A DNA stretch of 64,000 nucleotides. Source: Roseobacter fucihabitans (lineage in GTDB: Bacteria > Pseudomonadota > Alphaproteobacteria > Rhodobacterales > Rhodobacteraceae). Made by a program: the position numbers and the translations under genes. The DNA lies in contig NZ_CP143423.1 in NCBI RefSeq assembly GCF_014337925.2, forward strand, positions 4,370,501-4,434,500. The letters run 5' to 3'. The notes under the pieces are model-generated. The model was given only the letters and a program-made list of their open reading frames with translations. It was not told the DNA's origin and made no database searches. Position 1 is the stretch's first letter. The number at the start of each line of letters is the position of its first letter. Below, in pieces: positions 1-64,000 of this stretch.

Positions 1-295
1 CCTGCAACAACGGCCGAATGAGCAGGATAAACAGCGCGGCAATCGCCAGTTCCGTTCCGTAAGTGTCCCAGAACGTTACGGGATCGCCCTCCAACAGGTC
101 CACGACCCGGCCCATGTAATAGATTAGTCCGACCTCAATCGCAGCCACAATGATGGACATCAAACCGGCCCAGAAGAAGACCTTTTTGAAGGGTTGCGAG
201 TATTCCCAAAGGAACGGCCACAGTTTTTGGGGCGGGTGATCCGTGTCGGCGTAAGGTGTATAGGGATCAACAAGTCGTTCGAAAAAACGGAACAT
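1..295 (-). CDS. ABC transporter, N-terminal part (cut by window edge)
   Basis: Only the first 98 codons are visible, because the gene runs off the left edge. The protein begins MFRFFERLVDPYTPY and then carries a hydrophobic segment at about residues 42-61 (AGLMSIIVAAIEVGLIYYMG) and the start of a second one ending at IRPLLQ. This arrangement is typical of the membrane domain of exporter-type ABC transporters (MsbA/multidrug-like, membrane domain first, ATPase domain second). The ATPase domain is outside the window, so the family call rests on the N-terminal pattern alone and the substrate is unknown. The gene stands apart from cca by 168 bases in which I see no gene. Confidence 0.6.
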   Translation of the reverse strand, partial: MFRFFERLVDPYTPYADTDHPPQKLWPFLWEYSQPFKKVFFWAGLMSIIVAAIEVGLIYYMGRVVDLLEGDPVTFWDTYGTELAIAALFILLIRPLLQ

Positions 296-463
296 AGCGG
301 GAGGCCTTACGATAGGATGTACGAAATGGTCAGGCGCTGCGATGCCGCGCCTTTCAGGGCTGGATTATGACAGCTTCAGCTGAACCAGATCCCGCGATAC
401 ATTTCGTATTCCTCCGTGTTTGTCTGACGCTTGTACAAAACAGATGCCGCTTTGTCGACCGTT

Positions 464-1621
464 TCATTCGCCTGCAAGCAGTTGCTCACGGGTGAGCCGG
501 AAATCCGACGCGATCCAAAGGCGCTCCAAAGCCGCCAGACGCGCGCCCAGCGCCTTGCCGCTCAACCCAGGCATCAGATCCTTCGCCGCAATCGGAAATC
601 GCGCTTTTGACGCCGCTTTCAGGGGCAAAAGCGCGGCAGGTTCCAAAGGCTGGTTTGCCAAACCCGCGCGCAGCACAAGCGCACCACTTGCGAGCTCGAA
701 ACCGTGACGATAGGCGATTTCAGCGATGGGCATCATATCGCTTATTGAATTGCGTAACCGGTCCAGAAATTGCGCGTCCTTACGGCTCAATCGCAATCGG
801 CTGCTGGCATCCCCGCCCAAAGCCGCCAGACGCAAGCGCCAATTTCCATGCAACCCCAAGGCCTGCTCCAAATGGACGACGGGGCCGAGCATCGTGATAT
901 CGCTGCCCGGTAAAACCCGTTGTAATGCACCGCTCTGCTGCATGCCAGCAACGGCCTGTGTCGGATCGTGGGCGGCGAGTAATTTACATATCTCGGACCC
1001 AATACGCTCCGCCGACAGGCTCTCCAGCCCCTCGGCATTCTGCGCGATTGCATCCATCGCATCGGGGCAAAACCCCTGCTCCGGGTCCGCGTACCATGCG
1101 TGAAACCGGAAATAGCGCAGAATACGCAGGTAATCCTCCCGGATACGGGCTCCGGCATCTTCGATGAACCTGATGCGGCGGGCCAGACAGTCCCTGAGCC
1201 CGCTCCCCAGCGGATCGATGATCTGCCCATCAGCTGTTGCATAAAGCGCATTCAGCGTGAAATCGCGTCGCTCAGCGTCTGACTTCATGTCACCACAAAA
1301 CGCAACCTCGGCACGGCGCCCATCGGTTTTCACGTCCTTGCGAAAGGTGGTGATTTCAAACCCCGTGCCTTCGGCAACAACCGTGACCGTCCCGTGATCA
1401 ATTCCGGTCGGCACCACTTTGAAGCCTTGCGCCTCTGCCAGCCTTGTGACCTGTTGCGGCGTGGCGTCACTCGCCATGTCGATATCCGAACCGCCCAATC
1501 CCAGGACGGCGTCACGCACACACCCCCCCACGAAATAGATATTTGCGCCCTCCACCGCGATGGCGTGACACACCGATTGCACAACCGGGTCCTTCAGCCA
1601 CGCCGTTTGCGGCGGGATCAT
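464..1621 (-). CDS. cca: CCA tRNA nucleotidyltransferase
   Basis: A polynucleotide-polymerase-type nucleotidyltransferase of class II that most likely adds or repairs the 3' CCA end of tRNAs. The N-terminus has the family's GGCVRDAVLG motif followed by SDIDMA, the acidic pair that binds the metal. Further on come RRDFTLNALY and the RIREDYLRILRYFRFHA segment of the head and neck domains. At 385 residues it has normal length. I chose the ATG at 1621 because it overlaps the TGA of the preceding Nudix gene as ATGA, which suggests translational coupling. An in-frame ATG at 1642 would add seven residues. It is the last gene of a leftward group hslO-nudix-cca. Poly(A) polymerases share the fold, but the length and a single copy here favour CCA addition. 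Confidence 0.9.
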   Translation of the reverse strand: MIPPQTAWLKDPVVQSVCHAIAVEGANIYFVGGCVRDAVLGLGGSDIDMASDATPQQVTRLAEAQGFKVVPTGIDHGTVTVVAEGTGFEITTFRKDVKTDGRRAEVAFCGDMKSDAERRDFTLNALYATADGQIIDPLGSGLRDCLARRIRFIEDAGARIREDYLRILRYFRFHAWYADPEQGFCPDAMDAIAQNAEGLESLSAERIGSEICKLLAAHDPTQAVAGMQQSGALQRVLPGSDITMLGPVVHLEQALGLHGNWRLRLAALGGDASSRLRLSRKDAQFLDRLRNSISDMMPIAEIAYRHGFELASGALVLRAGLANQPLEPAALLPLKAASKARFPIAAKDLMPGLSGKALGARLAALERLWIASDFRLTREQLLAGE

Positions 1622-2214
1622 TTCGATATCTGATCTGTCCATGCGCGCAACATACGCGCAGTTGCCCCCCAGATGTAATAGGGCCCATAGGGCACCGCAT
1701 AATAGGACCGTTTGGCCCCGCGCCAACGACGCGATTCAATCACGTATCTCTCCGCATCCAGCACATGCGCCAAGGGGACAGAAAACACCTCATCCACCTC
1801 GTCTTTTTCCGGCGTAATCGTGAAATCACGGGTGATAACGCCAATCACGGGCGTGACAATGAAACCGGTGACGGTTTCATGCGCGGGCAATGTGCCAAGC
1901 ACGTCGACGTTTTCGGGCGGCAGGCCGATCTCCTCATGCGCCTCGCGCAGCGCGGCGGCAATCACATCGGCGTCGGCCTCATCCTGCTTGCCACCCGGAA
2001 AAGCGATCTGTCCGGGATGGTGTTTCAAGGCAGAGGAACGTTTCGTCAGCAACAGGTGCAACCCGTCTGCGCGCTGCACAACCGGTGCCAGAACACCTGC
2101 GGGACGCAATTTACGCCCCGCAGGCAAAACCGTTTCCGGGTTCAGATCGAAATCGGATGACGGACGCCCCGGACGTGCAAGCGCCGCCCGAAGCGCGTCC
2201 AGTTCAAGCGTCAT
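1618..2214 (-). CDS. Nudix hydrolase, CoA pyrophosphatase type
   Basis: A 198-residue Nudix protein of the CoA pyrophosphatase (NudL-like) group. The Nudix box is readable around GGKQDEADADVIAAALREA then HEEIGL, with the conserved glycine, REA and EE-G residues that bind metal. The preceding LLTKRSSALKHHPGQIAFPGG segment has the HxGQIxFPGG motif that marks the CoA pyrophosphatase subgroup. Expected activity is hydrolysis of CoA or related nucleotide diphosphates, inferred from this motif. The start at 2214 has AGGA five bases upstream and overlaps the end of hslO by 11 bases. An upstream ATG at 2220 is possible. Cotranscription with hslO and cca is likely from the overlaps. Confidence 0.85.
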   Translation of the reverse strand: MTLELDALRAALARPGRPSSDFDLNPETVLPAGRKLRPAGVLAPVVQRADGLHLLLTKRSSALKHHPGQIAFPGGKQDEADADVIAAALREAHEEIGLPPENVDVLGTLPAHETVTGFIVTPVIGVITRDFTITPEKDEVDEVFSVPLAHVLDAERYVIESRRWRGAKRSYYAVPYGPYYIWGATARMLRAWTDQISK

Positions 2215-3193
2215 CGCCATCCTGCTCGGCCTCAAACCCAACCGATGCGGGATCAAGGTCGTAATGTGCGCCGCAGAACTGGCAATCCGCCGTCACCCGG
2301 CCCGCATCCGTGGTCATCGTCTCAATGTCACGCGCCGAATAGATCGACAGGCTTTGCCGCACGCGATCCTCTGAACAGGTGCAGCCGAACTGCACGGCCT
2401 GCGCGTCATAGACCCTTGGCTGTTCCTCATGGAACAGGCGCAACAACAGATCGTTGGGACCGAGGCTCGGACCGATGAGCTCGAGATCATCAACCGTATC
2501 AAGCAGGATATTCGCCCGGTTCCAGTTTTCGGCCTCATCTTCGGGCAACAAATCGGACGGCGACAGCGTCTCGCCGGTCCCCACCCCCTGCGCCACAAAG
2601 GGCGATGCCTTGGGCATATGTTGCAGCATCACACCCCCGGCGCGCCAATGTTCGGCCACACCCGGTTCCGTCGATTTTCCCAAACTCAGCGAAAACCGTG
2701 TTGGCAATTGTTCGGACTGCGCAAAATAGGTCTGCGCACAGTTGGCGAGAGAGCCGCCCTCCAGCGGGGTAATTCCCTGATAGGGGGTCATGCCTTCGCC
2801 CTGATCGATCATGATCGCAAAGTAGCCCTCGCCAACCTGATCAAAGGGCGCGGCATCCGTGAGACGGTCCGTATCATAGCTGGCATAAGCGCGGATCCGG
2901 GCCGGATCGCCTTCCTTCTCGGGACCGTAATAATCCGTGGCTATCATCCGCACAGCCCCTTTGGACTGGACCTGCAATTGCAGCTTCCAGCGCAGCTTGA
3001 TCGTCTGACCGATCAGCGCCGTCAACACCGCCATTTCGGCAACCAAGGCTTCGACCTGCGCCGGGTAGTCATGTTGTTTCAGAATTCCGTTCAACGCCCC
3101 GTCCAGCCGCGCAATGCGCCCACGGATATCGCTGGCATCGAGTTGAAATGGCAGGACCGTATCGTCCCACGCGATCTGGTGTCCGAGTGTCAT
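2204..3193 (-). CDS. hslO: Hsp33-family redox-regulated chaperone
   Basis: A 329-residue Hsp33 homologue, a cytoplasmic holdase that is switched on when its C-terminal zinc-binding cysteines are oxidised. The four-cysteine switch is intact: CTC near FGCTCSEDRV and CQFC near ADCQFCGAHYDLD. The N-terminal fold is recognisable from the RGRIARLDGALN start and GEGMTPYQGITPLEGGSLA. The ATG at 3193 is preceded by AAGGAAA at good spacing; the longer frame to 3295 has no such site. The gene heads a leftward set with a Nudix hydrolase and cca, and is divergent from another Nudix gene, so the 81-base gap at 3194-3274 should hold both promoters. Confidence 0.93.
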   Translation of the reverse strand: MTLGHQIAWDDTVLPFQLDASDIRGRIARLDGALNGILKQHDYPAQVEALVAEMAVLTALIGQTIKLRWKLQLQVQSKGAVRMIATDYYGPEKEGDPARIRAYASYDTDRLTDAAPFDQVGEGYFAIMIDQGEGMTPYQGITPLEGGSLANCAQTYFAQSEQLPTRFSLSLGKSTEPGVAEHWRAGGVMLQHMPKASPFVAQGVGTGETLSPSDLLPEDEAENWNRANILLDTVDDLELIGPSLGPNDLLLRLFHEEQPRVYDAQAVQFGCTCSEDRVRQSLSIYSARDIETMTTDAGRVTADCQFCGAHYDLDPASVGFEAEQDGDDA

Positions 3194-3274
3194 TGGGGTT
3201 TCCTTATCGCCAAGGGGTTGGCATACCGGCCCCATATAAACGTCCTGTGGGCGATGAAAAGAGGGCGAGCCACA

Positions 3275-3712
3275 ATGATCATGCGCGTCGGACATGCACC
3301 GCTTGCAAACCAGCGTTACCGCCGGCGCCCCGGTGCTTATGCGATATTGCCGGTGCGAGGTGGTATTTTACTGACTGCGCAAATCGCAGAGGTCGTCGAC
3401 ATACAGCTGCCAGGCGGCGGCATTGATCCCGGTGAAAGCGCCATTCAAGCGCTGCATCGCGAAGTTCTGGAAGAAACCGGATGGCGCATTTCCAAACCCC
3501 TTAGGTTGGGGGCTTTCCGAAGGTTCGTTTTCATGCCGGAATATGATCTTTGGGCTGAAAAAATATGCCATGTTTTTGTCGCGCGGCCCGTTTATCAGGT
3601 AGGTCCGCCAATGGAACCGGATCATGAAACACTGGTCGTCCCGATTGATGAAGCCCTTGAGCTTTTGGGCAATGACGGCGACCGCATGTTCGTCAAACGC
3701 TATTTCTTCTGA
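3275..3712 (+). CDS. Nudix hydrolase
   Basis: A 145-residue Nudix-family protein that probably hydrolyses a nucleoside-diphosphate-linked substrate; the substrate cannot be told from sequence. The Nudix box is complete, GGGIDPGESAIQALHREV followed by LEETGW, at about residues 49-72. The open frame extends far upstream, but only as a shadow of hslO. The credible starts are the ATGs at 3254, 3275 and 3281, and I favour 3275 because GAGGG lies about eight bases before it. It is divergent from hslO and its last 13 bases overlap the end of the leftward response-regulator gene. Confidence 0.8.
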   Translation: MIMRVGHAPLANQRYRRRPGAYAILPVRGGILLTAQIAEVVDIQLPGGGIDPGESAIQALHREVLEETGWRISKPLRLGAFRRFVFMPEYDLWAEKICHVFVARPVYQVGPPMEPDHETLVVPIDEALELLGNDGDRMFVKRYFF

Positions 3713-4998
3713 GCGGGCCGTGAATGACCCTGACCGGAAAATTCAAACATCAGCCCGGACACATCATCAGGAAATTCTTCTAACCCGGAGATTTCGGTCA
3801 GCGATTGCATGAGTGAATCGAAAAGGCCTGGACCTGTGGCCGCATGCAACTTAGCCAAGACTGTTTCAAGACCCTCTTCGCCCAGGAACTCGCCGCCTTC
3901 CAGGGGACATTCGGTCACGCCATCGGACAAGATCACCAACCTGTCCCCAGGATAAAGCTGCAATTCGAACTGCGAAAAACCAACGCCAGAAATCAAACCG
4001 ACCGGAAAGCCGCCAGTCCCCTCCTGCTCTATTTTTCCGCACTTTCGCTGGATTACCGGATGCGGGTGACCGGCCTGCCCCACCAGCATCTTGCCCGTGA
4101 TCAAATCAATATCCGCCAGCATCAGTGTAAAATAATGTTCCGTCTCCATTTCATCCAGAACCATCTCATTCAGTGTCGCAATAGCCTCTCCGGGAGGGCG
4201 CGAGCGGAACGTACCATCGGTGAGCTTTTCGAGCGCCACGTTCTGATCAAGCGCCGTTGCTGACAAATACCCGGCCAAGCGTGCCGTCATGAGTGCCGAG
4301 CTGATCCCATGGCCGGACACATCAATAGCAAATAAACCCAAATGCCCTTCGCCAGCTGGATAAAAACCAACCAGATCACCGCCAACGTGGCCGCTGGAGC
4401 GCAACAGCAACGATAAATCGCCCGACGGGAAGGACCTGAAACGCTCAGGAACCAATGATTGTTGTAGTTTTTTAGCTTCGAGCAGATCGCCATCCAGCGA
4501 GTCATATAGCCTCTGCAGCTCGTCAAGCGTTTCCGTTATCACTTTGTTTTTAATGGTTAATTCTCGTTGCATTTCGAGGATTCGTTCACCCGCGGTGATC
4601 CGGGCGCGTAGCTCATTGCCATCCACCGGTTTGGTCAGGAAATCATCCGCTCCTGCGTCCAGACCCTCAGCCACCTCATTCTTCTCGCTTTTCGATGTCA
4701 GCAAGATGAAATAGCTATAGGCCTCACCAGACAATTCGCGGAAAGCCTTGCAAAAATCGATGCCGGACATGCCGGGCATCATCCAATCGCTCAACACCAC
4801 CTCAGGGGAATGTGTACGACAAATCTCCATTGCCATCTCGCCGGAGTCGGCCTCCATCACCTCAAAGCCCCAACGCTTGAGGGAGCTGGACAGAATTTTG
4901 CGCTGCAACCGGCTGTCATCCACGACCAATACAAGCATTGGCGTATCCGAGTGCCCGGAAGCGACCGTTCGAAAAGGGATAGTTTGACTATGCGCCAC
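3700..4998 (-). CDS. Response regulator fused to PP2C/SpoIIE-type phosphatase
   Basis: A 432-residue two-domain signalling protein. Residues about 21-140 form a receiver domain: the acidic pocket is VVDDSRLQRK, the phospho-acceptor is probably Asp71 in VLSDWMMPG, and the conserved Lys is in FLTKPVD. A coiled linker (about 145-185) leads to a PPM/SpoIIE-type serine/threonine phosphatase domain with metal-binding aspartates in GGDLVGF, FAIDVSGHG and ILSDGVTE, and DDVSG near the end. Such proteins often act in partner-switching on anti-anti-sigma factors, but no partner gene lies here. The start is a GTG at 4998; an internal ATG at 4938 directly before the receiver domain is an alternative. It faces the small HPt gene across 148 bases, so a phosphorelay between the two is plausible. 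Confidence 0.9.
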   Translation of the reverse strand: MAHSQTIPFRTVASGHSDTPMLVLVVDDSRLQRKILSSSLKRWGFEVMEADSGEMAMEICRTHSPEVVLSDWMMPGMSGIDFCKAFRELSGEAYSYFILLTSKSEKNEVAEGLDAGADDFLTKPVDGNELRARITAGERILEMQRELTIKNKVITETLDELQRLYDSLDGDLLEAKKLQQSLVPERFRSFPSGDLSLLLRSSGHVGGDLVGFYPAGEGHLGLFAIDVSGHGISSALMTARLAGYLSATALDQNVALEKLTDGTFRSRPPGEAIATLNEMVLDEMETEHYFTLMLADIDLITGKMLVGQAGHPHPVIQRKCGKIEQEGTGGFPVGLISGVGFSQFELQLYPGDRLVILSDGVTECPLEGGEFLGEEGLETVLAKLHAATGPGLFDSLMQSLTEISGLEEFPDDVSGLMFEFSGQGHSRPAQKK

Positions 4999-5146
4999 TA
5001 AAAACTCTGCTCAGACTTATCAGGTTTTGTAGGCCACGAATTCTTAAGGTCGTGTGAAGCTGGCTGTGATGTTCCTGATTTTCCGGAATGAAACCATTTT
5101 TTAGGATGTTTTGAGCATGGTTTCGAGTCAGGCATAGGAGTAGCGC

Positions 5147-5479
5147 ATGATAAATTGGGAAAGGGTTGCCACTCTGCGAGAGGAGGTTGGCGCAGAAGAC
5201 TTCGATGAGATCCTCGCCTTGTTTTTGGAGGAGGTCGACAGCGCAATTTCTGAATTGTCCGAAGCGGAAAATCAAACCGGCCTTGAAGAGAAGCTCCATT
5301 TCCTCAAAGGCAGCGCGCTTAGCCTCGGTTTTGATCATTTTTCGGCGCTTTGTCAAAATGGCGAAACCGCCATCTCTCAGGATGCAGGTGCCACCATTGA
5401 TCTGGATGAAATAAGGGTATCCTATGCAGAATCGCGCAGGGTTTTTGTCAAGGAGGTTGCAATGAAATTAGCGGGTTAA
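5147..5479 (+). CDS. HPt-domain phosphotransfer protein
   Basis: A 110-residue protein made of a single histidine phosphotransfer domain. The four-helix bundle signature is EKLHFLKGSALSLGF, with His51 as the likely phosphorylated residue. It has no other domain. AGGAG lies seven bases before the ATG. It is divergent from the receiver-phosphatase gene, and its stop codon overlaps the end of the convergent SDR gene by four bases. Its most obvious partner is the adjacent receiver domain, though a distant hybrid kinase must supply the phosphate. That relationship is inferred from position only. Confidence 0.82.
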   Translation: MINWERVATLREEVGAEDFDEILALFLEEVDSAISELSEAENQTGLEEKLHFLKGSALSLGFDHFSALCQNGETAISQDAGATIDLDEIRVSYAESRRVFVKEVAMKLAG

Positions 5480-6288
5480 AGGAGTCGATAAAGATGCGCG
5501 GCTTGATCAACGCCCAATTTCGCCAGTGAGGTCGCTCTGAGCCGCTTCATACCAACAATCCATTTGTCATGATCCTGAGCCCGCAGTCGCACGAAACCAC
5601 CAACTTCCGGATGCGGCAGTATCAAAAAACGCCGTTCTTCTACGCCCGCGATGATCAAACGCGCAACCTCTTGCGCGCTTAACAGTCCTGACCCGCTCTG
5701 CACATCGCTGTCCTGCAAACCAATAAGCGGCGTGGCCACATACTGCGGACAGACCACCGCGACATCGATCCCCGCGTCGCCATGGGTGATCGCCAGCGAT
5801 TCCGCGAAACTCACCGCGGCTTGTTTCGTCGCGGAATAGGCGGCGTTTTGAATTTGATTGAGCAGACCGGCGGCAGACGCGACATTAATGAACTGCCCCG
5901 CACCACGTGCCAACATATCCGGCAAAAGAGCGCGCGCGGCATAGACATGGGACATCACATGTACATTCCAGTTCTGCATCCAAACGGTATCAGGCGCGGA
6001 GGCAGCATGGCCCGGTTGCGTATCAAAAAGCCCAGCGTTGGATACAAAACAATCTATCGGCCCCGCAGCGTCCGACGCATAACGCACCAGTTTGCGAATC
6101 TCCTCTTCCTGGGCCACATCACAAACAAACCCCGCACATCCGAGACGCTCTGAGACCGCCTGAACCGCCACCGCGTCCCGGTCCGCAATAACGACATGCG
6201 CGCCGATTTCCATCAATTGCGACGCAAGACCAGCGCCAATGCCGCTCGCCCCTCCCGTTATGACCACGGTTTTGTCAGCAAACTGCAT
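5476..6288 (-). CDS. Short-chain dehydrogenase/reductase
   Basis: A 270-residue classical SDR that uses NAD(P) to oxidise or reduce an unknown alcohol or ketone. The cofactor motif TGGASGIGAG is at residues 11-20. The next conserved points are SNAGLFD (NAG motif), the catalytic serine in FINVASAAGLL and the YSATKQA motif carrying the catalytic Tyr and Lys. GAGG lies seven bases before the ATG. It follows ilvA by only nine bases on the same strand, so the two are probably cotranscribed, but I know of no biochemical link. The C-terminal region offers no clue to substrate. Confidence 0.85.
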   Translation of the reverse strand: MQFADKTVVITGGASGIGAGLASQLMEIGAHVVIADRDAVAVQAVSERLGCAGFVCDVAQEEEIRKLVRYASDAAGPIDCFVSNAGLFDTQPGHAASAPDTVWMQNWNVHVMSHVYAARALLPDMLARGAGQFINVASAAGLLNQIQNAAYSATKQAAVSFAESLAITHGDAGIDVAVVCPQYVATPLIGLQDSDVQSGSGLLSAQEVARLIIAGVEERRFLILPHPEVGGFVRLRAQDHDKWIVGMKRLRATSLAKLGVDQAAHLYRLL

Positions 6289-6297
6289 GGGGGATCC

Positions 6298-7533
6298 TCA
6301 AATGACGAACTGAGCAAGTGTCTCGTTGTTTGTAATATCGGTATAGGTGAAACCGGCACCGTCCAATTCCCCGAGAAACCGCGCGAAATTTTCGGGTCGC
6401 GTCGTTTCGATGCCGATCAGCACGGAGCCAAAGTTGCGGGCCGATTTCTTGAGGTATTCAAACCGGGCGATGTCATCTTCGGGGCCCAATATATTCAAAA
6501 ACTCTTTCAACGCGCCGGGACGTTGCGGCATGCGCAGGATAAAGTATTTTTTGACCCCCGAATATCGCTGCGCGCGCTCCTTGACCTCGGGCAGGCGTTC
6601 AAAATCGAAGTTCCCACCCGAAGCGACGCAGACGATCGTCTTGCCGCGGATATAATCGGCGATATCGGACAGCGCCTCAATCGCCAGCGCGCCCGCCGGT
6701 TCCAGAACGATGCCCTCCACGTTCAACATCTCCACAATGGTCGTGCAAATGCGGTCCTCAGAGAGGTGGATCACGTCCCCCGAATTGATGGTTTTCAACC
6801 GATCAAAAGTGCGCGCGCCGAGCTTCGCCACTGCGGCACCATCCACAAAACTATTGATAGGGGACACATCAATCGGCCCGCCTTCCTTCAGCGCAAACCC
6901 GAGGCTCTGCGCACCCGTCGGCTCAACGAAGGTATAGGCGCATTGCTCTGCGAAATAACTGCGCACCCCCGCCGATAACCCGCCCCCACCGACCGGCAAA
7001 ATGATCCGATCCGGCACGCGACCCAATTGCGACTCGATTTCTACCGCGACGGAAGCCTGCCCTTCGATCACGTCTTCATCATCAAAAGGCGATAGAAAAT
7101 GCGCACCAGCCTCGGTACAAAAACTCTGGGCCGTCGTGAGGGTTTTATCGAAATAGTCTCCAACAAGGCGGATTTCGACCTGATCCCCACCGAACATGCG
7201 TGTTTTCTGGATCTTCTGCTGCGGCGTTGTGACTGGCATGAAAATGACGCCCCGTGCGCCGAAATGGCGGCACATAAAGGCAACCCCCTGCGCATGATTG
7301 CCCGCACTGGCGCATACAAACAGCGATTGCGCGGGGATCACTTTGCGCATTGCGTTGAAGGCACCGCGCAATTTATAGGACCGCACGGGGCTCAGATCTT
7401 CGCGTTTGAGCCAGATATCCGCATCAAACCGCTCCGACAAATGATCGTTGCGCAACAAGGGCGTGGCAGCAAAAACGGCGCGCATTTCCTGTTCCGCTGC
7501 ACGGGCGGCCAGTACGAAATCACTCGAGGCCAT
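6298..7533 (-). CDS. ilvA: Threonine ammonia-lyase (short form)
   Basis: A 411-residue PLP enzyme that deaminates threonine to 2-oxobutanoate, the first step of isoleucine synthesis. The PLP lysine is in RSYKLRGAFNAM, the glycine-rich phosphate-binding loop is PVGGGGLSAG, and CASAGNHAQGVA is conserved. The C-terminal 90 residues (from YSGVKKYFILRMPQRPG) form a single ACT-like regulatory domain, which matches the shorter IlvA type rather than the enterobacterial enzyme with two such domains. Feedback control by isoleucine is therefore expected but not shown. An SDR gene follows nine bases downstream. The 132-base gap to argG probably holds both divergent promoters. Confidence 0.92.
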   Translation of the reverse strand: MASSDFVLAARAAEQEMRAVFAATPLLRNDHLSERFDADIWLKREDLSPVRSYKLRGAFNAMRKVIPAQSLFVCASAGNHAQGVAFMCRHFGARGVIFMPVTTPQQKIQKTRMFGGDQVEIRLVGDYFDKTLTTAQSFCTEAGAHFLSPFDDEDVIEGQASVAVEIESQLGRVPDRIILPVGGGGLSAGVRSYFAEQCAYTFVEPTGAQSLGFALKEGGPIDVSPINSFVDGAAVAKLGARTFDRLKTINSGDVIHLSEDRICTTIVEMLNVEGIVLEPAGALAIEALSDIADYIRGKTIVCVASGGNFDFERLPEVKERAQRYSGVKKYFILRMPQRPGALKEFLNILGPEDDIARFEYLKKSARNFGSVLIGIETTRPENFARFLGELDGAGFTYTDITNNETLAQFVI

Positions 7534-7665
7534 ATGCGCCCTCCTTTTGATCCATCGGTCTTTGATCTCTAGGGGCGCATCCCGCTCCGGTCAACGCGGT
7601 TCAACCTTGCTGCGCGCGCCAAAACCCGTTATCGGCAGGCACAAATCTGACTGAGGAACACGTTA

Positions 7666-8883
7666 ATGTCTGCGCCCAAAAAAGTTGTGCTCGCCTACTC
7701 CGGCGGTCTGGATACGTCGATCATCCTGAAATGGTTGCAAACCGAATATGGCTGTGAGGTCGTGACCTTTACCGCCGATCTGGGTCAAGGCGAAGAGCTT
7801 GAGCCCGCGCGCAAAAAAGCCGAACTGATGGGTGCTTCGCAGATTTATATCGAAGATGTGCGCGAGGAATTCGTGCGCGATTTCGTCTTCCCGATGTTCC
7901 GTGCTAATGCAGTCTATGAGGGTCTTTATCTGCTGGGAACGTCCATCGCACGCCCGCTGATTTCCAAACGTCTGGTGGAGATTGCCGAGGAAACCGGTGC
8001 GGATGCCATCGCCCATGGCGCCACCGGCAAGGGCAATGATCAGGTCCGCTTTGAATTGGCAGCCTATGCCTTGAACCCGGATATCAAGGTGATCGCGCCC
8101 TGGCGGGAATGGGATTTGTCGAGCCGCACAAAGCTGTTGGATTTCGCCGAGAAAAACCAGATTCCGATCGCCAAGGACAAGCGCGGCGAAGCTCCGTTCA
8201 GCGTGGATGCCAATCTGTTGCATACCTCCTCGGAAGGCAAGGTTCTCGAAGACCCCGCCGTGGACGCGCCGGAATACGTGTATCAGCGCACGGTCAGCCC
8301 CGAAGAGGCCCCCGATACGCCCGAATACGTCGAAGTCGGTTTCGAAAAAGGCGACGCCGTGAGCATCAATGGCGAGACCATGTCCCCCGCCACGATCCTG
8401 ACGAAACTGAACGAATTGGGCGGCAAGCACGGCTGCGGGCGGCTTGATCTGGTCGAGGGGCGATTTGTCGGCATGAAATCGCGTGGCATCTATGAAACAC
8501 CTGGCGGGACGCTGCTCCTCGAAGCGCACCGCGCCATTGAATCGATCACGCTGGACCGGGGGGCGATGCACCTCAAGGACGAGCTGATGCCGCGCTACGC
8601 CGAACTGATCTACAACGGTTTCTGGTTCAGCCCGGAACGCACGATGTTGCAGGCTGCGATTGATGCGAGCCAAACCCATGTCACCGGGACCGTGCGCTTG
8701 AAGCTTTACAAAGGGCATGTGCGCACCGTGGGTCGGTGGTCAAATCACAGCCTTTATTCCGAAGCGCATGTGACATTTGAGGATGACGCCGGGGCCTATG
8801 ATCAAAAAGACGCGGCGGGGTTCATCCAGTTGAACGCTCTGCGTCTGAAATTGCTCGCGGCACGGGATCGTCGCCTGAAATAG
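7666..8883 (+). CDS. argG: Argininosuccinate synthase
   Basis: A 405-residue enzyme that joins citrulline and aspartate with ATP to make argininosuccinate in arginine synthesis. The ATP pyrophosphatase P-loop is [16 protein letters not shown] at the N-terminus. [16 protein letters not shown] and the [15 protein letters not shown] segment are family signatures. TGAGGAA lies about eight bases before the ATG. The length is normal and no defect is visible. It stands alone; the convergent sulfotransferase-like gene ends six bases past its stop codon, leaving no room for a dedicated terminator between the two. Confidence 0.97.
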
Positions 8884-8889
8884 ACCCGA

Positions 8890-9585
8890 TTACCGCAGCG
8901 CGCGGGCCTTCATGGTCTCGTAATAGGGCAATGCCTGCGCCAGAACCTCCGCGGCTGGTCCGTTGAGATTTGGCAACGGCCCTTCGGCCCCGGCAAACCC
9001 GGTGCTTTTGTGAACGGCATTATACCAATGCGCGCCCCAAACGCCGTCTTCATCGCGCGGACCGGCAGACCATTCCAGCATCCCCGGATCAAAAGGCAGA
9101 TCAATCGCCCTGCATAACCGACGCAGCGCCCTTTCGGGGTGCGCGCGAATATCGGTGCTGTCCACCACCACGCCGCCCAGGCTCTCGAACAGCGCCGATT
9201 GTTGCGCATATCCGATATCTTCCAGCGTCGGCATGACATGTTTAGCCGTATAGCTCGCGATCACCCGCGCCGGGTGACGCAGCAGGTGAATGTTCACACA
9301 ATCCCGCGCCCAATCGAGCGGAAACCCCTCGAGCATGTGATGCGGCATATGTTTCATATAGAGGTGCGGTGCACCGTCACAGGACGCACAAAGTGACGCC
9401 GCCTTTTTAGGGTCGTTCAGATGGTGCGCCAATATCTCCGCCCGCATCGGATGATCCGCGCCCGACCGCGCCAGATAGGCCGCGTAAAACGGCTCATCCA
9501 TGACCGCAAAGTCGGCGCGCGCGCCAAAGCTATACATCATCGCGGTAGATAAATTGCGGGGTCCCGACCACATTGCAATGCGCAT
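8890..9585 (-). CDS. Sulfotransferase-like P-loop protein
   Basis: A 231-residue protein with the sulfotransferase-type nucleotide-binding pattern at its very start, MRIAMWSGPRNLSTAMMYSF, which resembles the 5'-phosphosulfate binding loop. A second region, LLRHPARVIASY, matches the 3'-phosphate binding motif of the family. Homologues of this type are small cytoplasmic proteins whose substrate is generally unknown. It overlaps nothing and is convergent with argG. The 191 bases upstream hold no gene that I can see. Transfer of sulfate from PAPS is the family expectation, not something visible here. Confidence 0.7.
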   Translation of the reverse strand: MRIAMWSGPRNLSTAMMYSFGARADFAVMDEPFYAAYLARSGADHPMRAEILAHHLNDPKKAASLCASCDGAPHLYMKHMPHHMLEGFPLDWARDCVNIHLLRHPARVIASYTAKHVMPTLEDIGYAQQSALFESLGGVVVDSTDIRAHPERALRRLCRAIDLPFDPGMLEWSAGPRDEDGVWGAHWYNAVHKSTGFAGAEGPLPNLNGPAAEVLAQALPYYETMKARALR

Positions 9586-9776
9586 CAGGAGCCCATTCCA
9601 GCCGCTTGGTTTGTTTCAATGCGCATGGCGTGCCGTCCTTGATGTTTCAAAACACGCTAAAAACCTGCACCGGGAATGCCAAGACATAAACTGTGTTCAC
9701 CTGCCCGTGAGGTCGCAGGCTCGTGAGTTGCGCCGCCACGCGTCCCGCTTCATTCTGAAAGCAAAGGAGTCTTGCC

Positions 9777-10439
9777 ATGATGAAACGTGACACAGTGAAG
9801 TCCATTGTCCTTGCGGGAATGATCGCCCTTGGATTTGTGGTGCAAACTCACAAATCTCATGCCGCAGATCTGGAGACCCTGACGGTTGCGGGGGGCTGTT
9901 TCTGGTGTGTGGAATCCGACTTCGAGAGGGTCAAGGGGGTCAAGGAAGCAGTGTCCGGATTTGCCGGGGGGGCTGTTCCAAACCCGACCTACAAGCAGGT
10001 CACGGGCGGGGGCACCGGTCATTATGAGGCGGTTCAGATCACTTATGATGCAAGCGTCGTCGATCGGCGGACGCTTTTGGATATGTTCCTGCGCTCCGTC
10101 GATCCGACCGATGCGGGTGGGCAGTTCTGTGACCGCGGTGACAGTTATCGTACCGCGATCTTTGTCGGCTCTGCGGCAGACGAAAAAACCGCCAAAGCCG
10201 CCATTACCAAAGCCCAGAACGATTTGGGTCAAACAATTGTAACCCCGATTCTACGCGCCTCTGAGTTTTACCCCGCGGACGCCTATCATCAGGATTATTA
10301 CAAAAGTTCGAAAGTAATTATCACAAGGTTTGGCCCAAAGCGCAAAGCCAACGCCTATAAGGCCTACCGCGCGGCATGCGGACGCGACGCGCGCGTTCGC
10401 GAGCTTTGGGGAAATGCAGCGCCCTTCGCGGGCAGCTAG
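9777..10439 (+). CDS. msrA: Peptide methionine sulfoxide reductase MsrA, exported
   Basis: A 220-residue MsrA that reduces methionine-S-sulfoxide in proteins. The catalytic motif GGCFWCVE places the reactive Cys at position 41, and FAGG, YHQDYY and the downstream Asp-Pro-Thr-Asp segment are all family features. Before it sits a signal peptide: [10 protein letters not shown], then a hydrophobic stretch [12 protein letters not shown], with probable cleavage near SHAAD. The enzyme should therefore act in the periplasm, unlike the usual cytoplasmic MsrA. AGGAG lies seven bases before the ATG. A further Cys near the C-terminus (YRAACGRDA) may be the resolving one. The convergent malic enzyme ends three bases after its stop. 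Confidence 0.93.
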
Positions 10440-10442
10440 TAT

Positions 10443-12698
10443 TTAGCCAACCTTGCACGCCGCCAGAACAGCCATGTTAAGGATGTCATTGGCGGTTGAA
10501 CCGGTGGAGCAAATCTGGATCGACCCCTCAACACCCGCGAGGATCGGCCCAATGACTGTCGCACCCGCCATCTCCTGCATCAGCTTCACCGATATGCTGG
10601 CAGAATGGCGGGCAGGCACCACCAGGATGTTCGCAGGCCCGGTCAGACGCGAAAAAGGATAACTTTCCTGCACCTTCGTGTTCAACGCCACGTCCACCGT
10701 CATCTCCCCTTCATATTCGAAACTGACGCCGCGCCGGTCGAGCACATCCGCCGCCTTTGCCATCTTGTCCGCACGTTCGGAAACCGGATAGCCAAAGGTC
10801 GAGAAACTGACAAAAGCCACACGCGGCTCCAGCCCCATGTTCTGGGAAACCGTCGCCGCACGTTCTGCGATATTGGCGAGATCCTCCTCATCGGGCCATT
10901 CGTTGACGATTGTATCGGCGATGAAAACGATCCGCCCTTTGTGCAAAAGCGCCGTGATCCCCGCCACGCCGTGTTCCTTATCCGCGTTATAAACGTGGTT
11001 GATCCGATCCAGAATATGCGCCGATTTACGCGTCGCACCCGTCACCAACCCATCGCCATGCCCATGCGCCAACATCAATGCGGAAAACACATGGCGGTCC
11101 CTGGCCGCCAGACGATGGATATCCTGCGCATCAAATCCACGCCGGTAAAGCCGTTCATAAAGGAACTGCTTATACGTCTCTAAATGGGTTGTTTTAGCCG
11201 CATTCACGATCTCGATCTCGCGGTCCGCACCCTCCAGCCCCGCCGTTTTGAGCTTTGCTTTCACGTCCTCCGCTCGACCCACAACCAGCGCTTTTCCAAG
11301 CCCGGCACGCTGATACATTACCGCGGCACGTAGCACGCGCGGATCATCGCCTTCGGCGAAAATCATCCGGGCCTGATTGGCCCGCGCCCGCGCATTAATA
11401 CCACGCAAAACGCTGGCCGTCGGGTCCATCCGTGATTTCAGGGACAGCTCGTAAGCCTCCATGTCGATGATAGGACGCCGCGCCGCGCCCGTATCCATCC
11501 CGGCCTTTGCAACAGCAGGCGGCACCCGGTGGATCAGCCGCGGATCAAACGGCGTGGGAATGATATAATCACGCCCGAACGTGAGGTTTTTACCATAGGC
11601 CAACGCGACCTCATCCGGCACATCTTCACGCGCCAGATTGGCCAGAGCATGGGCACAGGCGATTTTCATCTCATCATTGATCGCGCGGGCGTTGATGTCG
11701 AGCGCCCCCCGGAACAGATAGGGAAACCCAAGCACGTTATTGACCTGATTGGGATAATCGCTGCGCCCGGTGGCGACAATCGCATCGGGGCGAACCTCAT
11801 GCGCCTCTTCGGGCGTGATCTCGGGATCCGGGTTTGCCATGGCGAAAATGACCGGGTTATCGCCCATACTCGTGACCATATCCTGCGTCACGGCCCCTTT
11901 GACCGACACGCCCAAAAACACATCGGCACCCTTCATTGCGTCCTCGAGCGTGCGCAGTTCCGTCGCCACGGCATGCGCCGATTTCCATTGGTTCATACCC
12001 TCAGCACGACCCTGATAAATCACGCCTTTTGTATCACACATGATACAATTCTGATGGCGCGCGCCCATCGCCTTGAGCAGTTCAAGACAAGCGATCCCCG
12101 CAGCCCCCGCGCCGTTCAGCACGATGCGCACATCCTCGATCTTCTTGTCGGAAATTTTGAGCGCGTTCAAAAGACCGGCGGCGCAAATCACGGCCGTCCC
12201 GTGCTGATCATCGTGAAAGACCGGGATGTCCATCTCTTCCTTGAGACGCTGTTCGATGATGAAACACTCCGGCGCCTTGATATCCTCAAGGTTGATCCCA
12301 CCAAAGGTCGGCCCCATCAGCTTCACCGCGTTTATGAAGGCATCGGTGTCCTCAGTGTCGAGTTCGATATCGATGCTGTTCACATCGGCAAAGCGTTTGA
12401 ACAGAACCGCCTTACCCTCCATCACCGGCTTGGAGGCCAGCGCGCCGAGATTGCCAAGGCCCAGCACCGCCGTTCCATTTGAAATCACCGCAACCAGATT
12501 GCCCTTGTTGGTGTAATCATAAGCCGTTTCCGGGTTCGCCGCGATCGCCTCGCAGGGCACGGCGACGCCGGGGGAATAGGCAAGGCTCAAATCGCGCTGC
12601 GTAGTCATCGGTACGGTCGCGGTAATCTCAAACTTTCCGGGCGTTGGTTCGAGGTGGAAGGCCAGCGCCTCTTCGGGGGTCACGCGGGTTTTGGACAT
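10443..12698 (-). CDS. maeB: NADP-type malic enzyme fused to phosphotransacetylase domain
   Basis: A 751-residue malic enzyme of the MaeB type. The N-terminal 420 residues are the malic enzyme, with YSPGVAVPC, VFHDDQHGTAVI and the dinucleotide fold LNGAGAAGIACLEL. The C-terminal 320 residues resemble phosphate acetyltransferase (VGRAEDVKAKL, FSALMLAHGHGDGLVTG) but in such fusions usually serve regulation by acetyl-CoA. It oxidatively decarboxylates malate to pyruvate. The ATG at 12698 (protein start MSKTRVTPEEALAF) is preceded by AAAGG; a longer frame to 12752 lacks support. It is divergent from mutS across 137 bases. Confidence 0.94.
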   Translation of the reverse strand: MSKTRVTPEEALAFHLEPTPGKFEITATVPMTTQRDLSLAYSPGVAVPCEAIAANPETAYDYTNKGNLVAVISNGTAVLGLGNLGALASKPVMEGKAVLFKRFADVNSIDIELDTEDTDAFINAVKLMGPTFGGINLEDIKAPECFIIEQRLKEEMDIPVFHDDQHGTAVICAAGLLNALKISDKKIEDVRIVLNGAGAAGIACLELLKAMGARHQNCIMCDTKGVIYQGRAEGMNQWKSAHAVATELRTLEDAMKGADVFLGVSVKGAVTQDMVTSMGDNPVIFAMANPDPEITPEEAHEVRPDAIVATGRSDYPNQVNNVLGFPYLFRGALDINARAINDEMKIACAHALANLAREDVPDEVALAYGKNLTFGRDYIIPTPFDPRLIHRVPPAVAKAGMDTGAARRPIIDMEAYELSLKSRMDPTASVLRGINARARANQARMIFAEGDDPRVLRAAVMYQRAGLGKALVVGRAEDVKAKLKTAGLEGADREIEIVNAAKTTHLETYKQFLYERLYRRGFDAQDIHRLAARDRHVFSALMLAHGHGDGLVTGATRKSAHILDRINHVYNADKEHGVAGITALLHKGRIVFIADTIVNEWPDEEDLANIAERAATVSQNMGLEPRVAFVSFSTFGYPVSERADKMAKAADVLDRRGVSFEYEGEMTVDVALNTKVQESYPFSRLTGPANILVVPARHSASISVKLMQEMAGATVIGPILAGVEGSIQICSTGSTANDILNMAVLAACKVG

Positions 12699-12835
12699 GG
12701 GAAGGCGGCCTTTGCTAATGTTCTGAACCCCGATATCTAGCCCAGCAGGCAACCATCCTCAAGCAGACAGCATTTGTGGCTTTTACCTCGTCGCGCGCGT
12801 TTGTAAGGTCATGCGAAACCGCCGGGGGGCATCGC

Positions 12836-15472
12836 ATGACCGTTACGCCGATGATGGCGCAATATCTCGAATTGAAGGCCGATTATGCGGATGCTTTGCT
12901 GTTCTACCGCATGGGAGATTTTTATGAGATGTTCTTTGAGGATGCCGTTGCAGCCGCCGAGGCGCTCGACATTGCCCTGACTAAACGTGGCAAGCATGAT
13001 GGCGCCGACATACCGATGTGCGGTGTTCCGGTGCATGCCGCCGAGGGGTATTTGCTGACGCTGATCCGCAAGGGGTTTCGCGTTGCGGTTTGTGAACAGA
13101 TGGAAAGCCCGGCAGAGGCAAAAAAACGGGGCTCGAAATCGGTCGTGAACCGCGATGTCGTGCGGTTGGTGACGCCGGGGACGCTGACCGAAGAAGCGCT
13201 GCTGGAGGCGCGGCGGCACAATTATCTAGCCGCATTCGCTCAGGTTAGAGACACATATGCGCTCGCCTGGGTCGATATATCCACCGGTGCGTTTCATGTA
13301 ATGCCTCTGACGCGGGTGCGCTTGGGTGCGGAGCTGGCGCGTCTGGCACCCTCTGAGCTGATCGTGAGCGAGACCCAAGAAGCGGAGTTGCGCGACACCG
13401 TTGAGGAGTTTGGTATTGCCTTGACCGGCCTGGCGCGATCCGCCTTTGACAGCACGGGGAGTGAAAAACGCCTTTGTGATCTGTTTGAGGTTGAAACGCT
13501 GGACTCCTTCGGGGCGTTTGACCGTGCGGAAATTGCCGCCATGGGCGCGGTGTTACAATATCTTGAAATCACGCAGAAAGGTAAATTGCCGCTCCTGCGT
13601 GCACCCCAGAGAGAAGCCGAAACCCGCACGGTTCAGATCGACGCAGCCACAAGACGCAACCTTGAATTGACGCAGGCCTTGTCCGGTGGACGGGCCGGGT
13701 CGTTATTATCGGTGATCGACAAAACCGTCACAGCCGGGGGCGCGCGTCTTCTGGAACGGCGTCTGTCCAGCCCGTCTCGCATACTCAGCGTCTTGCGCAA
13801 GCGGCTGGATGCCGTCGCCTGGGCTAATGATAATGCAGCACAGCGTCATAAAATACGCGACCAACTGCGCAAAGTTCCCGATCTTGATCGCGCGCTCTCG
13901 CGTCTGTCTTTGGATCGGGGCGGGCCCCGCGATTTAGCCGCGATCAGAAACGGATTGGCGCAGGCGGAATTGCTGCGCGATGATCTAAGCGAGCCCGCTG
14001 TCCCGGACCTCCTGGTGAATGTCATCCACGCCTTGCGCGGTCATTCCGAATTGATCGACCATCTGGAAACGGCGCTGATCGCCGAGCCTCCTCTTTTGGT
14101 ACGCGATGGCGGCTTCATCGCGCCGGGTGTTGACGATGACCTAGACGAGGCGCGAAAGCTGCGCGACGAAGGTCGCGGTGTTATTGCGAAGATGCAGGCT
14201 GAATTCGTCTCTAATACGGGCATTTCGTCTCTGAAGATCAAGCACAATAACGTTTTGGGGTATTTCATCGAAACGCCCAGCACCCATGCGGAAAAAATGT
14301 TGTCTGCGCCCTTGTCAGAGACGTTTATTCACCGCCAGACGACGGCCAATCAGGTGCGCTTTACCACGGTCGAACTCTCCGAAATGGAGACCAGGATTCT
14401 CAACGCGGGCGGGCGGGCGTTGGAGATCGAAAAGCGGTTGTTTGAAACTCTGCGCAACCACGCTCTCAAACACGCCGCCGATATCGCACAGGCGGCTGGT
14501 GGTTTATCAGAACTCGATTTGACGGCAGCCCTTGCCGAGCTCGCAACGACGGAAAACTGGAGCGCGCCAAAAATCGACGATTCCCGCGCTTTTGCCATTG
14601 AAGGCGGCAGGCATCCGGTTGTCGAAAATGCGCTGCAACGCAGCTCGGGCGATCCCTTTATTGCCAATGATTGTGATCTGAGTGCCGAGGCAGGGGCTGC
14701 GAATATCTGGCTGCTCACCGGTCCGAACATGGCGGGTAAATCGACGTTTCTGAGGCAAAATGCGATCATCGCCCTGCTCGCGCAGATGGGCAGTTTTGTA
14801 CCCGCAAACTCCGCCCATATCGGCCTGATCAGCCAGCTGTTCAGCCGGGTCGGGGCGTCGGATGATCTCGCGCGGGGTCGTTCGACTTTTATGGTCGAAA
14901 TGGTCGAAACCGCCGCGATCCTTAACCAAGCGGATGACCGCGCCCTCGTTATTTTGGATGAAATCGGGCGGGGTACGGCGACCTATGACGGGCTGTCGAT
15001 TGCCTGGGCAACGCTGGAACACCTGCATGACGTCAATCGCAGTCGCGCGCTTTTTGCCACGCATTATCACGAGATGACAGCGCTGGCCGGGAAGCTGCCA
15101 GGTGTCGACAATGCGACGGTCACCGTGAAGGAGTGGGAAGGCGAAGTGATCTTCCTGCATGAGGTGAAGCGCGGCGCGGCGGACCGCTCTTATGGGGTAC
15201 AGGTGGCTCAATTGGCAGGGCTGCCCGCGGCGGTGATTGCCCGCGCGCGTGTCGTGTTGGAAGCCCTTGAGAAAGGCGAACGTGAAGGCGGCGCCACGCA
15301 GAAAACACTGATCGACGATTTACCGCTGTTTTCGGCCAGACCGACACCGCAAGCCGCGCCTGCGAAATCGTCGTTGCTTGAAGAGCGGCTATCGGCAATC
15401 CACCCGGACGAGCTTACGCCGAAGCAGGCGCTGGAGATGCTCTATGCGCTTAAAGAGGCGGCTAAGAACTGA
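12836..15472 (+). CDS. mutS: DNA mismatch repair protein MutS
   Basis: An 878-residue mismatch-recognition ATPase. The mismatch-binding Phe-X-Glu motif is in MGDFYEMFFEDA, about 30 residues from the start. The ATPase has Walker A GPNMAGKSTFLRQ, then the DDLARGRSTFMVEM signature and Walker B LVILDEIGRGT. The ATHYHEM segment follows. The C-terminus ends with the conserved dimerisation tail (LTPKQALEMLYALKE). I chose the ATG at 12836 (MTVTPMMAQYLELK), since the extra 20 residues of the longer frame do not look like the family. mutL is not in the window. It is convergent with grpE. Confidence 0.96.
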   Translation: MTVTPMMAQYLELKADYADALLFYRMGDFYEMFFEDAVAAAEALDIALTKRGKHDGADIPMCGVPVHAAEGYLLTLIRKGFRVAVCEQMESPAEAKKRGSKSVVNRDVVRLVTPGTLTEEALLEARRHNYLAAFAQVRDTYALAWVDISTGAFHVMPLTRVRLGAELARLAPSELIVSETQEAELRDTVEEFGIALTGLARSAFDSTGSEKRLCDLFEVETLDSFGAFDRAEIAAMGAVLQYLEITQKGKLPLLRAPQREAETRTVQIDAATRRNLELTQALSGGRAGSLLSVIDKTVTAGGARLLERRLSSPSRILSVLRKRLDAVAWANDNAAQRHKIRDQLRKVPDLDRALSRLSLDRGGPRDLAAIRNGLAQAELLRDDLSEPAVPDLLVNVIHALRGHSELIDHLETALIAEPPLLVRDGGFIAPGVDDDLDEARKLRDEGRGVIAKMQAEFVSNTGISSLKIKHNNVLGYFIETPSTHAEKMLSAPLSETFIHRQTTANQVRFTTVELSEMETRILNAGGRALEIEKRLFETLRNHALKHAADIAQAAGGLSELDLTAALAELATTENWSAPKIDDSRAFAIEGGRHPVVENALQRSSGDPFIANDCDLSAEAGAANIWLLTGPNMAGKSTFLRQNAIIALLAQMGSFVPANSAHIGLISQLFSRVGASDDLARGRSTFMVEMVETAAILNQADDRALVILDEIGRGTATYDGLSIAWATLEHLHDVNRSRALFATHYHEMTALAGKLPGVDNATVTVKEWEGEVIFLHEVKRGAADRSYGVQVAQLAGLPAAVIARARVVLEALEKGEREGGATQKTLIDDLPLFSARPTPQAAPAKSSLLEERLSAIHPDELTPKQALEMLYALKEAAKN

Positions 15473-15479
15473 TCGTACC

Positions 15480-16043
15480 TTAACTTTTAGGCATCGAGGA
15501 CACGCCGACCTGCGCAGGGCGCAGCAAGCGGTCATGCAGCATGAAACCTTCGGCTGCGACCTGAATGATGTCACCTGCCTTCGTACCAGGCACGGGAGCT
15601 TCGAACATCGCCTGATGGTGTTGCGGATCAAAACGATCCCCAACATGGGGCGCAATCACCTCAATACCGTGCTTTTTGAACACGCTCAGAAGCTCGCGCA
15701 TGGTCAGCTCAATGCCCTCAATCAAGGCGGAATTCGACCCCTTTTGCTCTTCGGTGATGGTCTCCAGCGCGCGTTTCATATTGTCATAGACCGGCAACAT
15801 GTCGCGCGATAGTTTGGAACCACCGTAATTTTCCGCTTCACGACGGTCGCGATCCGAACGCTTGCGCGCGTTTTCCGCATCCGCCAAAGCCCGCATGAAA
15901 CGGTCCCGCAATTCATCGCGTTCCGCGCGGACCTGCTCTAACTCCATTTCTTCATCGTCAATCTCTGCCATTTCCTCTGCATAGGCTTCCGCCTCTGCGT
16001 CCTCAATGTCGTCCAGAAACTCGTTATTCTTGGGTTCGGCCAT
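15480..16043 (-). CDS. grpE: GrpE nucleotide exchange factor
   Basis: A 187-residue cochaperone that releases ADP from DnaK. A very acidic N-terminal coiled coil (EAEAYAEEMAEIDDEEMELEQ) leads to the family core RFMRALADAENARKRSDRDR and the beta domain ending in VAAEGFMLHDRLLRPAQVGV. GAGGTGA lies before the ATG. It lies nine bases downstream of hrcA on the same strand, the classic heat-shock pairing, so the two are probably one transcript. dnaK and dnaJ are not in the window. Confidence 0.96.
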   Translation of the reverse strand: MAEPKNNEFLDDIEDAEAEAYAEEMAEIDDEEMELEQVRAERDELRDRFMRALADAENARKRSDRDRREAENYGGSKLSRDMLPVYDNMKRALETITEEQKGSNSALIEGIELTMRELLSVFKKHGIEVIAPHVGDRFDPQHHQAMFEAPVPGTKAGDIIQVAAEGFMLHDRLLRPAQVGVSSMPKS

Positions 16044-16052
16044 TTTTCACCT

Positions 16053-17117
16053 CTAGCTCCGGTCTGAGATCAGCTTTCCAACCAGCTGCGCCGTGTAATT
16101 CACAATCGGCACAATGCGTCCATAATTCAGTCTCGTGGGACCAATGACCCCAACGGCACCAATGATCTTACGATCAGCGTTCATATATGGGGAAACCACC
16201 AGAGAGGAACCCGAAAGTGAAAAAAGTTTGTTCTCAGAACCAATAAAAATGCGCACACCTTCGCCACCCTCGGTCAATTCGAGGAATTCGGCGATGTCAC
16301 GTTTGCGTTCGAGGTCATCAAACAGGCGTCGGATGCGCTCCAAATCCTCGGATTCGCCGTCCTCGGTCAACAGATTCGACCGCCCCCGCACGATCAGCCG
16401 CTCGATCTGATCCCCCTCACCTTCCCAAACGGCCAGACCGCTTTGGACCAGCGCCTGAGCGAGCGAATCGATTTCCTGGCGGCGACTGGTGATTTGCGTC
16501 TGGATGCTGGTCTGCAATTCGCTCAGGGTCTTGCCCTCGATCAGCGCATTGAGGAAATTCGCCGCCTCCCGCATGGAGCTTGGCGTCTGTCCGGGAGGCG
16601 GCGTGAACAGGCGATTTTCGACGTGACCATCGGCAAACACCAACACCACCAAGGCGCGCTCCGGGGATAGCGACACGAATTCGATATGTTTGATCGGCGC
16701 CTCACGCTTGGGCGTCAACACCAGCGACGCACCATGGGTCACCCCCGATAACGCCGACCCAACACGGTCCAAAAGGCCGCTTACATCCTGCTCGTTTGAT
16801 CCAAAGGTCGCGTCGATCTTTTCACGGTCGGTCTCGTCGGGATTGCCGATCTCCAGCAACCCATCGACGAACATGCGCAACCCTTGTTGCGTCGGGATTC
16901 GCCCCGCGCTGACGTGGGGGCTGTCCAGCAGCCCGAGGTATTCAAGGTCCTGCATCACGTTACGGATGGTGGCAGCACTGACCTTTTCGCTGAAATCACG
17001 CGTTAGGGTGCGCGAACCCACCGGCATGCCATCGGCCAAATACCCCTCGACCACACGGCGAAACACTTCGCGTGAGCGGTCATTCATTTCACCCAGGATA
17101 TTTGGCACGTCATTCAT
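16053..17117 (-). CDS. hrcA: Heat-inducible transcription repressor HrcA
   Basis: A 354-residue repressor that binds CIRCE elements upstream of chaperone operons. The N-terminal winged helix carries VGSRTLTRDFSEKVSAATIR, and the GRIPTQQGLRMFVD segment and the GVIGPTRLNYGRIVP C-terminus are diagnostic. The ATG at 17117 has AGGA eight bases upstream. It heads an hrcA-grpE pair and is divergent from rph. I found no CIRCE inverted repeat in the intergenic stretch 17118-17228, so the operon is probably not autoregulated that way; its target is presumably groESL elsewhere. Confidence 0.95.
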   Translation of the reverse strand: MNDVPNILGEMNDRSREVFRRVVEGYLADGMPVGSRTLTRDFSEKVSAATIRNVMQDLEYLGLLDSPHVSAGRIPTQQGLRMFVDGLLEIGNPDETDREKIDATFGSNEQDVSGLLDRVGSALSGVTHGASLVLTPKREAPIKHIEFVSLSPERALVVLVFADGHVENRLFTPPPGQTPSSMREAANFLNALIEGKTLSELQTSIQTQITSRRQEIDSLAQALVQSGLAVWEGEGDQIERLIVRGRSNLLTEDGESEDLERIRRLFDDLERKRDIAEFLELTEGGEGVRIFIGSENKLFSLSGSSLVVSPYMNADRKIIGAVGVIGPTRLNYGRIVPIVNYTAQLVGKLISDRS

Positions 17118-17228
17118 GGGGGCATCCTACCTGATGACGCATAAAAGCATAAGGGGGGCAGATTTCAATCGGGGTTGCATATCATCACATGGGAAAGGTA
17201 TCGGAGAGTATATAGAAAAGGATATAAT

Positions 17229-17942
17229 ATGCGCCCTTCAAATCGTGCTCTGGATGAAATGCGAACTGTTTCGATTGAAACAGATTTCACGAAACATGCC
17301 GAAGGGTGCGCCCTGATCAAGATGGGAGATACGCATGTGCTCTGCACCGCCACCATCGAGGACCGGGTGCCGCCCTTTATCAAAGGGTCCGGTTTGGGGT
17401 GGGTTACGGCGGAATACGGGATGCTCCCCCGTGCCACGAACACGCGGATGCGGCGCGAGGCGGCGTCGGGCAAGCAAGGTGGGCGGACGGTTGAAATCCA
17501 ACGGCTGATCGGGCGCTCCCTGCGCGCCGGCGTGGATCGCGTGGCCCTTGGGGAACGTCAGATTACCGTGGATTGCGATGTGTTGCAGGCCGATGGCGGC
17601 ACGCGTTGCGCGTCGATCACGGGGGGTTGGATCGCCTTGCGCCTTGCGGTGAACAAATTGATGAAAGCGGGCGATGTCATTAGCGACCCGATGCCCGATC
17701 CGGTCGCCGCGATCAGCTGTGGCATCTATGCGGGCCAACCTGTTTTGGATCTCGATTATCCCGAAGATTCCGAAGCGGGCGTGGACGGCAATTTCATCAT
17801 GACCGGATCGCATCAGTTGATCGAAATTCAGATGAGCGCCGAAGGTTCGGTTTTTTCACGCGATCAGATGAACGCCCTGATGGACCTTGCGGAAAAAGGT
17901 GTTTCCGAACTGGCCGCCGCCCAAAAAGCAGCCACCTCATGA
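17229..17942 (+). CDS. rph: Ribonuclease PH
   Basis: A 237-residue phosphorolytic 3'-5' exoribonuclease that trims tRNA precursors. The start is [14 protein letters not shown], and [26 protein letters not shown] and the [18 protein letters not shown] segment are clear family signatures. The ATG at 17229 follows AAAAGGA at good spacing; the reading frame extends 18 codons further upstream without support. Its stop overlaps the rdgB start as ATGA, so rph, rdgB and hemW form a rightward overlapping set. The rph-rdgB pairing is common in proteobacteria. Confidence 0.96.
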
Positions 17943-18550
17943 GCAGGCGGTTCGACGGCAAGCGGATCCTGATTGCCACGCATAACGCGGGGAAACTTGA
18001 GGAAATGGCGCAGCTGTTCGAGCCTTTCGGTGTGACCGTGGTTGGTGCTGCCGAAATGAACCTGGCCGAACCAGAAGAGACCGAAACCACCTTCATCGGC
18101 AACGCTCGTATCAAGGCGCAGGCGGCGGTCAAGGCCACCGGCCTGCCCGCGCTGGCAGATGATTCCGGGATTGAGGTCGAGGCACTGGACAATCAGCCCG
18201 GTGTTTACACGGCCGATTGGGCCGAAACGCCCGATGGTCGCGATTTCATTATGGCGATGACCAAGACGCACAATCTATTGGAATCGAAGGGGGCACCGCA
18301 CCCCCGTCGTGCGCGGTTTCGGGCAACATTTGTGCTGGCCTGGCCCGACGGTCATGACGAGGTGTTCGAGGGTAAGGTCAACGGGAGTTTGGTTTGGCCG
18401 ATGCGCGGTGCGGTCGGGCATGGGTATGATCCGATGTTCCAACCGGATGGCCACGAGATGACCTTTGCCGAGATGGACCCGGCGCAAAAGAACTGCATCA
18501 GCCACAGGGCGGATGCCTTTAGCAAACTGATCGCGGGTTGTTTTGGCTGA
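17939..18550 (+). CDS. rdgB: Inosine/xanthosine triphosphate pyrophosphatase
   Basis: A 203-residue HAM1/RdgB enzyme that hydrolyses non-canonical purine triphosphates (ITP, dITP, XTP) and keeps them out of nucleic acids. The N-terminal motif [17 protein letters not shown], the [13 protein letters not shown] catalytic loop and [10 protein letters not shown] with [10 protein letters not shown] and SHRADAF are all present. It overlaps rph by four bases (ATGA) and hemW by eight, so translation is likely coupled through all three. Confidence 0.96.
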
Positions 18551-19700
18551 GGATTGGGAACAAGGCGGCTTCGGGCTTTATCTGCACTGGCCGTTCTGCG
18601 AGGCCAAATGCCCCTATTGCGACTTCAACAGCCATGTATCGCGCGCCATTGATCAAACGGCGTGGTGCGACGCTTATCTGAAAGAACTCGACCGCGCCGC
18701 CTTTGAAACACCGGGGCGCGTCTTGCAATCGGTCTTTTTTGGCGGCGGCACACCAAGCCTGATGGACCCGGACACGGCTGCATTGGTCATCGAACGGATC
18801 AAACGAAACTGGCCCTGTGCCAACGATCTGGAAATCACGCTCGAAGCCAATCCCGGTTCTGTTGAGGCCGGCCGTTTTCGCGCATTTCGCGACGGCGGGG
18901 TTAACCGAATTTCGATGGGGATACAGGCGTTGAACGATGCCGACCTCAAACGTCTCGGGCGGCTGCATTCGGTGGAGGAGGCGTTGCAGGCTTTTGAGAT
19001 TGCCCGCAAAACGTTCGAACGCGTTAGTTTTGATCTGATCTATGCGCGGCAAGGTCAGGGTCTTGAGGCCTGGCAAGCCGAGCTTGAAGGGGCGTTATCC
19101 CTGGCAGTCGATCATCTGTCGCTTTACCAGCTGACGATTGAGCAAGGAACGGCATTTGGGGACCGCTATAATGCAGGGCGATTGCGCGACCTGCCGGACG
19201 AAGATCTGGGCGCGGATCTCTTTTCCCTGACCCAAGACATATGCGACCGGCACGGATTGCCCGCCTATGAAGTTTCCAATCACGCCCGTGACGGTGCCCA
19301 ATCGCGGCATAACCTAATTTACTGGCGATACGGGGATTACATCGGAATTGGTCCGGGGGCGCATGGGCGATTGACGTTGAGTGGCCAGAAATACGCAACC
19401 GAATGTTATTCAAACCCTAACCGTTGGCTCAGTGCGGCATCGGATGGGGCACCGGAAAAACCCCGCGTTCGATTGTCAGCCACGGATCAGGCAAGTGAAT
19501 TGCTTTTGATGGGATTGCGCCTTAAGGAAGGTGTGAACATCCAGCGCTATGAAGCACTCGCTGGCCTGCGGCTAGATCCCACCCGCTTAACAGAATTGCG
19601 GAACCTGGGAATGATCGACATCCAAAACGGCCATTTAATCGTTTTAGATCAAGGTGTTATATTACTAAATTCGGTTATTGCGAAGCTATTGGATTCTTAG
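18543..19700 (+). CDS. hemW: HemW-type radical SAM protein
   Basis: A 385-residue radical SAM protein of the HemW (formerly HemN-like) family, thought to act as a heme chaperone rather than an oxygen-independent coproporphyrinogen oxidase. The iron-sulfur cluster motif CEAKCPYCDFNSH gives the CxxxCxxC cysteines. FFGGGTPSLM and the IEITLEANP-like LEITLEANPG segment follow, then NRISMGIQALND. The start appears to be a TTG at 18543 that lies inside the last codons of rdgB; no ATG or GTG in this frame fits the expected N-terminus ([18 protein letters not shown]). Its end overlaps the convergent parB by four bases. Confidence 0.88.
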   Translation: MAEDWEQGGFGLYLHWPFCEAKCPYCDFNSHVSRAIDQTAWCDAYLKELDRAAFETPGRVLQSVFFGGGTPSLMDPDTAALVIERIKRNWPCANDLEITLEANPGSVEAGRFRAFRDGGVNRISMGIQALNDADLKRLGRLHSVEEALQAFEIARKTFERVSFDLIYARQGQGLEAWQAELEGALSLAVDHLSLYQLTIEQGTAFGDRYNAGRLRDLPDEDLGADLFSLTQDICDRHGLPAYEVSNHARDGAQSRHNLIYWRYGDYIGIGPGAHGRLTLSGQKYATECYSNPNRWLSAASDGAPEKPRVRLSATDQASELLLMGLRLKEGVNIQRYEALAGLRLDPTRLTELRNLGMIDIQNGHLIVLDQGVILLNSVIAKLLDS

Positions 19701-20596
19701 CTTCCACTTAGGACACGGCATAGCTCATCCAGCTCATCCAGTGATTTATAGTGCAGCGTCATTTGGCCAGAATCCTGCCCTGTCTTGTGGTTCAGCACTA
19801 CTTTCATACCCAAAGCAGCCGATAAATCGCCTTCCAGCGCCTTTGTATCAGCATCTTTAGCATCGCGCGCTTCACGGTTTGGATTTGGTTTCGACCCGCT
19901 GGATTCGTCCGCCTGTTCTTTTTTGACCAGCGCCTCAACGGCCCGTACCGACAAACCGCCCTTTACGATCTGCTGTGCGATCCTGAGCGGGTTCTCAGCG
20001 GTCACAAGCGCGCGTGCGTGACCGGCGCTCAAACCCCCTTGGCGGACCATCTCCAGAACCTCATCGGGCAAGTTCAGCAGGCGTAATAAATTGGCAATAT
20101 GACTGCGGCTTTTCCCCAGTGCTTCGGCCATTTTCTCCTGCGTATGACCAAAGCGATCCATCAGTTGGCGATATCCAACCGCCTCTTCTATCGGGTTCAG
20201 ATCAGCGCGCTGGATGTTTTCGATGATTGCAACTTCCAGCACCTCAACATCGGTGAAGCTTCGAATGACCGCGGGCAACGCATGCAATTTTGCAATTTGG
20301 GCGGCACGCCACCGACGTTCGCCCGCAACGATTTCATATCGCCCCTCGTGCAAAGCCCGTAGAATCAGTGGCTGGATGATGCCCTTCTCGCGGATCGACG
20401 CTGCAAGGTCTTCCAAATCCGCCTCTGCAAATCGTTTTCGGGGCTGATCGGGATTTGGTGAAATCTGTTCGATAGGTATAAGCTTTTCTGCTGAGGACGG
20501 TCCAGCACTCGTCGCGCGCTCCGTCTCTGCAACGTCTGACATCAAAGCCGACAAGCCCCGACCAAGGCCTCGTTTGCGGTCTACTCCACTCACCAT
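19697..20596 (-). CDS. parB: Chromosome partitioning protein ParB
   Basis: A 299-residue ParB CTPase/DNA-binding protein. Near the N-terminus is RKRGLGRGLSALM, typical of chromosomal ParB. The CTP-binding region has PDQPRKRF and EIVAGERRWRAAQ (GERRxR motif). The helix-turn-helix is around HTQEKMAEALGKSRSHIANL, and a C-terminal dimerisation segment ends in MTLHYKSLDELDELCRVL. It lies nine bases after parA and is the last gene of the leftward block. Two perfect parS sites lie 1.4 and 3.3 kb upstream, in rsmG and mnmG, and are its expected targets. Confidence 0.97.
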   Translation of the reverse strand: MVSGVDRKRGLGRGLSALMSDVAETERATSAGPSSAEKLIPIEQISPNPDQPRKRFAEADLEDLAASIREKGIIQPLILRALHEGRYEIVAGERRWRAAQIAKLHALPAVIRSFTDVEVLEVAIIENIQRADLNPIEEAVGYRQLMDRFGHTQEKMAEALGKSRSHIANLLRLLNLPDEVLEMVRQGGLSAGHARALVTAENPLRIAQQIVKGGLSVRAVEALVKKEQADESSGSKPNPNREARDAKDADTKALEGDLSAALGMKVVLNHKTGQDSGQMTLHYKSLDELDELCRVLSGS

Positions 20597-20605
20597 CTCA
20601 TCCCC

Positions 20606-21415
20606 CTAAGCAACTTTTTGTGTGTTTTTGGTCAGCACTTCCTGTGCCAAAGCGCGATAAGCCACAGCGCCCTTTGATCCCGTGTCATAAGACAGAACCG
20701 GCATGGCAAAAGATGGGGCTTCACTAACGCGGACATTTCTTGGAATTCTCGTCGCAAAAACCAAATTTCCAAGATTGTCCCGCGCGTCCTGCTCCACCTG
20801 CATCGACAGGTTGTTACGCTGGTCATACATGGTCAGAACAACCCCTTCGATACGCAGATCCCGGTTCCCCGTTTGGCGGACCTCTCGAATGGTCAACATG
20901 AGCTGTGAAAGACCTTCCAGTGCGAAAAACTCACTTTGGAGCGGCACAAGGACAGAATGAGACGCGATCATCGCGTTCACCGTCAGCAGATTAAGCGACG
21001 GCGGGCAATCGATCAATATGTAGTCGAATTGAAACAAATCCATCGCGGTTTGGCGAAGTGCGTCATGCAAAAGAAAGCTACGCTTTTCGTTTGAAATCAA
21101 TTCGATATCGGCTGAGCTCAGATCGATCGTCGCAGGTATAATCATAAGCCCAGGTGTTATCGTCGGGAGAATTATTTCCGACAAATCCACATCATCAAGT
21201 AACAGGTCATATGTCGTTAATGCGCGGCTCTCAACTTCAATGCCCAGCCCGGTCGACGCGTTGCCCTGCGGATCCAAATCGACAACCAGCACTTTCTGTC
21301 CGAATTCAACCAGTGCAGCGGCCAAATTGATCGTGGTTGTCGTCTTGCCAACACCACCTTTTTGATTGGCAATTGAAATGATTTTCGGTCCAATGGGACG
21401 TGATAAATCAGACAA
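20606..21415 (-). CDS. parA: Chromosome partitioning ATPase ParA
   Basis: A 269-residue ParA/Soj ATPase that moves the ParB-parS complex of the replication origin. The deviant Walker A motif is NQKGGVGKTTTTINLA at about residue 18, the second motif is VDLDPQGNASTGLG, and Walker B is DYILIDCPPSLNLLT. The start overlaps the end of rsmG by eight bases. The order rsmG-parA-parB is the standard origin-proximal arrangement in alphaproteobacteria. Confidence 0.97.
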   Translation of the reverse strand: MSDLSRPIGPKIISIANQKGGVGKTTTTINLAAALVEFGQKVLVVDLDPQGNASTGLGIEVESRALTTYDLLLDDVDLSEIILPTITPGLMIIPATIDLSSADIELISNEKRSFLLHDALRQTAMDLFQFDYILIDCPPSLNLLTVNAMIASHSVLVPLQSEFFALEGLSQLMLTIREVRQTGNRDLRIEGVVLTMYDQRNNLSMQVEQDARDNLGNLVFATRIPRNVRVSEAPSFAMPVLSYDTGSKGAVAYRALAQEVLTKNTQKVA

Positions 21416-22013
21416 TCTGGATATCCCTTATCTCAAGTATTGCTGCGTCCGGATTTGTGTTACTCTTATGCGCGATCACATCAAAAGACCATGATTCACG
21501 TGCGATGTTGACCTCTGCCTCCCATGTTTTTCCCTTGTGCAGTAGTGCACACCCTCCCCGTTTCATGTGCCGGTCAGCATAACCAAGCAACCCTGTCAAA
21601 TCCGTCAAAGCACGTGCAGAAAGAATATCACATTCGAGCGGAGCCACTTTCTCGATACGTGCGTTGATAACTGTGGTTTCGAGGCCCAACTCTCGACTGG
21701 CGTTGCGCAGGAATGTCGCTTTGCGCGTATCACTTTCGATCATCGTTACATGACGTTCAGGATACGCCTGTTGCGCCAGAATTGCCACAACGATCCCAGG
21801 CAATCCGCCTCCACTACCAAGATCTACCCATTTTTCCCAGTGACCAGCATAATCATACACCTGAGCAGAATCCCATATATGTCTGTTGTTGATTTCAGAA
21901 ACACTAGATTTGGATATTAGATTTATGGTTTGGTTCCACTTTTTAAGAAGACACACATAGAAATCAATTTTATCCAATGTTTCACGTGAAACATCTTCTC
22001 CAAGTAAGTTCAT
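21408..22013 (-). CDS. rsmG: 16S rRNA (guanine-N7) methyltransferase RsmG
   Basis: A 201-residue SAM-dependent methyltransferase that modifies G527 of 16S r[12 protein letters not shown] near residue 26, RHIWDSAQV, the SAM-binding [16 protein letters not shown] motif and the later LSARALTDL are all present. The start overlaps the stop of mnmG as ATGA. A perfect 16-base parS sequence is embedded in codons 7-12 and encodes Asp-Val-Ser-Arg-Glu-Thr. Base composition here is visibly AT-richer than in genes further from the origin. Confidence 0.96.
21978..21993. promoter_or_regulatory. parS site 1 (inside rsmG)
   Basis: The sequence TGTTTCACGTGAAACA is the exact parS consensus bound by chromosomal ParB proteins, and here it is part of an 18-base perfect palindrome (21977-21994). 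It lies within rsmG codons 7-12, about 1.4 kb upstream of parB. It is one of two identical sites in the window. Confidence 0.96.
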
Positions 22014-23881
22014 GCTGATTTCAGTCGCTTGAATTGCCGCAATTTTATCGAAACCAGCGTTAATGCGGCAGGAGTAACCCCCTCAATCCGCGCCATTTGA
22101 GCAATCGTTCGAGGACGAGACGCATTAAGCTTAGTTTTCATTTCGTTTGAGAGGCCATCCATATCGTCATATTCAAAATCACCTGGAATGACTTGGGCTT
22201 CGTCTTTATGAACAAGTTCTATCTCTCTTTTCTGGCGATCAAGATAATTTGCGTAAACAGCCTCTTTTTCTAGCTGTTTCTGAGTTTCAATTTCGACCGC
22301 TTCCAATGAAGGGTCCATTTTTTGAAGGTCTGAAAATGAGACTCCCGGAAAAGCCAGCAGCTGCATTCCCGTTCGTCTTTCGCCGTCTTCATTAATTTTT
22401 AGACCAACACGAGCGGCCTCTTTGGGAGTGAATGTCTGATATTCCAAATTACCACGCGCTTTTTCAAGCTTCTCAATTTTGGATCGATATGACGCTTGCC
22501 TTTCTTGGCCCACACACCCCAAATCAATACCAACACCTGTCAAGCGTTGGTCTGCGTTATCTGCACGGAGTGAAAGACGAAACTCTGCCCGAGACGTAAA
22601 CATCCGATAGGGCTCAGTAACACCGCGAGTCGTCAGATCATCAATCATGACACCAATATAGCTATCCGCCCTCGAAAACTGTATGGAATCCTTGCCTTGC
22701 GCTTCCAGCGCGGCATTCAGACCGGCAACAATCCCCTGAGCAGCGGCTTCCTCGTAACCTGTCGTGCCGTTAATCTGACCCGCTAGGTATAAACCCGGAA
22801 CGCTTGAAGCAGAGAGACTGCTATTTAGGGCGCGGGGATCAACGTAATCATATTCAATTGCATATCCCGGTTGAACAATTTTAACATCTTCTAGCCCCAC
22901 AATTGAACGAACGTACTCAATTTGGACATTTTCCGGCAATGACGTTGATATTCCATTCGGATAAATTGTGGTCGTAGAAAGGCCTTCCGGTTCCAAAAAT
23001 ATGAGATGGGACTCCTTATCAGCAAAGCGAACTACTTTATCCTCGATTGAGGGGCAATATCTTGGCCCAACCCCTTCTATCCGGCCACCATACATTGACG
23101 ATTTCGTTAGGTTATTCCTAATAATCTCATGGGTTTGCGCATTTGTATGGGTAATACCGCAAGAAACTTGACGGGCCTGAGTTGCGTTGGTCAGAAAAGA
23201 GAAAAACGTCGGCGATTCATCGCCCGGTTGCGCCTCCAACCCTTCCCAATTTATCGTTTCCCCATCTAGCCGTGGGGGCGTTCCGGTTTTTAAACGCCCG
23301 AGCGAAAAACCAAAGTCGTCAATTCGTTTCGCGAGCCTGTCACTAGACCTGTCACCCATCCGCCCAGCAGAATAAGACACATCGCCAATATGAATTATAC
23401 CTCGAAGAAAAGTCCCTGTGGTTAATACAACACTTTTAGCGCGGATGGCACTCCCATCATCAAGAACGACGCCTCTTACACGAGGACCCTCCATCACAAG
23501 ATCGACAACCTCTCCGACGATAACCTCTAGGTTTTCTTGCCCTTTCGTGGCCTTAATCATCTCGTTCTGGTATATTTGCCGATCTGACTGCGCGCGGGGC
23601 CCTTGAACTGCGGGGCCCTTGCGACGATTCAAAAGTCGAAATTGAATCCCAGCCTTATCCGCAATACGACCCATCACACCATCCAATGCGTCGATTTCTC
23701 TCACCAGGTGCCCCTTACCAAGACCCCCAATTGCCGGATTACAGGACATCACCCCAATACCATTTTGGCTCATCGTCACCAAAACAGTATCAACACCCAT
23801 TCTAGCCGCCGCGTGCGCAGCCTCTACGCCCGCATGTCCCCCGCCAACAACCAATACATCAAAATGTTTCACGTGAAACAC
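22010..23881 (-). CDS. mnmG: tRNA uridine-5-carboxymethylaminomethyl modification enzyme MnmG (GidA)
   Basis: A 623-residue FAD protein that, with MnmE, modifies the wobble uridine of certain tRNAs. The FAD motif [15 protein letters not shown] is at the start, [16 protein letters not shown] and [14 protein letters not shown] are family signatures, and the C-terminal [16 protein letters not shown] helical domain ([15 protein letters not shown]) binds tRNA and MnmE. I place the start at the GTG at 23881, giving the N-terminus (M)[13 protein letters not shown]; those first six codons are themselves a parS site. The frame stays open 19 codons further upstream but that would run into mnmE, whose stop is four bases away. 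It precedes rsmG with an ATGA overlap. Confidence 0.95.
23865..23880. promoter_or_regulatory. parS site 2 (start of mnmG)
   Basis: A second exact TGTTTCACGTGAAACA parS sequence overlaps codons 1-6 of mnmG and encodes the FHVKH peptide. It is about 1.9 kb from the first site and about 3.2 kb from the proposed origin, a usual distance for chromosomal ParB loading sites. Confidence 0.96.
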
Positions 23882-23885
23882 TCCA

Positions 23886-25175
23886 TTATTTACCCAAGCA
23901 AAAACTTGAGAATATTTCGTCCAAGAGATTCTCAACATCCACCCGGCCTACGAGCAGCTCAAGCGCATTTACAGCGCTCCGAAGTTCTGCCGACGCCAGA
24001 TCGTAATTATCTGGACCTTTCGACAAAATCTCCGACGCACAGATCAACCCTTCGACAGATCGCTGCATCGCCGTTCTATGTCTCTCATGAGTAGCTATAC
24101 CAGCCACCGAAGCCCTGTCCATCAGAACATTCTGAACTCTCAGAACCAATTCGCTAACACCTTCACCGCTCTTTCCAGAAACACCAGGAATTCCAATTAC
24201 AGGGTTTTCGTCGATCTTAGGAAGAAGAACGATGTCATCCTCTTCCGGTTCCAACATTGATTTATCACCCTGATTTTGCAGAAAGACCCGTAAATCCGCG
24301 GCACGCGCTCGATCAATCGCCCGCGTTACACCGATATTCTCGATCTCGTCCTCTGTGGCCCTCAGACCAGCGGTATCCAGAAACGTAACGGGCAACCCAT
24401 TCAAATCCATGCGCACCTCTATCACATCCCGTGTTGTTCCCGCTATTTCGGATGTGATCGCTGCTTCCCGGCCCGCGAGTCGGTTCAGAAGTGTTGATTT
24501 GCCGGTATTAGGTGCCCCTACCAAAGCCACCTCAAACCCTGTTCGTATCCGTTCCGCTACAAAACTACCTGCAATTTCTTCAGAAATACCAGAAATGACA
24601 TTGGCCAAAAGACCCTTAACTTCTGGGCTGACATCGACCGGAACATCTTCATCGGTAAAATCAATCGTCGCTTCAAGCAAGGCAGCAGCCCGAATGAGGT
24701 CGGCACGCCAGATTTCTATCTTCTCACCCATCACGCCAGACAGTACCCGAACGGCCTGTTTCCGCTGTGATTCCGTTTCTGCTGCAATCAGATCTGCCAG
24801 ACCTTCAACCTGAACAAGGTCAAGCTTCTCATTCTCTAAGGCACGACGGGTGAACTCTCCCGGCTCCGCCATCCGCAGATCACTGTGCCGTGACAACTCG
24901 GCCAGCACGACGCGTACCGCTGCGACACTTCCATGGACATGATATTCAACAACGTCCTCACCGGTGAAACTCCGCGGTGCCTGAAAACAAATCACCAGCG
25001 CATGATCAAGCAAACCGCCTTTGTGATCTCTTAAACTGCGGGTGACGGCGTACCGTGGTTCCGGCAAATTTCCACACAGCAAACGCGCGGAATCCCAGGC
25101 CTTTGGCCCCGATACACGGACCACGGACACGCCGGCTTTACCTTGTGCTGACGCGAGAGCAAATATCGTATCCAT
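23886..25175 (-). CDS. mnmE: tRNA modification GTPase MnmE (TrmE)
   Basis: A 429-residue GTPase that works with MnmG on wobble uridines of tRNA. The N-terminal folate-binding domain starts [20 protein letters not shown]. The inserted G domain has G1 [15 protein letters not shown]2/G3 [11 protein letters not shown] and DTAGLR, and the protein ends FCLGK, the C(I/L/V)GK motif whose cysteine is needed for the reaction. The NKxD position of G4 is not obvious, as the segment reads FLQNQGDK. mnmG follows four bases downstream, so the two partners are cotranscribed. Confidence 0.96.
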
Positions 25176-25204
25176 GTATTAAATCACTGTTATATAACAA
25201 TAAA

Positions 25205-26512
25205 TTATGTATTCATAGAATCGAAGAAGTCCGAATTTGTCTTGGTTTGTTTTAACTTGGAGATCAGGAACTCAATTGCATCGGTCGTGCCCATCGGGTT
25301 CAAAATACGGCGCAACACGAATGTTTTCTGCAAATCAACCTTATCGACAAGCAGCTCCTCCTTGCGGGTACCAGATTTGAGAATATCCATCGCCGGGAAC
25401 ACCCGCTTGTCTGCAATTTTCCGATCCAACACGATCTCCGAATTACCCGTTCCTTTGAACTCTTCGAAAATCACCTCGTCCATTCTGCTACCTGTATCAA
25501 TCAGGGCCGTCGCAATGATCGTCAGCGAACCGCCCTCTTCAATATTACGTGCGGCACCAAAAAAGCGCTTGGGTCGTTGCAGGGCATTTGCGTCAACACC
25601 CCCCGTCAAAACCTTACCCGAGGACGGTACAACGGTATTGAAGGCCCGCCCTAAACGCGTGATGGAATCCAGCAAAATCACAACATCCCGCTTGTGTTCC
25701 ACAAGGCGTTTGGCTTTCTCGATCACCATATCGGAAACGGCGACATGGCGCGTCGCGGGCTCATCAAAGGTCGATGACACAACCTCACCTTTCACGGACC
25801 GCTGCATGTCGGTGACCTCTTCGGGCCGCTCATCGATCAGCAGGACGATCAAATAACATTCCGGGTGGTTCTTCTCGATTGAATTCGCAATGTTCTGCAA
25901 AAGCACGGTTTTACCGGTGCGTGGCGGGGCCACAATCAGGGAACGTTGTCCTTTACCGATCGGGGCCACCAGATCGATAATCCGCGCCGAGCGGTCTTTG
26001 ACCGTCGGATCCTCGACTTCCATCGTCATCCGCTCATCTGGATAGAGCGGCGTCAGGTTTTCAAAAGCAACTTTATGGCGCGCCTTCTCTGGCTCCTCAA
26101 AATTGATCTTGGTGACATCAATCAGCGCAAAATACCGCTCGCTATCATCCGGTGCCTTAATCACACCTTCGATGGTGTCCCCCGTGCGCAGCGAGTGTTT
26201 ACGCGCCATCTCTGGTGAGACATAAATATCATCCGGACCTGGCAAATAATTGGCCTCTGGCGACCGCAAGAACCCAAAACCATCCTGCAAGACTTCCAAC
26301 ACACCATCCCCGGAAATCTCCCACCCTTCATCCGCGCGCTCGCGCAGAATCTGGAACATCATCTCACCCTTGCGCATCGTGGAGGCGTTCTCGATCTCCA
26401 ATTCCTCAGCCATGGACAAAAGATCTTTGGGGCTTTTGCGTTTCAGATCCGCGAGGTTCAATGTCTCAAGCGTTTCTGGAACATTTGATGTGTCGGTTGC
26501 GTCTAATGTCAT
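25205..26512 (-). CDS. rho: Transcription termination factor Rho
   Basis: A 435-residue RNA-dependent hexameric helicase that ends transcription. The N-terminal Rho domain has [19 protein letters not shown], the RNA-binding cold-shock-like domain has [20 protein letters not shown], and the ATPase has Walker [13 protein letters not shown], the [14 protein letters not shown] stretch and the [11 protein letters not shown] region. The ATG at 26512 ([15 protein letters not shown]) has AGGT upstream and gives the normal length; the frame extends 41 codons further without resemblance to Rho. Gene order rho-mnmE-mnmG is conserved in many alphaproteobacteria. Confidence 0.97.
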
Positions 26513-26640
26513 GGGAATACCTGCGATCAACAAGCGCGTTTTGGCTGGTTGATGTATTTGTTTTGAATGTGAGGTCTGCGCCATCCCCGGACGGGGCGGT
26601 AATGATCTCTTACGGACCAGACCTCTTGGAGTCAATCATT

Positions 26641-27090
26641 TCAGAACCGCACCACTACCGACAGAACGATCAGGACCATCAACAAAGTGGGAACCTCATT
26701 CATCATTCTAAACTGGCGTCCGGTCAAGTTATTGGAGCCATTCATAAAATCCTTACGCCGCAAACCCAACCAGTGATGAAACAACGTCATTGCGAGCACA
26801 CCACCGGCTTTTGTCCAGGGCCAGATTTCAGACCAATTAACCACACCTGGCGTAAATATGAGGCAAATCCCAAAGCCCCAGGTCGCTATCATAGCCGGAT
26901 TCATGATCACGCGGAGAAGTTTAAGTTCCATCGTTTGAAATAACGCGTGGGTTTCTCCGCTTTGGCCGACCTGTTCAACGTGATAAACGTAAAGGCGCGG
27001 AAGATAGAACAACCCAGCCATCCAGGCGATGACCGACATGATATGAAATGCTTTGACCCAAGGGTACCCAAGGGCAAGAAGTTCGGTCAT
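26641..27090 (-). CDS. hemJ: Protoporphyrinogen IX oxidase HemJ
   Basis: A 149-residue inner-membrane protein of the HemJ family, which oxidises protoporphyrinogen IX to protoporphyrin IX in many proteobacteria that lack HemG and HemY-type oxidases. It has about four membrane helices. The conserved His is in VKAFHIMSVIAWMAGLFYLPR, and the LYVYH and LFHHWLGLRR segments match the family. It is the first leftward gene beside the proposed origin, so its promoter must lie in 27091-27494. The gene called hemY further right is a different protein that shares only the name. Confidence 0.93.
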   Translation of the reverse strand: MTELLALGYPWVKAFHIMSVIAWMAGLFYLPRLYVYHVEQVGQSGETHALFQTMELKLLRVIMNPAMIATWGFGICLIFTPGVVNWSEIWPWTKAGGVLAMTLFHHWLGLRRKDFMNGSNNLTGRQFRMMNEVPTLLMVLIVLSVVVRF

Positions 27091-27494
27091 CTCATTCTCC
27101 CAACAGTCCTTGCCCTCTTATAATAATATAAGAAAAGATAAAGAGATGATGATTAAGTAGGGTTTCAGAATTCTGTGGATTATTGCCTTATGCCTAAACT
27201 TGTCCCGATGCGGAGATCTTTGATCACCAGCACCCGAAAATATGTAAAAATATAGAAAAATCATTATATTTCAAATATTTAAATGATGTTATATTTGCAT
27301 TTTGGTTTATAAATCTGTGGATATCTCCGAACACGCGGGTTTAATCACAGGGCGTGACTTATCTTTGTGCGCATGGGTATGTTTTCTTCAAAAGCCAATG
27401 ACACACCGCCAGATTTGGCCCCTTGTGAAAAACCGCAGATTTACGCAGAAGAAACTATTAATAAATCCTTAATGCTGTTCACAGGGATATCCAC
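27091..27494. other. Probable chromosome origin (oriC), gene-free and AT-rich
   Basis: The only gene-free stretch over 300 bases in the window. Bases 27241-27300 are 52 of 60 A/T by direct count, a likely unwinding element. Five 9-mers each differ by one base from the DnaA box TTATNCACA: 27174-27182 (minus), 27316-27324 (minus), 27341-27349 (plus), 27424-27432 (minus) and 27487-27495 (plus, touching the maf start codon). A full CtrA box lies at 27458-27472. All seven genes to the left are transcribed leftward and the four to the right rightward. The maf-aroE-coaE-dnaQ neighbourhood matches, as I recall, the Caulobacter origin region. The function is inferred, not proven. Confidence 0.8.
27458..27472. 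promoter_or_regulatory. CtrA-type box in the proposed origin
   Basis: TTAATAAATCCTTAA matches the full CtrA consensus TTAA-N7-TTAA. It sits between two DnaA-box-like 9-mers, 23 bases before the maf start codon. In Caulobacter CtrA represses initiation through such boxes in oriC. A weaker relative, TTAAGTAGGGTTTCA (one mismatch), is at 27153-27167. Confidence 0.6.
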
Positions 27495-28094
27495 ATGCCA
27501 CACCCCTTGATCCTTGCGTCTGGTTCGGATGTTCGTGCGCAATTGCTGCGCCAGGCCTGCGTATCGTTTACCGCGCAGCCTGCCCGTGTTGACGAAGACA
27601 TGATCCGCGACGCGATGCTCGCAGAGGCCGCATCCCCGCGTGATATTGCCGACACACTTGCCGAGATGAAGGCCCGAAAGATCAGCGATAAAAACCCCAA
27701 CGCGCTTGTTCTTGGCTGTGATCAGGTTCTGGATCATAACGGAGACATGATGTCCAAGCCTGAAACCCCCGAGGATGCAGAGGCGCAATTGACCAGCTTG
27801 CGAAATGATCGTCACAGCCTGTTGTCCGCTGCCGTGTTGTATGAGGCGGGCAAACCGGTCTGGCGCCACGTTGGACAGGTGCGCTTGCGCATGCGCAATG
27901 CCAGTGATGCCTATATCAAAGGGTATGTCGCGCGGAATTGGGAGAGTATTCGCCATTCCGTTGGGGCCTATAAACTCGAAGAAGAAGGCGTACGCTTGTT
28001 TACCCGGATTGAGGGGGATTATTTCAATGTGCTGGGGTTGCCGCTCTTGGAACTACTGGCCTATTTAACATTGCGTGGAGATTTGGAACAATGA
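27495..28094 (+). CDS. maf: Maf-family nucleotide pyrophosphatase
   Basis: A 199-residue Maf protein, a small nucleoside triphosphate pyrophosphatase acting on modified or canonical nucleotides. The N-terminal LILASGSDVRAQLL corresponds to the family's LASASPRR loop, and LVLGCDQVLDHNG carries the catalytic Asp. The Gln after that Asp resembles the YceF (m7GTP-hydrolysing) branch rather than the dTTP/UTP branch; this subgroup call is tentative. It is the first rightward gene beside the proposed origin, and a DnaA-like 9-mer touches its start codon. Its stop overlaps aroE as ATGA. Confidence 0.9.
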   Translation: MPHPLILASGSDVRAQLLRQACVSFTAQPARVDEDMIRDAMLAEAASPRDIADTLAEMKARKISDKNPNALVLGCDQVLDHNGDMMSKPETPEDAEAQLTSLRNDRHSLLSAAVLYEAGKPVWRHVGQVRLRMRNASDAYIKGYVARNWESIRHSVGAYKLEEEGVRLFTRIEGDYFNVLGLPLLELLAYLTLRGDLEQ

Positions 28095-28930
28095 CGCAGA
28101 GATTGGCGAAAATCCCTCTGGCTGGTGTCATTGGCGCCCCGATTGCTCATTCAAAATCGCCGCTGCTTCATGGGCATTGGCTTAAAAAATATGGGATCAA
28201 GGGGTTTTATATCCCGATGGAAGTTGCCAGCACCGATTTACGTAACGTTCTGACTACCCTTCCCAAGGCCGGTTTTGTCGGTGTAAACGTCACCATTCCG
28301 CATAAAGAAGCGGTATTTGAAATCGCGGATGTGATCAGTGACCACGCCAGATTGATCGGGGCGGCAAATACGCTGGTTTTTTCCGAGGATGGCAAAATCC
28401 ATGCGGATAATACCGATGGCTACGGTTTTCTGGAAAACCTGAAAACTGGCGCACCGAATTGGGATCCCTCGCTTGGACCAGCGGTTGTCTTGGGTGCGGG
28501 AGGCGCTGCGCGTGCCGTGATCATGTCCTTGCTCGATGCAGGTGTTCCGCAAATTATGCTGACTAATCGAACACATGCGCGGGCGGAACAGCTCGAGGGG
28601 GACTTTGGCAATCGGGTTAAAAGCGTGCCATGGGAGCAAGCCGGTGACGTGCTGGACGCGGCAAACCTGCTCGTGAATACCACCTCCCTCGGTATGGTTG
28701 GAAAACCTGAACTCGCCGTATCGCTGGACCGTCTTGAGCCCTCCACCGTGGTGACGGATCTTGTCTACACCCCTTTGCAAACGCTCCTTTTGACTGCGGC
28801 TGATCAAAAAGGATGCGTTACCGTCGATGGGCTTGGTATGTTGTTGCATCAAGCGGTCCCCGGGTTTGAACGCTGGTTCGGTCACCGCCCGGTTGTGGAT
28901 GCCGATACCCGTGCCGCCGTGTTGATATGA
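28091..28930 (+). CDS. aroE: Shikimate dehydrogenase
   Basis: A 279-residue NADPH enzyme that reduces 3-dehydroshikimate to shikimate in aromatic amino acid synthesis. The substrate-binding motif GAPIAHSKSPLLH is near the N-terminus, the catalytic Lys is in NVTIPHKEAV, the catalytic Asp in ADNTDGYGFL, and the cofactor motif is VLGAGGAARAVI. It overlaps both maf and coaE by four bases in a tightly packed rightward operon. Confidence 0.97.
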   Translation: MTQRLAKIPLAGVIGAPIAHSKSPLLHGHWLKKYGIKGFYIPMEVASTDLRNVLTTLPKAGFVGVNVTIPHKEAVFEIADVISDHARLIGAANTLVFSEDGKIHADNTDGYGFLENLKTGAPNWDPSLGPAVVLGAGGAARAVIMSLLDAGVPQIMLTNRTHARAEQLEGDFGNRVKSVPWEQAGDVLDAANLLVNTTSLGMVGKPELAVSLDRLEPSTVVTDLVYTPLQTLLLTAADQKGCVTVDGLGMLLHQAVPGFERWFGHRPVVDADTRAAVLI

Positions 28931-29520
28931 CGTTCAAACTCGGCCTCACCGGATCGATCGGGATGGGCAAATCCACCACGGCACAGCTTTTTTCAGAGGA
29001 AGGCTGCGGTTTGTGGGACGCGGATGCGGCGGTGCACCGGCTCTATGACGTCGGCGGTGCTGCGGTTGGCCCGCTTGGCGGTGTCTTTCCAGCGGTCATT
29101 GAAAACCGGCAGGTGTCCCGCGAAAAGTTACGTGCCTTGCTCCGCGAAAACCCGGATGCGCTGAAGAGCATAGAGGTCATCGTCCATCCGCTTGTCGCGC
29201 AGGACCGTAACGCGTTTCTCGCCAAAACCACGGCAGACATCGTTGTTTTGGACATCCCGTTATTGTTCGAAACCGGGGGCCACACCGAAATGGATGCCGT
29301 CGCCTGCGTGACTATCCCGCCCAAAGAGCAAAAGGCGCGCGTGATGGCGCGCGGGACAATGACGCGCGAAGCGTTTGAGCATATTTTGTCACAGCAAATG
29401 CCGATTGAGGAAAAATCCGCCCGATCAGATTTTGTGATTGTCACGGATACGATTGAAAATGCCCGGTCACAGGTTCAAGATATCGTAAGACAGATCAGAG
29501 AGAGAATAGGCGATGCGTGA
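28927..29520 (+). CDS. coaE: Dephospho-CoA kinase
   Basis: A 197-residue kinase for the last step of coenzyme A synthesis. The Walker A is GLTGSIGMGKSTTAQLF, followed by the DADAAVHRLY segment and VVLDIPLLFETGG, all family landmarks. It overlaps aroE by four and dnaQ by eight bases. The maf-aroE-coaE-dnaQ order is a conserved alphaproteobacterial arrangement. Confidence 0.97.
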   Translation: MTFKLGLTGSIGMGKSTTAQLFSEEGCGLWDADAAVHRLYDVGGAAVGPLGGVFPAVIENRQVSREKLRALLRENPDALKSIEVIVHPLVAQDRNAFLAKTTADIVVLDIPLLFETGGHTEMDAVACVTIPPKEQKARVMARGTMTREAFEHILSQQMPIEEKSARSDFVIVTDTIENARSQVQDIVRQIRERIGDA

Positions 29521-30199
29521 AGTTGTCCTTGATACAGAAACCACCGGGTTTGATCCGCAATCCGGCGACCGGATTGTTGAGATCGGTGCGGTGGAATTGA
29601 TGGGGCATATGGCGACGGGCAAAACATATCATCAATACATCAACCCTGAACGCGCCATGCCCGAAGAGGCGTTTCAGGTGCATGGGCTGGGTGATGAATT
29701 CCTGCGCGACAAGCCCAAGTTTGCCGAAGTGGGTCAGGCGTTTCTGGACTTCATCGGCGATGCGAAACTGATCATCCATAATGCGGCCTTTGATATCAAA
29801 TTCCTGAACGCGGAATTGAAATGGATGGGCTTGCCACAAATTCCGTGGGAGCAAGCCATCGACACTCTGGAGATGGCGCGCAAACGGTTCCCAGGCTCGC
29901 CGGCCTCGCTGGACGCGCTTTGCCGTCGGTTCAACATCGACAATGGCGCGCGCACCCTGCACGGCGCGCTGCTCGATAGTGAAATTCTGGCGGAGGTTTA
30001 TCTGGAGTTAATCGGCGGTCGTCAGCCCGATTTTGGCCTCTCCACGCGATCAGGTTCCACATCGGGCGCGGACGGCGATGACTGGACCCCGCGTCCCCGC
30101 GCAACGCCTTTGAAGCCGCGCATTACTGAAAAAGAGGCCGCCGCCCATGCCGAATTTGTGGCAAAACTGGGCGACGACGCTTTGTGGCTTAAGGGCTGA
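29513..30199 (+). CDS. dnaQ: DNA polymerase III epsilon subunit (proofreading exonuclease)
   Basis: A 228-residue DEDDh 3'-5' exonuclease that proofreads for the replicative polymerase. Exo I is EVVLDTETTGFDP with the Asp-Glu pair, Exo II is IIHNAAFDIKFLN, and Exo III is RTLHGALLDSEILAEVYLEL with the His and Asp. The C-terminal tail after about residue 175 is low-complexity and then has a helical KEAAAHAEFVAKLG segment, likely the alpha-subunit binding part. It is convergent with secB, three bases apart. Confidence 0.97.
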   Translation: MREVVLDTETTGFDPQSGDRIVEIGAVELMGHMATGKTYHQYINPERAMPEEAFQVHGLGDEFLRDKPKFAEVGQAFLDFIGDAKLIIHNAAFDIKFLNAELKWMGLPQIPWEQAIDTLEMARKRFPGSPASLDALCRRFNIDNGARTLHGALLDSEILAEVYLELIGGRQPDFGLSTRSGSTSGADGDDWTPRPRATPLKPRITEKEAAAHAEFVAKLGDDALWLKG

Positions 30200-30202
30200 A
30201 GA

Positions 30203-30682
30203 TCAGGCGTCAGCCCTTGGTGCATCTTCGCTCTGGCGACGGGCCAGTTCGTTGCGATAAAGCGCCAGGAAGTCGATGTTTTCCAGATTGAGCGGTGGGA
30301 AACCGCCATCGCGGGTCACATCGCTGACCACACGGCGCAGGAACGGGAAGATCATCCGCGGGCATTCGATCAGCAGGAACGGATGCAACTGGTCTTCGGG
30401 CACGTTCTCGATGTGGAAAATACCGGCATAGTCAATTTCGAGCACAAAAAGCGTCGTGTCGCCGTCCTTTGCCTTTGAGGTCACGTTTAGCTTAATGGAG
30501 GTTTCATATTGATTGTCTGCGCTGCGCTTTTTGGCGTCCAGGTTGACCTGAACCTGAACGTCGGGCGTGACGTCAGCGGGCGCGCCCTTCTGGGCCATGA
30601 TGTTCTCAAAAGACATATCACGAATGAATTGTCCCAGGACGCGCATTTGTGGTGCTTGTTGTGGTGCTTCGGCTTCGGCCAT
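30203..30682 (-). CDS. secB: Protein-export chaperone SecB
   Basis: A 159-residue cytosolic tetrameric chaperone that hands preproteins to SecA. MRVLGQFIRDMSFENI near the N-terminus, VLEIDYAGIFHIENVP and the LIECPRMIFPFLRRVV segment are clear family features. It is transcribed leftward, towards dnaQ. secB and fxsA lie side by side on the minus strand with about 60 bases between them. Confidence 0.97.
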   Translation of the reverse strand: MAEAEAPQQAPQMRVLGQFIRDMSFENIMAQKGAPADVTPDVQVQVNLDAKKRSADNQYETSIKLNVTSKAKDGDTTLFVLEIDYAGIFHIENVPEDQLHPFLLIECPRMIFPFLRRVVSDVTRDGGFPPLNLENIDFLALYRNELARRQSEDAPRADA

Positions 30683-30741
30683 GAGTGACTCCTAAAGTGT
30701 AAAATAAATCGGGCGAGCCTTAACAGCTTGAAATGGGGTTC

Positions 30742-31215
30742 TCAATGGTCTGACCATTTTGACGGTCCCTTGATTTCATCAACATCCGGTGTGACTTCGG
30801 AATATTCGCCATCAATGATATCGCCGTTCTGATTACGCCTTTGACGGGGACCGGTATCGAAGGTCTGCACATTGACGCGCGCCCTGATAGCTTTGAACAC
30901 CGCCGTGCGAAAAGCCGGTACGAGCAGCAGAAACCCAAAGGCGTCGGTAAAAAAGCCCGGTGTCAGCAAAAGTGCGCCGGAAAAGAGAATCATCGCCCCA
31001 TGCACCAAAGGCTCAGTGGGATCGCGCAAATCTGAAAACGACGATTTCAATTTATTGATCGCCATAAGCCCCTGATTTCGCACAAGCCAGGTGCCAAGGA
31101 TTGCGGTAAAAACCACTGTGATCAGCGTCCAGCCCAGACCGATCAGACCGCCGACCTGAATAAACAAGGCGATTTCGATCAGGGGAACCGCAAGAAAAGC
31201 GATAAATAGCCACAT
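30742..31215 (-). CDS. fxsA: FxsA-family membrane protein
   Basis: A 157-residue membrane protein of the FxsA family, named for suppression of phage F exclusion in E. coli; its true role is unknown. Three to four hydrophobic segments are visible: IAFLAVPLIEIALFIQVGG, LGWTLITVVFTAILGTWLV, HGAMILFSGALLLTPGFFTD and FGFLLLVPAFR. The TPGFFTDAFG motif is the family hallmark. The ATG at 31215 follows GAAAGGAAG. It is divergent from the Tim44-like gene, with about 105 bases between them. Confidence 0.9.
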   Translation of the reverse strand: MWLFIAFLAVPLIEIALFIQVGGLIGLGWTLITVVFTAILGTWLVRNQGLMAINKLKSSFSDLRDPTEPLVHGAMILFSGALLLTPGFFTDAFGFLLLVPAFRTAVFKAIRARVNVQTFDTGPRQRRNQNGDIIDGEYSEVTPDVDEIKGPSKWSDH

Positions 31216-31320
31216 TTTGATACTTCCTTTCGTCCACGACGCAGTGGACTTGACCACGTGCCACACCTACATAAGAGGTAACAACGTCTGTTTCCATGAT
31301 TTACCCCATATGAGGTTCCT

Positions 31321-31980
31321 ATGAATTCGTCCCTGATACAGCTTTTGGTGCTGGCCGGCATTGCTGTTTTTCTGATTTTACGTCTGAAAAACGTGCTGGG
31401 AACACGGGATGGTTTTGAAGCCCCGCCCGCGAAACTGCCAACCAACACAAATGAACGCAAACATGACTTTGAAGTCATTGAGGGCGGGCCGGATCTGGAT
31501 ATCGTCGATCACGTAGATGAAAACAGCCCCGCGGCGCGCGCACTTGCCGAGATGAAAAGGATTGAGCCTTCGTTCAGCGTCACGGATTTTCTGGGCGGCG
31601 CGCGCGGTGCCTATGAAATGATCGTGATGGGGTATGAAAACGGCGAATTGGCTGAAATTCAGCCGTTTTTGGCCGAAGATATTTACGAATCCTTCGTTGA
31701 CGGAATTGCAGCACGCGAAGATCAGGGCCTTACCGTGGAGGCGAATTTCATCGGCGTACGTGAGCTGAAACTGGTGGATGCAACCTTTGATGAGGACAAT
31801 CACGAGGCCGAATTGACCATCAGATTTGTGGCCGAGCTGACCTCCGCTGTGCGCAACAGCGAAGGCGAGATCATTGACGGCAGCACAACCGAGTTGAAAC
31901 GGCAGAAAGACACCTGGAGCTTTGCCCGCGCGATGGGGACAAATGATCCCAACTGGTTGCTCGTTTCCACCGACGCATGA
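31321..31980 (+). CDS. Tim44-like domain protein with one membrane anchor
   Basis: A 219-residue protein with an N-terminal membrane segment (LIQLLVLAGIAVFLIL, residues 5-20), a charged linker and a C-terminal Tim44-like domain of about 140 residues (FSVTDFLGGARGAYEMIVMG through SFARAMGTNDPNWLLVSTDA). Mitochondrial Tim44 tethers the import motor to the membrane; bacterial homologues are common in alphaproteobacteria but their role is not established. It overlaps mltA by four bases, so the two are likely coexpressed. Confidence 0.87.
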   Translation: MNSSLIQLLVLAGIAVFLILRLKNVLGTRDGFEAPPAKLPTNTNERKHDFEVIEGGPDLDIVDHVDENSPAARALAEMKRIEPSFSVTDFLGGARGAYEMIVMGYENGELAEIQPFLAEDIYESFVDGIAAREDQGLTVEANFIGVRELKLVDATFDEDNHEAELTIRFVAELTSAVRNSEGEIIDGSTTELKRQKDTWSFARAMGTNDPNWLLVSTDA

Positions 31981-33014
31981 AGCCCGCAGGTGCGGCGGCG
32001 TTTTTGGCAGGGCTGGTCATAATGACTGGCTTCGTTGATGCCGAAACGCGTGTCAGCCTTTTGTCCTTTGATGATCTGGAGGGCTGGCAAGCGGACGATC
32101 ATGCAGCGGCTTTCGAGACGTTTCAAAATACCTGTCTGGACATGGATGATCCCGATTGGCGCGCGGTCTGTGCCTATGCAACCTCCAGGCCCGACCCAAA
32201 GGCCTTTTTCGAATTGCTGTTTCGCCCGGTGTTGATCGAGGACGGTGATCCCATGATCTTCACCGGGTATTTCGAACCTGAATTGACGGGCTCGCGGGTT
32301 CAAACGGCGCGTTTCAAATATCCCATCTATGCGATGCCACCCGAAGCCAGGGACACGAAACTCTGGTACTCTCGCCGTCAGATCCTTGAGGGTTCCATGA
32401 TGCAAGACAGAGGTTTGGAAATCGCCTGGGTCGATGATCCGGTTGAGCTGTTTTTTTTGCAAATTCAGGGGTCTGGGCGGGTTAACCTGCCGGACGGCGA
32501 AAAACTGCGCGTGGGCTACGCAGGGGCGAATGGTCACGGCTATCGCTCCATCGGGGCCGAATTGGTACGTCGTGGCACTTATGATCCGCATCAGGTCAGC
32601 GCCGAAGTCATCAAGAATTGGGTACGGCGCAATCCGGCTGAGGGCCGTGAGTTGCTGTTTCACAACGCCTCTTTTGTCTTTTTCCGGGAGGTCAGCGAAG
32701 TGCCCGCGGATAAGGGGCCATTGGGTGCGATGAACCGTTCGGTGACGCCGATGCGCACCATTGCGGTTGATCCGAAACACACGCCTCTGGGCGCGCCGGT
32801 CTGGATCGAGAAGGCGGGTCAAAGCCCAATACGTCGTTTGATGATCGCGCAGGATACCGGGTCGGCGATCAAAGGGGCGCAGCGCGCGGATATCTTTTTC
32901 GGAACGGGCAAAGAAGCCGGTCGTGCGGCCGGAAAGTTGAAAGATCCGGGGCGCATGGTCGTATTGCTGCCGATACAGCGCGCTTATGCGATGGCACCCG
33001 AGGATGGGTTGTGA
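31977..33014 (+). CDS. mltA: Membrane-bound lytic murein transglycosylase A
   Basis: A 345-residue enzyme that cleaves peptidoglycan to anhydro-muropeptides. It opens with a signal-like hydrophobic stretch (AAAFLAGLVIMTGFVDA); no lipobox cysteine is evident. The MltA barrel includes FTGYFEPELTGS and FFLQIQGSGRV, and the C-terminal 3D domain has VDPKHTPLGAPVWIE and the catalytic-Asp region MIAQDTGSAIKGAQRADIFF. It sits between the Tim44-like and Smr genes with overlaps of four bases on both sides. Confidence 0.93.
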   Translation: MKPAGAAAFLAGLVIMTGFVDAETRVSLLSFDDLEGWQADDHAAAFETFQNTCLDMDDPDWRAVCAYATSRPDPKAFFELLFRPVLIEDGDPMIFTGYFEPELTGSRVQTARFKYPIYAMPPEARDTKLWYSRRQILEGSMMQDRGLEIAWVDDPVELFFLQIQGSGRVNLPDGEKLRVGYAGANGHGYRSIGAELVRRGTYDPHQVSAEVIKNWVRRNPAEGRELLFHNASFVFFREVSEVPADKGPLGAMNRSVTPMRTIAVDPKHTPLGAPVWIEKAGQSPIRRLMIAQDTGSAIKGAQRADIFFGTGKEAGRAAGKLKDPGRMVVLLPIQRAYAMAPEDGL

Positions 33015-33607
33015 CACGGCGCAAACTGTCAAAGGATGAGGTCGCGCTATGGCGAAGGGTGGCGGAACGCACGGAGGCTTTGGAGCAGCGCAGCAATTTT
33101 GATCCCGACGCCTATGCACCCCAACCCAATACGGCGCTCCCGTCCCGGCAAAAAACCGATTTTACCAAGCTGAACGCCGGATTTCCGCCCAAGCCTGAGG
33201 CGCGCAGGAATACCATGAACCTTGCGCCCTCCCTCCCCGATCAACTGCGCCAGATGCCGGTCCAGATGGATCGCAAGACTTTCGGCAAGATGAACCGTGG
33301 CAAGATCAAACCCGAGGGGCGCATTGATTTACATGGGATGACATTGGATCGCGCGCATACGGCGCTGACAAGCTTTATCCTGCGGGCAAACGGTTCCGGC
33401 AAGCGGTTGGTCCTGGTCATCACGGGCAAGGGCAAGAACCGCGATGAAGGCGGGCCGATCCCGGTGCGGTTTGGCGTGCTGCGCCATCAGGTGCCGCAGT
33501 GGTTGAATACGCCGCCGCTGGCCTCGGCGGTGATGCAGGTCAGTGAGGCGCATATTAGCCACGGGGGCGGCGGTGCCTATTATGTTTATCTCAGGCGTCG
33601 CCGCTAG
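33011..33607 (+). CDS. Smr-domain protein
   Basis: A 198-residue protein with a C-terminal Smr domain, a probable nuclease or nucleic-acid-binding module. The DLHG motif is in GRIDLHGMTLDRAH and the second motif in LVLVITGKGKNRDEGG. The N-terminal 90 residues are basic and probably disordered. It starts at a GTG at 33011 that overlaps the mltA stop as GTGA. Its last 17 bases overlap the end of the convergent MFS gene. Confidence 0.9.
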   Translation: MTRRKLSKDEVALWRRVAERTEALEQRSNFDPDAYAPQPNTALPSRQKTDFTKLNAGFPPKPEARRNTMNLAPSLPDQLRQMPVQMDRKTFGKMNRGKIKPEGRIDLHGMTLDRAHTALTSFILRANGSGKRLVLVITGKGKNRDEGGPIPVRFGVLRHQVPQWLNTPPLASAVMQVSEAHISHGGGGAYYVYLRRRR

Positions 33608-34817
33608 GCAGGTCGCGTTGAAACCGGAAGATCCCGAGGCCCGCCAGTAGCGCCCCGGCAAAATAGAACATTGCTATTGCGACCATCTGGTCGGGGAAAA
33701 CGATACCGACATCAATCAATGCGCCGGTGATCCCCGGCCCGATAGCGGAGCCGAAAACCATCAGTGCGGCGGCGGCGGCCTTGATCGCGCCGAGGTGTTT
33801 CGTGCCGTAAAATACCGCCCAGAAGGCGGTTGTTGCGGGGCCTTGCATGCCTTGGCCGATACCGAAAATGACAAGCCCGACACCCGCCATGAAAATTGTA
33901 TCGGCAGAGGCCAGCACGATAAACGACACCCCAAAAGGCACCATCTGAAACGGCACGATCCATTTCACGCCAAACCGGTCGATGGCCCAGCCGGTGAGGA
34001 AGGTAAACGCAATGGTTGCCAGCGTGTAGATCGGCATCAACGCGACATAGGACCCAAGGCTCCAGCCTTTCACCTCGGTCAGGTGGACCTGATGAAAAAA
34101 TAACGCGGTCCCAAAGGCAGCGGGGCCTAAAATGAGCGGAATGAGGCAATAAAACAGCGGATGGTGCAGAAGTTCCCGGCGGGTCCAGTGCTTATTACGC
34201 ATCCCAAAGCGTTGCGTGCTTTCAGCGAGCGATTGGGGTGTGCGTTCGAGCCGCAACAGAACCTGCATGACCGGAATGGTGGCGAGCACGCAGACAGCCG
34301 CCAAAACCCAAAGATATCGCCAGTCAAACACCGTCAGCAGAGCGACGAAGAGGATTGGCAACAGCGCTTGCCCGACAGCGAAGCCCATAGAGGAGATCGA
34401 AATCGCCCGCCCCCGTGTGGCTACGAACCATCGCGACATGGCCACCGCACCCAATTGGGACATCATCCCCTGGCCTGTGAGGCGCAGGGCGAAAACGACG
34501 AGGATCAGCAAAAAACCGTTCGGCACAAGCGCCATGGTGATGCAGGAAGCCGAGAGCAAAATCATGACGCCCAGCGAGAGGTTTTTGACCCGGAACCTGT
34601 CGGTCAATGCGCCCGCCCAGATCATCGTGATCGCGGAAAGCGTCGTGCCGATCGTATAGATGCCGCCCCAGCTGCCATCGGTCAGCGAAAAGGCTGTTTT
34701 GATTTCACCCGCAAACAGCGAGATGAAATAGGTTTGCCCGAAGGACGATGTGAAGGTGAGCAAAAACCCGGCCGTCAGGAACAGCCGGTTTTCGACAAGG
34801 AAACGAAGATACCCCAT
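33591..34817 (-). CDS. Major facilitator superfamily transporter
   Basis: A 408-residue membrane protein with about 12 hydrophobic segments and MFS features: the loop 2-3 motif appears as GALTDRFRVKNL and a related GWAIDRFGVKW in the second half. It resembles the group that includes oxalate/formate antiporters and monocarboxylate carriers, but the substrate cannot be assigned. It lies 38 bases downstream of nothing on its own strand; hslU ends just before it at 34856 in the same direction, so read-through from the hsl operon is possible. Confidence 0.82.
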   Translation of the reverse strand: MGYLRFLVENRLFLTAGFLLTFTSSFGQTYFISLFAGEIKTAFSLTDGSWGGIYTIGTTLSAITMIWAGALTDRFRVKNLSLGVMILLSASCITMALVPNGFLLILVVFALRLTGQGMMSQLGAVAMSRWFVATRGRAISISSMGFAVGQALLPILFVALLTVFDWRYLWVLAAVCVLATIPVMQVLLRLERTPQSLAESTQRFGMRNKHWTRRELLHHPLFYCLIPLILGPAAFGTALFFHQVHLTEVKGWSLGSYVALMPIYTLATIAFTFLTGWAIDRFGVKWIVPFQMVPFGVSFIVLASADTIFMAGVGLVIFGIGQGMQGPATTAFWAVFYGTKHLGAIKAAAAALMVFGSAIGPGITGALIDVGIVFPDQMVAIAMFYFAGALLAGLGIFRFQRDLPSGDA

Positions 34818-34855
34818 CCGTTCGGTTTCGCAGGCAAAATCCGAAATTGGAAGTG

Positions 34856-36160
34856 TTAAAGCATGTAGCGGCTGATATCCGTAGACTGCGTCAATGCGCC
34901 GAGGTTTGCCTGCACGAATGCCGCGTTCACGACAACGGCGTCGCCTTCGCGGTCCGGTGCGTTGAAGGACAACTCCTCGAACACGCGCTCCATCACGGTA
35001 TAAAGCCTGCGCGCGCCGATGTTTTCGACCGACTGGTTGACGTCTGCGGCGATCTTGGCCAGGGCGGCGATACCATCCTCTTCAAAGCTGACAGTGACTT
35101 TTTCAGTGCCCATCAGAGCGGTGTATTGCAGGGTCAGCGCGTTATCGGTTTCCGTCAGAATGCGTACGAAATCCTCCTCCGTGAGGGCGCGCAATTCAAC
35201 GCGGATCGGCAGGCGGCCCTGTAATTCAGGCAGTAAATCAGACGGTTTGGCGATATGGAACGCGCCGGAGGCAATGAACAGCACATGATCGGTTTTGACC
35301 GGCCCGTGTTTGGTGCTGACGGTGGTGCCCTCGATCAGGGGCAGCAGATCGCGCTGCACGCCTTCGCGGCTGACATCGCCACCGCGCGCGTCCGAGCGTG
35401 CACAAACCTTGTCGATTTCATCTAGAAAAACGATACCGTTTTGCTCCACGGCCTCAATGGCGGCGCGGGTGACGGTTTCATCATCGAGCAATTTATCGGC
35501 CTCTTCCGAGATCAGCACGTCATAGCTTTCGGACACTTTTAACCGTTTGCGCGTGGTGCGCCCGCCCAGTGCTTTCCCGAACAGATCGCCGATGTTCATC
35601 ATACCCATGCCACCTTGCTGACCGGGAATATCCATCATCGGGAATGGGTTAGAGGTATCGGCCACCTCAAGGTCGATCATCTCGTTGTCCAGCTCGCCCG
35701 ATTTGAGCTTTTTGCGGAACATTTCGCGTGTGCCTTCGCGGGCATCCTCCCCGGCGATGGCGTCGATCACGCGTTCTTCCGCGGCGTGGCGGGCACCTGC
35801 TTTGACGTCCTCGCGCATGTGGTCGCGGGTCATGGCAATGGCGTTATCGACCAGATCGCGGATGATCTGTTCCACGTCACGGCCAACGTAACCGACTTCG
35901 GTGAATTTGGTGGCTTCGACCTTGAGAAACGGCGCGCGCGCCAGTTTGGCCAGACGGCGGCTGATTTCGGTTTTGCCGACGCCGGTGGGCCCGATCATCA
36001 GGATATTTTTGGGATAGACCTCGTCGCGCAGATCATCGCCCAATTGCTTGCGCCGCCAACGGTTGCGCAGGGCGACGGCGACCGCCCGTTTGGCGTCCTT
36101 TTGGCCGATGATGAACCGGTCGAGTTCTGAAACGATTTCGCGGGGGGTCAGGTCGGTCAT
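34856..36160 (-). CDS. hslU: HslU ATPase of the HslUV protease
   Basis: A 434-residue AAA+ unfoldase that feeds substrates to HslV. The Walker A is [28 protein letters not shown] is the pore-loop region, and Walker B is [12 protein letters not shown]. The C-terminus, [18 protein letters not shown] ([11 protein letters not shown]), inserts into HslV and is intact. It normally follows hslV directly; here a membrane-protein gene of 360 codons is inserted between them, overlapping each neighbour by four bases. Confidence 0.97.
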
Positions 36161-37239
36161 GAAGAAGCCTTTGCAACATGGGAGGGCGGCAATTTTTGGA
36201 GCGGGATGAAGCCGGGCAGCAGCGCCAGGAGACGCGCGCGGATATTTTCCCAGCGCGCACCCAGAAAGAGGAGCACGATCCCGAGGAAAAAGACCGTGAA
36301 CACCGCCCCATCCCCGTCAAAAATGGTAGCGGTCAGGATCACGGTGTAGCCGATGGCTGCGATCAGGAAAGACCGGCGGTCAATGATGATCGCAACCAGC
36401 GCGAAGAGCGTCAGGACCGCGACCAGCAGCGAGTTGGACCAGCCAGCGTCATTGTCGAGTAGGGACAGCGCGATGGTATTCACCAGGGCGGGCGCGGCGA
36501 CGACGTGCAGCCAGAAGCCATTGGCGGAACGTCGGGTAACGCGGTGCGGGTCGGACATATCGAACATCATGGCGATGGCGAACACCACGAGCCCCAGCGC
36601 AAGTGTGATGAAGGCAAAGGGGCCGCCCGCGGAAAGCAGGAAGAGTTCCTCAGTTGAGCCGGGTGATCCGCTGCTGTTGCCCGCGATCAGGATGGCCACG
36701 CCGAAGGCCGCCAGCGCGATCAAAGCCAGCGCGAAGGGGACACGGAACCGGAGCCAGTAGGCAAAAAGCGCCAGTGTTGCGAGGATAAAGGGCAGGGGCA
36801 GGCTGCTGTTATCGCCCTGTGCGACCATGAAAAGTTCGGAGAAGGCCCCGGCGAACCCGTAAGCTGCATTGATCGCGAACATGATCGACAGCGCGATGGC
36901 GGGCGCGACCATACGGCGGCGGCGGATGAAATATTCCGACATCCCCCAGAGAGAGGCGGCGGCAAAGAGGCTGGAGAATATGAGCGTGTTTTTGAGGCTT
37001 AGCGGATCATTGGTCACGACAAACGTCACAACACCAACCCATCCAACGGCCAGAATGAGCATGCCGACGACGATGAAAATCTCGTTGAAGCCTTTGAATA
37101 ATTCAAACGGTTCGTCGCCCGGCGCAAGGTTTTCACGCGCACCGCTGCGGCTGTGGGCAAGGCTCATCAGCGCGGCAGCCTGCGCTTCCGTCACGATCCC
37201 GGCGCTGACGGAGGCCCGAAGATCGTCCTGACTAATCAT
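36157..37239 (-). CDS. Unidentified polytopic membrane protein between hslV and hslU
   Basis: A 360-residue protein I do not recognise with certainty. The N-terminal 35 residues ([20 protein letters not shown]) form a soluble helical segment recalling the start of DUF2157-type proteins. From about residue 52 onward there are roughly ten hydrophobic segments (for example [20 protein letters not shown] and [20 protein letters not shown]). It has no enzyme motif. It overlaps hslU and hslV by four bases each as ATGA, so it is fully embedded in the protease operon and cotranslated with it. A role with HslUV at the membrane is possible but purely inferred from position. Confidence 0.75.
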
Positions 37240-37793
37240 GCGGTGATTTTCTCCACCGTCAGATTGCCGTTTGTATAAACACAGATGTCTGCCGCAATCG
37301 CCATGGCATCACGCGCCACCTCTTCGGCGGATCGTTCGCTGTCCATCATGCCGCGTGCAGCGGCCAACGCATAATTGCCACCCGACCCGATGGCGGTGAC
37401 GTCATGCTCGGGCTCCAGCACGTCGCCCGCCCCGGTGATCACGAAAATATCCTTCCCGTCCGACACGATCAGCATCGCTTCGAGCTTCTGGAGGTATTTA
37501 TCCGTACGCCAGTCCTTGGCCAGTTCGACACTCGCGCGCGCCAATTGTCCCGGCGTGGCTTCGAGTTTGGTTTCCAGCCGCTCCAGCAGGGTAAAGGCAT
37601 CGGCTGTGGAGCCTGCAAACCCTGCGACAATGTCAAAACCGCCGGGGCTCAGACGGCGCACTTTGCGCGCGGTGCCCTTGATCACGGTCTGGCCCAATGA
37701 CACCTGGCCGTCGCCCGCAATCACGACCTCACCGGCTTTTTTGACGCCGATGATCGTCGTGCCGTGCCAGCCGGGGAATTCTGCTCGTGCCAT
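37236..37793 (-). CDS. hslV: HslV peptidase of the HslUV protease
   Basis: A 185-residue proteasome-beta-like threonine peptidase. The segment [17 protein letters not shown] contains the catalytic N-terminal Thr that is exposed after removal of the leader, and [19 protein letters not shown] and [16 protein letters not shown] are diagnostic. The leader is about ten residues, slightly longer than in E. coli. It heads the leftward operon hslV-membrane protein-hslU. A terminator for the upstream trx gene lies between 37872 and 37902. Confidence 0.96.
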
Positions 37794-37871
37794 TGGGACC
37801 TCCTTCTTGGTGTCATTCTATATGGCGCGCTGGTTTAACGGGTACAAGCCCGGTGCCACAACGGCCCCGCC

Positions 37872-37902
37872 AAAAACAAAGGGCGCTCCGATGGAACGCC
37901 CT
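37872..37902 (-). terminator. Rho-independent terminator of trxA
   Basis: On the minus strand a 10-base-pair stem (arms at 37893-37902 and 37880-37889, AGGGCGTTCC with GGAGCGCCCT, one G-T pair) encloses a three-base loop and is followed by TTTGTTTTT. It lies 25 bases past the trxA stop codon and before hslV, so it should separate the two transcripts. Confidence 0.85.
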
Positions 37903-37926
37903 CGGGGTTTCAAGTGCTAAAAGCCG

Positions 37927-38247
37927 TCAGATCGAGTCTTCGATCCAGCTTTGCAGCGCCGCTTTCGGCTTGGCACCGGCCATGTTGGACACGACCTGAC
38001 CGTCCTTGAAAATGAACAGCGCCGGAATGCCGCGCACGCCCATTTGAGCAGGGGAATTCGGGTTGTCGTCCACGTTCACCTTGACGATCTTGACCTTGCC
38101 TTCCATCTCGCTGGATAGCTCTTCGAGCGACGGGCCGATCTGTTTACAGGGGCCACACCATTCCGCCCAGAAATCCACCACAACGGGGATGTCGGAATTC
38201 TTCACTTCGGCGTCGAATGTTTCATCTGTTACAGCAAGGGTGGCCAT
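37927..38247 (-). CDS. trxA: Thioredoxin
   Basis: A 106-residue thioredoxin with the active site WAEWCGPCK and the conserved cis-proline region [10 protein letters not shown]. It reduces disulfides of cytoplasmic proteins. The ATG at 38247 has AGGAG six bases upstream; the longer frame is not family-like. It lies 38 bases downstream of addA and ends in a good terminator, so it may be the last gene of the long leftward operon that begins with the PAS gene, or have its own promoter. Confidence 0.96.
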
Positions 38248-38284
38248 CGTGCGCTCCTGACAGGATATGATTAAGGCATTGTAC

Positions 38285-41200
38285 CTATGGACGCGGTTTG
38301 GGAACGTCAAGATGCTGCGTGCTTTGCAACGCTTGCGTCACGATTTCGTGCGGCAAATGCATGAGCATCGCCGTTTTGGTCCACAGCACCGCAGTCCGGA
38401 TTTTATGATGCGGATAAATCTGTGCGAGCGCATGGGCATAGGCCCCCATCTGGCGCAAAATACCCTCTGGGCAGTTTTTGGCTTGTGCAGGGACGGTTTG
38501 GTTGGTTTTGAAATCCACCGCCAGAATTTTGGTATCGGTGATGATCAGGCGATCAATGATTCCGGCCAATCTGCGGTGGCCAATCTGCGCCGTAACGGCC
38601 ACCTCAGCGAGTGAGTTATCGCTAAAAACGTTGGCAAGCTCTGCGGATTGCAATACGAAACGCGCCTCTTTTGCTGCCTCATCATGATCGGAATTGTTTG
38701 GATCAGCACTGCGTAGGGACGCCAGCGTGGCTGGCCAGTTTTGCGAGGCGGCGACGCTGAGATGTTCGAGGTATTTATGCACCAGCGTGCCATATGCTTT
38801 GGCCGCCTCTTCATCTCTGCCTTGTTCGCCGGGCAATGCCTTAGCACCGCCAAGATCGGAGGGCGAAAGCGTTTCCAATATCACCGGCGGGGAGGGTGGT
38901 GGCCGGTGAAACAGATCTTCTAAAACGACTGTTTTGGCCGCTTCCACAGGTATGTCCGCCTCGGGCAGGTCATCCCAATGCGCATGGGTGTGTCGTTTGA
39001 TTGCCAGTCCCTGAAAGGTAACGTCGCGCGCGTCCATCTGGTCAAGTGCGCCATCGACGATCTGATACCAGCTGTCGTTTTGTTTGGACAACTCACCCGC
39101 CGCCGCGATGATCAGCCACTTTTCAGCCCGTGTTAGAGCCACATAAAGGAGCCGCAGGCGTTCTTCGAACTGCGTCTCTTTCAAACCATCAAGCGTGTCT
39201 GACATCACGCGGGGCATATCACTGGTGCTCGTTTTCCATACGGCATGACCGCGCATTTTCACGATGTCATCCTTGATCTGGATGTTGCGTTTGCCAGTAT
39301 CGGGCAGGATCACGATAGGAGCTTCCAACCCCTTGGCCCCATGCACCGTCATGACCCTGATCTGATCCGAAGCGCTGTCGATCTGGCGTTTGATTTCGAG
39401 ATCATCGGTCTCCATCCAGACCAGAAAACCGGTGAGGCTGGGGACCGCGTTGCGCTCATAGGCGAGCGCCTGAGAGAGCAGCGCGTTGATGCCGTCCTCC
39501 GCCTCATTACCGAGCCGGGAGAGCAGATTGCGGCGTCCCTTATGCCGGGTCAGAATGCGTTCGATCAGGTCATAGGGACGCAGGAAATCCACATTGGCGC
39601 GCAGATCGTTCAGCACGGCAAGGGTTTTGGGATACTGCTCCGCCCGGTTGCGCAGAGTCTGCCAGAGGTATTTTTCGTCACGCCCCTGCGCGAGGGTAAA
39701 AAGATCCTGTTCGGACCAACCAAAGAGCGGCGATCTGAGTGCGGTGGCCAGAGACAGGCTGTCCTCCGCCACGGCCAGAAAGGACAAGAGCGCGGCCAGA
39801 TCGCGCACCGCCAGTTCCCCGCCCACCTTGAGCCTGTCGGCCCCGGCAATCGGCAGGTCGTGGGTTTTGCAAGCCCGGATGATTTCGGCGAATAGATCGG
39901 AACGCCGCTGCACAAGGATCAGAAAATCGCCCGCGGTCACGCGCCGTTTTGCAAGACCGCCCTCGGGCATATCGACAGGGATGGTTTGCCCGTCATTGAT
40001 CATCTGCTTGATCTGGCCTGCGATCTGCTGCGCCAGAATGACCGTGTGGTGATGTTCCGAGCGGCGATCCAGCGGCTCATGCCAGACCCGGTCATCGGCG
40101 TCTTGTTGTTTTTCGACCAATGGCCAGATGTCCACGCGCCCCGGCAGGTTTTGTTTGAAGGCGATGTGTTTGGCGTCCTGGCTGAACCCGGCTGCTTCCT
40201 GATCCGCAAAGGCGGCATCGACCACATCAAGCACCGCTTCGGAGGATCGGAACGAATATCCTAATGTCAGGCTCTGAAAATCGCGTTCGCCAGCTTGCAG
40301 TTTCGATCTGAATTCCGCCTCCATCCTGTCAAATTCTTTTGGGTCCGCGCCCTGAAACGAATAGATAGATTGCTTCTTGTCACCCACGACAAACAGGGTT
40401 CGCGCTTCATCACGCGCGCCTTTACCGCTGGAAAATTCTGCGGCCAGCTTGCGAATGACGTCCCATTGCGCGGGGCTGGTGTCTTGTGCTTCGTCCACCA
40501 GAATATGGTCAATGCCGCCGTCGATCCGGAACAACACCCAGGCGGCCACGGCGGGATCGTTCAGAAGATCGCGCGCCTTGAAGATCAGATCGTCAAAATC
40601 GAGCCATCCGCGCAGCAGCTTTTGACCTTCGTAACGGCGGATGAATTGGGCGGCGAAACCCTGAAGCGCTTGTGTTTTTTCCGCGGCAATCAATGACAAA
40701 CGTGGTTCGCGGGCCGCTTCCACCCGGCCCATGAAATCATCGAGCCTTTGCATATGTTCGCTCAGGACCGCTTGCGTTGGTTTTGTCGGGAAACTGCCGA
40801 TTTTCGCACCAAAGGGCGATTTGGCCGTCGCCCCAAAGAGGAAAACACCCTCAAGTGCTGCAAGCGAATCATACCCTAAATCGCCAATTCGGGCGAGTTT
40901 TTCCGCGGCCTTCGTGTCCAAACCGCCCTTGTTTTGCAACGCCGGGAGGATGTCGGCGATAAGCACCGCTTCGCCGCCCAGAAACACTGAGGCACTGATA
41001 CCATCGCGCGAAAGATCTGCTGGCTGATCAAAAACCTTAAGAATATCGCCCCACCCCATGGGCGTTCTGAGAAGATCGCGGTGCCCGATCACGGCGCGGG
41101 TCAGCTTGCTGAAATCCTCGCCGGTGTAATGGCGCGCGATGGCGTCGATCAACGCGGCATCCGGGCCGTCGGCCATCAGGTCCACGATTTCTGCGCGCAG

Positions 41201-41665
41201 CAGATCGGCGGCGCGGTCTTCGATTTCCGTAAACTGCGGGCTAACCTGCGCTTCAAGCGGAAAGCGCCTTAATAGAGACGCACAAAACGAATGGATCGTC
41301 TGGATTTTCAACCCGCCGGGCGTTTCGATCGCACGGGCGAACAGCGTGCGGGCATCGCGCAGGCGGTGCTCCCCGATGGGGCCTTCGACCCCCAACTCGC
41401 GCAGCGATGCGGTCAGGTCATCTGAGGGAAGCATCGCCCAGGCGCCGAGCCGCTTGAACAACCGGTTCTGCATCTCCGAGGCGGCGGCCTTGGTGTAGGT
41501 CAGGCAGAGGATATGTTGCGGTTGCACCCCATCCAGCAGCAAACGCGCGACCCGGTCGGTCAGGACCCGTGTCTTGCCCGATCCGGCATTTGCGGCCAGC
41601 CAGGTGGAGGCATCGGGGCGCGCCGCGCGCACCTGCGCCTCTGTGGCGTCATCACGCGGGCTCAT
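38285..41665 (-). CDS. addA: AddA helicase-nuclease subunit
   Basis: A 1126-residue UvrD-type helicase with a C-terminal nuclease, the alphaproteobacterial counterpart of RecB for double-strand break repair. Walker A is [15 protein letters not shown], motif II is [16 protein letters not shown], and the later helicase motifs include [17 protein letters not shown]. The nuclease signature [10 protein letters not shown] (Asp-X-Lys) is near the end. It overlaps addB by four bases, as expected for subunits of one complex. Confidence 0.95.
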
Positions 41666-44619
41666 GTCAAATCCTCCGGCACCGGATCATCCGTGGCGTC
41701 CCATTCCCCGAAACGCGCCAGCAGGTCATAATCGCCCGCGATCTTGTCTTCCTGCATCATCCGGCGCGCCGTAAACCCCTGCCCCGGTGAAAGGTAGCTA
41801 TCGATCAGCTTGCGCAGATTGGCCAGAACCTCGCGCGGCGGTTCATCATCCAGAGGCGCCATGACCTCCATAGGAGTCGAGCCTAAACCGATGAAAATGG
41901 CCATCGCAACGGGGCGCACGCCCAAGGTTTCGAACGCGCCCTCCTCGATCATCGCGGCCTCGATCAGGAGTTGTTTGTCAAATGTACCTTGTTGTTTCGC
42001 GGTGGGCGGTTTCCCGGTTTTATAGTCATAGAGCAGCGCATCACCCACATCGGTCTGATCAATCCGGTCGGCCCTTGCGGTCAGCGTAAAACCGATGTCA
42101 GGCCAGACGAGTTTGCCCTTCGCCTCCTCCTCAAAGGCGCGCGGCGCGGAATAGCCGCGCCGTTCGGTTTCGCGGTCCACAAACCACTGCGCGATCTTAT
42201 CGATTCGGGCCAACCACATGGCGCGGGCGGCGGGCCAGGGAACCTGATCCGCCATCACGGCTGCGGCGACCTGTCTGAGATGTTGCGGGTTGAGCAAGAC
42301 CGGGTCGGCCACCGTATCCTTGATGAAACGCTCCATGATGTCATGCGCCACGGTGCCCCGCATCAAGGCATCCGGGCTTTGGACCAGCGGGCCAAGCCGG
42401 TTCAGTTTCAACACATGGCGCGCGTAAATGGCGTAAGGATCGCGGATCAGACGCTTGATTTCGGTGACGGAAAGCTGGCGTGGGCGCGTAGCAACAGGGG
42501 GGCGCGGCGAGGGGCGTTTGGCGGAGTCAACGCGCGTGACCTCCTCAAAGGCGCGCACCTTGGCCAGCCACAGATCACCGCGCGCCAGCATGGCATCCAG
42601 GGCCTCCGGTCCCCCCTGATCCCGTAAACCGGCCAGCAGGTTGCGCAGCCGATTCACCCACCGCGAAGCCACGGTTTCGGCATCATCAGAACGGATCGCA
42701 CGCGTCAGCCAGACTTCCTTTGCGCCAACCGCTTGTTGGTAATCATGCGCCGACAGTCCGATGCGCCGTTCGGGAAGCAACAACCCGGCCTTGTGCCGAA
42801 GCGTGCGGTTCAGCCAGGGATCAGGCTTGGGCGCTTCGGGCCAGGTGCCATCGTTGAGACCGGCGAGGATGACCAGATCCGCGCCCTGCACCCGCGCCTC
42901 CAGCGTCCCCCAGATCATGATGTTGGGATGGGGTGCGTCGCGGTCGCGGATTTCCTCTCCCGACAGCAGCGCGCCGACCAGATCGCTGTAATCGGTCGCC
43001 GTCATCTGCGTGCCGAAAGCGGCCTGCTCTTTGAGCCCGCGCATCACGGCTTCGGCTTTTTGCCCGGCCTTCTTTTGCCAAAGCTCTCCGGGGTCCGTGC
43101 CATCCGTGCCCGCTGAGATTGTTTCCGCAAGGGCGGTATGCATGTCGACCCATTGTGCAAGTGGTCGCATCTGATCAGTGAAACACTTGCAAAGGGTATC
43201 GCCGATCCAATGCGCCCAGAGGTCGATTTTCGCCTGTTCCTCGGGATGGGCTACGGCGTTTTGCAACAGCTCGATAATGCCTTCCGGATCGGGGTATGGC
43301 AGGCCCTTGTCGCGGATGCGCAATTCGAGACGTTGTGTGTTCAGGACATGCGGGCCGCGCTCCGTGCCGCTGTGGGACAGCGGGTGTTTGAGCAGCGTGA
43401 GCAAAGCCTCGGCGTCCAGACGTCGCACGAATAGCCCGGCCACATGCCGCAGAAACCGACCCGGCGGCGACAGATGTAGCGGCGTTCCCGCGGAATCGTC
43501 TGGCAGGATTCCCCATTGATCAAGTGCTGCCGTCACCTGCCGGGTCAAAATACGGTCGGGGGTGATGAGGGCGGCGGTTTCGCCGGTCTCCGCCGCCCGG
43601 CGCAGTCGCAGCGCAATAGCAAGCGCCTCCGCGCGCGAGCTGGGCGCATCCAGCACTGTGACATCCGCGGTGGCCTGAGCGATGTTGCGTAGCTCTGCGC
43701 CTTCGGTGAGCCAGGCGTCCGTCACGGGGGCAGGGCGCAGCGACAGCGAGACAAGCGCATTGCGGGCGGCTGACGGGGGCGGGCTGTCATGCCATTCTGT
43801 CACATCGCCGCGCGCGGCATTGATTTCCGAGAGCAGTTTGTAGAACCGGAATTGCGGATGGTCTTCGGATAAAAGCGGGTCTTTGAGCTCGGACCATATC
43901 GCGGCGGGCATTTCAAAATCGAAACCCGGCAGCACCAGCGCGCCCTGCGGCAAAGCTGCGACGGCCTTCATCAGCAGCATCGTGGTGCCGCGTGATCCGG
44001 TTGACCCGGCGATGATCACCGGGTTTTTCGGCGGTGTAATCGCCCATTTCGCCGCCAGCGCCGTAACCAGCAGACGTTGGCGCGCCTCGCTGTCGGGCAG
44101 GGTCGTGGCCTCATCAAGATAGGCCTGCGCAATCTGGATGAACCGCAGCGCGCGTTGCCAATGGCCGGATTGATCGGTCACGTCCAGATTTGCGATGACC
44201 TCTGCACTGATGCCTTCGCCCTGCATTTCATCCATAAGCGCGGCGAGGCTGTCGGTCAGATCATACAGCGATGAGCGGGGCGCGAGGTCTTTTTGTTGCG
44301 TCAGGAGTTGGGACACCAACGCGATCAATTCCAACCGGCGGCGCAGAGGGGGCACCGCCGGGGGCAGGGTTATGGCGGGATCCAGCACATCGAGATCGGT
44401 CAGCAGCCGGATTTGGGGCAACAGGCAGGGGGGGCCTTCTTCAAAAAGGCTGCGCAATCTGCGTTGCATACGGCGCGTGTTCACGATCAATTGCACGCGT
44501 GCCATGGCCTCTGGGGGCTGTCCTTTCAACCGGGCCACCAACCCGCCTACAAGCGCACGCGGAAAATCGACGCCCGGCGCCACGCCAAAAATCCGGGGGT
44601 GCGCGGTGCTGTCAAACAT
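41662..44619 (-). CDS. addB: AddB nuclease subunit
   Basis: A 985-residue AddB of the alphaproteobacterial type. Most of the protein is an inactive helicase-like fold; the Walker-like segment IIAGSTGSRGTTMLLM is degenerate. The C-terminal nuclease is marked by ALLYDYKTGKPPTAKQ with the catalytic Asp-X-Lys. The ATG at 44619 (MFDSTAHPRIFGV) overlaps the murU stop by eight bases; the longer frame to 44676 is unlikely. It works with AddA in processing broken ends for RecA. Confidence 0.93.
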   Translation of the reverse strand: MFDSTAHPRIFGVAPGVDFPRALVGGLVARLKGQPPEAMARVQLIVNTRRMQRRLRSLFEEGPPCLLPQIRLLTDLDVLDPAITLPPAVPPLRRRLELIALVSQLLTQQKDLAPRSSLYDLTDSLAALMDEMQGEGISAEVIANLDVTDQSGHWQRALRFIQIAQAYLDEATTLPDSEARQRLLVTALAAKWAITPPKNPVIIAGSTGSRGTTMLLMKAVAALPQGALVLPGFDFEMPAAIWSELKDPLLSEDHPQFRFYKLLSEINAARGDVTEWHDSPPPSAARNALVSLSLRPAPVTDAWLTEGAELRNIAQATADVTVLDAPSSRAEALAIALRLRRAAETGETAALITPDRILTRQVTAALDQWGILPDDSAGTPLHLSPPGRFLRHVAGLFVRRLDAEALLTLLKHPLSHSGTERGPHVLNTQRLELRIRDKGLPYPDPEGIIELLQNAVAHPEEQAKIDLWAHWIGDTLCKCFTDQMRPLAQWVDMHTALAETISAGTDGTDPGELWQKKAGQKAEAVMRGLKEQAAFGTQMTATDYSDLVGALLSGEEIRDRDAPHPNIMIWGTLEARVQGADLVILAGLNDGTWPEAPKPDPWLNRTLRHKAGLLLPERRIGLSAHDYQQAVGAKEVWLTRAIRSDDAETVASRWVNRLRNLLAGLRDQGGPEALDAMLARGDLWLAKVRAFEEVTRVDSAKRPSPRPPVATRPRQLSVTEIKRLIRDPYAIYARHVLKLNRLGPLVQSPDALMRGTVAHDIMERFIKDTVADPVLLNPQHLRQVAAAVMADQVPWPAARAMWLARIDKIAQWFVDRETERRGYSAPRAFEEEAKGKLVWPDIGFTLTARADRIDQTDVGDALLYDYKTGKPPTAKQQGTFDKQLLIEAAMIEEGAFETLGVRPVAMAIFIGLGSTPMEVMAPLDDEPPREVLANLRKLIDSYLSPGQGFTARRMMQEDKIAGDYDLLARFGEWDATDDPVPEDLT

Positions 44620-45304
44620 CGCGGCGGGCCAATTGGTTTTGTGCGGTTTCAACGCCAGCAGGATGGCCGACGTCACACCAATCTCCGGGATAACTCAGCC
44701 CGAAGAGGCGATTTTCCGCATGCATCAGGTCCCATAGAACATTCAGCGAGAACTTCGTTTCGCCGATTTCGGCAAGGCGCTCTGTTTTGATGATCTGCGC
44801 GCCGCCATAGACCTGCCCCTGACCGCGTGTCAGATGGCCGTTCGGGCCAATTTGAAAATCACCCTGTCCGGCATAGCCATGCGTCTGCGCCACCGGAATA
44901 CACATCAGCAAGGCGTCCATATCGTTGGGCCGCCACGCGTCCCGCAGCCATGCCAGCGGGCTGGGTCCGAGCCAAACGGCATCGGTGTTCAGGGTGAAGA
45001 CCGGACCCGGACCCAAAAGCGGGAGGGCATTTCGCAGACCGCCGCCGGTATCCAGAATCTCCGGTGTTTCCAAAACGGTCTGGACCCCGGTCCCTGCAAG
45101 ATGCGTTTCCAGCGGCGCGGGTTTATAGTGCATATTTGCGACAATCCGGTCGATCTCGACGCCGTTGGTTTGATCGAGGGCATAATCAATCAACGGCCTG
45201 CCCGCGACGCGCACCATGGGTTTGGGGATGTCATTGGTCAGAGGGCGCATGCGCGCCCCGAAGCCTGCGGCAAAGAGCATCAACGATTGGGGTATGTCGC
45301 GCAT
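44612..45304 (-). CDS. murU: N-acetylmuramate-1-phosphate uridylyltransferase (MurU-like)
   Basis: A 230-residue nucleotidyltransferase with the sugar-nucleotide signature LFAAGFGARMRPLT followed by DIPKPMVRVAGRPLI. LNTDAVW carries the metal-binding Asp. Beside an AmgK-like kinase, the best assignment is MurU of the peptidoglycan recycling route that makes UDP-MurNAc directly. The start at 45304 has GAGG five bases upstream; the ATG at 45280, overlapping the amgK stop, is an alternative. Glucose-1-phosphate nucleotidyltransferases share the fold, so the substrate is inferred from the neighbour. Confidence 0.85.
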   Translation of the reverse strand: MRDIPQSLMLFAAGFGARMRPLTNDIPKPMVRVAGRPLIDYALDQTNGVEIDRIVANMHYKPAPLETHLAGTGVQTVLETPEILDTGGGLRNALPLLGPGPVFTLNTDAVWLGPSPLAWLRDAWRPNDMDALLMCIPVAQTHGYAGQGDFQIGPNGHLTRGQGQVYGGAQIIKTERLAEIGETKFSLNVLWDLMHAENRLFGLSYPGDWCDVGHPAGVETAQNQLARRDV

Positions 45305-46299
45305 TTCAACCTCAATTCGTCCAGAACGGTTTGGGAGGGGGGCGGCAGTGTTTCTCTGATAAGATCGGCTATCCCACGCAGTACCGGGTGTTGCAGATTG
45401 GTCTGAATATGCGCCCAGACCCGCGGGATAAGGTCAATGTATTGTGCCTTGCCTGCCTTGAGGCAAAGCCGCGAGAATCCGCCAAGTATTCTCAGGTTGC
45501 GCTGAGCGCCCAGCAGGGCATAGGCGGTCTTAAATTGTATCGCGTCTTGTGGATTTTGTTCCAGAAACCGATCAATCATGGCTTGCTCTACGGCGCGTGG
45601 CACATCGCGGCGGGCATCTTGCAGCATCGAGACCAGATCATAGGCGGGGTGGCCGGCCATTGCGTCCTGAAAGTCAAGCAGCCCAACACGCGCGACGCCG
45701 TCCCGTTCCGGTATCCACAACAGGTTTTCGGCGTGGTAATCCCGCTGAATCAACACCTTTGGTTGGGTATCCAGCGGCGCGAGCAGAGCGTGAAAATCCC
45801 GCAGAAAACGCGACCGCGCGCTTAGATCAACAGCACCCTCAGCCCCGAATTGATACCAGTCAAACGCCCGCGTCGCGAGCGGGGTCATTACGCGCGCGTC
45901 ATAGGGTTCAAGTTCTGGCATCGCTTGGCGGTGCAGGTGCGAGAGAACATCCACCGCGCATTGATAAAGCGGCAGTTCCAAAGCGGGTTCCACGAGGATC
46001 AACCGCGCAAAAAGGTCATCCCCCAGATCTTCGATCAGCAGGAACCCCCGCTCTGTATTGGCTGCGAAAATCTCCGGGGCACTCAATCCTGTACCGGTGA
46101 GATATGTGGCAATATCGACGAATGGCGCGATATTTTCACCCTTGTCCGGGGGCGCGTCCATCAAGACCGCAACCCGCCCATCAGGATGGTGCAGGCGATG
46201 ATACCGCCTGTTGGAGGCGTCACCGGCCAAGGGGGCGATTTTGGCAGCGCCCCATCCGATCTGCTGGATAAAATTCATCAGGTCGTTGTTTCGGCTCAT
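45280..46299 (-). CDS. amgK: Aminoglycoside phosphotransferase-fold kinase (AmgK-like)
   Basis: A 339-residue kinase with the APH fold. The catalytic loop is LIQRDYHAENLLWIP with Asp and Asn, and the metal-binding Asp is in VGLLDFQDAMAGHPAYDL. In Pseudomonas and Caulobacter AmgK phosphorylates MurNAc and GlcNAc at the anomeric position, feeding MurU, which is the next gene here. The ATG at 46299 overlaps the tsaE stop as ATGA. The longer frame to 46347 lacks support. Confidence 0.87.
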   Translation of the reverse strand: MSRNNDLMNFIQQIGWGAAKIAPLAGDASNRRYHRLHHPDGRVAVLMDAPPDKGENIAPFVDIATYLTGTGLSAPEIFAANTERGFLLIEDLGDDLFARLILVEPALELPLYQCAVDVLSHLHRQAMPELEPYDARVMTPLATRAFDWYQFGAEGAVDLSARSRFLRDFHALLAPLDTQPKVLIQRDYHAENLLWIPERDGVARVGLLDFQDAMAGHPAYDLVSMLQDARRDVPRAVEQAMIDRFLEQNPQDAIQFKTAYALLGAQRNLRILGGFSRLCLKAGKAQYIDLIPRVWAHIQTNLQHPVLRGIADLIRETLPPPSQTVLDELRLKCATYPNR

Positions 46300-46772
46300 G
46301 ATTGTGTCCAACCTTGCAGTCTTTTGTCCCAGCGGGCATCTTCCCACTGCGCTGTGAGCCGTCGGGCGTCCTCATCACCCCCATCCGCAAGATGAAGGGT
46401 CAATGCCCCCTGCGGTCGCAAGGGGCCCAACCTGTCGGGCCATTCCAGGAAACAGATGGCGGTGTCAAAGGCCTCCAGCAGGCCAAGCTCCTCAATCTCC
46501 TCCACCGCGCCGATCCGGTAGAGGTCGGCGTGCCAGACTGGCCCAAGCCGGGTCTGATAGGTCTGTACCAGCGTAAATGTCGGAGACGGCACGTCTTCGG
46601 GCACCCGCAACAGCGATTGAATGGCGGCGCGCGCGAAATGTGTCTTGCCTGCGCCGACGTTGCCTTCGAGCAGCACGATATCTCCCGGACGCAACATCGG
46701 CGCAAGGCGTGCGGCAGCCTGTGCGGTTGCATCGCTGGACGTCAGGATCAGTGAAAGAGTACGTTCGGGCAT
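46296..46772 (-). CDS. tsaE: tRNA t6A synthesis ATPase TsaE
   Basis: A 158-residue P-loop ATPase that helps TsaB-TsaD make N6-threonylcarbamoyladenosine in tRNA. Walker A is LEGNVGAGKTHFARAAI, followed by the family motif PSPTFTLVQTY and HADLYRIGAVEEIEELG. Its stop overlaps amgK. tsaD lies some 10 kb away; tsaB and tsaC are not in the window. Confidence 0.95.
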   Translation of the reverse strand: MPERTLSLILTSSDATAQAAARLAPMLRPGDIVLLEGNVGAGKTHFARAAIQSLLRVPEDVPSPTFTLVQTYQTRLGPVWHADLYRIGAVEEIEELGLLEAFDTAICFLEWPDRLGPLRPQGALTLHLADGGDEDARRLTAQWEDARWDKRLQGWTQS

Positions 46773-46820
46773 AGACCCATGCTTACCCTGCGCAGTCGCG
46801 GCTGCAAGCCATAACAGGGA

Positions 46821-48365
46821 TCAGGAAGCCCGCGCCCCCAGATGTAGCTGCTTGGCCGCGGTTTTTTCGGTCTGGATAAACCGAATGACCGTCGCACCGG
46901 AGGCGATACGCGATACCGTGCAGGTCAGGGGCGCGCCATTGTTCAGCGTGGCGGGCATGTCCCAGGAGGTTCGATCACTTATGTTGCGTACGAAATCGGT
47001 GAGCGCCGCCCAGCGTGCGCCGGGTTTGCATTGGCGTTTCCATTCATCCACGGAATCCAGAATGGTGATGTCGGTAAAAGAATTATCCGGGTCCAGACCC
47101 CAAAGTTCACGATATGCCAAATTGCAGAAGGTCAGCACGCCGGTTGAGGAAAAAACCACCAGACCCTCCTCGAAGGTGTCCATCAGGGATTGACCAAGCT
47201 CCAGCTCCGCCCGGAAATTCCGCGTCAGGGAGACTTCGGCGCTGATGTCCTCGATCAAAAACGCAATGGCACCGTCCGGGTGCGGACGCCCGCGCACACG
47301 GTAGGTCTGCCCGCTTTCCAGCGTCCATGTTTCCTGATACCGCCCATCGGTCGCCGCGGCGATGACCTCGGCGATTTCCTGGCGCCAGGAGTGATAGTTT
47401 TTGGGTTCCGGCATGCGGCGATTTTCGCGCATCCGGTCAAAGAAAGACAACAGCGTCGGCCGCCCGCTCAGGAATTCAGCCGGCAAGTCGGTAAGGTCGA
47501 TCAGGGCCGGATTGAACAGGACCAATTGTCCGTTGCGGTCAAAAATCGCCAAACCGATGGAGAGCTGTGCGAATGTCTTTGCCAGGGTCTGGACAAAATT
47601 GCGCTGGGCGGCTTCGGATTTCACCACGGCGTTTACGTCAACCGCGTGGAATATGGTGATGTCGGAGACGGTGACGGCGGTCACATCATACCAGTCTTTT
47701 CGTCCGCCCTCTTTGGTCAGGGTCGACAGCCGTTGTCGTCCGGTTTTTGCAGTCCCGAACGGCTTCACCTCGAAGACGGGTTTTTCCGGCTTTGGCATGG
47801 TTCTGTGCAACCTGTCGTAAAGGTCTTCATAGGCGCCGTTGAACCATGTTACCTTTCCTTCCGCATTGACCTGCCAAACGGCATGCGGCGTGGTGTCGCT
47901 GGCGCGGCGCAGATCGGCAAGTTCGCGGTGGACCTTGAGCATCTTCTCGGATTGGGCCGTGCTCACCTTGCGATCATCATCCATATGAACCTGGATGAAC
48001 CTTCCCCGACAGGTCAGCCTCAGTGTGGCGACGTCTTCGGCATGGCGCGCCTCGATTGAAACCGAACCGGATTGGTCCGTTGGCGGGTGTTCCGGCAGCT
48101 TGGGGAAGCGTTTCAGCATCCGCTCGCGCCATGAATGCCAATCATCCTGCCCTGGGGTCACGTTATATTGATGTTGTGCGGCCTCAGACGCATGATGCAG
48201 GTCTTCATGATCAAACAGGAGAGACACCCCATTCTCGTTTTGTGCCGCCTGCCCCAAATGGGATGCGCCGCCCGATTGCCCAGTGGTTTTTCGCACCCAA
48301 AACAACCCCGCCAGCACGCTCAGCGTAGCGGTGCCGATGATGGCAGCAATATCCCAAAAAGGCAT
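46821..48365 (-). CDS. Membrane-anchored multi-PAS protein without kinase domain (DivL-like position)
   Basis: A 514-residue protein with one N-terminal membrane segment (AAIIGTATLSVLAGLFWV, residues 7-24), an acidic spacer, and three PAS-like units: near 155-245 (AVWQVNAEGKVTWFNGAY), 265-380 (IGLAIFDRNGQLVLFNPA) and 385-490 (GLVVFSSTGVLTFCNLAY). It ends without a dimerisation/phosphoacceptor helix or an ATPase domain; no H-box, N-box or G-box can be found. As I recall, in Caulobacter the pseudokinase gene divL occupies this place next to tsaE and amgK. The PAS content fits a shortened DivL, but equivalence is an inference. A full CtrA box lies 57 bases upstream of the ATG. Confidence 0.8.
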   Translation of the reverse strand: MPFWDIAAIIGTATLSVLAGLFWVRKTTGQSGGASHLGQAAQNENGVSLLFDHEDLHHASEAAQHQYNVTPGQDDWHSWRERMLKRFPKLPEHPPTDQSGSVSIEARHAEDVATLRLTCRGRFIQVHMDDDRKVSTAQSEKMLKVHRELADLRRASDTTPHAVWQVNAEGKVTWFNGAYEDLYDRLHRTMPKPEKPVFEVKPFGTAKTGRQRLSTLTKEGGRKDWYDVTAVTVSDITIFHAVDVNAVVKSEAAQRNFVQTLAKTFAQLSIGLAIFDRNGQLVLFNPALIDLTDLPAEFLSGRPTLLSFFDRMRENRRMPEPKNYHSWRQEIAEVIAAATDGRYQETWTLESGQTYRVRGRPHPDGAIAFLIEDISAEVSLTRNFRAELELGQSLMDTFEEGLVVFSSTGVLTFCNLAYRELWGLDPDNSFTDITILDSVDEWKRQCKPGARWAALTDFVRNISDRTSWDMPATLNNGAPLTCTVSRIASGATVIRFIQTEKTAAKQLHLGARAS

Positions 48366-48421
48366 GTGTTACAGAATCCCCATCCTGACCAAAAACCAAA
48401 TTAATTTTTCACTCAGCTTGG

Positions 48422-48436
48422 TTAATTCGGAGTTAA
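48422..48436. promoter_or_regulatory. CtrA-type box upstream of the multi-PAS gene
   Basis: TTAATTCGGAGTTAA matches TTAA-N7-TTAA exactly. It lies in the 83-base gap between the regB stop and the PAS gene, 57 bases before the PAS start codon. On the minus strand the second half continues as TTAACC, like the extended Caulobacter site. A CcrM-type GANTC sequence (GAATC) lies at 48374-48378. Confidence 0.6.
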
Positions 48437-48448
48437 TTTTGCCATTGA

Positions 48449-49837
48449 TCAAGAGCTAATCGGGCGATTTTCTCCCAATCCAGACGTGGTTGCCTTGGAA
48501 TCTTCCTCGATTCTGTGTCGCGGCCACGTTACTTTGACAACCGCACCGAGTTGGCCCTGCTGATTATCGTTCCCGCTCAAGGGATCGCGCCCATTTGCGA
48601 ATTGTAACTCCGCACCGGAACGTTCCAGGAGCGTTTTGGCAATGAACAAACCCAGACCCATGCCTTCATATTCCGGGCGTAGACCATTTTGCATTCCGGA
48701 CCGTCTCCTGCGCACAAAAGGATCACCGATCCGTCCGATCAGATGGGGCGGAAACCCGCGCCCGTCATCCATGATGCGCAGCGATATGTCCGTGTCATCC
48801 CAACTGGCTTCGATCCAGACTTGCGTCTCCGCAAAATCGACGGCGTTCTGGATCAGGTTTCGCAGGCCATGAATGATCTCTGATTTTCGGAGAATAACGG
48901 GCTGTGACATCGGCTCATTCAAGTGCTGGAACCGGACCATTTTTCCGCGGTCCATGTGGGGTTGTGCCGCTTCTTCGACAATTGCCATCAATGGCGCACG
49001 ATGGAGAAGAAGATCATCCTTACCTGCGCGCCCCATATCGCGCAGAATATCGCGACACCGATCCGCCTGTTCACGGATCAAGGCCGCGTCCTGGCGCAGT
49101 TCGGGGTGGTTTGACAGCTCATCATAAAGCTCTCCACTAGCCAGCTTGATTGTGGCCAGCGGTGTGCCGAGTTCATGCGCGGCTGCCGCAACCACGCCGC
49201 CTAGATCGGTGAGTTTCTGCTCGCGTGCCAGTGCCATTTGCGTGGCGGCCAAGGCGTCCGACATCGAATGGATTTCGGAGGTGACGCGCACCGAATAGGC
49301 GCTGATGAAAACAATCGCGATAATGAGTGCAATCCAATTCCCGAACACGAAAAGCTGTGGAAATTCGAGAACCGATCCGGTCGCGGTGCGCAGTGGCAGG
49401 TAGAATTGAGACAGAACGGTCACAATGATGATCGCTGTGCTGCCGAGCAGGACGGTCGACCTGAGTGTCAGAACGGCCGCGGAAATTGTCACCGGCCCGA
49501 GCAGCAAAAGCGCAAATGGGTTGTGAAGCCCGCCGGTCAGGAAAAGCAGAACGCTCAGTTGGAGAAGGTCAAACAGAACCATCAACATGTTTTCAACTTC
49601 GTTCAGGCGCTTGTTTTCGGGAAAGATGAAAATCGCGACCAGATTGGCGATGATCGATGTCCCCACGACAAAGAAGCACAGGCCGATTTCGAGCTGTAAA
49701 CCGTACCAATAATGCGCGACCCCGATGGCGGTGAGTTGCCCCCCAACGGCGAACCAGCGCAGCAAGATCATGGTACGCAGCCGTATCCAGCTTGCGCGGA
49801 TATCTCCGCTCAGGGGTCTGACGTCTGATTGGGGCAT
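48449..49837 (-). CDS. regB: Redox sensor histidine kinase RegB (PrrB)
   Basis: A 462-residue membrane histidine kinase of the RegB/PrrB/ActS family, which controls respiration, photosynthesis and fixation genes in response to redox state. Six membrane segments span about residues 20-190. The ubiquinone-binding motif GGLHNPF is intact between helices 3 and 4. The phospho-acceptor His is in AAAAHELGTPLATIK, the Cys in ADRCRDILRD probably corresponds to the redox-active cysteine of RegB, and the ATPase has NAVDFA, DDGRGFP and GMGLGLFIAK. The ATG at 49837 has GGTGAG upstream. It is divergent from senC-regA, as in Rhodobacter. Confidence 0.95.
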   Translation of the reverse strand: MPQSDVRPLSGDIRASWIRLRTMILLRWFAVGGQLTAIGVAHYWYGLQLEIGLCFFVVGTSIIANLVAIFIFPENKRLNEVENMLMVLFDLLQLSVLLFLTGGLHNPFALLLLGPVTISAAVLTLRSTVLLGSTAIIIVTVLSQFYLPLRTATGSVLEFPQLFVFGNWIALIIAIVFISAYSVRVTSEIHSMSDALAATQMALAREQKLTDLGGVVAAAAHELGTPLATIKLASGELYDELSNHPELRQDAALIREQADRCRDILRDMGRAGKDDLLLHRAPLMAIVEEAAQPHMDRGKMVRFQHLNEPMSQPVILRKSEIIHGLRNLIQNAVDFAETQVWIEASWDDTDISLRIMDDGRGFPPHLIGRIGDPFVRRRRSGMQNGLRPEYEGMGLGLFIAKTLLERSGAELQFANGRDPLSGNDNQQGQLGAVVKVTWPRHRIEEDSKATTSGLGENRPISS

Positions 49838-49932
49838 TGATCTCACCGCTAATTGAGTTGCACAGATGTCGCAGGACGTTAGGACTGCAATTTGATATGA
49901 TTACTCTAACGCAGTTCAGGAGACGCGAAAAC

Positions 49933-50550
49933 ATGCGCTATATTGCCCCGATTTCTGCCTTTGCGATTGTTGGACTCCTGGGGGGTGTCTGGTTTGCAAC
50001 GCAAGGGTCACAGGCGAACGACCAATTTGCGCAATGCCGGGCCAGCCAGGTCGCAGGCGGTGCCGGTGCCATTGGCGGACCTTTTGAGTTGGTGAACGCG
50101 CAGGGTGAGACGGTAACAGATAAGGACGTCATTACCGAACCCAGCATTGTCTATTTCGGGTATACATTTTGTCCGGATGTCTGCCCCATTGATGCCGCGC
50201 GCAATGCAGTCGCCGTCGATGTGCTGGCAGAGAATAACATCTCGGTAACGCCGGTGTTTATCTCAGTGGACCCCAAGCGGGACACGCCGGAAGTCGTCGG
50301 TGACTTTGCCGCTAATCTGCATGAACGCATGATTGGTCTGACCGGATCGCCCGAGCAGGTAAAGGCCGCCAGCCAGGCCTATCGCACCTATTACAAGGCG
50401 CAGGATGGGGACGACGCGTATTATCTCGTGGACCATTCGACGTTTAGTTATCTGGTCCTTCCCGAGCACGGGTTTGTTGAGTTTTTCCGCCGCGAAACAT
50501 CCGTCGATCAGATGGTAGAGACGGTGTCTTGTTTTGCACAGAATGCCTGA
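49933..50550 (+). CDS. senC: SenC/Sco-family copper chaperone
   Basis: A 205-residue Sco1/SenC/PrrC protein, a membrane-anchored periplasmic thioredoxin-fold protein that delivers copper to cytochrome c oxidase. One N-terminal membrane helix (APISAFAIVGLLGGVWFA) is followed by FCPDVCPID, the CxxxC copper motif, and a conserved His in LVDHSTFSYLV. The ATG at 49933 follows CAGGAG at about ten bases. It is divergent from regB and lies 89 bases upstream of regA, the arrangement known from Rhodobacter. Confidence 0.94.
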   Translation: MRYIAPISAFAIVGLLGGVWFATQGSQANDQFAQCRASQVAGGAGAIGGPFELVNAQGETVTDKDVITEPSIVYFGYTFCPDVCPIDAARNAVAVDVLAENNISVTPVFISVDPKRDTPEVVGDFAANLHERMIGLTGSPEQVKAASQAYRTYYKAQDGDDAYYLVDHSTFSYLVLPEHGFVEFFRRETSVDQMVETVSCFAQNA

Positions 50551-50639
50551 TGGGGCTTTTTCTGCGCGATCTGATTTGACGAAACAGGGGTACGGCAACA
50601 TATACAAAGGTATAAAACGTGCGCCAGGAAAGACATTTG

Positions 50640-51194
50640 ATGCAGGATGCTACTGAACTGAACCTCGGAGAAGATACCAGCCTGTTGCTGGTGGATGATG
50701 ATGAACCGTTTTTACGCCGGCTCGCGAAGGCCATGGAAAAGCGTGGCTTCTCCGTGGAGACGGCCGACTCTGTCGCGGCTGGCCGGGCGATCGCTGTTTC
50801 AAGGCCACCGGCTTTTGCGGTCGTCGATCTGAGGCTGGGTGATGGCAATGGCCTTGATGTTGTGGAAGTGCTTCGCGAACAGCGCCCAGATGTCCGGGTC
50901 GTTGTTTTGACAGGCTATGGCGCAATCGCAACGGCAGTTGCGGCAGTGAAAATTGGTGCGACGGATTACCTGTCCAAACCTGCCGATGCAGCCGATATCG
51001 TGAACGCGCTCCTCACACGGGGAGACGACCTGCCCCCGCCGCCGGATAATCCGATGAGCGCCGACCGGGTACGCTGGGAGCATATCCAGCGTGTTTTTGA
51101 GCTTTGTGACCGCAACGTCAGCGAAACGGCCAGGCGGTTGAACATGCACCGCAGAACGCTTCAGAGGATTCTGGCCAAACGCTCACCGCGGTGA
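50640..51194 (+). CDS. regA: Redox response regulator RegA (PrrA)
   Basis: A 184-residue response regulator, the partner of RegB. The receiver domain has the LLLVDDDEPFLRRL pocket, the phospho-acceptor Asp63 in VVDLRLGDGNG and the Lys in LSKPADAADI. After a proline linker (DDLPPPPDNP) comes a Fis-type helix-turn-helix, WEHIQRVFELCDRNVSETAR continuing to RRLNMHRRTLQRILAKRSPR. The length of exactly 184 is the family norm. The ATG at 50640 has AGGAAAG upstream. A long palindrome follows the stop codon. Confidence 0.96.
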   Translation: MQDATELNLGEDTSLLLVDDDEPFLRRLAKAMEKRGFSVETADSVAAGRAIAVSRPPAFAVVDLRLGDGNGLDVVEVLREQRPDVRVVVLTGYGAIATAVAAVKIGATDYLSKPADAADIVNALLTRGDDLPPPPDNPMSADRVRWEHIQRVFELCDRNVSETARRLNMHRRTLQRILAKRSPR

Positions 51195-51199
51195 AAGCA

Positions 51200-51265
51200 A
51201 AGGTGGCCTGAAAGCCCACCTTACGTCACCATATCGCGCCGTAGGGTGGGCTTTCAGGCCACCAT
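51200..51265. repeat. Long imperfect palindrome (REP-like) after regA
   Basis: Two 26-base arms (51200-51225 and 51240-51265) are inverted copies with two mismatches around a 14-base spacer; the central 19 bases of each arm, GGTGGCCTGAAAGCCCACC and its complement, match perfectly. Each arm can also fold on itself through GGTGG...CCACC. No T-tract follows, so it is not a classic terminator. It sits between the convergent regA and GNAT genes and resembles intergenic REP elements; I see no second copy in the window. Confidence 0.85.
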
Positions 51266-51270
51266 TCCCT

Positions 51271-51756
51271 CTAGAGGTCATAACGTTTGCTGATTTTATC
51301 CACGACTTGACCGCTGTCCAAAATAACAGCTTCGTCGATATGCCAATCCCTAAATCCACGGCTTTGATAATACGTCAACCCGCCATCATTATCGGCTCGA
51401 ATGGTTGAATTGATCCAGACATAGCCATGGTTCTTGGCAGCTTTCACCGTTTTATCAAAAAGCGCCGAGCCAATCCCGAGACCTGATTGCCCGATTTGCA
51501 CGAAGGTCGCGATATCGACGGCTTCAGGGGGGAGGTTGCAATGCGGTGCGATCCACTGAAAGCCGACCACTTCTTCCTTGTTATTGACAGCGACGTGCCA
51601 GGCGGATTTCTCCGGTGTTTCGGCCATCCAATCATTGATGTCTTGTGCAATAACCGGTCGGGTCAGCGCGGTCGTATCGCCCTTTGCAATGATATCATTC
51701 AGAAGGCGCGCCATGGATCCACAATCCAACCTCATTGCTGGTCGCACAACGATCAT
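51271..51756 (-). CDS. GNAT-family acetyltransferase
   Basis: A 161-residue GNAT protein that probably transfers an acetyl group from acetyl-CoA to an amine. The acetyl-CoA binding loop is around FVQIGQSGLGIGSALFDKTV, in place of the usual Q/RxxGxG/A, and NDGGLTYYQSRGF is the fourth-motif segment. The acceptor is unknown. Its start overlaps the stop of the HD-domain gene as ATGA, so the two are one transcript convergent with regA. Confidence 0.87.
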   Translation of the reverse strand: MIVVRPAMRLDCGSMARLLNDIIAKGDTTALTRPVIAQDINDWMAETPEKSAWHVAVNNKEEVVGFQWIAPHCNLPPEAVDIATFVQIGQSGLGIGSALFDKTVKAAKNHGYVWINSTIRADNDGGLTYYQSRGFRDWHIDEAVILDSGQVVDKISKRYDL

Positions 51757-52349
51757 CCCATCTCTCGCAACAGATCATAGTGCCGTACGGTGAAGGCCCC
51801 GCGTGTTTTGACCGGCGGGCGCAGCACGATGGCCAGATTTTCCATAACGGCAGCATCGGGCACCCCAAAAAGTTTATCGGCTTCTTTTTCTGAAAATCCC
51901 GCGATTTGCGTCGCTTCCATCCAGGCGCTGATTTTATCGGCCTTTTTGATCTTCCGTTTGATCTGCGGCGGGACAACAGCCGGGAGACCAAACCGGATGT
52001 GAACCGCGGCGGCAAGCCTGTCGTCCAGTGCACCGTATCCTGCACCCACGGCGGTTTTCACAGGTGAAATCATATCACCAATAACGTATTCCGGTGCATC
52101 ATGCAGCAGCGCCGCCAAGCGCCATTTTGCCGGGGCTTTCGGTGCGATCCGTCCAAAAAGCGTTTCGACCAAAAGCGAATGTTCGGCGACCGAATAGGCA
52201 AACTCGCCATGTGTTTGACCGTTCCAGCGCGCCACAAATGCCAGGCCATGTGCGATATCTTCGATTTCGATGTCAAATGGTGTTGGATCCAAAAGATCCA
52301 ACCTTCGACCCGAAAGCATACGTTGCCAGGCTCGTTTATGTGTCGCCAT
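51753..52349 (-). CDS. HD-domain hydrolase (YfbR-like)
   Basis: A 198-residue protein with an HD phosphohydrolase domain. The metal-binding residues are readable: AEHSLLVETL (first His) and LLHDAPEYVIGD (His-Asp, then the later Asp). It resembles 5'-deoxynucleotidases of the YfbR type, which dephosphorylate deoxynucleoside monophosphates; the substrate is not proven. It overlaps the downstream GNAT gene by four bases and is divergent from ahcY with 285 bases between them. Confidence 0.85.
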   Translation of the reverse strand: MATHKRAWQRMLSGRRLDLLDPTPFDIEIEDIAHGLAFVARWNGQTHGEFAYSVAEHSLLVETLFGRIAPKAPAKWRLAALLHDAPEYVIGDMISPVKTAVGAGYGALDDRLAAAVHIRFGLPAVVPPQIKRKIKKADKISAWMEATQIAGFSEKEADKLFGVPDAAVMENLAIVLRPPVKTRGAFTVRHYDLLREMG

Positions 52350-52634
52350 GATTATAAAGCCTGATGTTCGTGCTGTTTTACCGTGCCCAAGTAAAGCCTA
52401 CCCGCCGCCGGACCGCCACCAATAAAAACTCTCCCGAACGGCTTGTGTATTGGCTTTCATTAAACCGATAGCATCCAATCGCCAAACGGATGCCCGATCA
52501 GAGCTTGCATGACGTGATGCCCGCCATACGGCAAATCTTCACGGGGTATTCATACCGATTCAACCTCAAGGATTGTCTCATGCAGCCCCCGGTGCTATCT
52601 GCGCGTCAAATTGCATGGATAGGAACCGGAAAAC

Positions 52635-54023
52635 ATGGCCAACGACTATATCGTAAAAGACATCGCACTTGCTGAATACGGACGCAAAGAACTCAATATT
52701 GCGGAAACCGAAATGCCGGGTCTGATGGCTTTGCGCGAGGAATATGGCGACAGCAAGCCCCTCAAGGGATCGCGCATCGTCGGCTCCTTGCACATGACCA
52801 TCCAGACGGCTGTTCTGATTGAAACACTGGTTGTGCTGGGCGCGGATGTGCGCTGGGCGTCGTGCAACATTTTCTCCACCCAGGATCATGCCGCGGCGGC
52901 CATCGCAGCAGGCGGCACGCCCGTTTTCGCGATCAAAGGCCAGAGCCTGGAAGAGCATTGGGACTATCTGGACAAATCCTTCATGTTCGACGAAGGTCCG
53001 AACCTGATCCTGGATGACGGCGGCGATGCGACCCTTTATATTCTGCTGGGCGCACGCGCTGAGGCGGGCGAAGAAATTATCCCGGTGCCGGGCTCCGAAG
53101 AAGAAGTGGCTATCAAAGCCCAGATCAAAAAGCGTCTTGAAGCCAGCCCCGGCTGGTTCACGAAAATGCGCGATCAGATTGTTGGTGTTTCTGAAGAAAC
53201 AACGACCGGTGTTCATCGCCTATATGAATTGGTACGTGACGGCCAGCTGCCTTTCCCCGCGATCAACGTGAACGATTCTGTGACCAAGTCGAAGTTCGAC
53301 AATAAATATGGCTGCAAGGAATCGCTGGTTGATGGCATCCGACGCGCAACAGACACTATGATGGCGGGCAAGGTCGCGGTTGTCATGGGCTATGGCGATG
53401 TCGGCAAGGGTTCGGCGGCGTCGCTGAGTGGGGCGGGTGCGCGTGTGAAGGTCACCGAGGTTGATCCAATCTGCGCGCTGCAAGCCGCGATGGATGGCTA
53501 TGAAGTTGTGCTGCTTGAGGATGTGGTCGATACGGCTGATATTTTCATCACCACGACCGGCAATAAGGATGTTATCCGCATCGAGCATATGCGCGAGATG
53601 AAGGACATGGCGATCGTCGGCAACATTGGCCATTTTGACAATGAAATCCAGGTCGCAGCACTCAAGAACCACAAATGGACCAACATCAAAGAACAGGTGG
53701 ATATGATCGAAATGCCCAACGGGCACCGGTTGATCTTGCTGTCTGAGGGTCGTTTGCTGAACCTTGGTAACGCGACGGGCCATCCGTCCTTTGTGATGTC
53801 CGCCTCTTTTACCAATCAGGTGCTGGCGCAGATCGAGCTTTGGACGAAAGGCGACGAATATAAGAACGAGGTCTATATTCTGCCCAAGCATCTGGACGAA
53901 AAAGTTGCGCGTCTGCATCTCGATCGGATCGGCGTGAAGCTGAGCAAACTGGATGCGGAACAGGCGGCCTACATCGGTGTGGCCCCTGAGGGTCCGTTCA
54001 AGCCAGAGCATTACCGCTACTGA
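52635..54023 (+). CDS. ahcY: S-adenosylhomocysteine hydrolase
   Basis: A 462-residue NAD-dependent enzyme that splits S-adenosylhomocysteine into adenosine and homocysteine, keeping methylation going. The NAD fold is [32 protein letters not shown] and [14 protein letters not shown] segments (RIVGSLHMT) are conserved, and the protein ends KPEHYRY as in the family. AGGAACCGGA lies before the ATG. In the 285 bases upstream (52350-52634) I recognise no gene and no SAM or SAH riboswitch. A strong terminator follows at 54101-54129. In Rhodobacter ahcY is also near the reg genes, as I recall. Confidence 0.97.
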
Positions 54024-54100
54024 TTTGCGGCCTCTGCGTGTTGCGAAACTCATCTCGCTTCGCATCGTGCATCTCGGGTCTGTCTCAATAATCTTGAAGG

Positions 54101-54129
54101 TGGCAATCGCGAAAGCGGTTGCCATTTTT
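54101..54129 (+). terminator. Rho-independent terminator after ahcY
   Basis: A 10-base-pair stem (54101-54110 with 54115-54124, one G-T pair) closed by a GAAA tetraloop and followed by five T residues. It lies about 80 bases past the ahcY stop codon. Confidence 0.92.
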
Positions 54130-54161
54130 CGTGTATCGTGGGGATGGGCTGAATGCTGTCG

Positions 54162-54199
54162 GGGCATATCATATGCCCTGCGGATTGGATCAAATCCGC
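54162..54199. repeat. Two adjacent small palindromes
   Basis: GGGCATATCATATGCCC (54162-54178) is a perfect inverted repeat with 8-base arms. Next to it, 7-base arms at 54180-54186 and 54193-54199 (GCGGATT and AATCCGC) enclose six bases. They lie in the 180-base stretch between the ahcY terminator and the DUF2853 gene, so they could be an operator or a leader structure of that gene. Confidence 0.6.
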
Positions 54200-54308
54200 C
54201 TAAGCAGATTTCGTTTTTTATTTCCCCCTATGTTGCAAGTATTTTGATTGCTAGGCTGCTTGTGTCAGGGCTCCGATGGGCCTGTTTATAGAATGATAGG
54301 GATTTTTC

Positions 54309-54650
54309 ATGGGCAAAAGAGATGATTTGATCGCGCAATATGCAGATGATCTGAAAAATAAATGCGGCATGACGCCGGATATGGATTTACTGACAAAGGT
54401 CACAATTGCATGTGGCCCCGCGATTTATAACGTGGATGCGGCGACCGTGGCCGCCAGTCAGGCCAGCGAGATCGAAACCGTCAAGACCAACTTCCTGATC
54501 AAAAAGTTGGGATTGTCTGATGGTCCCGAGCTGACGGCGGCAATTGACAAGGTTGTCGAAACCTATGGCAAATCCGAACGCAATAAATACCGCGCCGTGG
54601 TCTATTATATGCTGACGAAACACTTCGGCAAGGAAGCGGTTTACGGCTGA
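54309..54650 (+). CDS. DUF2853-family small protein
   Basis: A 113-residue soluble, helical protein that resembles the DUF2853 family, whose function is unknown. It has no membrane segment and no catalytic motif; the C-terminal RNKYRAVVYYMLTKHFGK is basic and conserved-looking. The ATG lies five bases after AGGGAT-rich sequence. It is a single-gene unit, isolated between two terminators, which suggests independent regulation. Confidence 0.8.
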   Translation: MGKRDDLIAQYADDLKNKCGMTPDMDLLTKVTIACGPAIYNVDAATVAASQASEIETVKTNFLIKKLGLSDGPELTAAIDKVVETYGKSERNKYRAVVYYMLTKHFGKEAVYG

Positions 54651-54668
54651 TACTGCGGTGAAAAATGC

Positions 54669-54705
54669 GAAACGCTTCTTGTTCTTAAAGAAGCGTTTCC
54701 TTTTT
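54669..54705 (+). terminator. Rho-independent terminator after the DUF2853 gene
   Basis: A perfect 12-base-pair stem (54669-54680 GAAACGCTTCTT with 54688-54699) encloses a seven-base loop and is followed by CTTTTT. It starts 18 bases past the stop codon. Confidence 0.95.
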
Positions 54706-54882
54706 AGACGGCTTTTAAACTATTGAAAGCTTGAGGTTTTGATCCCCTTTAGGTATCAATATCTCATCCGGCCAGCATGGCCAGGACCAGTTTCGATCTC
54801 GTGCAGTGGGTGCATGTGGGGTGAAGAAGGGTTCTGGCAATCTTGTCGGGACCCTTCGACTTTTTATGATCCTGAAACGCAA

Positions 54883-55278
54883 TCAAAAAAGCGTTAAAAC
54901 CAGTCCGATCACGGCGCAGCCCAAAGTAGCGTATCCCCCATCAATCAGGAGCAGGCTTCTTGGCCGTCCGCTGAAGCTATAGAATGTCGCGATCCACGGG
55001 CTGACCAGAAACAAGCCGATGCCAAAACCCGAAATCAGCCCTTTGCCGACGGTTTGTATGTCGCTTAACTCAAAAACATGCCGCATCATGCCCGCCACCA
55101 AAATAGCACTCAGCAGGCTGGTGATATAGGGAATCGGGTCGGAACGGTTCGCCGGATTGCCCGCGCTGTCTTGTGGCACACCTGACGCTGCGATCCATTT
55201 GCGGGCCAAAACCATGTACCAAATGGCACCAAAGGCAAAGCCCGCTACTCCGGCAATTGCGACGCTTATGAATTCCAT
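54883..55278 (-). CDS. DUF1761-type membrane protein
   Basis: A 131-residue membrane protein with four hydrophobic segments (VAIAGVAGFAFGAIWYMVLA, ITSLLSAILVAGMM, GLISGFGIGLFLVSPWIATF and YATLGCAVIGLVLTLF), matching the size and layout of the DUF1761 family. Its function is unknown. The ATG at 55278 follows AAGGAG. It is separated from the EVE-domain gene upstream by 32 bases and is likely the end of the leftward run tsaD-gpsA-YciI-EVE. The 200 bases between it and the DUF2853 gene hold only that gene's terminator. Confidence 0.75.
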   Translation of the reverse strand: MEFISVAIAGVAGFAFGAIWYMVLARKWIAASGVPQDSAGNPANRSDPIPYITSLLSAILVAGMMRHVFELSDIQTVGKGLISGFGIGLFLVSPWIATFYSFSGRPRSLLLIDGGYATLGCAVIGLVLTLF

Positions 55279-55310
55279 GACGCTTCTCCTTATTGCATCG
55301 GGGCAGGGCT

Positions 55311-55736
55311 TCAGATGTCGCTCGAAACGCCGGCCATGTGGCAAATAATCTGCCATTCGGTTTGTGTAACGGGCTGCACGGACAATCGTGAATTACGCAC
55401 CAAAACCATCTCGGCCAGCCGTTCTTCGGCCTTTATATCCTCCAGGGTCACAGGCGTTTTCACCGGCGCGACCGCCTTGATATCCACGCATTCCCAGCGT
55501 GCATCATCGGTGGTGCTATCGGGATGCGCCTCTGCGCAAACCTCAACGATCCCGACAATGGCGCGTTCCTTTTGCGAATGATAAAAGAAACCTGAATCAC
55601 CGACTGCCATTTCACGCATGAAATTGCGCGCCTGATAGTTGCGCACGCCGTCCCATTCTTCGCCCGCGTCGCCCTTTGCAACCTGGTCATCCCAACTCCA
55701 GGCGGAGGGTTCGGATTTGAACAACCAATAGGCCAT
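55311..55736 (-). CDS. EVE-domain protein
   Basis: A 141-residue protein of the EVE (thymocyte nuclear protein 1-like) family within the PUA-like fold, thought to bind modified bases. AYWLFKSEPSAWSWDD at the start, EWDGVRNYQARNFMREM and GDSGFFYHSQKERAIVGIVE are classic family segments. The ATG at 55736 shares one base with the YciI stop (TGATG). It belongs to a leftward operon with yciI-like, gpsA and tsaD, an order seen in many alphaproteobacteria. Confidence 0.93.
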   Translation of the reverse strand: MAYWLFKSEPSAWSWDDQVAKGDAGEEWDGVRNYQARNFMREMAVGDSGFFYHSQKERAIVGIVEVCAEAHPDSTTDDARWECVDIKAVAPVKTPVTLEDIKAEERLAEMVLVRNSRLSVQPVTQTEWQIICHMAGVSSDI

Positions 55737-56008
55737 CACCCGATGACCCGGTTCCAGGGGATCAATTCCACCGAGGCAAACAGACCCGCCTTGCCATAGG
55801 GGTCCCCGTCGACCCAAGCCTGCGCGTCCGCGATGTCCTCGACATCAAGAATGATCAGCGATCCGGCCATCTCGCCTTGCGCGTCAAGCAAGGGTCCGGC
55901 TTGTTGTACGGCATCGCTGGATTTCAGATAGGCGACATGGGCGGGACGGTTTTCCTGACGGATCGGCAAAGCACCGGGTTTGTCATGGGCGATCAGGGCA
56001 ATGAGCAT
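55736..56008 (-). CDS. YciI-family protein
   Basis: A 90-residue protein of the YciI (dimeric alpha-beta barrel) family. The conserved His is in IAHDKPGALPIR and the Asp in WVDGDPYGKAGL. Family members have been suggested to act as small dehydrochlorinases or to bind aromatic compounds, but the role of this one is unknown. It begins at the base next to the gpsA stop codon and overlaps the EVE gene by one base, so translation is coupled. Confidence 0.9.
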   Translation of the reverse strand: MLIALIAHDKPGALPIRQENRPAHVAYLKSSDAVQQAGPLLDAQGEMAGSLIILDVEDIADAQAWVDGDPYGKAGLFASVELIPWNRVIG

Positions 56009-56971
56009 TTATTCTTCCTTCAGACTGCGGGACAGGAGGCGTTGCATGGCCTCTTGCACATCCAAGCGGTTTTCGACCAAACCTGCAACTGCCGCGGTAA
56101 TCGGCATGTCGAGGCCCTCCTTTTGTGCCATTTTATGCGCGGCTTTTGCTGTGGCGGCCCCTTCGACGGTTGTGGTGGGATCAAAGTCGACACCCTCACC
56201 AATTGACACGCCCAAGCGGTAATTGCGCGATTGCGTCGAGGTGCAGGTCAGCACCAGATCACCAAAACCAGACAGCCCCGCAAGGGTACCGGGTTGGGCA
56301 CCCTTTTCCACGGCCAGCCGCTGTATTTCGGCAAATCCACGTGTCATTACGGCGGCGCGTGCGCTTTCCCCCAGGCCCGCGCCCATGGCGGCCCCGCAGG
56401 CAATCGCGATCACGTTTTTCAACGCACCGCCCAATGACGCCCCGACTGTGTCCTGCGTTCGGTAAAGGCGCAGCGTGGGTGTGGACAGGCGGTGTTGCAG
56501 AATACGTCCCATCGCCTCGTCCGCGCAGGCCAGTGTCAATCCGGTGGGCAGGCCGCTCGCGATGTCACGCGCAAAACTTGGGCCGGTCAGCAATGCAGTT
56601 TGGCTGTCTGGCAGAACGCGCAAAATCACATCCAGCGGTCCCAGCTCGCTTTCCAGATCCATCCCCTTGCAACAGGCGACCAAGGTTTTCTGCGTCAAAA
56701 CCGCCTGATTTTGGTCGATGAAGTGTTTCAATTGCTGCATTGGAACAGCCAGCAGTACGATGTCCCCGGCACAGGCCTCTTGCAGTGATGCGGAAATTTC
56801 CAAAGCGTCCGGAAAGGCGCAATTTGGCAATCGCGCTCGGTTCTCGCGGTCTTGCCTCATGGCGGCGGCGTGCTCGCCGTTGCGACCCCAAAGCGTCACA
56901 GCGGTTATTTTGGACAAGCAAATCGCCAAGGCCGTGCCGAACGCGCCTGCACCAACAACGGTGATATTCAT
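56009..56971 (-). CDS. gpsA: Glycerol-3-phosphate dehydrogenase [NAD(P)+]
   Basis: A 320-residue enzyme that makes sn-glycerol-3-phosphate for membrane lipids. The cofactor motif is [15 protein letters not shown], the substrate Lys is in [12 protein letters not shown], and [11 protein letters not shown] and SRNYRLG are conserved. Its start overlaps the tsaD stop by four bases. It lies in a leftward operon tsaD-gpsA-yciI-EVE. Confidence 0.97.
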
Positions 56972-58083
56972 GCTTTGGCTCCCTTCTTCCCGCTTCCGAG
57001 CATCGCAGGGCTGGTTTGATCCAATGGCCAGCGGGGACGTGCTGACAGTGTCAGATCGTCCGGGGCGCGGTTCGACATTTGTTCAAGTGCGGCAAAGGCG
57101 ATCATGGCTGCATTATCTGTGCACAGGGCGATCGGAGGGGCAATGAACTTTGCGCCATAGACATCACAAACAGTCTCTAACCGGGCTCGTATTGCCGTAT
57201 TCGCGGCAACACCGCCCGCGACGCAGGCCGTGGGATGCGCAGGATTAGTCTCTAAATATAAGTGCAGCGCGCGCTTTGTCTTTTCCGCCAGAACATCGAC
57301 GACAGCCGCTTGAAAGCCAGCACATAGATCCGCGCGCGCTTGGCTCGGCAACCCGCCATGCCGCTCGATAATATGGTTTCGCATACGCAACACAGCGGTT
57401 TTCAAACCGGAAAAAGACAGATCGCAACCCGGTCGATCCAAAAGTGGCCGGGGCAGGGGATAAACGTCGGCGTCCCCGTCGCGTGCCGTTTTCTCCACGG
57501 AAGGCCCGCCCGGTTGCGACAGACCGACAAGCCTTGCAATCTTATCAAAAGCCTCGCCCGGCGCATCATCAATGGTGCCGCCCAGCCGCTCGAAGCTGTC
57601 CGGTGCATGAACGATGAGAAACTGGCAATGCCCGCCAGACACCAGCAACATCAGATAGGGGTAGCTCACATCATCTGTCATGCGCGGCGTGAGCGCGTGG
57701 CCTGCGAGATGGTTGATCCCATAGAGCGGCGCACCGGTGGCGATGGACAGCCCTTTGGCACACATCACGCCCGAAACGACCCCGCCGATCAAGCCCGGAC
57801 CGGCCGTAACGGCAATGGCGTCTATGTCGCTTAGAGCCACATTTGCGCTTGTTAGAGCCTGCTCGACGCAGAGATCCAAGATCTCGGCATGCGCGCGCGC
57901 AGCGATCTCGGGAACAACGCCGCCAAATTGAGCGTGCAGGCTCGATTGACCCTGCACGATGGAAGAGAGGATTTCAGTTTTGCCCGCAGGATCACGGCGC
58001 AACACCGCAGCGGCCGTGTCATCACAACTGCTCTCCAGGCCTAGAATCGTGATAGAATGCGCCAAATGCCGACCCCGTTGCAT
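56968..58083 (-). CDS. tsaD: tRNA t6A synthesis protein TsaD
   Basis: A 371-residue protein of the Kae1/TsaD family that transfers the threonylcarbamoyl group to A37 of t[17 protein letters not shown] is the family start, the metal-binding histidines are in [14 protein letters not shown], and [12 protein letters not shown] and CVAGGVAAN are conserved. I use the ATG at 58083; a TTG at 58065 (giving [12 protein letters not shown]) would match the usual length better and is a real alternative. It is divergent from hemD across about 60 bases. TsaE, its helper, is also in the window. Confidence 0.92.
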
Positions 58084-58140
58084 GCGTTTGATCTCGGGGG
58101 TAACACCGTAAGGGATCGCAAACAATGCCGAGAGGATCCG

Positions 58141-58851
58141 ATGGTCGCCGCGCCCATCCCGTTGATCATAACCCGTCCGGAAGGTGCCGGTGCAGCGTTT
58201 GTGCAGGCCTTGCCACCGGATTTACGGTCGCGGTTTCATGTGATGTATAACCCGTTGATCGAAATTGTCTCTGTTGAAGGGACGCCGCTTGTGGGGGAGC
58301 ATGACGCTGTGATCTTTACCTCTGCGAATGGGGTGCGATTCGCGCCGGACGGCCAGGGCAGGGTGGCATATTGTGTCGGCGCGGCGACGACGAAAGCTGC
58401 CGGGCAAAACGGATGGCGCAGTCGATGTCTTGGGCAAACTGCCGATGCCTTGATTGCCGAACTGATCGCCATAAGACCGGCTCACCGTCTGTGGCATTTG
58501 TCAGGCATCCACGCCAGAGGCGATGTTGTGCAGCGGTTGTCTGACGCGGGCATCGAAGCGGTGCGAGAACCCCTTTATGATCAAAGGACATTATCGTTGA
58601 GCCCTGAGATCAAGCGCGTTCTGGATGGGGCGGGCCCGGTCGTTGTCCCTCTTTTTTCACCGCGCACGGCGGCTCAATTTGCACGTGAATGCCCGGAGAA
58701 TGCATCGCCCCTGCTCCTGGCCTTGAGCGCTGCGGTTGCGCATCCATTGGCGGTCTTGAAACGTGCGAGTGTTGATATTGCCGCCAATCCAAGTGCGCCA
58801 GCAATGCAGGCGGGTCTTGAAAAACTAATAACCCGCGTCAGCTTGGGTTGA
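58141..58851 (+). CDS. hemD: Uroporphyrinogen-III synthase
   Basis: A 236-residue HemD that closes hydroxymethylbilane to uroporphyrinogen III in heme synthesis. This family is weakly conserved; visible landmarks are [18 protein letters not shown] at the N-terminus, [12 protein letters not shown], the [12 protein letters not shown] segment and [13 protein letters not shown]. The ATG at 58141 follows AGAGGATCCG. It heads a rightward group with the Mic60-like gene and hemY, an order typical of alphaproteobacteria. Confidence 0.9.
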
Positions 58852-58921
58852 GAGGAGGAGTGCGCACGGGTAAGGTTGTTAAAGGGTGGCCTACCGGGCA
58901 GATTCGAAAAGGGTGATTGAA

Positions 58922-60337
58922 TTGGCGAAAGACAAGAAACCATGGGGCGATGCGCCCGAAAAACTGGCTTCTGAAACGGCACCCATTGATGGGTCGGAAA
59001 CACCGGTTGAACCCAAGCTTCCGCAGACAGATGATGATGTGACTGACAAAAGCAACCTGCAGGATGAGGTGATAAGCCCTGAGGCGGATAAGGAATCCGC
59101 ATCACAAGAAGCGGTTGAGCCAGAAGATCAGGCCGCCGAATTGACCGAAGAGTCCAAAGCACAGGAACAGATTGAACCGGGCGAGGCTCGCGACGATATT
59201 GAGCCAGATGACAATCGTGACGCCGCGCTGCGCGAGGACGAGGCACCTGATACGCCCTTGAATGCACAAGACGCCCGGAATGACGATGACAACGCCCAGA
59301 GATATACCGAGCAGGACAAGGGAGAGGCGGAAACTACGAGCGCTCCACAGGATCCTCCCGCGCCGGTTCCAGCCCAGCAAGGCGGCTCTATCTGGCCCGC
59401 TGTCATTGGTGGTGTGATCGCGGCGATGATTGGGTTTATCGCGGGGCGCGGAGATCAGCTTGATGCGTATCTGCCTGCTTCCATGCAACGCGAAACCGTG
59501 GATATCGCTCCCGTTGTTGCCGAAACATCGGCTCTTGCAGAGCGGCTTGAGGCGCTTGAGAATGCGCCTGCACCAGACGCCCCCGCCTCGGAATTGGATC
59601 AAAGCACTCTTGCCTCCAATGAGGCATTGGAGGCAGCAATGGCCCAGATTGAAGCGCTCAATGAAACGCTGTCCGGTTTGAACCAACGAATTGACGAGAT
59701 GGAATCGCGGCCTGTGGAAACGGTGGAGACTGTGGTGGTGCAGCCCGCAGATAATTCCGAAGAGGTTGCCGCGTTGCAATCGTCTATCGAGAACCTGGAA
59801 GCGCGGATCAGCGCGGATGAAGAGCGTGCCAAATCCGAAGCGGAGCGCGTGCTGGCGCAGGCGGCGCTGACGCGGGTGGTCACGGCGGTTGATAGTGGTG
59901 ACAGTTTTGAGCCGGCGCTGAGCGCTTTGGAGGCGATCGCACCGGTTGATGTGCCCGAGGCATTGCGTCTTGCCGCGGCAGAAGGCGTCCCGACGCTTTC
60001 CGCGCTGCGCGAGAGTTTCCCGCAGGCCGCGCGCGCGGGACTGGCCGCCGCCCGCGCTGATGTACCGGAGTTGGAAGTTGCAGGAATAGGAAATTTCCTG
60101 CGTCGCCAGTTGAGTGTTCGTTCTGTGACGCCGCGCGAAGGGGATGATCCTGATGCCATTCTGTCGCGCGCCGAAGCCGCAGTGAATTCGGGTAATCTGG
60201 ACCGCGCACTTGGCGAGTTGGATGCATTGCCGCAGAGCGCCAAGGCGGCCATGCAGGGCTGGTTTGACGGCGCTGCTGCCCGGCAAGCTGCGCGTGATGC
60301 CGCGCAGACCCTGTCAGATAGCCTGACGGTTAATTGA
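58922..60337 (+). CDS. Mitofilin/Mic60-like inner membrane protein
   Basis: A 471-residue protein with a strongly acidic, low-complexity N-terminal region (residues 1-150), one membrane helix (IWPAVIGGVIAAMIGFIAG, 157-175), a coiled coil (about 205-310, with LNETLSGLNQRIDEMESRP) and a C-terminal mitofilin-like domain (VEALRLAAAEG-type helices, ending in LDALPQSAKAAMQGWFDGAA). This layout matches the alphaproteobacterial relatives of mitochondrial Mic60 that shape internal membranes. I use the TTG at 58922 because AAAAGGGTG lies just before it; a GTG at 58886 would add 12 residues. It lies between hemD and hemY. Confidence 0.82.
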   Translation: MAKDKKPWGDAPEKLASETAPIDGSETPVEPKLPQTDDDVTDKSNLQDEVISPEADKESASQEAVEPEDQAAELTEESKAQEQIEPGEARDDIEPDDNRDAALREDEAPDTPLNAQDARNDDDNAQRYTEQDKGEAETTSAPQDPPAPVPAQQGGSIWPAVIGGVIAAMIGFIAGRGDQLDAYLPASMQRETVDIAPVVAETSALAERLEALENAPAPDAPASELDQSTLASNEALEAAMAQIEALNETLSGLNQRIDEMESRPVETVETVVVQPADNSEEVAALQSSIENLEARISADEERAKSEAERVLAQAALTRVVTAVDSGDSFEPALSALEAIAPVDVPEALRLAAAEGVPTLSALRESFPQAARAGLAAARADVPELEVAGIGNFLRRQLSVRSVTPREGDDPDAILSRAEAAVNSGNLDRALGELDALPQSAKAAMQGWFDGAAARQAARDAAQTLSDSLTVN

Positions 60338-60350
60338 GAAAGACAAAAAT

Positions 60351-61850
60351 ATGCTTTGGTCCCTGATTAAGATAATCCTGTTTGTCGTTGCGGTCGCTGC
60401 CCTGGCGCTCGGGGCAGGTTACCTGCTGGAAAGCGAAGGTGGCGTACAGATCACAGTGATGGGGAGCGAATATACCTTTAGCCCGCTTCAATCGGTGATC
60501 GCGGTTGTGGTCCTGGTGGTTGCGGTGTGGCTGCTTTTGAAGCTGATATCGCTATTGATGGCGACCTGGCATTTTCTGGCCGGGGATGAAACGGCGCTAT
60601 CGCGGTATTTTGATCGTAACCGGGAACGCAAGGGGTTTGAGGCGCTCTCCGAGGGTCTGATGGCCTTGGCCAGTGGCGAAGGGCGTGTGGCGATGGCCCG
60701 CGCCGCCAAAGCGGAAAAATACCTCAATAAGCCCGGTCTGACCAATCTTTTGACGGCGCAGGCGGCGGAGATGGCCGGGGATCGGCGCAAGGCGGAAGAG
60801 ACCTATAAGAAACTGGTTGCCGATGACGCCACGCGGTTTGTCGGTGTGCGCGGGATCATGCGTCAAAAACTGGCGGATGGGGATACGGAAACGGCCTTGC
60901 AATTGGCCGAGCGCGCTTTTGCCATAAAACCAAAACATGAAGAAGTTCAGGATGTTCTGTTGCGCTTGCAGGCCAAGAAAGAAGACTGGTCAGGCGCGCG
61001 GCAGACGCTGAGCGCGAAACTCAAGCACGGCAGCCTGCCAAGGGATGTCCACAAGCGTCGCGACGCGGTTCTTGCCTTGTCAGAGGCCAAGGATATCATT
61101 GCGGATGGGACGTCCATTCAGGTTCAGGAAAAGGCGATCGAAGCCAATAAGCTCTCGCCTGATCTGATACCGGCTGCGGTCATGGCCGCGCAAAGCTACG
61201 TCACCAAAGGAAAGCCGCGATATGCGACCCGGATCCTGAAAAAGGCGTGGGAAACCGCGCCACATCCAGACCTTGCCGCGGCATTTGCGGCAATCGAACC
61301 GAATGAAACGCCAGCACAGCGGATCAAACGTTTCGCTGCTTTGACGCGCGTGAACACGGACAACCCCGAAACGCAGATGTTGTCGGCAGAGCTGCATATT
61401 GCCAATGAGGATTTCCCGGAGGCGCGGCGCGCGTTGGGTAATTTGGTCGATACCGATCCAACGGCGCGATCGGTGACGTTGATGGCGGCGATTGAGCGCG
61501 GCGAGGGTGCCGAGGATGCCGTCGTGCGGGGTTGGCTGGCGCGTGCATTGGCTGTTCCGCGCGGGCCACAGTGGATTTGTGACAATTGCCAGCATATTCA
61601 TGCGGAATGGGCCCCGATCTGCGAGAATTGCGACAGTTTCGATACGTTGGCCTGGACAAACCCGCCCAATTCCGAAGTCGCGATGCCGGGTGGGGTGCAA
61701 ATGTTACCGTTGATTGTCGGCGCTCTGGAGAGCAAGGATGCACCGGATGCACCGGATGAGCCCGAAGAGGGCGACGGCATTGAGGATGCGGAAATTTTGC
61801 CGCCTGATGCCACGCCCCAAGGCGAAGATGCCACGGTAAAACAAGCATAG
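60351..61850 (+). CDS. hemY: HemY-family TPR membrane protein with zinc-ribbon-like tail
   Basis: A 499-residue HemY (N-terminal HemY domain, TPR) protein, not the protoporphyrinogen oxidase of the same name. Two membrane helices are at about 4-26 and 44-66, then SRYFDRNRERKGFEALSEGL and TPR-like helices. Near the C-terminus four cysteines in WICDNCQHIHAEW and ICENCDSFDTLAW form a CxxC-X14-CxxC metal site like the rubredoxin-type tail of LapB/YciM. An acidic repeat (DAPDAPDEPEEGD) follows. It starts 13 bases after the Mic60-like gene. Confidence 0.88.
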   Translation: MLWSLIKIILFVVAVAALALGAGYLLESEGGVQITVMGSEYTFSPLQSVIAVVVLVVAVWLLLKLISLLMATWHFLAGDETALSRYFDRNRERKGFEALSEGLMALASGEGRVAMARAAKAEKYLNKPGLTNLLTAQAAEMAGDRRKAEETYKKLVADDATRFVGVRGIMRQKLADGDTETALQLAERAFAIKPKHEEVQDVLLRLQAKKEDWSGARQTLSAKLKHGSLPRDVHKRRDAVLALSEAKDIIADGTSIQVQEKAIEANKLSPDLIPAAVMAAQSYVTKGKPRYATRILKKAWETAPHPDLAAAFAAIEPNETPAQRIKRFAALTRVNTDNPETQMLSAELHIANEDFPEARRALGNLVDTDPTARSVTLMAAIERGEGAEDAVVRGWLARALAVPRGPQWICDNCQHIHAEWAPICENCDSFDTLAWTNPPNSEVAMPGGVQMLPLIVGALESKDAPDAPDEPEEGDGIEDAEILPPDATPQGEDATVKQA

Positions 61851-61853
61851 GGC

Positions 61854-61884
61854 TTGACCTTCCAGTAACTGGAGGCCCTATGTC
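61854..61884 (+). promoter_or_regulatory. CueR/MerR-type promoter of the copper ATPase
   Basis: TTGACC at 61854-61859 and TATGTC at 61879-61884 are separated by 19 bases, the lengthened spacer typical of MerR-family controlled promoters. The spacer holds an imperfect dyad, CCTTCCAG-TAA-CTGGAGG, very similar to CueR operators. It lies right before a copper ATPase gene. The regulator gene is not in the window. Confidence 0.75.
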
Positions 61885-61916
61885 TGACCTCTGATATTAT
61901 GACGAGGGCCGGACAG

Positions 61917-64000
61917 ATGCGCGATACAATTACGCTCAGCGTTGAAAAGATGTCATGCGCCTCCTGTGTGGGGCGTGTGGACCGTGCGCTGGTGGCGGTT
62001 CCGGGTGTGCTGGAGGTTTCCGTAAACCTCGCGACGGAAGAGGCGACCGTGTCTCTGGACCCTGCACAGGTAACTGCCGACACTTTGGCCCGGATCGCCA
62101 CCGAGGCCGGATATCCGGCGAGGCCGGTGCTGTCTCGCGCGCTAAAGGTGCAGGAGGCGAAACGGTCAAAGGCGGCGCAGGAACTGGGTCGGCAAACCTT
62201 GCTGGCGGCTGTCCTGGCTGCACCGGTCGTGGTCCTGGAGATGGGATCACATATGATCCCCGGTTTCCACCATTTCATCCTGAACAGCATCGGATTACCG
62301 GCGAGTTGGTGGATGCAATTCATTCTGACCTCGCTGATCCTGATCGGTCCGGGTCGGCATTTCTATGCCGCTGGGTTCAGCGCATTGATCAAACGCAGCC
62401 CGGATATGAACAGCCTCGTGGCGCTTGGCACCTCAGCGGCTTATGGCTTTTCGGTCTGCGTTCTGATCGCGCCGCACCTGCTCCCGGCTGATGCGCAGGC
62501 CGTCTATTTCGAGGCGGCGGCGGTCATCGTGGTGTTCATCTTGCTGGGCAGATGGCTGGAGGCGCGCGCCAAGGGACGCACCGGTGCGGCGATCAAATCC
62601 CTGCTCAGCCTCAGACCAAAAACCGCGCAGGTGATGCGGGCGGGTGTCACGCAAACCGTGGCCGTCGATGATTTGATCCTGAACGATACCATCCTGTTGC
62701 GCCCCGGAGAGAGGGTGCCTGTGGATGGTCAGGTCACCGAAGGGGACAGCCACGTGGATGAAAGCATGATCACGGGCGAACCCCTGCCGGTGGTAAAATC
62801 GACGGGTGACACGGTGACCGGAGGCACGATCAATGGTCCCGGCAGCCTCACGTTCACGGCGACGCGCATCGGGGAGGACACCGTTTTGTCGGGGATCGTG
62901 CGCATGGTGCAGGATGCACAGGGCGCGAAACTCCCCATACAGGCTCTGGTCGACCGGGTCACGCTGTGGTTCGTGCCGGTCATTCTGGCGCTGGCGGCGG
63001 TGACGGTTACTGCCTGGCTGGCCTTTGGCCCGACGCCGGTTTTGTCACATGCGCTGGTGGCCGGGGTGGCGGTGCTGATCATCGCCTGCCCCTGTGCCAT
63101 GGGTCTCGCCACGCCGACCTCGATCATGGTCGCGACGGGGCGCGCGGCGGAATTGGGTGTGTTGTTTCGCAAGGGGGATGCGCTGCAATCCCTTGCGGAT
63201 ATTGACCTGATCGCCTTTGACAAGACCGGTACGCTGACCTTGGGCAAGCCGGAATTGACGGCCTTGCAGGTTGTGGAGGGGTTTGACCGCGCCGAGGTGT
63301 TCGGCCTGATCGCCAGTGTTGAGGCGCGCGCGGAACATCCCATCGCCCACGCCATTCTGAACGGGGCCAGGGATGAAGGGATCGAGGTCAAAACTGCCAC
63401 GGATGTTGGTGCCATGGGCGGTATGGGCATCCTGGGGCAGGTCGGCGGACACCGTGTCATGGTCGGCACGGCCAAATTGATGGATGATAACGCCATCGAC
63501 GTCACCCGCTTGGAACACCAGGCCGAGGATATGGCCAAATCCGGTGCGACCGTGTTTTTCGCCGCCGTGGACGGTGCATTGGCCGCTTTAATCGCCGTTT
63601 CCGATCAGATCAAGCCGAATGCCGCAGCCACGATTGCCGCGCTCAAAGCGCAGGGCATTGCCGTCGCCATGATCACCGGGGACCGCGCCGAAACCGCCCA
63701 TGCGGTCGGTCGTGAGATCGGCATTGATCACATCGTTTCCGGCGTTCTGCCCGAGGGGAAGGTCGCGGCACTGAACCGCCTGCGCGAAAATCACCCAAAG
63801 GTCGGCTTTGTCGGGGACGGTATTAACGACGCGCCCGTGCTTGCCTGTGCAGATGTCGGTATCGCGATTGGTACAGGCACGGATATCGCGATCGGGGCGG
63901 CGGATGTGGTGCTGATGTCGGGCGATTTGAACGGTGTCACGACGGCCACGCGCGTGTCAAAAGCGACGATGCGCAATATCAGGCAGAACCTCTTTTGGGC
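61917..64000 (+). CDS. copA: Copper-exporting P1B-type ATPase (3' end cut by window)
   Basis: About 694 codons are visible; the gene continues past the right edge. One N-terminal heavy-metal domain begins with [16 protein letters not shown] (CxxC metal site). Membrane helices follow, with the TGEP loop in [12 protein letters not shown], the copper-selective CPC motif in [15 protein letters not shown], the phosphorylation site in [14 protein letters not shown], the HP motif in EHPIAHAIL and [12 protein letters not shown] near the end. It pumps Cu(I) out of the cytoplasm. The ATG at 61917 has GAGGG eight bases upstream; an ATG at 61899 is nearer the promoter. A CueR-type promoter precedes it. 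Confidence 0.93.

Follow-up and report, generated by a model that had tools for sequence, protein, structure and literature searches.

In Escherichia coli, oriC combines a low-stability left arm, a first DnaA box facing it, an IHF site, and a far box in the opposite orientation, and in many bacteria oriC lies beside dnaA. Among the Alphaproteobacteria, the Caulobacter origin is described in the cited part of PMC1914354 as bordered by hemE and COG1806. For the Rhodobacteraceae, the main text of Kopejtka et al. 2019 (PMC6699656) reports 101 origins, placed with Ori-Finder by the skew minimum, DnaA boxes, the local GC minimum, and parAB. The BUS rule, as given in the cited part of PMC8287927, consists of a DnaA box, a spacer of up to 16 nt, and at least three NAN trios.

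The window analyzed here is a 64,000-nucleotide stretch of Roseobacter fucihabitans, C1:4370501-4434500, where C1 is the 4,519,919-base contig (the 4.52 Mb chromosome) of a genome totaling 4,854,520 bases in six contigs. A first-pass annotation had noticed a gene-free stretch of 404 bases and had proposed it as the chromosomal replication origin. The stretch is indeed bounded by the starts of hemJ at 27090 (minus strand) and maf at 27495 (plus strand) (Table 1). We conclude with high confidence that this gap is oriC, at the place usual for the family; the proposal is supported by the skew, by conservation of the gap in the family, and by a replicon that carries the genome's only DnaA-family match. 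That match, at C1:381-866, is separated from the gap by about 122 kb across the contig ends, and its presence on the 4.52 Mb contig speaks against a non-chromosomal replicon. The gene order read earlier, hemJ-rho-mnmE-mnmG-rsmG-parA-parB on one side and maf-aroE-coaE-dnaQ on the other, agrees with the family matches. In the window, rho, mnmE, mnmG, rsmG, hemJ, maf, aroE, and coaE have NCBIfam matches above their cut-offs, and dnaQ is identified from an exonuclease Pfam match; the ParA/MinD-type matches of parA are below the cut-offs in all 25 listed of 29. Rfam at gathering thresholds gave no match anywhere in the window. A 360-aa open frame at 36160-37239, flanked by an AAA-family (hslU-like) gene on one side and a proteasome-family (hslV-like) gene on the other, had no Pfam match at E values up to 0.001.

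Table 1. Features of the candidate origin region and its neighborhood (window coordinates)
Feature	Position	Strand	Basis
oriC candidate, divergent hemJ-maf intergenic region, 404 nt	27091..27494	.	Gene coordinates, kept gap, skew minimum
hemJ, left border gene	26641..27090	-	TIGR00701 above cut-off
maf, right border gene	27495..28094	+	TIGR00172 above cut-off
A-rich tract, left candidate unwinding region (putative role)	27118..27144	+	27-gap and 46-sequence alignments
Core matched by family model R1	27119..27209	+	61.5 bits, E 2.4e-16
GATGATG...GTAGGG block beside A-rich tract (putative strand-opening role)	27145..27162	+	Conserved columns
DnaA box 1 (predicted), TAATCCACA on minus strand	27174..27182	-	One base off TTATNCACA
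Degenerate DnaA box 2 (predicted), TTGTCCCGA, three mismatches in window	27200..27208	+	Alignment columns
Central A/T-rich tract, 52/60 A/T	27241..27300	.	Base count, duplex stability
IHF-like site, weak, one mismatch off consensus	27269..27281	+	Conserved CA....TTA columns
DnaA box 3 (predicted), ATATCCACA on minus strand	27316..27324	-	One base off TTATNCACA
DnaA box 4 (predicted, weak support), TTAATCACA	27341..27349	+	One base off TTATNCACA
TTATCTTTGTGCG at the family's TTATCCTTATCC site, candidate low-affinity DnaA sites	27359..27371	+	Alignment columns
9-mer TTTTTCACA from the first-pass list	27424..27432	-	One base off TTATNCACA
TTAA-N7-TTAA, CtrA-type site, TTAATAAATCCTTAA	27458..27472	+	Motif match
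Terminal DnaA box (predicted), ATATCCACA, overlapping maf start codon	27487..27495	+	One base off TTATNCACA
parB	19697..20596	-	ParB/RepB/Spo0J family TIGR00180 above cut-off
parA	20606..21415	-	ParA/MinD-type ATPase matches, place beside parB
parS, exact	21978..21993	+	Genome-wide site search
parS, exact	23865..23880	+	Genome-wide site search

We followed the cumulative G-C walk over 520 contiguous kb, from 4.20 Mb of C1 via the contig end to 0.20 Mb. Its minimum is at C1:4398201 (window position 27701), 207 bp beyond the right end of the gap. Skew sampled along the chromosome was negative from 2.16 to 4.39 Mb in all stretches except one and mostly positive from 4.40 Mb via the contig end to 2.06 Mb, with a second switch in the interval 2.06-2.16 Mb, which contains the antipode of the gap (2.14 Mb). 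The expected sign was found in 34 of the 40 sampled 20 kb stretches, and the six misses were weak (largest, -0.023). By the 520 kb walk and the 40 sampled stretches, the skew minimum of the main chromosome is therefore placed at the gap, and the origin proposal passes, on sampled stretches, the skew check that had been named beforehand. The walk is almost flat from about 4.46 Mb via the contig end to 0.03 Mb, though the nearby right arm climbs. In two relatives whose locus lies mid-contig, the skew sign fits 19 of 20 stretches (G013) and 16 of 20 (G123); all four wrong-sign stretches of G123 are on the right arm, one of them immediately right of the gap.

The same walk bears on the possibility that the true origin is at dnaA, the linearization point of the record, about 122 kb away. 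A matched dnaA domain is present at the contig start. However, from C1:4518500 round the circle to C1:2500, the only boxes with at most one mismatch, at 736 and 758, lie inside the dnaA match itself, and the G-C walk in that region runs about 1,200 higher than at its minimum. We regard an origin at dnaA as extremely improbable. It is just as improbable that replication starts elsewhere in the near neighborhood, for example around parS, and that the gap serves as a conserved element of DnaA titration or of segregation. The partition sites and genes are close, and a skew walk gives a position only coarsely, but the small distance between walk minimum and gap, together with the A/T-rich tracts and the box array in the gap, argues against such a displaced start.

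The partition system had been placed within 8 kb, and this was borne out by parS sites at 21978 and 23865 beside parA and parB. With up to two mismatches allowed, these are the only two parS sites of the genome, both exact, 3.2 and 5.1 kb from the gap, so that both parAB and parS have the proximity expected of a Rhodobacteraceae oriC. Both sites fall inside the rsmG and mnmG frames as listed, at their 5' ends, and the palindrome is thus also translated there.

All five 9-mers listed in the first-pass annotation as one base off TTATNCACA are present in the gap, at 27174, 27316, 27341, 27424, and 27487. Such 9-mers are not in excess across the whole window (27 versus 28.47 expected); their clustering alone is unusual. 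Dinucleotide shuffling of the gap with ATG appended, done 100 times, gave a mean of 0.61, and none of the shuffles reached the observed five, indicating a DnaA-box cluster above chance. Sampling of 1.18 Mb of the chromosome, window included, gave 484 sites within one mismatch of TTATNCACA, and no 404-nt stretch outside the gap exceeded three boxes, making the gap the densest. Exact copies of TTATNCACA account for 17 of the 484 sites, none of them in the gap. The 27 family gaps that include the window's hold 108 boxes, compared to 10.9 in shuffles (maximum, 19). The box places are spread across 320 nt, and place and strand are kept among relatives.

Counted within 8 nt of its place at no more than one mismatch, box 1 was found on the expected strand in 54 of 113 relatives and on the wrong strand in 4; the corresponding numbers were 38 and 1 for box 2, 34 and 1 for box 3, 13 and 2 for box 4, and 84 and 0 for the terminal box, which overlaps the maf start codon by one base. 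By alignment, box 1 is within one mismatch in 53/113 relatives and within two in 82/113, and box 2 in 41/111 and 73/111, respectively. The alignment is gapped at box 3, where 26 of 113 relatives are comparable, 10 of these within one mismatch. Three of the five listed 9-mers thus occupy well-conserved places. Box 4 is weak (at most one mismatch in 12/97 aligned relatives), and the 9-mer at 27424 has no counterpart at that level in any of 110; judged from these alignments, the latter is probably not a family DnaA box. At 27359, TTATCC is exact in 60/113 aligned relatives, and TTATCCTTATCC is found with up to two mismatches in 56/112; this place may comprise low-affinity DnaA sites. Another recurrent place is 27188-27193, with TTATCC at no more than one mismatch in 49% of comparable relatives. 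In the core alignment, five loci (L131, L133, L140, L159, and L178) carry a second box-like copy adjoining box 1 on the GATGATG side, forming a tandem pair that the window does not have. The GATGATG/GTAG block, the box at 27200, the TTATC site at 27359, and the TTAA-N7-TTAA site at 27458 were absent from the first-pass list.

The gap is A/T rich (255 of 404 bases) and is predicted to contain the easily opened stretch expected of oriC. The 52 A/T bases noted at 27241-27300 were counted as stated; the window maximum is 54/60, and every 60-mer of the window with at least 52 starts within 27235-27245. The least stable 40-mer of the gap is centered at 27264, so the central tract is the weaker duplex in this genome. 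Of the 102 gaps of 380 to 430 nt, window's included, 44 have their least stable 40-mer at about 40-80 of 404, the part with the A-rich left tract, and 50 have it at 160-200. The GATGATG...GTAGGG columns beside the A-rich left tract are among the most conserved of the gap in the alignments. At the place of the IHF-like site, WATCARNNNNTTR matches in only 5/27 gaps, and the aligned CA....TTA columns are conserved.

The BUS rule was also applied to the gaps. In its strict form (a box with at most one mismatch and at least four triplets), it matched 22 of 114 gaps, versus 40, 18, and 6 for the control letters A, C, and G; the strict forms gave no match in the window's gap. The looser rule of PMC8287927 (two mismatches and three triplets) matched 101/114 gaps, with 96, 81, and 68 for the same controls. 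The window's gap fits the looser rule but also fits it with the control letters A and G, and the match is therefore uninformative. Since the rule does not discriminate here, BUS was dropped as support. GANTC sites were neither enriched nor clearly depleted in the 27 gaps (84 versus 93.8; standard deviation, 12.9), and none was found in the window's own gap.

We additionally compared the locus across the family. Of 149 family genomes, 145 have maf, and hemJ is divergent from maf at 100 to 900 nt in 114 of 130 loci, with a median of 405 nt and 102 gaps within 380 to 430 nt. The arrangement was found in 27 of the 30 best maf matches (this genome included), in 76 of 80 named records, these being the top 80 among 562, and in 11 of the 20 most distant members. 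In the remaining 16 loci, either no hemJ match was found in the stretch examined (14) or the gap was 1.2 to 1.5 kb (2); 9 of the 16 are among the 20 most distant members. The 114 gaps comprise 113 distinct sequences, and at least one genome is present twice. Among named records, the close relatives belong to Roseobacter and Sulfitobacter, with at best 81% Maf identity in a ranking from which this genome's own or near-kin records were possibly excluded. The conserved order is the A-rich tract, GATGATG...GTAGGG, box 1, the box at about 27200, CA....TTA, box 3, the TTATCCTTATCC site, and the box at the maf start.

A sequence-only model of 96 positions, R1, was built from 46 named relatives with the window left out; 48 of the 80 named loci had passed the length and redundancy filters, and the shorter L142 and L180 were dropped. 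R1 has one match in this genome, C1:4397619-4397709, and no other at E values up to 10 (150 of 285 first-look candidates scored), so the window's gap holds the core common to the hemJ-maf gap of the family. At E values up to 0.001, the model matches 112 of 149 family genomes once each, this one included, some of which may share species with the training relatives. Under the filters of that search, which were stricter than in the single-genome search (28 candidates scored per genome), 37 of 149 gave no match. Of the 112 matches, 107 share the orientation of maf and lie no more than 450 nt upstream of it; three others are at 1.05 to 1.14 kb, one is off the contig of maf, and one is in a genome whose maf match is missing from the compared list.

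A rival reading takes the gap for no more than a regulatory region that hemJ and maf share and at which DnaA or CtrA would serve as transcription factors. Both genes diverge from the gap, and the maf start, where a maf promoter would be expected, carries both the terminal box and the TTAA-N7-TTAA site. Regulation, however, leaves unexplained why the skew switches here and near the antipode, why 102 of 114 gaps are about 405 nt long, and why box places are kept over 320 nt. That the gap is nothing but a regulatory region is very unlikely, and regulatory and origin roles can coexist. Observations in favor of oriC are the position of the skew switch, the box cluster, the conserved layout, and the nearby parABS; observations against it are the lack of an exact box, the six wrong-sign stretches, the flat part of the walk, the wrong-sign stretches of G123, the 37/149 genomes without an R1 match, and the 16/130 loci without a close gap.

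The sequence TTAATAAATCCTTAA near the maf start fits the CtrA consensus given in the cited part of PMC4285127. TTAA-N7-TTAA occurs in 17/114 gaps, compared to a shuffle mean of 2.27 (maximum, 7), and other spacers from 3 to 12 occur in at most 6 gaps each. Twelve of the 17 sites are at -36/-37 from maf and five are elsewhere; the 12 are mostly in close kin, and shared descent therefore accounts for part of the fixed place. Not all Roseobacter records carry the site, and a family-wide CtrA site was rejected, as only 17 of 114 gaps have it. The cited part of PMC2877005 reports no binding of Brucella abortus CtrA to the origin of that species, which calls for caution about an assumed role, and that of PMC8116508 describes CtrA as dispensable in the Rhodobacterales studied so far. 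For the stretch at 27458, membership in the maf promoter and a putative role of CtrA at the origin are equally likely. A broader proposal can be offered only tentatively, and we consider it less likely than not: that the shared origin of the family, about 405 nt long, uses its GATGATG...GTAGG block beside box 1 as an opening code specific to the family and beyond the BUS rules, and that a Roseobacter/Sulfitobacter subgroup gained a CtrA site by the terminal box, through which the CtrA phosphorelay would act directly on initiation (and maf).

From this arrangement, we infer how DnaA and IHF would bind the gap, which A/T tract would open, and where the helicase would be loaded. DnaA would bind the two outer boxes, box 1 by the A-rich left arm and the terminal box at the maf start, which have opposite orientations, and possibly also the weaker intervening sites. 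The boxes would be drawn together by the central A/T tract, which IHF may bend. From box 1, DnaA would then spread across the GATGATG/GTAG block and open the A-rich left arm, where the helicase would be loaded in both directions. The left arm was picked as the first to open since it lies next to both the conserved block and box 1; opening there first would be contrary to the plain stability order in this genome.

To compare the gene neighborhood with other Alphaproteobacteria, we hand-picked 20 genomes of other families, mostly from high-scoring AroE rows (matches in 63/76 genomes) and with no random draw. A Kinase-PPPase gene was found in 17 of the 20, always divergent from hemE, with 354 to 917 nt between match edges. 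The aroE gene is nearby in 15 of the 17; in G214 it lies at a distance of 154 kb, and in G215 it is on a separate contig. In the three genomes without a Kinase-PPPase match, two of which are 86 to 87% complete, hemE adjoins maf. Boxes are concentrated in these gaps as well: 18 of them (G214 and G215 left out, and 92 nt of the G149 gap counted) hold 52 boxes in 8.9 kb, compared to 9 in about 56 kb of flanks, and 16 of the 18 hold at least one. In the present genome, hemE is at C1:3662275-3663294, 735 kb from the origin region, and Kinase-PPPase (PF03618, COG1806) had no match at E values up to 0.001. The Caulobacter-type border of hemE and Kinase-PPPase is thus lacking, and hemJ is now the left border. 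In L195 and L196, two of the three loci without Kinase-PPPase, a hemJ match lies beyond hemE, an order that suggests the loss of hemE from between the origin and hemJ. The Caulobacter-like neighborhood invoked in the first-pass annotation therefore holds for the maf-aroE side and does not extend to hemE and COG1806, to which the comparison cannot be carried because neither is here.

These results provide a precise candidate origin, with its sites, for a group whose origins in the cited literature came from prediction. The hemE/COG1806 rule for alphaproteobacterial origins fails in this genome, but the maf-aroE side still marks the place. The conserved block beside box 1 offers a specific target for work on origin opening, and the CtrA-type site offers one for work on whether CtrA controls replication in Roseobacters. 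Our literature search for hemJ with oriC, which left most subscription papers and all supplements outside its scope, found no paper, and among the matches listed for Rhodobacter sphaeroides chromosomal origins, none was on hemJ-oriC by title. The gap is almost certainly the origin expected for the family, with a layout common to most relatives, and we do not claim priority.

Compared to E. coli oriC, the gap has a similar left arm, first box, IHF-like site, and far box in the opposite orientation; unlike it, the gap is longer, lacks an exact box, and has other intermediate sites. The order of box, spacer, trinucleotide-like repeats, and A-rich tract resembles the Bacillus subtilis-type BUS as outlined in the cited part of PMC8287927, but the gap fails the stricter forms and the looser rule also fits control letters. 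By its gene neighbors and relatives, the locus belongs to the same family as the Rhodobacteraceae origins of Kopejtka et al., and it shares the skew minimum, GC minimum, and parAB used in the cited part of that study. One of the DnaA motifs given there, TGTGGATAT (PMC6699656), corresponds to box 3 when the plus strand is read and to the terminal box when the minus strand is read. In contrast to the present analysis, the main text of PMC6699656 has no occurrence of hemJ or maf, and its cited part describes no internal layout. The Caulobacter crescentus origin Cori differs, in the cited parts of its descriptions, in its borders, which are hemJ and maf here, and in having five CtrA sites versus one TTAA-N7-TTAA site. 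According to the same parts (PMC1914354 and PMC4285127), Cori is also a divergent gap of several hundred nucleotides with an A/T-rich part, a CtrA-type site, and DnaA boxes that differ by one base from the E. coli type. The maf-aroE side of the present locus is common to other alphaproteobacterial families in our survey.
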